A stretch of 38,449 nt of DNA. Origin: Nitrospiraceae bacterium. GTDB lineage: Bacteria; Nitrospirota; Nitrospiria; Nitrospirales; Nitrospiraceae. Of this stretch, positions 1 through 38,449 are shown piece after piece. The notes beneath the pieces are model-generated. The model was not told the origin of the DNA, searched no databases, and saw nothing but the letters and a program-made list of their open reading frames with translations. The DNA is taken from positions 1 to 38,449 of the forward strand of contig OMJK01000067.1 of assembly GCA_900299325.1 (NCBI GenBank), given 5' to 3'. Made by a program: the position numbers and the translations under genes. The stretch's first letter is position 1. Every line of letters starts with the position of its first letter.

Positions 1-301
1 ACGCGACCGGCTGACCGCCGTGGATCTTTTCATTCAAATAGGCCGCCATCTGGCCGGAGCCGGCCAGGGCTTCGTCCTTCAGCGTCCCGCGGGTCATTTC
101 AAACGGTTCCGCCGCCGCCGTCCGTCCACCCAGCTTCACGCCCAGCGAACTGACCATCTGCGTCTCGCCGGGGTTGGTCACCATGGAGAACTTCGCGCCG
201 CAGGACGGGCAGCCGAAGAACACACCGAGCGAGGCTTCCCCCGGCTTCTCGACCTTCTCGAAGTTCATGTAGGTTTCGCAGTTGAGGCAAACGAATTTCA
301 T
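1..301 (-). CDS. Zinc-ribbon protein, N-terminal part (truncated by window edge)
   Basis: Minus-strand reading from ATG at 301: MKFVCLNCETYMNFEKVEKPGEASLGVFFGCPSCGAKFSMVTNPGETQMVSSLGVKLGG..., open to position 1. Two CxxC pairs (CLNC, CPSC). Missing from the ORF track as it has no stop in the window. Confidence 0.75.
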   Translation of the reverse strand, partial: MKFVCLNCETYMNFEKVEKPGEASLGVFFGCPSCGAKFSMVTNPGETQMVSSLGVKLGGRTAAAEPFEMTRGTLKDEALAGSGQMAAYLNEKIHGGQPVA

Positions 302-326
302 AGCAACTCCTCTCGCCTGATGCGGC

Positions 327-1247
327 TCACAGCTTTTCTGCCAGAACCTTCTTATAGTCCAGCAGTGTGCGGATCCGGCCGGCAATGTCCTGGTAACGCT
401 GAATCGTCGGATAGGTTTCGTCGAGCAGCGGGGCGCCTTTGTCGAAGGTGCGGGCGAGCTTCCGGTCGAAGGGAATGCGGCCCAGCAACGGCAGGTCGAG
501 CACCTCGCACATCGCTTCAGTGTTGCCCTCGAACAGCTCGTTCTGCTCGCCGCAGGACGGGCAACGGTACTCGCTCATGTTCTCCACGATCCCCAACACC
601 TTGATGCCCATGTCGCGCGCATAGGTCACCGACTTCTGCACCACATCCGAGGCGACTTCCGATGGCGTCGTCACGACGATCGCACCGGCCAGATCGGGAA
701 TGAATCCGGCGATCACCGGCGGCTTGTCGGCTGCAGCGCCGGGCGGCAAATCGGCGAGCAGATAATCCAGTTCTCCCCACACGACGTCGGCCAGAAATTC
801 TCGAATCACATTCATTTCCATGAGGCCGAGCCAGACTGGGCTGACATCCATCGGGCCTTTCCAGCGGACCGGCGAGGCGTCGTCCAGGAAGAAGTCCATC
901 GACGCGACCTTTATGCCGAGGGGGCCGACCGGTGGGATAGCCCCTTGCGGGGTCATCTTGAGCGACTGGCCGTGCAGGCCCAACATCCTGGGCACGCAGG
1001 GGCCGTTCAAATCGACATCCAATAGGCCGACCTTCGCGCCCTGACGGGCCAAGGCGAGCGCCAGGTTGACGGTGGTCATGCTCTTGCCAACCCCGCCCTT
1101 GCCGCTCATCACGACCAGCTTGTGCTTGATGCCGGCCATCCGGGCCTGGACCTGCTTGGTCTGCTCGGTAATCTGCTGGACGACCTTGGCGTCGTCGGAA
1201 TACTTCAATTTCCCCAGGATCGATTTCAGGTCTTTTTCCGGTGCCAT
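327..1247 (-). CDS. mrp: Mrp/NBP35-family iron-sulfur carrier P-loop ATPase
   Basis: ORF 327..1280; deviant Walker A MSGKGGVGKSM, LLDVDLNGPCVPRMLG, CPSC pair, LADLPPG. Likely start ATG at 1247 or 1253, downstream of AAAGG. Confidence 0.88.
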   Translation of the reverse strand: MAPEKDLKSILGKLKYSDDAKVVQQITEQTKQVQARMAGIKHKLVVMSGKGGVGKSMTTVNLALALARQGAKVGLLDVDLNGPCVPRMLGLHGQSLKMTPQGAIPPVGPLGIKVASMDFFLDDASPVRWKGPMDVSPVWLGLMEMNVIREFLADVVWGELDYLLADLPPGAAADKPPVIAGFIPDLAGAIVVTTPSEVASDVVQKSVTYARDMGIKVLGIVENMSEYRCPSCGEQNELFEGNTEAMCEVLDLPLLGRIPFDRKLARTFDKGAPLLDETYPTIQRYQDIAGRIRTLLDYKKVLAEKL

Positions 1248-1347
1248 TTCCATACCCTTTAATGCTGGGTAAAAGAACAAGGGCGATACCGTAACACAGC
1301 GGTTTCTGGGGAGTCAAACCACTCCGGTCCGAGCCGATTCATGTTGC

Positions 1348-3198
1348 TCAGATCGAGTATTGGAACGTCGGCTTCGCGCCGATTGCCTGCGCCAGGACCC
1401 CCCGCTTTTTCAGTTCCTCCATAATCCGCCTGGTCGCCGCATCAAAGTCCGTCGGACCGGTCAGAACGATATCCGTATTCGGCGGCGGTTCCTCCTCAGT
1501 CTTGCTCATATGGACCGCGATGACCGGCGCCGGGTGGACCAGCGTTCTGATGGCCTGGACCGCTTCCTTATAAGCGAGGCCGAACGGATTGGTGGTCGAA
1601 ACCACGATCAGTCCCGTATCGATCAGGAGCCGGGCTACTTCGCCGTACCGACGGGCCATTTCGGTGGTCTGGCCGCGCTCTTCTTCGCTCAGATCGGCGT
1701 CGAGGCCGCGGCGCAGGTTTTCGCCATCCAAGAGATAAGCATGGCGGCCGTCCGCCACGAGCCGGCCTTCCAACTTGCGGGCGAGGAACGACTTGCCCGT
1801 ATGGCGTCCGCCGGTAAAGACCACGACCGCCGCGCGGTGGCCGTACTGCTTCGCCCGGTCTTCGATTCCCACTTCGCCCTTCACCCAGGCGAAGTCGCGC
1901 CGCCGGGCCTCTTCGCGGAGAAATTCCTGGTCGTCATGTACCTGCTCGGTGACGATACCGCCACCTGCGATGTCGTATTCGTCGACGAGGACGAAGCGGC
2001 CGGTCGACTCGAACGATGCAGAGAGATCGAGGGCGATCGGCGCTTTCGAACGGAGCGTCAGTTCCGCCACCTGGTTTTTCTGGACGACCCCGCTCCCCTG
2101 CTGCTGGGCAAGGTCCATCGTGTCGATAATCCGGTGGATATCCGCGACTTCGCAGTCGACTTCCTTCGTGGCGACGCGCAACAGATACTTGCGCCCTTTC
2201 TCCAGCGGACGTTTGCCCAGCCAGAAGACGTTGGCCCGAAACGCCGTCGAGACCAGCGGGAGATGTTCCTGGTGCGAGGCGACTTCGCCGCGCTCCACAA
2301 AGATTTGTTCGTCGAGCGTGACGCCGACCGATTGTCCGGCCTGCCCTTCCGTCGGAGGGGGATCGATGTTGAAGGCTTCGACGGATTTGATGTTGGCGCG
2401 TTTATTCGACGGCGAAAACACCAGATGGTCGCCGACCTTCAACCGTCCCGCCATGATGCGGCCGGCGATGATGCGGCGCGCGTCGAACTTGTACACGTCC
2501 TGCACGGCCAGCCGGAGCGGCTGTTCCGCCCGCGCCGCCTCCTTCTTGAACTGGCTGAGCGTGTCGAGCACGGTCGGACCGGTGTACCAGGCCATCTTGC
2601 CGCTGCGGCTGACGATGTTGTCGCCGAGCTTGGCGCTGACCGGAATGAACTGGGCCGGCACGGCTTTGAACTGGCCGAGAAATTCCCGATACTCCTTCTC
2701 GATCCCCTCAAACACGTCCTGCCGGTAGCCGACGAGATCCATCTTATTGACGACGACGGCGAACTGGCGGACACCGAGCAGCGAGAGCAGATAGCCGTGC
2801 TTCTTGGATTGCTCTTTGACGCCTTCCAGCGCATCGATCAGCAGCAGCGCCGCCTCGGCGCGCGCCGCGCCGGAAATCATGTTCTTGAGAAATTCCTTGT
2901 GACCCGGCGCGTCGATGATGATGTACTGGCGGCCTTTCCAGATAAAAAATGTCCGCGCGGTATCGATCGTGATGCCCTGTTCCTGTTCTTCCAAAAACGC
3001 GTCGAACAGAAAGGCGTACTCGAACTCCTTGCCCTGCTGCCGGCAGATGGCCTGAACTTTCTCCAGCTTCCCGTCCGGCAGCGAACCGGTATCCGCATAG
3101 AGCCGGCCAAGCAGCGTGGACTTGCCATGGTCGACATGCCCGACGATGACGATATTCAGATTCTCGGATGGTTTGGTGGAAGTCGCCGTGGTGCTCAT
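1348..3198 (-). CDS. cysN: Sulfate adenylyltransferase GTPase subunit (CysN) fused to a C-terminal APS-kinase-like domain
   Basis: GTPase motifs GHVDHGKST, DAPGHKEF, NKMDL; C-terminal P-loop GGRHTGKSF and LLDGENLRRGL resemble CysC. Next to cysD. Confidence 0.93.
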   Translation of the reverse strand: MSTTATSTKPSENLNIVIVGHVDHGKSTLLGRLYADTGSLPDGKLEKVQAICRQQGKEFEYAFLFDAFLEEQEQGITIDTARTFFIWKGRQYIIIDAPGHKEFLKNMISGAARAEAALLLIDALEGVKEQSKKHGYLLSLLGVRQFAVVVNKMDLVGYRQDVFEGIEKEYREFLGQFKAVPAQFIPVSAKLGDNIVSRSGKMAWYTGPTVLDTLSQFKKEAARAEQPLRLAVQDVYKFDARRIIAGRIMAGRLKVGDHLVFSPSNKRANIKSVEAFNIDPPPTEGQAGQSVGVTLDEQIFVERGEVASHQEHLPLVSTAFRANVFWLGKRPLEKGRKYLLRVATKEVDCEVADIHRIIDTMDLAQQQGSGVVQKNQVAELTLRSKAPIALDLSASFESTGRFVLVDEYDIAGGGIVTEQVHDDQEFLREEARRRDFAWVKGEVGIEDRAKQYGHRAAVVVFTGGRHTGKSFLARKLEGRLVADGRHAYLLDGENLRRGLDADLSEEERGQTTEMARRYGEVARLLIDTGLIVVSTTNPFGLAYKEAVQAIRTLVHPAPVIAVHMSKTEEEPPPNTDIVLTGPTDFDAATRRIMEELKKRGVLAQAIGAKPTFQYSI

Positions 3199-3200
3199 GA

Positions 3201-3998
3201 TTACATGTACCCGTCTTTCCGTAGCATCTCCATTCCGCGGCCCTCGTCCTGCGCCCGTCCCGACCGTTCGGCCACCGTGGTGTGCCGCAGTTCCTCGATA
3301 ATGTCGTCTACGCTTTTGGCGGTCGACTTGATCGGCGTGGTGCAGGGCGCGCAGCCGAGACTGCGATAGCGGGTGCCGTCACCTTTGTCGAGGTACAGGT
3401 CGATGAAGGGAATATTTTCCAGCTTGATGTATTCCCAGATGTTGATCTCGGTCCAATCCAGCAAGGGATGGATACGAATGTGCGTGCCCGGTGGGAACGT
3501 CGTCTTATATTGGTCCCACAATTCGGGCGGCTGGTCGCGGAAGTCCCAATCGCCGTGCTTGTCGCGGGGTGAAAAGTAGCGTTCCTTGGCGCGTGTTCCC
3601 TCTTCGTCGGCGCGGACACCCAGGATGATGCCGGTGTAGCCCTTCTGTTCGATCAACTGCTTGAGCCCGTTCGTCTTGAGGGCCGTGCAGCAGGCCACGC
3701 GCCCCATCGTATGGTTCATGCCGGCGGCGAGCGCTTCCTTGTTCTGGCCGACGACCAGATCCAGTCGCCACTCGCGCGCCAACCGGTCGCGGTACTCGAT
3801 CATCGCGGGAATCTTGTAACTGGTGTCGACGTGCAGCAGCGGAAACGGCACATGGCCGAAGAACGCTTTGCGCGCGAGCCACAGCAGCACCGTCGAGTCC
3901 TTGCCCATCGACCAGAGCATGCCGAGGTTGTCGAAGTGCTTGTACGCTTCGCGCAGAATGAACACGCTTTGATCTTCCAATTGCCTCAGGTGTTTCAC
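3201..3998 (-). CDS. cysD: Sulfate adenylyltransferase subunit 2
   Basis: [48 protein letters not shown]-loop SMGKDS; ends [13 protein letters not shown], typical of CysD. Confidence 0.95.
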
Positions 3999-4007
3999 GA
4001 TAGACTC

Positions 4008-5066
4008 CTAAATCCGTTTTCCGCTTCCTGCTGACACAGGTTCCTGCACCAGTTCATCGAGTTTCCGCGCCGCCGCGCCTCCTTCGAGGGCGGCGCGAGC
4101 GGCAGGCAGACAGGCCGTCAGCGATGCGCCCTTACCGGCGGCGTACAACAACATTGCGGCATTGATCAGCACCCAGTCTTTGGGACCGCCCGGCACCTGA
4201 TTCTGGAGAATGCGCCGCAGCAGGTCCGCTTCCCTGTCCCGCTGCTCCGGCGGGAAGCCGGCCATCTCGCGGGACGAGCCGAACGCCATGCCGAAATCCT
4301 TCGGGCCGATGCCCAACGGCGTGATGCGCTCGTCGCGCAGTTCCAGCACTCTCGTGGCAGCCGCCAGGGACAATTCGGGATCGCCTTCCACGCCGCGGAC
4401 CACGAACGCCCGCGGGCAGCCCAACATCCGCAACGCTTCCGCCGTCTTTTCAAAATGGGGCGGATGCGAGAGGCCGATCACCTGTGCCGCCGCTCGTGCC
4501 GGGTTCAAGAGCCGCGCGACCGGATGGAACACATTGCGCACGCCCAACTCCTGCCGCATATCCAAAAAGCGATAAAGCGGCGGATGGTAGAGTCCAATGT
4601 CCAGATATGCGAAACCCTTCTTGTTCACATTCTCGGCGACCACTTTTGAATCTTGATCAATGGGAATGCCCAGTGCTTTGAGCACACCGGCTGATCCCGG
4701 TCTGTTGGGCACACCGTCATAGCCATGCATCAAAATCGCGGCGCCGGCTGCGGAGGCCACAATCGATGCGGCGATAAGCGCATGGAACGTATCCTGTTTG
4801 CCGGCGTAGCTGGGCACATCGACCAGCGCGAGATCTTTTGACACTGCCAACGGCGGCACATACTGCCGCGCCGTCGCCGTGAAGGCCGCCAGCTCCGTGA
4901 CCGACTCCATCTTGAACCGCATGGCGATCAGAAACGCACCGACTTGCGCCGGCGTGGCCTCTCCTTCGATCAACGCTTTCGTGGCCTGCTTCGCCTCGTC
5001 CCACGTCAGGTCCTTGGAGGCCTTCGGTCCCTTGGCAATTTTGGCGAGGAGTTCTTGAAAGGGCAT
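4008..5066 (-). CDS. Anthranilate phosphoribosyltransferase-like (glycosyltransferase family 3, TrpD2/YbiB-like) protein
   Basis: Full-length GT3 fold pattern (EATPAQVGAFLIAMRFKMES, MHGYDGVPNRPGSAGVLKALGIP); the canonical GTGGD PRPP loop is not conserved (VDVPSYAGKQDTFHAL). Confidence 0.78.
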   Translation of the reverse strand: MPFQELLAKIAKGPKASKDLTWDEAKQATKALIEGEATPAQVGAFLIAMRFKMESVTELAAFTATARQYVPPLAVSKDLALVDVPSYAGKQDTFHALIAASIVASAAGAAILMHGYDGVPNRPGSAGVLKALGIPIDQDSKVVAENVNKKGFAYLDIGLYHPPLYRFLDMRQELGVRNVFHPVARLLNPARAAAQVIGLSHPPHFEKTAEALRMLGCPRAFVVRGVEGDPELSLAAATRVLELRDERITPLGIGPKDFGMAFGSSREMAGFPPEQRDREADLLRRILQNQVPGGPKDWVLINAAMLLYAAGKGASLTACLPAARAALEGGAAARKLDELVQEPVSAGSGKRI

Positions 5067-5067
5067 G

Positions 5068-5784
5068 TTATGCCTTGTGCAGGCCGCACTCGGTTTTGGT
5101 GAAATTTTTCCAGCGGCCGGCCCGCGGATCTTCTCCGGGCGCCACAGGCGCGGTGCAATGAGTGCAGCCGATGCTGGGGTAATTCCGGTCGTGCAGCGGG
5201 TTGTACGGAATCTCGTACAGCTTGATGTAGGTCCACACGTCGGCCCAACTCCAGCGGGCCAGCGGGTTGACCTTCACGAGGCCGAATTTGGTGTCCCATT
5301 CGATTAAGCCGGCGTTAGCCCGGGATGGCGCCTGGTCTCTCCGGATACCGGTGATCCAGGCGTCGTAGCCCTGCAGCACACGCGTGAGCGGTTCGACTTT
5401 CCGCAGCTGGCAGCAGCGGTCGGGATCTTTCGACCACAAGGCGTCGCCATACTGTTTCGCCTGCTCGTCAGGCGTCAGCCGGGATTTAATCTGCAGCAGC
5501 TGGGCCGGTTTCAAATCATACTGGGCGGCGATGCGGTCGCGGGTGGCGTAGGTTTCCGCAAATAGAAAATCGGTATCGAGATAGAAGAGCGGCACCGACT
5601 TGTCCAGGCGATGGACCATGTCCACCAGCACGACGTCCTCCGCGCCGAAGCTGCACGCCAGGACGATCTTCGACGCATAGCGCTCGAGCGCCGCTGCCAC
5701 CACGTCCTGCGGTTGCTTCGACTCGAGCGAGTCGCTGAGTGTCTTGAGGTCGGCCGCGAGGGCCGACGATTCTTTCGTCGTCAT
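5068..5784 (-). CDS. cysH: Assimilatory adenylylsulfate (APS) reductase, [4Fe-4S] CysH type
   Basis: SFGAEDVVLVDMV, RCCQLRKVEPL and GCTHCTAP cysteine pairs, C-terminal TECGLH. Confidence 0.92.
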   Translation of the reverse strand: MTTKESSALAADLKTLSDSLESKQPQDVVAAALERYASKIVLACSFGAEDVVLVDMVHRLDKSVPLFYLDTDFLFAETYATRDRIAAQYDLKPAQLLQIKSRLTPDEQAKQYGDALWSKDPDRCCQLRKVEPLTRVLQGYDAWITGIRRDQAPSRANAGLIEWDTKFGLVKVNPLARWSWADVWTYIKLYEIPYNPLHDRNYPSIGCTHCTAPVAPGEDPRAGRWKNFTKTECGLHKA

Positions 5785-5801
5785 AGCCAGTCAGTGTTGC
5801 C

Positions 5802-8294
5802 TCACGCCTCGACTTTTTCGACCAGCACCCGATAGTGGGCGGCTTCCGGCTCCAGCGCTTCCTGCAGCAGGACCTTGTGCCCGTCGTTCTTCAAGCTCAT
5901 CGGCACGTTCTTGATCGGCTCGCCGGCATCCAGCCAGACTTCCAGCTTCTCGCCCGCGTCCATCATCTCCAGTTTGAGCTTGGTCTTCACATAATTCATC
6001 GGACAGGCGACACCGCGCAGGTCGTACACCGGCGCGCCGGTTGGTGCAGGCGCGGCTTGTGGCGCCGGTTTGACCGGTTCGGTTTTCTTCGGGGCCGGCG
6101 CTTCCGTCGCCGGCGCCAGCTTGAGGTCCTTGCCCATTTGGTCCGTGGCGATGCGGCAGGCGTCGACAAAGCCTTTCGCAAAATCCATCTTCGACCGGGC
6201 GGACTCGGCAGTCGTGTCCTTGGGGCCCAGGTCCCCGACCTGTTTGCTCAGTTCACGATACATCGCCGGTACGATGCCCTTGGGAGCCAGGCGCCGTTCG
6301 AACTCCGACAGGATCTCCGCATCCGTCGCCGGGTCGAGCCCTTCGGTGACCAATAACGCTTTGGCGGCAGCCAGCACGGCGCGGTACGACTTGTTCACCG
6401 AAACGGAGTACTGGTGTTTGTCCACCAGGAGTTTTGCCTGGTAGAGTTCCTGATCGGCTTCGAGAATGCCGTTCTCGATCATTTCGAGCGCACCGCCGGC
6501 GCACTCGCCCGGCCCCAGATCTTCCAGGATGAATTCCTCTTCGCCTTCCCAGTCGTAGTAGAAGGTCGGATCGTCCCGATAGGACGGCACGATGGTGTAG
6601 GGAATCAGTTCGTCCTTCAACTTGTTCTTGCCAACGCGGGCGATGAAACCCGGCAGGCCTTCATTCGCCTGGCGGTCGCGCCGATAGACGTCGATCAAAT
6701 GCGTGAGCGCGGCCGGCACGGCTTTGGCCGGCAGCTTGACGGTCATCTGGCCGATGCGCGGCGTGCCGTTCACGGAACCGCCCAAGTGCAATTCGTAATG
6801 CGGCGCGACATGGTCGCCCAGACGTTTCCCGACTCCATGCAGTCCGATGGTCGAGATGTGGTGCTGCGCGCAGGAGTTGTGGCAGCCGCTGATCTTGACG
6901 TCAACGCCGGCTAAATCCTCGGGCACCCGCCCGGCGGGGAACACTTCGGCCAGTGCCCGCGCGAGGCCCTTCGACGACGTGATACCGAGGCCGCAGGTAT
7001 CGGTGCCCGGGCAGGCGATGATGTCTTCGACCAGTTCGGCGCCGGGATCAGCCAGACCGTGCGACACCAGTTCATCATAGAGCGCGGACACGTGATCCTC
7101 CGGAATCCAGCGGATGACGACGTTCTGATTGATCGTCGTTCTGAGATTGCCGTTGGAATAGCGCTCGGCCAGATCGGCGACGTGGAGCATCTGCTCTGCC
7201 GTGATGTCGCCCATAAAGAGCTTGATCGCGGCCGTGACATAGCCGCCCTGCTTTTGCGGTACCACGTTGGTGCGCTTCCACATCTGGAACGGGGTTTCAT
7301 GGCCGATGGCGCTGTGATGTCCGTTGGCGTTGGCCTGAACGCCTTTGGCCCCGCTCGTGCGAGTCGGCATGATCAAGGCAGGCGGCTCGTCCTGATGAGC
7401 CAGCAACGTGAGCCCGCCGTTCGTTGGAAGCGAACGGCCCATCGCGACGTAGGCCGCTTCCCAGCGGCGCTTGAATTCCTCGAAGCCCAACTTTTCGATC
7501 ACGAACTTCATACGGGCTTTGTTGCGGTTCTTGCGGTTGCCCAGGGTGTCGAACACCTTGATAACCGCTTCGATGCTCGGAATCAGCTCATCCATCGGCG
7601 TGAACTCGCGCAGCAGTTGCGCGACACGGGGTGCGGATCCGAGGCCGCCACCGGCCACCATGCGGAATCCGATCGCGCCATCCGCTCGCTTGACCGCCAG
7701 CAGGCCGATGTCGTGAATCGGTGTGAGGGCGCAATCATGCTTGCAGCCGGAGAAGGCGATCTTGAACTTCCTCGGCAGGCTCTGGTTGAGCGGATTGCGG
7801 AGAAGATGATAGGCGACCGTCTTTGCGTACGGTGTCACGTCGAACACTTCGCCCTGGCAGACTCCGGCCAGATGGCAGGCCGTGACGTTCCGCACGGTGT
7901 TGGCGCAGGCCTCTCTGGTCGTGAGGCCGACTTCGGCCAGCCCGCGCATGATCGTTGGCACGTCCCGCAGGTCGACAAAGTGCAGTTGGATGTCCTGCCG
8001 TGTCGTGACATGGCCGACGGCGGTGGCGTAGCGATCAGCGAGCTCCGCCACGCGGCGTAGCTGGTTGGCCGAGATGCCGCCGAAGGGAATCTTGATCCGC
8101 ACCATCTGCACGCCGGCCTGCCGCTGTCCGTAGATGCCGTACTGCAGGCGGAAGGGCTTGAAGATGTCTGTTGAGACATCGCCGGTCAGGGCGCGGCAGG
8201 CTTCGGCCTCGAACGTTTCGATTTCCTCGGCGATGGCCGGGGGAATCGGACCGGTCTTGATCGTGGGAATCGCCAGGCGCTGTGTTGTGCTCAT
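5802..8294 (-). CDS. Ferredoxin-type sulfite/nitrite reductase with C-terminal TusA-like domain
   Basis: Two NIR_SIR half-domains, CPGTDTCGLGIT and KISGCHNSCAQHHI siroheme/Fe-S cysteines; linker rich in A/P/K followed by YDLRGVACPMNYVKTKLKLEMMDAGEKLEVWLDAGEPIKNVPMSL, TusA-like. Start MSTTQRL (8294). Confidence 0.9.
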   Translation of the reverse strand: MSTTQRLAIPTIKTGPIPPAIAEEIETFEAEACRALTGDVSTDIFKPFRLQYGIYGQRQAGVQMVRIKIPFGGISANQLRRVAELADRYATAVGHVTTRQDIQLHFVDLRDVPTIMRGLAEVGLTTREACANTVRNVTACHLAGVCQGEVFDVTPYAKTVAYHLLRNPLNQSLPRKFKIAFSGCKHDCALTPIHDIGLLAVKRADGAIGFRMVAGGGLGSAPRVAQLLREFTPMDELIPSIEAVIKVFDTLGNRKNRNKARMKFVIEKLGFEEFKRRWEAAYVAMGRSLPTNGGLTLLAHQDEPPALIMPTRTSGAKGVQANANGHHSAIGHETPFQMWKRTNVVPQKQGGYVTAAIKLFMGDITAEQMLHVADLAERYSNGNLRTTINQNVVIRWIPEDHVSALYDELVSHGLADPGAELVEDIIACPGTDTCGLGITSSKGLARALAEVFPAGRVPEDLAGVDVKISGCHNSCAQHHISTIGLHGVGKRLGDHVAPHYELHLGGSVNGTPRIGQMTVKLPAKAVPAALTHLIDVYRRDRQANEGLPGFIARVGKNKLKDELIPYTIVPSYRDDPTFYYDWEGEEEFILEDLGPGECAGGALEMIENGILEADQELYQAKLLVDKHQYSVSVNKSYRAVLAAAKALLVTEGLDPATDAEILSEFERRLAPKGIVPAMYRELSKQVGDLGPKDTTAESARSKMDFAKGFVDACRIATDQMGKDLKLAPATEAPAPKKTEPVKPAPQAAPAPTGAPVYDLRGVACPMNYVKTKLKLEMMDAGEKLEVWLDAGEPIKNVPMSLKNDGHKVLLQEALEPEAAHYRVLVEKVEA

Positions 8295-8351
8295 GGGAAC
8301 ATCTCCTTCACCCTTCAACTTCGTTGAGCTGAAGGAACCGACCGTCCACGT

Positions 8352-8798
8352 TCAAATGTGATACATGGGATTGCGTTGCTCTTCGATGGCCCGTTGGCGG
8401 CCGGCAAGTTGTTCCACCGTGATATTGCCGAGCACGTCACGCTCCGCCCGCTGCACTTGATCCCAGACATCTCCCAGCAGCTGATCCTGCTTAGACTGGC
8501 GGCGGTCGAACGCGGTCTGACCGTGAAACGACCGGCGGAAGACCGGACCATCCAATGCTTCCCAGATGTCGGCGACGGACAGGTCCGACGGTTTTTTCAG
8601 CAGCACGTACCCGCCCTGTGCTCCGCGAAGGCCTTCGACCAGGCCGGCCTTCTTCATCATATGGAGGACCTGCTCCAGAAAGCGGATCGGAATAGCCTGA
8701 CGCCGTGCAATAGCCCTGGCTTGTACCGGTGCGTCCTTGCTCATCGCAAGGTCAACAGCCGCCATAATTCCATAGGTTACGCGTTGAGACACTTTCAT
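8352..8798 (-). CDS. Rrf2-family transcriptional regulator without cysteines (CymR-like)
   Basis: MKVSQRVTYGIMAAVDLAM, IPIRFLEQVLHMMKKAGLVEGLRGAQGGYVLLKKPSDLSVADIWEALDG: Rrf2 winged helix. No cysteine in the whole protein. Confidence 0.88.
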   Translation of the reverse strand: MKVSQRVTYGIMAAVDLAMSKDAPVQARAIARRQAIPIRFLEQVLHMMKKAGLVEGLRGAQGGYVLLKKPSDLSVADIWEALDGPVFRRSFHGQTAFDRRQSKQDQLLGDVWDQVQRAERDVLGNITVEQLAGRQRAIEEQRNPMYHI

Positions 8799-8806
8799 TC
8801 TTTATT

Positions 8807-8820
8807 ATTCCGATAGGAAT
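8807..8820. promoter_or_regulatory. Putative operator: perfect dyad ATTCC-GATA-GGAAT
   Basis: attccgataggaat, 5-bp arms and 4-nt spacer, between the predicted -10 and the Rrf2 start codon. Confidence 0.5.
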
Positions 8821-8835
8821 TTAATCCTGTGGATA

Positions 8836-8865
8836 TGTATACGCCTGCACTCGTCAGTCTGTCAA
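8836..8865 (-). promoter_or_regulatory. Predicted sigma70-type promoter of the rrf2-sulfur operon
   Basis: Minus strand TTGACA (8865..8860), 18-nt spacer, TATACA (8841..8836), upstream of the Rrf2 gene. Confidence 0.65.
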
Positions 8866-9133
8866 GGGGGCGGTCTGGCTTATAGAACCGTGAAACGTTC
8901 CATCGCTGATTCCGGTTTGCGGGTCAATGAGTCCGGCGACTCCGTCGTCCTATTCAATTTTTCTCTGACGTGTCGCCCTGCTCCTCCGTGATTCGATCGT
9001 CAACGATGCGGTGAGCGAGACGCCATCGTCAATACACGTAGCGCGTCGTTGAAATTTTCTCGACTCGCGATGGATCACCAAGGCAAATCCGCGCGGGACG
9101 TGCGCTCGGAGTCATGCAGAGAAAAATATCCGA

Positions 9134-9162
9134 TTGACATCGTTCTCCCTCTGGGCAATAAT
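9134..9162 (+). promoter_or_regulatory. Predicted sigma70-type promoter upstream of the Fis-type regulator
   Basis: TTGACA (9134-9139), 17-nt spacer, AATAAT (9157-9162). Confidence 0.6.
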
Positions 9163-9190
9163 CCCGCCCACTTCTTCGCGTGGTCCCTTC

Positions 9191-9781
9191 ATGTCTGTGC
9201 CTTCATCCGTCTTTACGATTCTCCTGATCACTGCGGACTCGGATGTCCAGGCGCACTTCAAGCACACATTCAAGGATGCAGCGATCACCGTCGCGCGGGA
9301 TTCCGCGTCGGTGCCGAAGGACGTGTCGAAACGGCCGTTCGATGCGGTGGTGGTGGAATCCCGGGCCGGGCATGACGACGTCGATACCGTGGCTCGGTAC
9401 ATCGATCCGTCGCACACACTCGTGATCACCGGTTCCCGCACGGTTCTCCGGCGGTCGGCGAAGATGATGCAGCTCATGAATCAGCAGGTTGGCCATGGGG
9501 CGAACGGGAAGGCGCGGGATTTGTCGCTGGAAGGGTATCTGGAATCGAAGATGGGCGACTTCGTCAAAGGGATGCGCAACGGATCGGCGCGGAATCTGCA
9601 CCCCATGCTGATCTCGGCCGTAGAGCGGCCCTTGATTGCCTCGGCGCTGCGTGAAACCCAGGGGAACCAGATTCAGGCGGCGGAGCTGCTCGGACTGAAC
9701 CGGAACACACTGCGGAAGAAGATTACCGAGTTACACATTCCCTTGAAGCGTTCGCGGACACGATCGACGCACAGTCTCTGA
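9191..9781 (+). CDS. Fis-type HTH transcriptional regulator with degenerate receiver-like N-terminus
   Basis: C-terminal HPMLISAVERPLIASALRETQGNQIQAAELLGLNRNTLRKKITELHI is a Fis/NtrC-type HTH. ATG at 9191 preferred over the track start at 9134, which coincides with the -35 box. Confidence 0.8.
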   Translation: MSVPSSVFTILLITADSDVQAHFKHTFKDAAITVARDSASVPKDVSKRPFDAVVVESRAGHDDVDTVARYIDPSHTLVITGSRTVLRRSAKMMQLMNQQVGHGANGKARDLSLEGYLESKMGDFVKGMRNGSARNLHPMLISAVERPLIASALRETQGNQIQAAELLGLNRNTLRKKITELHIPLKRSRTRSTHSL

Positions 9782-9862
9782 ACGGTGCGGTTCTCGTCGC
9801 GATGCGGTAGTGCCCATGGGTCCTAATCACCATCATCCATACACCCAACAAGGAGGGGACTG

Positions 9863-10135
9863 ATGACGAAAGAAGAATTGATTGCCAAGATGGCTGCATC
9901 CGCGGGCATCACCAAAGTGGCCGCCGGCACTGCGCTACAGGCTTTCACCGGGGCCGTGACGTCCTCCCTCAAGAGAGGACAGCGGGTATCCCTCGTCAAT
10001 TTCGGGACCTTCACCATCTCCAAGCGGAAAGCGCGGATGGGGAGAAACCCTCGCACCGGCGAGGCGCTCCGCATTCCAGCCGCCAAGGTTCCGAAGTTTT
10101 CGGCCGGTAAAGAATTGAAGTCAGCGGTCAAGTAA
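9863..10135 (+). CDS. HU/IHF-family DNA-binding protein
   Basis: MTKEELIAKMAASAGITKVAAGTALQAF...VNFGTFTISKRKARMGRNPRTGE; SD AAGGAGGGG upstream. Confidence 0.95.
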   Translation: MTKEELIAKMAASAGITKVAAGTALQAFTGAVTSSLKRGQRVSLVNFGTFTISKRKARMGRNPRTGEALRIPAAKVPKFSAGKELKSAVK

Positions 10136-10155
10136 CGACCGTCGACGGGCGAGTC

Positions 10156-10215
10156 AGCAAAGAGAAGGCGACACCTTCCGGCATACGGAGGGCGGTCTCC
10201 TTCTCTTTGCTTTTC
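10156..10215 (+). terminator. Rho-independent-like terminator after HU
   Basis: Arms AGCAAAGAGAAGG (10156-10168) and CCTTCTCTTTGCT (10199-10211), followed by a T-rich tract. Confidence 0.75.
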
Positions 10216-10245
10216 TTGACACTTTGTGCGGGCCTATATTAGCAT
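10216..10245 (+). promoter_or_regulatory. Predicted tRNA-Val promoter (TTGACA-N17-TTAGCAT)
   Basis: TTGACA at 10216-10221, TTAGCAT at 10239-10245; same architecture upstream of tRNA-fMet. Confidence 0.5.
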
Positions 10246-10260
10246 GCGCACCCGGACGAT

Positions 10261-10335
10261 AGGCGCGTAGCTCAGGGGGAGAGCGCTACCTTGACACGGT
10301 AGAGGTCGACGGTTCAAGACCGTCCGCGCCTACCA
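10261..10335 (+). tRNA. tRNA-Val (anticodon GAC), CCA encoded
   Basis: Cloverleaf: acceptor AGGCGCG/CGCGCCT, anticodon arm CTACC-TTGACAC-GGTAG, T arm GACGG-TTCAAGA-CCGTC, ACCA end. Confidence 0.95.
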
Positions 10336-10345
10336 CCCGGCTGAG

Positions 10346-10390
10346 GGCATCCGGTGCCTCTCGGAGGCGGGGTGCCTTTGCTATTTTTGG
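10346..10390 (+). terminator. Possible terminator downstream of tRNA-Val
   Basis: GGCATCCGGTGCCTC-TCG-GAGGCGGGGTGCC imperfect hairpin followed by TTTGCTATTTTT. Confidence 0.45.
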
Positions 10391-10410
10391 AGCCTGTTCA
10401 ACCAGTCTAA

Positions 10411-12345
10411 GTGATGAACATTTCTACAAAAGGCGGCGCAGCGGTCACGGTTGTTTCCGGGCAGACGGTGCGGGATGCTCTGTCGGCGGTCGGGGTGGCC
10501 GTGGGACCCGATATTCTGGCGGCCAAGGTCAACGATCAGATCGTTGACCTGTCGAAGCCATTGACCGGCGATGCGGTCATCGAGCCGCTCCGGTTCGATA
10601 GCCCTGAAGGCCGGGAAGTCTACCGCCACAGCAGCACCCACATCATGGCTCAGGCGGTCAAGGAACTGTTCCCGACCGCCCAGTTGACCATCGGTCCGGC
10701 GCTGGAAGACAGTTTTTACTACGACTTCGCCTTCGAGCGGCCGTTTACGCCGGAGGATTTGGAGAAAATCGAGGAACGCGCCCGCGAGATCGCCAAACGC
10801 AAGCTGACGATCACCCGGCGGGAGTTTAGCAAGCAGGAGGCGATCGAGTTCTTCAAGTCTCGAGGCGAGCATTACAAGGTGGAACTGATCCAAAGCTTTC
10901 CGGACGGCGAACCCATTTCGGCCTATACTCAAGGCGAGTTCGTCGATCTGTGCCGCGGGCCGCACCTGCCGTCGACCGGCCACGTCGGGGCGTTCAAACT
11001 GCTGAATACCGCCGGCGCCTACTGGCGCGGCGATGAGCGGAACCCGATGCTGCAGCGGATCTACGGCACGTCCTTTCCGACCAAGGCCGAGCTGGATGCG
11101 CATCTGGCCCGCCTGGAGGAAATCAAGCGGCGCGACCACCGCAAAGTCGGCAAGGAACTCGATCTCATCACCATTCAGGACGAAATCGGCCCCGGCTTGG
11201 TGCTCTGGCATCCCAAAGGCGCCATGATCCGGTTGCTGATCGAGAACTTTTGGCGCGAACAGCATCTCAAAGGCGGTTACGAACTGGTGTACTCCCCCCA
11301 CGTGGCGCGGTTGGATCTCTGGAAGACGAGCGGCCACGTCGATTACTACCGGGAGAACATGTTTGCGTCGATGAAAGTGGAGGGCAGCGAATATCAATTG
11401 AAGCCAATGAACTGCCCGTACCACATCATGATTTACAAATCGCATCTCCGCAGCTACCGTGACCTGCCCATCCGCTATGGCGAACTGGGCACCGTCTACC
11501 GGTACGAACGGACCGGCGTGCTGCACGGTCTCTTGCGGGTGCGGGGATTCACGCAGGACGATGCGCACCTCTTCTGCCGTCCCGACCAGATCGAGAGCGA
11601 AGTCAGCCGCGTACTGGATTTCACGTTTTTCATCCTGAAGGCCTTCGGCTTCGTGGAATTCGAAATTTTTCTGTCGACCAGGCCGGAACAGTCCGTAGGG
11701 TCCGACGAAAACTGGAGCCTCGCCACGAGTTCGCTCGAAGCGGCGCTCAAGAGCCGCGGGATTTCGTATCACCTGGACAAGGGCGGCGGCGCGTTCTACG
11801 GTCCGAAGATCGACATCAAGATCAAAGACGCCCTGGGTCGCTCCTGGCAGTGCTCGACCGTTCAGGTCGATTTCAACAATCCGCAGCGCTTCGAACTCGG
11901 CTACATCGGCGAAGACGGCAAGGCCCATCAGCCGATCATGATCCACCGCGCCTTGATGGGTTCGGTGGAGCGGTTCTTCGGCATTCTGGTGGAGCATTAC
12001 GGCGGGGCGTTTCCGACGTGGCTGGCGCCGGTGCAGGTTGTGGTCATGGCGATTACCGACCAGCAGCGGGATTATGTCTCGTCGGTCGCGGCGCAACTGC
12101 GCGCCGCCGGGTTCCGGGTCGACGCGGATCTCCGGAACGAAAAGATCGGGTTCAAAATCCGGGAAGCGGAAAAGTCGAAGGTGCCCTTCATGCTCGTGGC
12201 CGGGGCCCGCGAAGTCCAGAGCGGGAGTCTCTCGGTCCGGGGCCGGAGCGGGTCGGATCTAGGCAGCATGACGGTTGCGGCCGTGCTGGAGCTCTTGCAA
12301 AAAGAGACGGCCGGCTCGCAGCGGGATTTCCAACTCACACACTGA
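10411..12345 (+). CDS. thrS: Threonyl-tRNA synthetase
   Basis: N-terminal TGS domain, HSSTHIMAQAVKELFP, class II motifs, KPMNCPYHIMIYK, HRALMGSVERFFGILVEHYGGAFPTWLAPVQ. Confidence 0.97.
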   Translation: MMNISTKGGAAVTVVSGQTVRDALSAVGVAVGPDILAAKVNDQIVDLSKPLTGDAVIEPLRFDSPEGREVYRHSSTHIMAQAVKELFPTAQLTIGPALEDSFYYDFAFERPFTPEDLEKIEERAREIAKRKLTITRREFSKQEAIEFFKSRGEHYKVELIQSFPDGEPISAYTQGEFVDLCRGPHLPSTGHVGAFKLLNTAGAYWRGDERNPMLQRIYGTSFPTKAELDAHLARLEEIKRRDHRKVGKELDLITIQDEIGPGLVLWHPKGAMIRLLIENFWREQHLKGGYELVYSPHVARLDLWKTSGHVDYYRENMFASMKVEGSEYQLKPMNCPYHIMIYKSHLRSYRDLPIRYGELGTVYRYERTGVLHGLLRVRGFTQDDAHLFCRPDQIESEVSRVLDFTFFILKAFGFVEFEIFLSTRPEQSVGSDENWSLATSSLEAALKSRGISYHLDKGGGAFYGPKIDIKIKDALGRSWQCSTVQVDFNNPQRFELGYIGEDGKAHQPIMIHRALMGSVERFFGILVEHYGGAFPTWLAPVQVVVMAITDQQRDYVSSVAAQLRAAGFRVDADLRNEKIGFKIREAEKSKVPFMLVAGAREVQSGSLSVRGRSGSDLGSMTVAAVLELLQKETAGSQRDFQLTH

Positions 12346-12355
12346 GAGGTGGCTT

Positions 12356-12865
12356 ATCGTTCCCAAACTGCGCGTGAATCGTGAGATTCGGGTCCGGGAA
12401 GTCCGGGTTATCGGCCCGGAGGGCGAACAGCTGGGGATCCTGCCGACGCCGGAGGCCTTCCGGCAGGCCCAGGAGCAGGGATACGACCTGGTCGAAGTGG
12501 CGCCGACGTCCGTTCCACCGGTCTGCCGGATCATGGATTACGGCAAGTACAAATATGAATTGAGCAAGAAGGAACATCAGAGCCGCCGGCATCAGAAGTC
12601 GACGCAGGTGAAAGAAATCAAGCTGCGGCCCAGAACCGACAAGCACGATTTGGAGATCAAGGTCCGGCAGATCAAAGAGTTCCTGGCGGAGGGGAACAAA
12701 ACGAAGGTCACGCTCACGTATCGCGGACGGGAAATGGCCAATCAGGAGATGGGGCGCGCGGTGATGAATTCGGTGATCGCGCAGCTCACCGAAACCGGAA
12801 TGATCGAATACGCGCCGCGCATGGAAGGGCGGAGTTTGATCATGATCGTGGCACCGAAGAACTAG
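12356..12865 (+). CDS. infC: Translation initiation factor IF-3, predicted AUC start codon
   Basis: (M)VPKLRVNREIRVREVRVIGPEGEQLGI...; no ATG/GTG/TTG at the homologous N-terminus; ATC at 12356 follows GAGAGGTGG. Confidence 0.9.
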   Translation: MVPKLRVNREIRVREVRVIGPEGEQLGILPTPEAFRQAQEQGYDLVEVAPTSVPPVCRIMDYGKYKYELSKKEHQSRRHQKSTQVKEIKLRPRTDKHDLEIKVRQIKEFLAEGNKTKVTLTYRGREMANQEMGRAVMNSVIAQLTETGMIEYAPRMEGRSLIMIVAPKN

Positions 12866-12904
12866 CGGATAGCACACAGCTCACTAACCAAAGGACATCT
12901 CGAC

Positions 12905-13099
12905 ATGAAAGTCAAAACACACAGCGGAGCCAGCAAACGATTTGCCAAGACCGGCAGCGGAAAAATTGTGCGGCGGAAGGCGGGCCGGCGCCATCTGCTC
13001 AGCCATAAGGCGCGGGACCGGAAACGCCGCTTGAGCGGCACGCAGACCGTGGACCCGACGAGGACCTTGTCTTTGAACCGGTTGCTCCCGTATAAATAG
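12905..13099 (+). CDS. rpmI: 50S ribosomal protein L35
   Basis: [43 protein letters not shown]. Confidence 0.97.
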
Positions 13100-13132
13100 C
13101 GTCAGTCTTAACGTGTAAAGGAGTATTGAGTC

Positions 13133-13501
13133 ATGCCTCGCGTCAAAGGTGGATCGAAAACCAGACAACGAAGAAAGAAACGGCTGAAACTGGCGAAGGG
13201 ACAGTACGGAGGCCGGAGCCGGCTGTTCCGCTCAGCAACAGAATCGGTCGATAAGGGACAGCAGTATGCCTATGTGGGGCGCAAGGACCGGAAGCGGGAT
13301 TTCCGCCGCCTCTGGATCGCGCGCATCAGCGCTGCGACTCGCTCGCACGGGCTGACCTACAGTCGGTTCGTCAATGCCTTGAAAAAAGCCAACGTCCTGC
13401 TGGATCGGAAGGTCCTCTCCGACATGGCCATCAAGGACAGCGCCGGGTTCGAGAAACTCGTCGGTCTCGCCAAGCAGCATCTCACGCCAGCTACGGCCTA
13501 A
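13133..13501 (+). CDS. rplT: 50S ribosomal protein L20
   Basis: [65 protein letters not shown]. Confidence 0.97.
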
Positions 13502-13532
13502 GCCTCGTTGATTTATCTTTAGAGAGTCATTG

Positions 13533-13568
13533 AAAAGGGAGAACGACACAACGTCGTTCTCCCTTTTT
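13533..13568. terminator. Bidirectional terminator between rplT and pheT
   Basis: Perfect 15-bp stem AAAAGGGAGAACGAC / GTCGTTCTCCCTTTT with ACAAC loop and T tract; the stem overlaps the pheT stop codon. Confidence 0.9.
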
Positions 13569-15282
13569 ATTCGGAGCTGGTGAGCTGCGACAAGTTGACG
13601 TCGAATGACACAACCGGCACGGAGATCTGCCAGCGTTCAAGGACTTCGGGGTGGACTTCGCCGATGACGCCGACGGATGTTCCTCCAACCACGATCTTAC
13701 CCGCGCGGCCTTCGAGGAACGACGGATGCTGAACCGGCTGCAGGCTGTAATCCCTTCCTAAATGATAGAACAGCACATCCAAGCAGGAATGAATCTCGGA
13801 GAAGGCGGCGGTTGCGTGGGCAATCACGGCGCCGAGGATCATGTCGGTCCGTGAGCCGAGTTCGTGGGTCGGATCGGGAATTGCCACTTCGCCGGCCTCG
13901 AACAGCTTATGCGGATAGAAAGCCCGGCTGGACGCCGCTTCCACGCGCAGCAGGGACGGCAACATCCATTGGCGCAGGCAGGAGAACGTCAGGGCCATTG
14001 CATTATCGACCTCAACCATCTTGCCCCAGTCCGTGTCGTCCAGCCGCATGGCGTCGCGGTACTGATCCGGCGAACCGAGTATGTTGGAGATGATCTCCTG
14101 AAAGCCGAGCCCGACCATCAGTTCGCGCGCCCGGTCGGAAGTTTCTTCGATGCGCGAGAGCCCGCCCACGGTGAACTGCGCCGGCATCTCGGGCGCAAAC
14201 GATCCATAGCCGCGGCTCATCGCCACATCTTCCACCACATCCATCGGGTGCATGAGGTCGTTCCGGTAGGGCGGGAGCTTCGCCTTGACCGTTCCATTTC
14301 CGGCTGAGACCTCGTAGCCGTAGACTTCGAGCGCCTGCTTCACGGTCTTCACGCCCAGATCCTGGCCCAGCGCCTGTTCGATGGTCTTGATCTGAATCGT
14401 TCTCGGCGTTCCCAAGTCCTGCGGCGTGACGACGCGTTTCCCCAGCGGCGTGTTCTTAGGGTACTGCACTTCGACCGGTTCGATCGTTGCGCCGCGGTCG
14501 GCCAGATTCGCCGCGAAGATGTTCAGCGTCAGGATGACCATCGCGAGGTCGGTGCCCGTCACTTCGACGAACAGTTCATCGTCGCCGACCCGCACTTCGC
14601 CGATCTCACGGCTATTGATGATCGGCGGGAATGAGAGGGGCTGGTTCTTCGCGTCGCGCAGGATCGGCAGCCGGCTCTGCCCGGCCAGGATGTGCCCATG
14701 CTCCAATCCTTTCGGATGGACCATGAGGATTTCTGACAGGGTCATCACCGTTTCCATGCCGAGCGGCGTGAAGCGCGCTTCGTCCGGCCTCACGAGCTCG
14801 TACGTCACGGGGAAGTGGATCTTCTTCAGCTGGTAAAGGCCGATGGACACCGTTTTCCGCTTGTGCCCGAAGATGTCGGCCAGTTTCTCCTGCGTCTGAA
14901 TGAGTTGGGCCAGGCCGTCGTCCGTGACGCGGTACCCTGTAGCGGTGCAGGCTGCGACATAGGGACGGACCGATTCGATCCCCGGCGCCACGATGAGCCG
15001 CTGCGTCGCTTTGGTCTTTTTCGAGAAGAAGGCATAAGGCTTCGACTTGCCCTGTTGCTTGATGCGAACTTGCCGCGCGATCCCTTCGCAGCACCAGAGG
15101 TCCGGCCGGTTGCTGTCTTGCAGCTCGATCCGCAACTCGCCGTTCTCCGGGTTGTGGCCTTTCAGCTCGCCCTTCACAAGCATGAGCCACTCTTCGAGTT
15201 GTTCGATCGAGATCGAACGTGTCGCGCGGGCGCCGCCTAACAGCGATTCGAAATCCTCTTTGAAGATCGAAATAGTGGGCAT
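13567..15282 (-). CDS. pheT: Phenylalanyl-tRNA synthetase beta subunit, archaeal/eukaryal type
   Basis: 571 aa; starts directly in a B1-like domain (MPTISIFKEDFESLLG), LQDSNRPDLWCCEGIARQVR, YPHKLFEAGEVA; no N-terminal tRNA-binding OB domain. Confidence 0.93.
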   Translation of the reverse strand: MPTISIFKEDFESLLGGARATRSISIEQLEEWLMLVKGELKGHNPENGELRIELQDSNRPDLWCCEGIARQVRIKQQGKSKPYAFFSKKTKATQRLIVAPGIESVRPYVAACTATGYRVTDDGLAQLIQTQEKLADIFGHKRKTVSIGLYQLKKIHFPVTYELVRPDEARFTPLGMETVMTLSEILMVHPKGLEHGHILAGQSRLPILRDAKNQPLSFPPIINSREIGEVRVGDDELFVEVTGTDLAMVILTLNIFAANLADRGATIEPVEVQYPKNTPLGKRVVTPQDLGTPRTIQIKTIEQALGQDLGVKTVKQALEVYGYEVSAGNGTVKAKLPPYRNDLMHPMDVVEDVAMSRGYGSFAPEMPAQFTVGGLSRIEETSDRARELMVGLGFQEIISNILGSPDQYRDAMRLDDTDWGKMVEVDNAMALTFSCLRQWMLPSLLRVEAASSRAFYPHKLFEAGEVAIPDPTHELGSRTDMILGAVIAHATAAFSEIHSCLDVLFYHLGRDYSLQPVQHPSFLEGRAGKIVVGGTSVGVIGEVHPEVLERWQISVPVVSFDVNLSQLTSSE

Positions 15283-15286
15283 GGCG

Positions 15287-16852
15287 CTAGAAAATACCTC
15301 TGGTCGTCCGGATCAGTTCCAGGTTATCCGTGAACAGTTCGCGGATGTCGTGGATGCCGAGGGCGACCATGGCCATGCGGTCCAGGCCGAGTCCCCAGGC
15401 GATGACGGGCACGTCCACGCCCAACGGCAACGTGACTTCGGGACGGAACAGGCCGGCGCCGCCGAGTTCCATCCATCCCAGCCGCGGATGGCGGACGTGC
15501 AGTTCTACCGATGGTTCCGTGAAGGGAAAGTAGGCCGGCACGAATTTCACTTCTTTGGCTTGCGCCACTTCGCGCGCAAAGAGATTCAGCAGGCCGAGTA
15601 GCGTTCGAAAATTAATATCTTTGCCCAGGACGATGCCTTCGACCTGGAAAAAGTCAGTGGCATGTGTCGCGTCGACCTGGTCGTAGCGGAAGCAGCGCGC
15701 GATCGAGAAGTATTTCCCAGGCGTCAACGGTCCCGCCGCCAGCGTTCGCGCCGACACCGCCGTGCCCTGACTGCGCAGCACCAGCCGTTTGGCCCGCTCC
15801 ATATTGAAGGCGTATTTCCACCCGGTCGAGCCGGTCTTGCCACCGTCCTGGTGGGCCTTCGTGACGCGTGACAGGAACGGCTCGGCAATCTTCGTGGCGT
15901 GCGTCGGCTGTTTCACGAAGTATACGTCGTGGATGTCACGCGCCGGATGGAACTGAGGCATGAAGAGCGCGTCCATGTTCCAGAATTCGGTTTCGACCAG
16001 CGAGCCGCGCATTTCCTGGAATCCCATGCTGACGAGCTTCGTCTTCACCGTATCGAGGAACTCGCGGTAGGGATGCTTCTTGCCCGTGCCAATGCGCGGC
16101 GCCCGCAGGCTGATGGTGTATTTTCTGAATCGCTTACTGCGCCAGCTGCCGTCTTTCAGTAGTTCCGGACTCAACTGCGACACTTCTTCGGCGACGCCCT
16201 GCCGGGCAAGATGGTCTGCCGCCATGATGCCGGTGGAAGTGAGCTTGAACGAGCGGGCGACCCGGTCGTCCACCCGGAACGGCTCCTTGGCGTTGCCTCG
16301 CTTGACGGCATAGTCCTGAATGATCTGTCGGTCGGAGTCAGTAAACTGCTCCAACTCACGCGGGCCATTGTGCAATTGCTGGAGCAGCGCGCGCACCCGT
16401 TCAGCGGTCGGGCTGGGGCGTCCTGTGGCTTCGATACAGCCGCCCTGGATGATCAGCAACACACCTTCCTTTTTCAGCTTACCAACGGCTTTGCTGACAT
16501 CGGAGGGATCGAGCCCGTCTTTCGCCTGGAGATCCGGGATTGTCAACCGCCGGCCGGTGCTCGCGGATTCCCTGGCTGCGGTCAGCACCTGTTCAATCGG
16601 CGCGGCCTTCGCGTGGTAGTCCTGGCCGACGGGTGTGAGCGAGACGACCGGCGTGATCGTTTCCTTGTCGATGTCGAGCAGCGATTTGGCCAGCAGCCAT
16701 TCGATGGCCATGCTGAGCTGGGAGGGTTCCAGCGCCGTCGCAGTGGCGAGCCGTTCCGTTTCCAGGGCCGATCCGGACGGCTGGGCGCCAAAGGCCTTGA
16801 GCACTCTGATTTCGAGAGGGTGCAGGCTGTCGATGAGGGACGAAAGATCCAC
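15287..16852 (-). CDS. pheS: Phenylalanyl-tRNA synthetase alpha subunit, archaeal/eukaryal type
   Basis: KKHPYREFLDTVKTKLVSMGFQEMRGSLVETEFWNMDALFMPQFHPARD, FTEPSVELHVRHPRLGWMELGGAGLFRPEV, AWGLGLDRMAM; likely GTG start at 16852 just after the rpe stop (track ORF runs back to 17083). Confidence 0.93.
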   Translation of the reverse strand: MDLSSLIDSLHPLEIRVLKAFGAQPSGSALETERLATATALEPSQLSMAIEWLLAKSLLDIDKETITPVVSLTPVGQDYHAKAAPIEQVLTAARESASTGRRLTIPDLQAKDGLDPSDVSKAVGKLKKEGVLLIIQGGCIEATGRPSPTAERVRALLQQLHNGPRELEQFTDSDRQIIQDYAVKRGNAKEPFRVDDRVARSFKLTSTGIMAADHLARQGVAEEVSQLSPELLKDGSWRSKRFRKYTISLRAPRIGTGKKHPYREFLDTVKTKLVSMGFQEMRGSLVETEFWNMDALFMPQFHPARDIHDVYFVKQPTHATKIAEPFLSRVTKAHQDGGKTGSTGWKYAFNMERAKRLVLRSQGTAVSARTLAAGPLTPGKYFSIARCFRYDQVDATHATDFFQVEGIVLGKDINFRTLLGLLNLFAREVAQAKEVKFVPAYFPFTEPSVELHVRHPRLGWMELGGAGLFRPEVTLPLGVDVPVIAWGLGLDRMAMVALGIHDIRELFTDNLELIRTTRGIF

Positions 16853-16860
16853 CCGGAAGC

Positions 16861-17544
16861 CTATCGGTGCGCAGCGGCCGGCTGTCCCGCCGCGCGCAGC
16901 GCGGCGATCGTAGCGGCGTAATCCCGGCTGGAGAAGATGGCCGATCCGGAGACCAGTACGTCGGCGCCGGCTGCCAGCACTTGCGCGGCGTTGTCGACCT
17001 TCACGCCGCCGTCCACTTCGAGCAGGGCCCGGCTGCCGATGCGGTCGAGCATCTGCCGGACCGCCGCGACTTTTTTGAGGCACGAGGCGATAAACTTCTG
17101 CCCGCCGAATCCGGGATTGACCGACATGATGAGCACCAGATCTACGTCGGGAAGAATTTCTTCGAGCATGTGCACCGAGGTCGCGGGGTTGAGCGTCACA
17201 CCGGCTTTCACGCCCCGCTCTTTGATGGCCTGCACCGTGCGATGCAGGTGCGGACAGGCCTCCACATGGACGGTCAGATAATCCGCTCCCGCTTCGGCGA
17301 ATTCAGGGATGAACGCGTCGGCGTTCGTGATCATGAGATGGACGTCGAGCGGCAGCTTCGTCACTTTTTTCAGTGACTCGACGATCGGCGGACCGACGGT
17401 GAGATTTGGCACAAAGTGGCCGTCCATGACGTCGACGTGCAACAGATCGGCGCCGCCGTGTTCGACAGCGGCGACTTCGTCGGCCAGGCGTGCGAAATCG
17501 GCGGAGAGAATGGAGGGAGCAATGAGCGTCGGTCTGGCCATCAT
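16861..17544 (-). CDS. rpe: Ribulose-phosphate 3-epimerase
   Basis: IAPSILSADFARLADEV, LLHVDVMDGHFVPNLTVGP, SVNPGFGGQKFI, LEVDGGVK. Confidence 0.96.
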   Translation of the reverse strand: MMARPTLIAPSILSADFARLADEVAAVEHGGADLLHVDVMDGHFVPNLTVGPPIVESLKKVTKLPLDVHLMITNADAFIPEFAEAGADYLTVHVEACPHLHRTVQAIKERGVKAGVTLNPATSVHMLEEILPDVDLVLIMSVNPGFGGQKFIASCLKKVAAVRQMLDRIGSRALLEVDGGVKVDNAAQVLAAGADVLVSGSAIFSSRDYAATIAALRAAGQPAAAHR

Positions 17545-18983
17545 CCCACTTTGATCAGGCGCGCTGCGTAGAACCCGTCCATCGCGTAGGGATTGCCCAT
17601 CGTCGAGAGGTCTCCGCGCTTCGTGAGAAGCTCCTGCCCTGTGTCAGGGAGCCAAGGGGCCACGGATTCCCGCCGGAACTCCGCGTGGGCCTGCAAGAAT
17701 TGATCGACGACGGATTCGTTCTCTTCCGGCTCCGTCGAGCAGGTACTATAGACCAGCACCCCGCTGGGCCGCAAGACGCCGGCCGCTGCTTCGAGGAGCT
17801 CACGTTGGAGCCGGTGATGTCGTGCCAGTCCGGCGGTATCTTTCTTATGTTTCGCCTCCGGGTGCCGGCGGAGTACGCCGATGCCGCTGCAGGGTGCGTC
17901 TAGCAGGATGCGGTCGAACAGACGGTCCTGCGGGAGCAGGGGTGTGGAACGCTCACGGTCCGGTTTGCGCGCGGCCCGGAGCAGATCCAGGGGCTTTCGA
18001 CCGTCTCCGAGGAGCGGCCGCACGGATGTGAGGCGCAGCCGTCGGCAGTTTTCCCGCAACACGTCAAGCCGGGCCGGTTGTCGATCGACGGCGACGATGC
18101 ATCCGCGGTTCTCCATGAGCTCGGCTAAGTGCGAAGTCTTCCCGCCCGGTGCCGCGCAGACGTCGAGCGCCGTCTCGCCCGGTTGCGGGTCGAGCAACGG
18201 GGGAATGAGCTGGGCGGCTTCATCTTCCACATAGAAGGCGCCCTCTTGAAACCCTGGCAAGGAAGCAATCGGTCCGCCTGCTTCGAGCGTGAGTCCCACC
18301 GGACTGACAGCCGTCGCTCGCGCGGTCACACCCTGTTGACGCAGATGCGCAAGATACTCATCCCTCGTCGCATACTGTCGATTGACCCGGAGTGTTACAG
18401 GCGGGATAGATCCAGCGGAGGCGCAGGCGACATCGGCCTGTGCCGGTCCCAGTCGCTCGACCCACCGTTCGCAGAGCCACTGGGGAACAGCGTAACGGAT
18501 AGATAGGTTCTGCGCCGGATGGGTCGGCAGATCCGGCAGCGGCGGTTCAGGCAAGCGGAGGAGGTTGCGCAAGACCGCGTTGACGAACCCGCTCCAGTCC
18601 CGACCCAGCTCCGCCCCATAGGATCGGGCCAGATTGACCGACTCGTTCACGGCGGCTGAAGGGGGAATGCGGTCTAGGAAGAAGAGTTGATATGCGCCGA
18701 GGCGGAGCACCATTTGAATAGCCATGGGAAGCCGGCGCAACGGCTTCTGCAGGACAGGCTCTAAGCGCCAGTCGAGCGCTTCTTCTCTCCGCAAGACCCC
18801 ATACGCGAGTTCCATGGCCAGGGCCCGTTCACGAGGGTCCGGCGGAGCCTTGCGGAAGTGCCGGTCGAGCAGTTGATCGAGTCCGTCATCCGACTTGTGG
18901 CAGGCCAGTAGTGCAGCTAGGGCGGCGCTCCGGGCGGTCGGCGCCGCGGTACGGGGCTTCTGTGACGGATGATCGGTTGACAC
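17541..18983 (-). CDS. rsmB: 16S rRNA m5C967 methyltransferase
   Basis: N-terminal NusB-like domain, ALDVCAAPGGKTSHLAELMENRG, LLDAPCSGIGVLRRHPEAK, YSTCSTEPEENE; stop overlaps the rpe start (ATGA). Confidence 0.94.
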   Translation of the reverse strand: MSTDHPSQKPRTAAPTARSAALAALLACHKSDDGLDQLLDRHFRKAPPDPRERALAMELAYGVLRREEALDWRLEPVLQKPLRRLPMAIQMVLRLGAYQLFFLDRIPPSAAVNESVNLARSYGAELGRDWSGFVNAVLRNLLRLPEPPLPDLPTHPAQNLSIRYAVPQWLCERWVERLGPAQADVACASAGSIPPVTLRVNRQYATRDEYLAHLRQQGVTARATAVSPVGLTLEAGGPIASLPGFQEGAFYVEDEAAQLIPPLLDPQPGETALDVCAAPGGKTSHLAELMENRGCIVAVDRQPARLDVLRENCRRLRLTSVRPLLGDGRKPLDLLRAARKPDRERSTPLLPQDRLFDRILLDAPCSGIGVLRRHPEAKHKKDTAGLARHHRLQRELLEAAAGVLRPSGVLVYSTCSTEPEENESVVDQFLQAHAEFRRESVAPWLPDTGQELLTKRGDLSTMGNPYAMDGFYAARLIKVG

Positions 18984-19034
18984 GAGAATGCTTGGTCGTT
19001 TTCTCGCTCTGATGCGAACAGTCGATTCAGCAGC

Positions 19035-19976
19035 TCATGCGTTGCCGGAACTGAATCGTTGGCCGGCGGTCGGGCTGTGGCCGGCGAGATACTGCGCCAC
19101 CGTCATGCGCTTTGAATTGGCCGGTTGAATCTCGATCAGGTCCAAAAACCCATCGCCGGTTGCCACGCGGATGCTATGCGGTGTCATGCGGACAATCGTT
19201 CCCGGATTGCCGTCCGCTTGACCGGGCGCTGCCGAAGCCCGCCAGATGGTCCATCGATCACGATCAAGGAACGTGTAGGCTCCGGGCCATGGGGTCAAGC
19301 CCCGCACACGGTTGGCCAGGACCCGCGCGCTCATCGACCAGTCGATCAACCCATCCTCCTTTTTGAGCAGCGGCGCCATCGTTGCGCGCGAATGATCCTG
19401 GGCACGCGGTGTTAAGGTTCCGGCTTTCAGTTGCGCAATGGTTGCGGCAAGGAGCCGTCCGCCGAGTTCCGCCAGGCGCGGGGCCAGGGTGCCCGCCGTA
19501 TCGTCCGGTGCGATGGGCAGGCGTTCCTGCAACAGCATCGCGCCCGTGTCCATTCCCTCATCCATCAGCATCGTGGTGATGCCCGTCTCCGTGTCGCCGT
19601 TGATCACCGCCCATTGGACCGGCGCCGCGCCACGGTATTTCGGGAGCAGCGAGCCATGCACGTTGATGCATCCCTTGGGAGGGAGTGCCAGAACGGTTGG
19701 AGGAAGAATGCGGCCGAAGGCCGTGACGGCGATCACGTCGGGTTTCCACTCGGCCAGCGCGTTCAAAAATTCCGTCGTCTTGATCTTGACCGGTTGGAGG
19801 ACGGGGATGCCTGCATGTTGCGCGGCCAGTTTTACGGGAGACGGCGTGAGCGTGTGGCCGCGCCCTTTGGGCCGGTCCGGTTGTGTGACGACGCCGACGA
19901 CCTGATCGTCCGATCGCACGAGCGCGTTCAATGACGGCACGGCAAATTCCGGTGTGCCCATGAAGACGATCCGCAT
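19035..19976 (-). CDS. fmt: Methionyl-tRNA formyltransferase
   Basis: MRIVFMGTPEFAVPSLNALV, DRPKGRGHTLTPSPVK, NVHGSLLPKYRGAAPVQWAVINGDTETGITTMLMDEGMDTG. Confidence 0.97.
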   Translation of the reverse strand: MRIVFMGTPEFAVPSLNALVRSDDQVVGVVTQPDRPKGRGHTLTPSPVKLAAQHAGIPVLQPVKIKTTEFLNALAEWKPDVIAVTAFGRILPPTVLALPPKGCINVHGSLLPKYRGAAPVQWAVINGDTETGITTMLMDEGMDTGAMLLQERLPIAPDDTAGTLAPRLAELGGRLLAATIAQLKAGTLTPRAQDHSRATMAPLLKKEDGLIDWSMSARVLANRVRGLTPWPGAYTFLDRDRWTIWRASAAPGQADGNPGTIVRMTPHSIRVATGDGFLDLIEIQPANSKRMTVAQYLAGHSPTAGQRFSSGNA

Positions 19977-20031
19977 GCGTTGGCTTTAGCATTCGCGAGA
20001 CCCGAAAGCAACAGGCTGAGTGCCGGTTTGC

Positions 20032-20061
20032 TTGACTTGCCGCGGAACGCTTTGTTAGCAT
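20032..20061 (+). promoter_or_regulatory. Predicted tRNA-fMet promoter (TTGACT-N17-TTAGCAT)
   Basis: TTGACT at 20032-20037, TTAGCAT at 20055-20061, tRNA starts 6 nt after the last base. Confidence 0.5.
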
Positions 20062-20066
20062 CCGCG

Positions 20067-20143
<77 letters not shown>

Positions 20144-20315
20144 AGATTTCCCTCCCAGCGGTTCCTCTCCACCAAAAATCTCCTCCGGGTTTCACAAGAC
20201 GGCCGCTACGCCGGTATGTTTCTGCGTGAAAATGGACTGTCGCAGATCGTCAAGTTGCTTGGGCGGACTGCGAAGGTGGTGTACGATCGGTCACATTCAG
20301 TGAGCGCGAGGTCGC

Positions 20316-20513
20316 GTGCATTACATTCGGGTCGGCAATCGCGCCATCAATCTCGATAACGTCTCCCATTGCGAAGTGCAGACATGGCACGATGCGGTGT
20401 CGGTCAAGATCTACATGGTCGGGGTGGCGAACAATACGCCGGTGGTCCTGAACGAAGAGGAGGCTCAGCAGTTTTGGAAGTATATTGAGTACATCGCCGA
20501 GAAGCCGGTCTAA
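20316..20513 (+). CDS. Small hypothetical protein (65 aa)
   Basis: ORF MHYIRVGNRAINLDNVSHCEVQTWHDAVSVKIYMVGVANNTPVVLNEEEAQQFWKYIEYIAEKPV, protein-like composition; no overlapping better ORF. Confidence 0.65.
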   Translation: MHYIRVGNRAINLDNVSHCEVQTWHDAVSVKIYMVGVANNTPVVLNEEEAQQFWKYIEYIAEKPV

Positions 20514-20522
20514 CCTAACGCG

Positions 20523-21182
20523 TTATCCTTCCTGTCGTACGGGGGCATCCTCAAAGCTGGTCGCCACATCCACGAAACTCGTCGTGCGATAGTCGCGGTA
20601 GTAGCCCATCACTTTCTTCACATAGGTCCGGGTTTCTTTGAAGGGAGGAATCTGCCGGTACCGGTCCACATGCCGTTCGCCTGCGTTGTAGGCAGCGAGG
20701 GCCAGCCGGACGTTGCCATGGAAACGGTCCAACAGATACCGGAGGTGCCGTGCGCCGCCGGCGACGTTCTCGCTGGTGTTGTACAAGTTTTTCACGCCGT
20801 GCCGGATCGCGGTCTCAGGGATCAACTGCATCAAACCGACGGCTCCCGCCTTCGAAATGGCCATGGGGTTGAACCCCGATTCGGCTTTCATCACGGCCAA
20901 CAGTAAAGCCGGGGAAAGCCGGTTATCGCGCGCCGAGCGGGCCACCGCGTTTTCAATCTCCTGATCGGAAACAGCAACGTGATAACGGGATCTAGGACGC
21001 GCCGCGCCGAACCCTGTTTCAGCGGGAACATCCGTCAGATAGAGCGTGCCGTCGGCACCGATATACCGGTAGATCGTTTCATCGGCCAGGACCGACGGAG
21101 CCGACAACGCGACAACTGCGGCAGCGGCACAGGCTCCCAGCCACAGGCTGGTTGTCATCAATCTGTTGGTTGTGGTGTTCAT
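20523..21182 (-). CDS. Lytic transglycosylase (SLT family) with signal peptide
   Basis: [41 protein letters not shown]...[35 protein letters not shown]-type SLT motifs. Confidence 0.92.
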   Translation of the reverse strand: [219 protein letters not shown]

Positions 21183-21577
21183 CGCCGTTCCCTTTCTTCT
21201 TATCGTGTCTCGAGGGTCTGCCGAGTTGCCGGATATTTATGTTTAGTCAGAACCCTCGGCGAACACCCCCTGAATCCGCAGAATTTGTGCCATCGACGGT
21301 ACGCTCAAAACAGGCCATCTCTGCTTGTCCTTCATGGAGTTAGGTTTTCTCATCCATCCCAACTTTTGTAGGGAACCGTGAGGGGATCCCATCTCGTTTT
21401 TTGTCGCACGTGCCGCACTTTGTCGTGTTCGAACTGTGGGCGTCGAGCGAGTCGCGCTGTATCAACAACCTCGATTGTGCGGAATGGCCTGTGGTATTCT
21501 GCCGCCGAACGTTGTGCGGACAGACGAGCAAAAGGCGGTGGTCCTGCCCTGGTTCGGCTCATCGGGAGGTATCGGAT

Positions 21578-21904
21578 ATGAAGAGCGCCTGCGGAATAGC
21601 CCTCCTAATGTTTCTGACGACTGGCTGTGCAGATGAATACATCATGTATCACAGCCAGAGCGGTGCCCCGTTACTCGTTTCGCGGCGGGCGTCGACTTAC
21701 GAAGGTTGCCTCGCCAGAGTCAAAGATGATCTCGCCCGTCTTGGATTCACGGCTCGGTATATCCACGTCAGGGGCTCGGCGATCGGACGCTCCCTCTTGT
21801 GGCCGTTTGAACCGGGCTATGCCTGTGAAGCGGCGATCGGGCCGGAACAGGGGATGTCCGGCAGCTATGTGATGGGAGGTCGGGCTATTCAGCAAGGGCT
21901 ATAA
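21578..21904 (+). CDS. Small putative lipoprotein
   Basis: MKSACGIALLMFLTTGCADEYIMYHSQSG: signal with lipobox-like TTGC. ATG at 21578 preferred over track start 21401. Confidence 0.6.
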   Translation: MKSACGIALLMFLTTGCADEYIMYHSQSGAPLLVSRRASTYEGCLARVKDDLARLGFTARYIHVRGSAIGRSLLWPFEPGYACEAAIGPEQGMSGSYVMGGRAIQQGL

Positions 21905-22110
21905 CGCCGCCACCCTCCGGCCATCCTGCGTGCCTTCTTCAGATTTTCCTTCTCGGAGCCCCCTTTCTGTTCCAAGCCTTGGTATCGGAACGATTCAGCA
22001 TTTCCCTTGGTGAAACGAGGGCTTGGGATATAATGCCTGTAAGTTTTCGTGCATCAATTGACGGGCTCCGCCCGGTCGATTTCGGCGTTGCCGGTCTGCT
22101 CAGGGACGCG

Positions 22111-23043
22111 ATGATCAAAGTCTTACTCGTCGAAGACAACGATGTCGATGCCCACCTGACCCAAGACATCTTGGCCGAGTGGAGCGTAGAACAATTTGCC
22201 ATTACGCATGTTCCCAGCCTGCGTGAGGCCTTTGCGCATCTCGGGCGGGAGCGGGTCGACGCCGTATTACTGGACCTCTCCCTGCCTGACGGATTCGGTC
22301 TTCCGATCCTGAAGCAGATTCAGGCCATCAGTCCGACCATCCCGATTGTGGTGTTAAGCGGGGTCAGCGATCAGACGCTGGCGTTGCAGGCGGTGCAAAA
22401 CGGCGCACAGGATTATCTGGTGAAAGGACAGGGCCATCCGGAGTTATTGGCTCGGGCCATCCGGTACGCCATCGAACGCAAGCGGACGGAAGAACGGCTG
22501 ACCTACATGGCCCAGTACGATCAATTGACCGGCCTGGTCAATCGAACGTTGTTTCGCGATCGACTGGTGCAGGCCATGGCGCGGAGCAAACGTCTTCAGC
22601 AACCCATCGGGCTGATGTTGCTCGATCTGGACCGGTTCAAAGCGGTCAACGATACGATGGGGCACGACGTAGGCGATGAGCTCCTGAAAGCGGTTGCCGA
22701 CCGGCTGCGGGAATGTGTGCGCGAAGTCGATACCGTCGCGCGCATGGGCGGTGACGAATTTACTATCATCCTCGAAGGCCTTGCCCAGGAGCAGGACATC
22801 GTCATCGTGTCGCGGCGCATCACGGAATCGTTGTCGGCGCCGTTTCAACTTGGGGAACGCCAGGCCACCATCGGGGTCAGCATCGGGATCACGCTCTATC
22901 CATCCGACGACAACGGGACGGATGAACTGTTGAAGCACGCCGATGCGGCTATGTACCGGGCCAAACAACGCGGGGGCAGCGGCTTCGAGTTTCATAACCC
23001 CGACGCGACGACCTCAGCCCCCCTGTCTTCCAAACACTCCTGA
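22111..23043 (+). CDS. Response regulator with GGDEF (diguanylate cyclase) domain
   Basis: MIKVLLVEDNDVDAHLTQDIL, VDAVLLDLSLPDGFG, LTGLVNRTLFRDRL, RxxD I-site REVD and MGGDEFTIIL. Confidence 0.92.
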   Translation: MIKVLLVEDNDVDAHLTQDILAEWSVEQFAITHVPSLREAFAHLGRERVDAVLLDLSLPDGFGLPILKQIQAISPTIPIVVLSGVSDQTLALQAVQNGAQDYLVKGQGHPELLARAIRYAIERKRTEERLTYMAQYDQLTGLVNRTLFRDRLVQAMARSKRLQQPIGLMLLDLDRFKAVNDTMGHDVGDELLKAVADRLRECVREVDTVARMGGDEFTIILEGLAQEQDIVIVSRRITESLSAPFQLGERQATIGVSIGITLYPSDDNGTDELLKHADAAMYRAKQRGGSGFEFHNPDATTSAPLSSKHS

Positions 23044-23076
23044 TCGCACTACCGGGAGCATCCAGCCCACGTTCCG

Positions 23077-23868
23077 CTACCGACCGATGTCGGCCAGCGG
23101 CTGATCGGACACGGTATAGGGTCCGCGGGGATTGGCATGCAACCGGTTCATCATGACCAGTTCACTGGGCGGCGGGTTCGGTCGAGCATCGGGTGTCATG
23201 AGCAATCCCCAGTGCTGATTGTCGTGGCAGTCGTTTTCCAGCAGCAGCGCTGCGCCATGATGAAACAGCAGGATGCCGCTCAGCATGTTGGCGTCGCACT
23301 CGTTCCGCACCAGCTCCGGCTGGCTTCCGGGATCGCGGACCGCAATTCCGAAATGGTGATTCTCGAAGCAGCGGTTGCCGGCTATACGGGGCTGCGCGCC
23401 GGCAAAGACAAAAATGCCGGACTCGCGGTTCCGGCACACTTCATTGTCGGTGACGGTCGCGCGGCACTCCGGTCCGTACACAACGACACCGGAGAGAATT
23501 CCATCCATCGCCCGGCATTGGGTAATGGTGCAGATGGAATCCAGGATGTTGATGGCCGAGTGCTGGTCGCTCCCGATGTAGCGAAACGTCATTCCGGCGA
23601 TGCATCCTCCCGGGACCCGCTGAAGATACAGCGGGCCTCCGCGCCGGCTGAAGACCTGCACCTGATCGCGCCCCGCGCCGATCAGACGAATCGGCCGCTC
23701 CGTCACGAAAATTTTGTCCTCGTAGACGCCCGGACGGATATAAATCTGATCGGATTCGGCTGCGTCTTTGAGCGCCGCGCTGGGACGCGGGTAACACGCG
23801 GGATCCTGCGCATCGACGATCAGCGTGTTTCCGCCCTGTGGATTTGCGGGGATCTGTTCTTCGCTCAC
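23077..23868 (-). CDS. Right-handed parallel beta-helix (pectin lyase-fold/NosD-like) repeat protein
   Basis: Repeats such as NEVCRNRESGIFVFAGAQPRIAGNRCFENHHFGIAVRDPGSQPELVRNECDANMLSGILLFHHGAALLLENDCHDNQHWGL. Confidence 0.82.
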   Translation of the reverse strand: MSEEQIPANPQGGNTLIVDAQDPACYPRPSAALKDAAESDQIYIRPGVYEDKIFVTERPIRLIGAGRDQVQVFSRRGGPLYLQRVPGGCIAGMTFRYIGSDQHSAINILDSICTITQCRAMDGILSGVVVYGPECRATVTDNEVCRNRESGIFVFAGAQPRIAGNRCFENHHFGIAVRDPGSQPELVRNECDANMLSGILLFHHGAALLLENDCHDNQHWGLLMTPDARPNPPPSELVMMNRLHANPRGPYTVSDQPLADIGR

Positions 23869-24116
23869 GAGCCGCTCCGCATGACGCGAGACAACGTCGA
23901 TTCAGGTGCATGTACGTAGTGCGTCACGCACGGCACCCGCACAAATCTGTCTCTGTTGGAGGATGGGGGGAACACTCCAACTGAGTGAAGCACGCGGCAT
24001 TCCCGCAAGCTGTCGTTTTTAGTCGTCTTTTCTCCAGCCAGTCGCTTCAGATATGGCATATCGATTGCGATACGTCCCCCGAGGGCCGCTCAGGCCCGTT
24101 TCCCGGAGAGAGCATC

Positions 24117-24635
24117 ATGACCTTCGGACGAGTCGCCATTCCCGCACTCACCGTGATATTGCTGGTCGCAAACCTTTCCTTTGCAGCCCCCGCCCAACTA
24201 CAAGACACCTCGCGGCGCTTATACGATCGTGTGATGGAAGAGTACAAACATCGCGACTACGAAGCCGCGCTGGCTGGCTTCCGTCTGTTCGTTGAACTGC
24301 ACGGCCATTCGCTGTTGGCGGCCAACGCGCATTACTGGATCGGCGAGTGTCAATACCGGCTGGGCCGGTACAAGGATGCGTTGACGACCTTCTACAATTT
24401 GATTTCGTATTATCCGCTCAGCTCCAAGATGCCCGCCTCAACGCTCAAAATCGGTCAGTCCTATGGCAAACTCGGCGACCGCGACAAAGCTCGCATGATG
24501 TATCAGCGGGTCATCGAACAATATCCCGACAGTGTCGAAGCCAGCGTGGCTCGCCGGGCCGTCGAAGTCCCCTCGGTGAAAACGGAAACATCCTTGCGTC
24601 CTATCGAAGAGTCAGCCGAAGAACTGCCGCGGTAA
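24117..24635 (+). CDS. Secreted tetratricopeptide (YbgF/CpoB C-terminal-like) protein
   Basis: Signal peptide MTFGRVAIPALTVILLVANLSFAAPA; YDRVMEEYKHRDYEAALAGFRLFVELHGHSLLAANAHYWIGECQYRLGRYKDAL. Confidence 0.8.
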   Translation: MTFGRVAIPALTVILLVANLSFAAPAQLQDTSRRLYDRVMEEYKHRDYEAALAGFRLFVELHGHSLLAANAHYWIGECQYRLGRYKDALTTFYNLISYYPLSSKMPASTLKIGQSYGKLGDRDKARMMYQRVIEQYPDSVEASVARRAVEVPSVKTETSLRPIEESAEELPR

Positions 24636-24659
24636 TTCGCCCGCGGCGTCCACGCTCCG

Positions 24660-25166
24660 CTACTCTTCTCCGTCTAATTCGAGCAGAGCCGAGAGTTCGT
24701 CCACCGAATAGGATTGCCGAGGTTTCACTACCCGCAGCGGAATGCCCGCCGCCTCCAGCACGGTTTTGACGATTTGCCGGTGTTCAGTGTCCTGAGACGC
24801 GGGCAAGGCATCCATCATCTCGACCACCTGCTCCACCCGACGTGATCCGGGATGCACCAGTGCGAAATCCACGCGCTTGAACGCGATCTGGCGAAAGATC
24901 TGCGTGCGAAGCGGGCCGTCTGCGTCGATCTGGATGAACGACCATAAGGGCACGTGAACAAAAACCAGGTAGCGATCCTGTACGGCGAGTCGCAGAAGAT
25001 TATAGATGAGCAGCTGCGCGTCGGTGAGCAAGGGGACTGGAGTCAGGGATATGTCGTCGGATAGAACCGAAGCCGACGGCGTGTCGTCTGCGGTGCGGGA
25101 GAAGTGCCACCACCACAGCAGCAGGGCCACGGCCAATGCTGCAGCCAGGAGGTATCCGGTGTCCAT
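24660..25166 (-). CDS. Membrane-anchored DUF2726-like protein
   Basis: N-terminal TM segment then LLTDAQLLIYNLLRLAVQDRYLVFVHVPLWSFIQ...RVDFALVHPGSRRVEQVVEM. Confidence 0.65.
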   Translation of the reverse strand: MDTGYLLAAALAVALLLWWWHFSRTADDTPSASVLSDDISLTPVPLLTDAQLLIYNLLRLAVQDRYLVFVHVPLWSFIQIDADGPLRTQIFRQIAFKRVDFALVHPGSRRVEQVVEMMDALPASQDTEHRQIVKTVLEAAGIPLRVVKPRQSYSVDELSALLELDGEE

Positions 25167-25173
25167 GTGTCGA

Positions 25174-26361
25174 CTAGGTCCGGTGGCGGGCCAGCAGTCG
25201 TTGTGACCAGCCCGGTCCGTTCGGCACGATGCATCCGAGCAGGGCGGGGTGCGCGGCTCCCGTCACCGACGGCACATTGCCCCATTGTTCGGTCACTGTC
25301 TGATAGGCCAGGACGGCGAACGCGACGGCTTCGAAGGCTTTGCTGTCCCATCCGAGCGAGTCGAACGTGGTCACCGGCACAGGGTGGAAGACCTCGGCCA
25401 GATGACCCATAATGGCTCGATTTTTCACGCCGCCGCCGCCGACGATGACGTCGTCGATCTCGCCTCGAATCCACCGGCGCGCTGTGCCCACCGCTTCTGC
25501 TGTCCATCGGCTACACGTCGCCAACAGGTCTTCGATCGACAGCTGCCGGGCCTGTTGCGTCGCCAGCAGGTCGTCGATCATCGCGGCGCCGAACAGTTCC
25601 CGTCCCGTGGACTTGGGCGGTTTTTGCGACAGGTATGGATGGGCCAGCAGCTTAGCCAGGAGCCGGGCGTCGACTCGCCCGCGTGCGGCGAGGCGCCCAT
25701 CGCGATCCATGGAGACGCGCCCTTCGGTAAAACGGAACATCAGGCCATCGAGCACCATATTGGCCGGTCCGGTATCGAAGGCGACCAGTCCGCCGAATCC
25801 CTTCCCGCGCGGCAGGTACGTGACGTTGCTGATGCCGCCGAGATTCACAATCAGCCGGGCCCGGCGGGGATGACGGAACAGCAGCGCATGCACGCCGGGT
25901 GTCAGCGGTGCGCCCTGTCCACCGGCGGCCATGTCGCGGGGACGGAAATCCGCCACTGTGGTAATGCCGGTCCGTTCGGCGATGATGGCGGGTTCTGCGA
26001 TCTGCAGCGTCGACCGGATCGCATCGACGCCGGCGTCTTTCGTGCCGTGCGGCAGGTGGTGCACCGTCTGTCCGTGCGATCCGATGAGGTCGACATCTTT
26101 CGGGTGCAATTTGGCTTTACGAATCACGCCCAGCGCGGCATTGGCGAACCATTCACCGAGCAGTGCGTTCAGATGGCAGAGCTCGGCCACCGTTCCCGAC
26201 ACCGATGCGGCGAGGATCCGCTGTTGCAACGACCGGGGATACGGCAGGGGGTAAAAGGCCTCCATGGTGACCCGGAGACCTCCCTTCCCACGCCGTATTG
26301 CGACGAGCGCCGCGTCGACTCCGTCTCCGGAGGTTCCGGACATCAACCCCACCACACGCAT
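25174..26361 (-). CDS. anmK: Anhydro-N-acetylmuramic acid kinase
   Basis: MRVVGLMSGTSGDGVDAALVAI, GSHGQTVHHLP, NLGGISNVTYLP, FDTGPANMVLDGL. Confidence 0.94.
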   Translation of the reverse strand: MRVVGLMSGTSGDGVDAALVAIRRGKGGLRVTMEAFYPLPYPRSLQQRILAASVSGTVAELCHLNALLGEWFANAALGVIRKAKLHPKDVDLIGSHGQTVHHLPHGTKDAGVDAIRSTLQIAEPAIIAERTGITTVADFRPRDMAAGGQGAPLTPGVHALLFRHPRRARLIVNLGGISNVTYLPRGKGFGGLVAFDTGPANMVLDGLMFRFTEGRVSMDRDGRLAARGRVDARLLAKLLAHPYLSQKPPKSTGRELFGAAMIDDLLATQQARQLSIEDLLATCSRWTAEAVGTARRWIRGEIDDVIVGGGGVKNRAIMGHLAEVFHPVPVTTFDSLGWDSKAFEAVAFAVLAYQTVTEQWGNVPSVTGAAHPALLGCIVPNGPGWSQRLLARHRT

Positions 26362-26524
26362 TGCGAGACAATCCTTTCGTTGAGAAGGGAGTGTGCCTGC
26401 TGGGGGTGCTACGCTAATCGAACTCCTCTGTTCGGTCAAGCCGAGAATCGCACCGGCGAGCTATGGATAGACGTCGCGGGCCTTTCATTGACATCCCCGT
26501 CCGCCCTTGTTACCGTCGCCGCCC

Positions 26525-27457
26525 ATGCTTGTGACGAGGCGGTGCCTCACGCGATCTGTCTATGTTCTCGTTCTTGGCACGATCATGCTTGGACTCGGCT
26601 GCCCGCTTGCGTTGGCCGAGGAGCCGATTCCCATCGTGGTCACGATTCCGGTGCTGAAAGATCTCGCCGAACAGGTGGGCGGGCAGCACGTGCGTGTGAC
26701 CTCGCTGTTGAGTGGCTTCGAGAACGAGCATACGTATTCCCCCAAGCCCAGCGATCTGGTCGCCGTGCGTAAAGCCCGCGTGCTGTTCGAGATCGGTCTC
26801 GGGCTGGAAGTGTGGGTTTCGTCGCTGGTGAAAAATGCGGGCAGCCCCTCTCTGGTTGTGGTGACAACCTCCAAAGGGATCGAACTCATCCACGACCATC
26901 CGGATCATCATCCCAGCAAGTCCGCGCCGCACGCCGTGAGCGGGGGAAATCCCCATGTGTGGATGGACCCTGATAATGCGGCGATCATGGTACGACACAT
27001 CGCCGACGCGCTTGTCGCAGTTGATCCGGCGCATGCCGCCGACTATCGCAACAACCAAGCGGTCTACAGTGGACAGTTGGACCGGCTTCACAAGGATCTG
27101 GTGGAGCGCCTCAAACCGCTATCGGATCGCCGGTTCATCGCCCATCATCCGGCCTGGCCCTACCTGGCCCGGCGGTTCGGATTGACGGTCGCGGGCGTCA
27201 TCCAAACGCAATCGGGCGCAGAACCGTCAGCCTTACAACTCCAGGCCCTCATTGCCGGAATGAAAAAAGACCGGATTCGCGTGATCGCATCGGAAATCCA
27301 GCTCAACCAGAAACTGCCCGAACTCCTGGCCAGAGAAACCGGGGCGCGCGTGGTTGTGTTGACCACGCTGCCGGGCGGGATTGCGGGAACCGGGACCTAC
27401 CTCGACATGCTCCGCTATAATGTGTTCCAATTGGCCGGCGCACTGGAAGCGGCTTGA
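26525..27457 (+). CDS. Metal (Zn/Mn) ABC transporter substrate-binding protein, ZnuA-like
   Basis: Signal peptide, IVVTIPVLKDLAEQVGG, ENEHTYSPKPSDLVAV, His-rich HDHPDHHPSKSAPH, GGNPHVWMDPDN. Confidence 0.9.
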   Translation: MLVTRRCLTRSVYVLVLGTIMLGLGCPLALAEEPIPIVVTIPVLKDLAEQVGGQHVRVTSLLSGFENEHTYSPKPSDLVAVRKARVLFEIGLGLEVWVSSLVKNAGSPSLVVVTTSKGIELIHDHPDHHPSKSAPHAVSGGNPHVWMDPDNAAIMVRHIADALVAVDPAHAADYRNNQAVYSGQLDRLHKDLVERLKPLSDRRFIAHHPAWPYLARRFGLTVAGVIQTQSGAEPSALQLQALIAGMKKDRIRVIASEIQLNQKLPELLARETGARVVVLTTLPGGIAGTGTYLDMLRYNVFQLAGALEAA

Positions 27458-27504
27458 GTCAGCGCTCGAGTCTTGTTTTCAGTCAGGAAGGAACACACAG
27501 GACT

Positions 27505-28299
27505 GTGTCCAACTCCGAATCATCCATCATTCAATTTGAGCGCGCGACCTTCGGCTTTCCCGGTATCATTGCCCTGAAGGATATTACTCTCTCCATCAGC
27601 GCCGGCCAGTTCGTGGGTGTCATCGGTCCCAACGGATCCGGGAAAACCACGCTCTGTCGGGCGGTACTCGGCCTCATGGCACCGCTCGAGGGGCATCTGC
27701 ACATCTTCGATTGCGCTTGCGACGAGTTGCGGTGCCACCATCGCGCGCAGATCGGCTATCTGCCGCAGAAAGGCGTCGTCGATCGGAACTTTCCCGTGAC
27801 GGTTCTGGAGACCGTCATGATGGGCCGTTACGGAGCACTGGGGCTGCTCAAGCGGCCGTCGGGCAAGGACCGGGAGATCGCGATGGAAGCGCTAGCGCAT
27901 GTGGGTATGGAGTCGCACCGGGACACGGCGCTGGGCCATCTGTCAGGAGGGCAGCAGCAGCGGGTGTTCATCGCGCGGGCGCTCGCGCAGCAGCCGAAAG
28001 TGCTGCTCTTGGATGAGCCGACAACGGGTCTCGATATTACGACACAGCACAACGTCATCGAACTGGTGCAGCATCTCCATGAAGAACTGAAGCTGACCGT
28101 ACTCTTGATCACTCACGACATTAATATGATTCGGTCCCGTGTGGACCGGCTGGTGTTGCTCAAGACCAGGCTCTACGCGTCCGGCCCGCCCGCCGACGTC
28201 CTGAAGCCCGACATTCTTCGTCAGGTCTACGGCAAAGATCTGGTGATTACGGACAAAGACCTCCTCATCGTCGAGGACTACCACCATCATCACCATTGA
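27505..28299 (+). CDS. Metal ABC transporter ATP-binding protein, ZnuC-like, with C-terminal His tract
   Basis: Walker [36 protein letters not shown]; ends VEDYHHHHH. Likely GTG start 27505 (track starts 27454). Confidence 0.92.
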
Positions 28300-28328
28300 A
28301 AGACGAACTGGAGGCGTGCTCACACCCC

Positions 28329-29153
28329 ATGCTTGATTTATTCACCTACGACTTCATGCAACGCTCGCTCCTTGCCGCGGCAATGGTGGGCGGACTCTGT
28401 TCCGCGGTCGGCGTGTTTGTCGTCTTGCGCGGACTGGCGTTCGTTGGTGCCGGGACGTCGCATGCGGCCTTTGCCGGCGTGGCACTCGGCTATCTGATGG
28501 GCTGGCCGCCGTTGGGGTTGGCGATTCTGTTCGGATTGGCCACGGTGTGGATCACAGGCTGGATGGAGGAACGGGGCCGGATGAAACTCGACGTGTCGAT
28601 CGGCATTCTCTACACGACGACGATGGCGTTGGCGATTCTCTTCATCGGCCTGATGAAGGCCTATAATGCCGAGGTCTACGGGTATCTGTTCGGCAGCGTG
28701 TTGTCGGTGACCGGTGACGAGTTGCGCACGATCGGCGGGCTTGGCCTGCTGGTATTGGGAGTAATTCTACTTTTTTCCAAAGAGCTTTACTTCATCGCGT
28801 TCGATCAGGAAATGGCGGAAGCGTCCGGCGTGCCCGCGCGGCGGATGTTTTTTCTGTTGCTCACGGTGATCGCCCTGACGGTGGTGGTCTCCATGAAGAC
28901 CGTCGGCGCGATTCTCGTGTTCGCCATGATTCTGATCCCGGCGTCGACCGCGTATCAACTGACCCATAGCCTCACCACGCTGACCTGGTATTCCGTGGCG
29001 ATCGGCGTCACAACGTCTGTTGCGGGCGTCATGATCTCGGCTCTGTGGGATGTTCCATCCGGTCCCGCCATCGTGCTGCTGGCGACCACCATGTTTTTCC
29101 TCTCCGTTCTCTTTTCTCCCAAACGGATCAACCGTCCGCTGCTCAGCGCGTAG
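28329..29153 (+). CDS. Metal ABC transporter permease, ZnuB-like
   Basis: MLDLFTYDFMQRSLLAAAMVGGLCSAVGVFVVLRGLAFVGAGTSHAAFAGVALGYLMG, multiple TM segments. Confidence 0.92.
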   Translation: MLDLFTYDFMQRSLLAAAMVGGLCSAVGVFVVLRGLAFVGAGTSHAAFAGVALGYLMGWPPLGLAILFGLATVWITGWMEERGRMKLDVSIGILYTTTMALAILFIGLMKAYNAEVYGYLFGSVLSVTGDELRTIGGLGLLVLGVILLFSKELYFIAFDQEMAEASGVPARRMFFLLLTVIALTVVVSMKTVGAILVFAMILIPASTAYQLTHSLTTLTWYSVAIGVTTSVAGVMISALWDVPSGPAIVLLATTMFFLSVLFSPKRINRPLLSA

Positions 29154-29203
29154 CGTTGGACGAAGGCCGGATTGGTCGTGCGGGGAATCGGCGTGCGACG
29201 CGG

Positions 29204-29635
29204 CTATTCGAGACGGGACTGTTTCGAACGCACCCAGACCATGCCGGTCTGTTCTTTGGAGCTGAACCCGAGTTTTTCATAAAAGCCGGGCCGTCTGGTA
29301 CAGAGCCAGATCAACTCGACCTTCTTGAGCCGGGGATGCTGGAGAATGCGCTGGACGAGATCCGTGCCAATGCCCTGTTTCTGGTAGGCTTTGTCGACAA
29401 TCACGTCCCAGATCGTGGCGCGATAGACGAAGTCCGTCAGGACACGGCCGAATCCGACCAGATGATCGCCGTCCCAGGCACACAGCGCCACGTCTGTATG
29501 TTTGAGCATCTCGCGCGCATCCTCGAGCGTGCGGCCCTTGGCCCACGGCGCTTGATGAAACAGCCGGAGCAGCTGTTCGGGGGCGAGGTCTTTTTTCTCG
29601 GAGAATATAACGACGGTCTTGAGGGCGGTGGGCAT
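29204..29635 (-). CDS. GNAT-family N-acetyltransferase
   Basis: ATIWDVIVDKAYQKQGIGTDLVQRIL...LCTRRPGFYEKLGF: acetyl-CoA loop QxxGIG. Confidence 0.88.
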   Translation of the reverse strand: MPTALKTVVIFSEKKDLAPEQLLRLFHQAPWAKGRTLEDAREMLKHTDVALCAWDGDHLVGFGRVLTDFVYRATIWDVIVDKAYQKQGIGTDLVQRILQHPRLKKVELIWLCTRRPGFYEKLGFSSKEQTGMVWVRSKQSRLE

Positions 29636-29697
29636 CTTGTACTAAATTATTGATCGTTGGTAATCAGTCACCGCGGCCCCAGTGTACGAGGAAAACG

Positions 29698-29877
29698 ATG
29701 ACAACGCAAGTCCGTAGCTGCCCCAAATGCTTCCAGCTCATGTGGCTGAAGCAGAACGAATACGACCAGCCCGACGAAGAGACCATCCGTGCAAAGTGTC
29801 CGCACTGTGGCGCAACGGTCCGGTTCAAGCTGGTGTCCGAAGGCGCGAATGCGACAGGCCCCAAAATGGGCCACTAG
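29698..29877 (+). CDS. Small zinc-ribbon protein (59 aa)
   Basis: MTTQVRSCPKCFQLMWLKQNEYDQPDEETIRAKCPHCGATVRFKLVSEG; two CPxC pairs. Confidence 0.75.
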   Translation: MTTQVRSCPKCFQLMWLKQNEYDQPDEETIRAKCPHCGATVRFKLVSEGANATGPKMGH

Positions 29878-30002
29878 CACACCGCTGAAAATAGCCGCCA
29901 ACATCGTTCTCAGTCACCCTCCTCCTTGCGACGTACACACAACGTACGCCTCAGTCGTCGGGTTCCCTGCGGCCTTGTTGGCGAACTATTTTGAGCGGTG
30001 CG

Positions 30003-30428
30003 TTACATTCCCCTCCCGGCGCCGTCCAGTTCCGGTTTATTCCCCGGCAAAATCTTGTGGAGCGCGGCGCGGTATTCAGACAGGCGTTTTTCGTCGATCC
30101 GGCCCACCTCGATTTCTTTGTCCCGCTGCATCCGTTCCAAATGATCCAGTACGGCCAGAAGCGGCTGCACAGCACCCAACAGGTTGCCGACCTCGAACGC
30201 CTCAAGTGACTCGATGACCGGTTCATTCAAGCCCTTGTAGGCTGTGCCGGCGGCCTGATGGCGGAACCGCGAGACGACCTCTTCATAATCCTCCACGGCT
30301 TCGAGCTTCGGCTTCACCCCCGTCGGCACTGCGGCCAAATGGACGATGGGCGGCAGTTTGCCGGCATAGGATTTCAGTTGTGAGACGAGCGCACCGAGTG
30401 CGTCCAGGACTTCAGCTGTGTGCATCAC
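30003..30428 (-). CDS. Hypothetical protein, 141 aa, helical
   Basis: MMHTAEVLDALGALVSQLKSYAGKLPPIVHLAAVPTGVKPKLEAVEDYEEVV...; no family recognised. Confidence 0.65.
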   Translation of the reverse strand: MMHTAEVLDALGALVSQLKSYAGKLPPIVHLAAVPTGVKPKLEAVEDYEEVVSRFRHQAAGTAYKGLNEPVIESLEAFEVGNLLGAVQPLLAVLDHLERMQRDKEIEVGRIDEKRLSEYRAALHKILPGNKPELDGAGRGM

Positions 30429-30473
30429 ATTTCCTTAAAGATGACACTGCTTACGCGCTGACCAGGGAACCTG

Positions 30474-31439
30474 TCAAGATTGCTTGGCTTTGGCGGTCGG
30501 CTTGAGCTGTTCCAATCCCTGCGCCACAGTGGCCATATCCAGTGGAACCTGGCTGGTGAATTCCTGCGTGAGACCGGTGACCGGGTGGTGAAACCCTAAT
30601 GTCCGCGCGTGGAGCATGACACGAGGAATGTCGACGGTCGCAACCACGCACACCTTTCGCCCTCCATACGTCGGATCTCCGAGAATCGGATGCCCCAGCG
30701 AACTCAAATGCACGCGAAGCTGGTGTGTGCGTCCGGTGCGCGGATGCAGCAGGACGTGAGCGGCAACCTTTCCATACCGCTGGTCGACTTTGTACTCCGT
30801 CACAGATTCTTTGGGATTAGTCGTCCGGGCGGAAAACTTTTTTCGCTCCTTGGTATCGCGGCCGATTGCCAATTCGATAACCCCGTGCCCCTTCTTCGGC
30901 ACGCCCCAAATGAGCGCCTCATACACACGGGTGATTGTGTGATGCTTAAATTGTCCTGCCAGATGCCGGTGAGCGTGATCGGTTTTGGCAATGACCATGA
31001 CGCCGGATGTGTCCTTGTCGAGCCGGTGGACGAGCCCGGGCCGTTCCTTCCCGCCGATCGTCGACATGGTTCCTCCTGAGGTTTGAAAGTGATGCAGGAG
31101 GGCATTCACGAGCGTGCCGGACCAATTACCCGGCGCTGGATGGACCACGATACCAGCCGGCTTGTTGAGGACCAGCAGCTGATCGTCCTCGTACAAGATG
31201 TCGAGCGGGATGGCTTCTCCCTTGAGGGCAAGCGGTTCAGGCTTCGGCACATCCATCGTGATTTTGTCGCCCGGTTTGATCTTCTGGCTGGGTTTCACTG
31301 CCTGATCGTTGATCCGAATACGGCCGAGTTCAATCAGCCGCTGAAGGGCGGAGCGGGAGATGTCCCGTTCGCGGTTGACGAGAAAGACGTCCAGCCGCTT
31401 GGGTTGCTCTCCAGCCGTGACGACGAATTCGGTGATCAT
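30474..31439 (-). CDS. rluD: Pseudouridine synthase, RluD/RluA family
   Basis: S4 domain, LVHRLDKDTSGVMVIAKTD catalytic motif, RTGRTHQLRVHLSSLGHPILGDPTYGG. Confidence 0.93.
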   Translation of the reverse strand: MITEFVVTAGEQPKRLDVFLVNRERDISRSALQRLIELGRIRINDQAVKPSQKIKPGDKITMDVPKPEPLALKGEAIPLDILYEDDQLLVLNKPAGIVVHPAPGNWSGTLVNALLHHFQTSGGTMSTIGGKERPGLVHRLDKDTSGVMVIAKTDHAHRHLAGQFKHHTITRVYEALIWGVPKKGHGVIELAIGRDTKERKKFSARTTNPKESVTEYKVDQRYGKVAAHVLLHPRTGRTHQLRVHLSSLGHPILGDPTYGGRKVCVVATVDIPRVMLHARTLGFHHPVTGLTQEFTSQVPLDMATVAQGLEQLKPTAKAKQS

Positions 31440-31509
31440 GGGACGATCACGCTATAGCAGAGGCAGACCGGATTTCAATGAAGAACGGACGTGCGTTGGG
31501 CAATACCAG

Positions 31510-31932
31510 TCACGCGTGGCCGGTCTTCCGGGCGCGCTCGGCGATCTTCTTGCGGAGGCGGGCTTTTTCGAGGCTGATTTCGGCGGCTTTGAGTTCTGAG
31601 GGCAGGCCACCCGCTTTCAGGCGCTGTTCGGCCTTTTCCACGGCGGCCTGGGCACGGCCGACGTCGATGTCTTCGGCCTTCTCGGCGATTTCGGCCATGA
31701 CGGTCACTTTGGTCGGCGTGACTTCCGCATAGCCCCACAGGATGGCCATATGACCGGTCTGGTCGCCGACGCGATAGCGCAATTCTCCGATGCGAAGCGT
31801 CGAAAGCAAGTACGCGTGGCCGGGCAACACGCCGAATTCGCCTTCCGATCCAGGGGCGATGACTTCATCCACCTGCTGGCTCAGCAGCTGCTTCTCCGGC
31901 GTAACGACCTCTAACAAAATCTTCCCAGCCAT
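31510..31932 (-). CDS. atpC: F1F0 ATP synthase epsilon subunit
   Basis: LLEVVTPEKQLLSQQVDEVIAPGSEGEFGVLPGHAYLLSTLRIGELRY. Confidence 0.96.
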   Translation of the reverse strand: MAGKILLEVVTPEKQLLSQQVDEVIAPGSEGEFGVLPGHAYLLSTLRIGELRYRVGDQTGHMAILWGYAEVTPTKVTVMAEIAEKAEDIDVGRAQAAVEKAEQRLKAGGLPSELKAAEISLEKARLRKKIAERARKTGHA

Positions 31933-31964
31933 TTGTTTTTCGTTCTCTCCCCCCCTCTACTCAC

Positions 31965-32053
31965 GCGCATCCGGCAGGGTGATCTCAAGTGCGCGCATTG
32001 ACCGAGCACAGCTTTATCGAGCGCGGGTAGGAGATCACCCTGCCGAGGTGCGC
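31965..32053 (-). promoter_or_regulatory. Long intergenic hairpin between atpD and atpC
   Basis: 15-bp perfect inverted repeat CGGCAGGGTGATCTC (31972-31986) / GAGATCACCCTGCCG (32031-32045), extended by GCGCA/TGCGC (31965-31969 / 32049-32053). No U-tract after it. Confidence 0.75.
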
Positions 32054-33532
<1,479 letters not shown>

Positions 33533-34411
33533 CTACTTGAGCGCCTCGGCGCCGCCGACGATGTCCATGAGTTCTTTGGTAATCGCAGCCTGTCGGGTCT
33601 TGTTGTAATAGAGCGTGACCTTCTTGATAAGCTGGCCGGCGTTCCGCGTGGCGCCGTCCATCGCCGCCATGCGGGCGCCGTGTTCCGCCGCGGCCGACTC
33701 CAACAGAATCCGATAGGCCTGGACTTGAAAATGTTTCGGCACCAGCGCGTTCAACAGGTCGGCTTCGTCCGGCTCGTACAGATAGCTGCCGCCGGTTGTG
33801 CCCTCGGCCTGCGCCGTCCCGAACTCTGCGGTCGCATCGACAGGAAACAACTTCTCGACGATCACGCGCTGTTGAATCGCCGACTTGAACTCGTTGTAGA
33901 CGACGTAGAGCTCGTCGAAGGTGCCTTTGACGAAGTTGTCCGTCAAATCACCGCCGATATCGATCGCATGTTCAAAGCTCAGTTTGTCAAAGACCCCGGT
34001 CCATTCCTGCCGGATCGTCCAGGTGCGGCGGCGGAAATAGTCGCGGCCCTTGCGGCCGACGATGCTCAGATTGACCCGGACGCCGCGGGCTTCACACTGT
34101 CGCACGAACTCGGCGCTCTTCCGGACAATATTGCCGTTGAACCCGCCGCAGAGTCCTCGGTCGCTGGTGACAACGAGGACCTCGATCTTCTTCCCTTCTC
34201 GCTTCTGCAGCAGCGGATGCGATGACCGATTGACGCGCTGGCTGAGATTGCTGAGCACGCCGCGCATCTTATGGGCATATGGTCGGGCGGCCAAAATGCG
34301 GTCCTGCGAACGCTTGAGCTTCGCCGCGGCCACCATCTTCATAGCCTTGGTAATCTTCTGCGTGTTTTTAAACGCCGCGATCTTACGGCGCAAACTTTGT
34401 AAACTGGGCAT
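33533..34411 (-). CDS. atpG: F1F0 ATP synthase gamma subunit
   Basis: MPSLQSLRRKIAAFKNTQKITKAMKMVAAAKLKR, TSDRGLCGGFN, ARMAAMDGATRNAGQLI. Confidence 0.97.
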   Translation of the reverse strand: MPSLQSLRRKIAAFKNTQKITKAMKMVAAAKLKRSQDRILAARPYAHKMRGVLSNLSQRVNRSSHPLLQKREGKKIEVLVVTSDRGLCGGFNGNIVRKSAEFVRQCEARGVRVNLSIVGRKGRDYFRRRTWTIRQEWTGVFDKLSFEHAIDIGGDLTDNFVKGTFDELYVVYNEFKSAIQQRVIVEKLFPVDATAEFGTAQAEGTTGGSYLYEPDEADLLNALVPKHFQVQAYRILLESAAAEHGARMAAMDGATRNAGQLIKKVTLYYNKTRQAAITKELMDIVGGAEALK

Positions 34412-34432
34412 CGGTAGACGTTCTGGACGCCG

Positions 34433-35950
34433 TTACTTCGCGCCGTATCCCATCTTTTGTTTGAAGGTCGTAATCATCTCTTTCAGCTTGCCCCCGACCT
34501 TGTCGTCGATCTTGCCGATACTCGTGACTTCTTTCTTCAGGTCGGGATGGTGTTGCTGAATATAATGGAGCAGGTCGCTTTCGAACTGCTGCACCTTGTC
34601 GACCGGCACATCGTCGAGAAAGCCGTTGACGCCGGCATAAATCGACAACACCTGGTCGGCCACCGGCATCGGCTTGTATTGCCCCTGCTTCAACAGCTCC
34701 ACCATGCGGACGCCGCGGGCGAGCTGCATCTGGGTGGCCTTGTCGAGTTCGCTGCCGAACTGGGCGAACGCCGCCATCTCGCGGTATTGGGCCAGGTCCA
34801 ACCGCAGCGTACCCGCCACCTGCTTCATGGTCTTGATCTGCGCGGATCCGCCGACGCGCGACACCGACAGGCCGACGTTAATCGCAGGTCGAATGCCGGA
34901 ATAAAACAAATCGCTGCCGAGATAAATCTGGCCGTCGGTGATCGAAATGACGTTGGTTGGAATGTAGGCCGACACGTCGCCAGCCTGCGTTTCAATAATC
35001 GGCAGCGCGGTCAAGCTACCACCGCCGAGCTTGTCGCTCAGCTTGGCGGCCCGCTCGAGTAACCGGGAGTGCAGATAAAACACGTCGCCTGGATAGGCTT
35101 CGCGGCCCGGTGGTCTGCGGAGCAACAGTGACAGCTGCCGATAGGCCACCGCGTGCTTCGAGAGGTCGTCGTACACGATTAACGCATGCTTGCCGTTGTC
35201 GCGGAAATATTCTCCAATTGCAGCACCGGCGAAGGGTGCCAGGAACTGCATCGGCGCGGCGTCGCTCGCCGTGGCCGAGACGACCATGCTGTATTCCATC
35301 GCGTGGTGTTCTTCGAGCGTTTTGACAACACGGGCGACGGTCGAACGCTTCTGACCGATAGCGACATAGATACAGAAGACGCCGAGGCCCTTCTGGTTGA
35401 TGATCGTATCGACTGCGATCGCTGTCTTGCCGGTCTGCCGGTCGCCGATGATCAGTTCGCGCTGTCCGCGGCCGATGGGAATCATGGCGTCGATCGCCTT
35501 GATGCCGGTCTGCAACGGTTCGCGGACCGATTGTCTGGTGTTCACGCCAGGTGCGACGACTTCGATACGGGAAGAGTGTTGCGACTTGATCGGGCCCTTG
35601 CCGTCGATCGGCTGGCCGATGGCGTTGACGACACGGCCGACCAAGGCTTCGCCGACGGGAATTTCCGCGATGCGGCCCGTGCGCTTGACCGGATCGCCTT
35701 CCTTAATCCCAACGTCGTCGCCCATCAACACGGCGCCGACGTTGTCCTCTTCGAGGTTCAGCGCGATGCCGTACAGCCCGCCAGGGAACTCCAACATTTC
35801 GCCGGCCATGGCGCCATCGAGGCCATAGACCTTGGCGATGCCGTCGCCGACCTGAATGACCGAACCGGTCTCTTTGACGTCGACCTGCTTGTCGAAGCCT
35901 TTGATCTTTTCTTTAATGATCGCACTGATTTCTTCCGCTTTGATCTGCAT
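34433..35950 (-). CDS. atpA: F1F0 ATP synthase alpha subunit
   Basis: [68 protein letters not shown]. Confidence 0.98.
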
Positions 35951-35964
35951 GAGAGCTCCTTAGA

Positions 35965-36504
35965 CTAGTCTCGTGTCAGCAATGTCTGCATGTCGTTCAA
36001 CCGCCCGCGGACCGTGCTGTCGACAACGGTGCTGCCGATATGAATTTGCAATCCGGCAAGGTGGTTGGGGTTGGTCTCAAAGGTGACGTCGACGTCGCGC
36101 TTCAGCTGCTCACGGAGGCGCGCTTTGATCCGGTCTTGTTCGGCTTTGGGCAGTGCGGCGGCTGACGACACGGTGACCTGCTGGGTGCCTTTGGACTGAT
36201 CGACCAGCCGGCCGAAGGCGTCGGCGATGTCCGGCAAAAATCCAACCCGGTTTTTTTTCACCAACTGGCCCAGAAACGCTTTGCCGGCAGGCGGGCACCC
36301 GAGTCGTCCGCCGAGTTCGGTCAGTACGGCGATCTTCTGGTCGACGCCGAAGGCCGGCGAGGCAACGACATGGCGCAGGGCGGACGAATCCTTCATGGCC
36401 TGTCCGAGGCCATTCAATGTCCCCCGCGTCGCTTCGATGTTCGATTGATCCAGAAGCTCGAAGAGTGCTTGGGCGTACCGTCGCGCAACTGCTGTCTTGA
36501 TCAC
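35965..36504 (-). CDS. atpH: F1F0 ATP synthase delta subunit
   Basis: AVARRYAQALFELL..., C-terminal NPNHLAGLQIHIGSTVVDSTVRGRLNDMQTLL. Confidence 0.95.
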   Translation of the reverse strand: MIKTAVARRYAQALFELLDQSNIEATRGTLNGLGQAMKDSSALRHVVASPAFGVDQKIAVLTELGGRLGCPPAGKAFLGQLVKKNRVGFLPDIADAFGRLVDQSKGTQQVTVSSAAALPKAEQDRIKARLREQLKRDVDVTFETNPNHLAGLQIHIGSTVVDSTVRGRLNDMQTLLTRD

Positions 36505-36617
36505 TGTCCTGATCCGCTCATGGCTATGGCGTTGAGACGAACGGGAACTTCCGTGCGGCAGGCACGAAAAGGGCGCGCAAACCTATCATTCAAGGGCGGA
36601 ATCTGTCAACACGAACG

Positions 36618-37715
36618 TCAGCAGGACGCGGGTGCAAAGGGCTGAATGATTCCGCCGCCGAGCACCCGGTCGTCACGATAGAACACGGCCGATTGTCCGG
36701 GACTCAACGCGCGCTGCGGAGTGTGAAAGTGAATGCGGACTGTCGTCGCATCGAGGGGGTGGAGCGTGGCGGGTGTGGCGGGTGTCGCATAGCGCACCTT
36801 GACCTGAACCTCTGCGGGGCTATGGCCCAGGCCGGAATCCAGCCGATTCAGATCGGCCACGTCGCAGGTGCTTCGTAGCAGCGAGTCCTTCGGCCCCAGC
36901 ACCACGGTGTTGGTTGCCGGCTGGACTTGCTGGACGTAGAGGCGCTGACCAGCGGCAATTCCCAGTCCGCGGCGCTGGCCCGGCGTGTAGAACGCAATGC
37001 CGTCGTGGTTGCCGAGGTGCTGCCCCGATTCGTCGACGAACGCGCCGGGCCGCTTTGCGTCCGGGGCTTCCTTTTCGATGAAGGTCCGGTAATCGCCGTG
37101 GCTGACGAAACAGATCTCTTGGCTTTCCTTCAACTCATCAGCCGGCAGGCCCAGCGCCTCCGCTTCCTGCCAGACCTCGGATTTGTGCATGGTCCCGACG
37201 GGGAACCGCAGTTGCGGCAGCCAGGCGGCGCTGAGGCGGTACAGGAAATAGCTCTGATCCTTCTTAGGATCGACTGCGCGATGGAGTGTCGGCCCGCCGG
37301 GTTCGTGCCGGACGCAAACGTAGTGCCCGGTGGCCACATACGGAATGCCGCGCTCGGCGGCCAGATCGATCAATCCGCGCAGCTTCACGCGCTCGTTGCA
37401 CCGCACGCAGGGATTTGGCGTCGTGCCGGCCAGATAACCCTGAAGAAAATCGTCGATCACGTTGTGGCGAAACGTCCGGCGTTGGTCGATGACCTCATAC
37501 GGAATCTTGAGCTTCTGGGCGACGAACTTCGCGATGCCGATCTTGCAACAGCCCCGCTCCTGCCACTTCTTGGAGGCGGCGACGGTGTCGTCCTCATGTT
37601 CCCAGACCTGGAGCGTGACGCCGTGGACGTCGTATCCCTGGCGCACCAGGAGCGCGGCGGCGACAGAACTGTCGACTCCGCCGCTCATGCCGAGCAGCAC
37701 GCGCGGACGTGACAT
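36618..37715 (-). CDS. mnmA: tRNA-specific 2-thiouridylase
   Basis: VLLGMSGGVDSSVAAALLVRQGYDVHGVTLQVW, TPNPCVRCNERVK, ATGHYV, SYFLYRLS, GDYRTFIE. Confidence 0.96.
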   Translation of the reverse strand: MSRPRVLLGMSGGVDSSVAAALLVRQGYDVHGVTLQVWEHEDDTVAASKKWQERGCCKIGIAKFVAQKLKIPYEVIDQRRTFRHNVIDDFLQGYLAGTTPNPCVRCNERVKLRGLIDLAAERGIPYVATGHYVCVRHEPGGPTLHRAVDPKKDQSYFLYRLSAAWLPQLRFPVGTMHKSEVWQEAEALGLPADELKESQEICFVSHGDYRTFIEKEAPDAKRPGAFVDESGQHLGNHDGIAFYTPGQRRGLGIAAGQRLYVQQVQPATNTVVLGPKDSLLRSTCDVADLNRLDSGLGHSPAEVQVKVRYATPATPATLHPLDATTVRIHFHTPQRALSPGQSAVFYRDDRVLGGGIIQPFAPASC

Positions 37716-37751
37716 AGTGGCGTTATTGTACTGGGGAAATGAGGATCGGGG

Positions 37752-38198
37752 CTAGAGGTCGGTCGTGCCGACCTTCTCGCCGTACGGGGCAAGTTCATGC
37801 ACGGTCGAACCGTTCACGGATTCGCGCTCGGTCCACTTCTGCGCGCCCATATCGCACATACCATGGAAGTGAGCGCCTTCTTCGATGGAGATCGAGGGGG
37901 TTCGAATGTCTCCGATGAAGATACCCGGCTTGAGGATCTGCACTTTGTCTGTGGCGGTGACCGTGCCGTTGATTTTTCCGCTGGTCATCACGACGGCTGC
38001 GGAAACCGCGCCTTGAATGACAGCATGCTCACCGACAATGACGGCGCCGGCGCTGTGGATTTCGCCCTCCAGGCTGCCGTCGATGCGCACGGTGCCTTCC
38101 GAATTGACGATGCCCTTGAAGTGGACACCTTTTGCGAGGAACGTAAAGTTCTGGTCCTCGCCGGCCGCCTGCAGTTTCTTATCGCCGATGGTCCACAT
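37752..38198 (-). CDS. Bactofilin family cytoskeletal protein
   Basis: FLAKGVHFKGIVNSEGTVRIDGSLEGEIHSAGAVIVGEHAVIQGAVSAAVVMTSGKINGTVTATDKVQILKPGIFIGDIRTPSISIEEGAHFHGMCDM. Confidence 0.93.
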   Translation of the reverse strand: MWTIGDKKLQAAGEDQNFTFLAKGVHFKGIVNSEGTVRIDGSLEGEIHSAGAVIVGEHAVIQGAVSAAVVMTSGKINGTVTATDKVQILKPGIFIGDIRTPSISIEEGAHFHGMCDMGAQKWTERESVNGSTVHELAPYGEKVGTTDL

Positions 38199-38351
38199 GC
38201 GCCCTCCTCGGTCGACCGCCGCTCAGGCTCTCGGTCGTTTAAAATGATTAATAATCCTAACTAAATAATGATTTCGCCGTGGCTGCCGTCGAATAACGTC
38301 CGATCAGCGAACGATGCCGATCATCAGTCGTAATGAAAATGATCTTCGGCG

Positions 38352-38449
38352 TGACCCGCCCCCTGTAGTTGTACCAGCGTGAATGTGAGTCACGCACAAC
38401 GCGATGCGATCGCTTCTGGTGCTGGGGGACGATAGCCCAGCGCACTGTG
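38352..38449 (-). mobile_element. Terminal part of an IS3-like insertion sequence, truncated by window edge
   Basis: Transposase C-terminus at 38390..38449 and putative terminal inverted repeat TGACCCGCCCCCTGTAGTTGTACC beginning at 38352, resembling IS3-family ends (TGA-CCGCCCC). Confidence 0.6.
38390..38449 (-). CDS. Integrase-core transposase, last 19 residues (partial)
   Basis: Minus strand from window edge: HSALGYRPPAPEAIASRCA*, the typical C-terminus of IS3/IS481-type rve transposases. Confidence 0.78.
   Translation of the reverse strand, partial: HSALGYRPPAPEAIASRCA

Follow-up and report, generated by a model that had tools for sequence, protein, structure and literature searches.

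The phenylalanyl-tRNA synthetase (PheRS) encoded in the window, a stretch of 38,449 nucleotides from a Nitrospiraceae bacterium (contig OMJK01000067.1), is of the archaeal/eukaryal type. Very probably, an (αβ)2 enzyme of this kind, acting as the only PheRS, replaced the bacterial enzyme in an ancestor of the class Nitrospiria and neighboring families. The evidence comes from enzyme type, copy number, gene neighborhood, distribution across the phylum and the sequences of the cognate tRNAs.

Results

Layout of the PheRS locus

The relevant part of the window contains the following features:

10411..12345, forward strand: thrS, open reading frame, with homologues in this order throughout the phylum
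12359..12865, forward strand: infC, open reading frame
12905..13099, forward strand: rpmI, recognized by translation and synteny
13133..13501, forward strand: rplT, open reading frame, convergent with pheT
13531..13569, no strand assigned: hairpin with A/T tracts that separates rplT from pheT and overlaps the pheT stop codon
13567..15282, reverse strand: pheT, beta subunit (571 aa) of the archaeal/eukaryal-type PheRS
15287..16852, reverse strand: pheS, alpha subunit (521 aa) of the archaeal/eukaryal-type PheRS, starting with GTG and separated by 4 nt from pheT downstream
16861..17544, reverse strand: rpe, ribulose-phosphate 3-epimerase, open reading frame directly upstream of pheS
17541..18983, reverse strand: rsmB, open reading frame, order fmt-rsmB-rpe-pheS-pheT conserved in many families
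19035..19976, reverse strand: fmt, open reading frame, conserved order

The four genes thrS, infC, rpmI and rplT thus run on the forward strand towards pheT, pheS, rpe, rsmB and fmt on the reverse strand, and rplT and pheT lie tail to tail. The near-perfect hairpin that separates them (-26.8 kcal/mol on one strand and -24.4 kcal/mol on the other, z about -7.9, for a folded stretch of 45 nt) is a probable bidirectional terminator shared by both transcription units. Elsewhere in the window (5802-8318, reverse strand), an 838-aa open reading frame combines sulfite/nitrite reductase domains with a C-terminal TusA domain and also gives a HEPN match; it adjoins genes for a PAPS reductase and for a fusion of GTPase and APS kinase.

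Both subunits are of the archaeal/eukaryal type

The assignment of positions 13567-16852 on the reverse strand to archaeal/eukaryal-type PheT and PheS is confirmed and far beyond chance. PheT matches the NCBIfam model TIGR00471 (pheT_arch) with 466 bits over residues 1-567 (cut-off 283) and reaches only 113 bits with TIGR00472 (pheT_bact), well below the cut-off of 403. PheS matches NF003210 (NCBIfam) with 566 bits over residues 9-518 (cut-off 350), and its homologues can be aligned from residue 1. In Pfam searches of PheT, the B5 and CLM domains were present and the OB-fold domain B2 (tRNA_bind, PF01588) was not found, the latter being a weak discriminator here as many bacterial-type relatives also lack B2. 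The anticodon-binding domain B8 (FDX-ACB, PF03147) was absent from the PheT of the window and from that of family f39, introduced below, and was found in the bacterial-type PheT of relatives. The window protein therefore does not have the bacterial PheT architecture of about 800 aa with B8. In archaeal/eukaryal PheT, B8 is missing (PMC3275996).

The closest solved relatives are Pyrococcus and human PheT for the beta subunit and eukaryotic cytosolic PheS for the alpha subunit. Asn223 of PheT, invariant in 24 aligned Nitrospirota PheT sequences, aligns with the editing-site residue Asn217 of P. horikoshii, a position occupied by His in bacteria (PMC3275996). The structure predicted for PheS (mean pLDDT 73.7, pTM 0.47) has human PheS (3l4g) as its best structural match over the whole length (523 columns), at a low TM-score of 0.42. 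Compared with human PheS, the Phe pocket shows an NPY to FPF difference. A conserved N-terminal extension of about 220 aa is present in PheS; in archaeal and eukaryal PheS, the N-terminus carries DNA-binding-like domains. Overall, the enzyme resembles human 3l4g and Pyrococcus horikoshii 2cxi in its long PheS, its short PheT without B2 and B8 and its editing Asn. It differs from bacterial PheRS, with subunits of 340 and 800 aa, B8 and usually B2, and resembles the bacterial enzyme encoded downstream of rplT in its chromosomal neighborhood and the tRNA served. By analogy with archaeal/eukaryal architecture, the anticodon would be read without a B8 domain, and mischarged Tyr is expected to be edited at the B3/B4 site. 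An earlier note, made from the letters of the window, had read both subunits as archaeal/eukaryal in type and PheT as devoid of an OB-fold N-terminus; family models, domains and solved relatives bear out the former and the absence of PF01588 the latter.

Among the relatives, bacterial-type PheT proteins of about 690 aa (L161, L163 and others; families f17, f20 and f23-f42) lack the entire B2/tRNA_bind OB-fold: in 20 representatives, 0 of the 108 E. coli B2 columns are filled. B2 is complete in f16, f19 and genome G154. Loss of B2 from PheT has been reported for CPR bacteria (PMC5370408). In contrast to its family mate G083, G154 (family f29) encodes at locus L206 a full-length bacterial PheT that includes B2, a difference that looks like replacement of one bacterial PheRS by another.

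The archaeal-type enzyme is the only PheRS found and is widespread in the phylum

The window belongs to a Nitrospira metagenome-assembled genome (MAG) that is 77% complete. A search of this genome with PF01409, which covered bacterial-type PheS (sought in this genome only), yielded no second PheRS; the only other hit is a sub-threshold match inside a HisRS-like open reading frame. The archaeal and bacterial PheT models match one and the same gene. Because of the incompleteness of the MAG, the argument for a single PheRS rests on its relatives: near-complete and single-contig genomes encode one PheT each, among them G147 and G055 (4,317,083 bases), presumably N. defluvii (FP929003.1). The second, bacterial-type PheRS for which the earlier note had suggested a search was thus found neither in this MAG nor, as judged by PheT, in these relatives.

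Among 396 genomes of the phylum, mostly MAGs of mixed completeness, 212 carry archaeal-type and 159 bacterial-type PheT above the model cut-offs, and about 25 carry neither above the cut-off; comparison of the two match tables by reading revealed none with both. In 14 control genomes, the archaeal model exceeded its cut-off in four and the bacterial model in ten. A scan of a genome collection returned 80 loci, all from records of Nitrospira or Nitrospirota except two labeled uncultured Nitrosospira. Viral contigs scanned with both subunits gave no matches, and the archaeal-type PheRS was not found in plasmid and phage records. The archaeal-type enzyme spans the class Nitrospiria as well as further families and is not peculiar to one genome or genus.

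These data bear on two rival readings. If two PheRS systems coexisted in Nitrospira and the archaeal-type one were accessory, the bacterial counterpart could have escaped notice in a genome that is 77% complete, where absence is weak evidence. This is very unlikely given the single PheT of G055 and G147, the lack of any genome seen with both PheT types and the conservation of the pheS-pheT pair in 80/80 Nitrospira-type loci. An archaeal-type gene in a metagenome bin also raises the suspicion of archaeal contamination. That explanation is refuted, its probability being close to nil: the same contig carries the bacterial thrS-infC-rplT and fmt-rsmB-rpe genes, and the identical arrangement occurs in the complete genomes of N. 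moscoviensis (L011) and N. defluvii (L080).

Gene order around pheST in relatives

In all 80 retrieved Nitrospira-type loci, rpe is located upstream of pheS on the same strand, and rplT is convergent with pheT wherever the contig extends far enough to include it (65 loci by script, and L033 by inspection). L033 (Nitrospira sp. YR-XLJ-1) had appeared to be a co-directional locus and proved convergent upon inspection; at 8001-10300, pheT is reduced to about 214 aa and runs into a truncated rplT, probably through an assembly deletion. Convergence of rplT and pheT is also the rule in most other archaeal-type members of the phylum. In f14, pheST is joined to rpe and rplT is not nearby, while in f18 neither gene is nearby. 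Most bacterial-type families have thrS-infC-rpmI-rplT-pheS-pheT all in one direction, and this co-directional order is shared by Legionella and, from infC on, by Sinorhizobium. The comparison made in the earlier note, according to which pheST follows rplT co-directionally in many bacteria and the window deviates by having pheST convergent and joined to fmt-rsmB-rpe, is therefore right, and the deviating arrangement is kept across Nitrospira loci. It probably arose when foreign pheST genes were joined downstream of fmt-rsmB-rpe, tail to tail with the old thrS-infC-rpmI-rplT operon; the convergent pheST points at the very site where bacterial relatives keep theirs.

Family f39 (L195, L207) has archaeal-type pheS-pheT in the bacterial slot, co-directionally after rplT. 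Its ThrS, InfC and RplT cluster with those of the bacterial-type clade (SH-aLRT 98), as does its rpoB (support 98), and its tRNA-Phe is one nucleotide away from those of bacterial-type relatives and eight from that of f18. Its PheRS, on the other hand, is sister to the f18 enzyme with support of 100/100. Taken together, slot synteny, neighboring genes, rpoB and tRNA, set against the grouping of PheRS with f18, suggest as the simplest reading a later, separate and precise in-slot replacement within the phylum. It should be noted that rpoB alone does not reject a grouping of f18 with f39 (p-AU 0.21).

tRNA-Phe follows the organism

A tRNA-Phe pattern was matched in 70 of 76 genomes. The 68 tabulated sequences all have a GAA anticodon and A73, and none has G20. 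Base 20 is U in 30/30 bacterial-type genomes, and among the 38 archaeal-type genomes it is U in 33 and C in five; U59 accompanies U20 or C20. In published identity sets of tRNA-Phe, yeast and Aeropyrum have G20, whereas E. coli has U20/U59 (PMC9976931). The tRNA-Phe of f18 (archaeal-type) and f16 (bacterial-type) is identical at 73/73 nucleotides. As judged from these sequences, tRNA-Phe follows the lineage of the organism and not the type of PheRS. U20 or C20, the adherence to lineage and the identity between f18 and f16 together indicate that tRNA-Phe was not co-transferred and that the enzyme would have to accept a bacterial tRNA. The archaeal/eukaryal-type PheRS would hence charge the cell's own bacterial-type tRNA-Phe, a setting that distinguishes it from archaeal/eukaryal PheRS, whose partners in yeast and Aeropyrum carry G20 (PMC9976931).

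The tRNA-Phe of Nitrospirales (L332-L337, families f1-f3) has a rebuilt anticodon stem with C27-G43 and C30-G40. These pairs and the C20 present in five genomes set it apart from every bacterial-type relative examined.

Phylogeny and probable history of the replacement

In the PheRS tree, rooted with human and one other eukaryote, the archaeal-type enzymes of Nitrospirota form one group relative to these two eukaryotic sequences, the sole archaeal sequence used anywhere in the analysis being residues 1-348 of Pyrococcus PheT. Family f22, which we take to be Leptospirillum-like, branches first, followed by f14. The RpoB of f22 (L246, L247) stands out: its reading frame is 1724-1730 aa long and includes a large additional segment between model positions ~220 and 254-272. 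The bacterial-type PheRS of f16, f19, f20 and the families f17-f43, with the exception of G154, cluster together relative to other phyla, albeit with weak support (SH-aLRT 81); we infer that this bacterial-type clade corresponds to Thermodesulfovibrionia. On the rpoB tree, the fewest changes of PheRS type amount to three. As rpoB rejects neither f18 with f39 nor all archaeal-type genomes as one group (p-AU 0.073), the number of replacements is uncertain.

Two histories compete. We favor a history in which the bacterial enzyme was inherited and was displaced once, long ago, after which the archaeal type spread to f18 and f39. The main rival holds that the archaeal-type PheRS is ancestral in Nitrospirota, that the f16-f43 clade regained a bacterial-type enzyme in the rplT slot and that f18 and f39 are relics. 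It draws on the fact that archaeal-type families surround the bacterial-type clade on the rpoB tree and that f22 and f14 are early branches of the rpoB tree as well as of the PheRS tree; moreover, the full-length PheT of G154, unlike that of its family mate, shows that exchange can also affect bacterial-type PheRS. Nevertheless, the bacterial-type PheRS fall into a single, albeit weakly supported, group and share the order rplT-pheS-pheT with Sinorhizobium and Legionella, so that the bacterial state looks inherited. In addition, the PheRS of f39 and f18 are sisters, which their neighboring genes and tRNAs are not. A regain appears rather improbable. Under the favored history, the bacterial PheRS would have given way to an ultimately archaeal donor's enzyme in an ancestor of Nitrospiria and neighboring families, and f39 would have undergone its own exchange later. 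Enzyme type, synteny, the f39 slot and a tRNA that follows the lineage make horizontal displacement of the bacterial PheRS, old and followed at least once by an in-slot replacement, well supported. The earlier note had proposed such a displacement for the window; enzyme type, single copy, synteny and tRNA substantiate the proposal and extend it beyond this genome and genus.

Discussion

PheRS types are held to divide almost cleanly between Bacteria and Archaea. The precedent for an exception, already invoked in the earlier note, is established in the literature: Spirochaeta, Borrelia and Treponema possess archaeal-type PheRS with alpha subunits of 513-528 aa and beta subunits of 514-573 aa (Andam and Gogarten 2011, PMC3191353). 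As in spirochaetes, both subunits in Nitrospirota are archaeal-type and of similar length, the bacterial enzyme has been replaced in part of one phylum, and sister families keep the bacterial form. Unlike that case, the phylum is a different one, and Nitrospira is not mentioned in the paper (PMC3191353); the Nitrospirota further offer a convergent locus at the old site, the in-slot pair of f39 and a direct comparison of tRNAs. We found no description of an archaeal-type PheRS in Nitrospira, Nitrospirae or Leptospirillum in the literature, with few subscription papers covered, and this report is likely the first.

Archaeal/eukaryotic PheRS-tRNA pairs have been described as not cross-reacting with bacterial ones (PMC3275996). 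Nitrospira and its relatives appear to live with just such a cross-domain pairing. It is an evenly balanced possibility that PheRS forms have been swapped repeatedly within this one phylum, at least once exactly in place and with unchanged tRNA-Phe, the two forms being interchangeable there because the Nitrospirota enzyme no longer needs the archaeal identity base G20. The Nitrospirota thus constitute a natural test of the interchangeability of the two kinds of PheRS, and since an identical 73-nt tRNA-Phe occurs with different PheRS types, the question whether the enzyme or the tRNA has adapted is directly testable. Within the phylum, PheRS type can serve as a phylogenetic marker, and the finding calls for caution with PheRS-based marker trees, the engineering of orthogonal pairs and PheRS-directed inhibitors.
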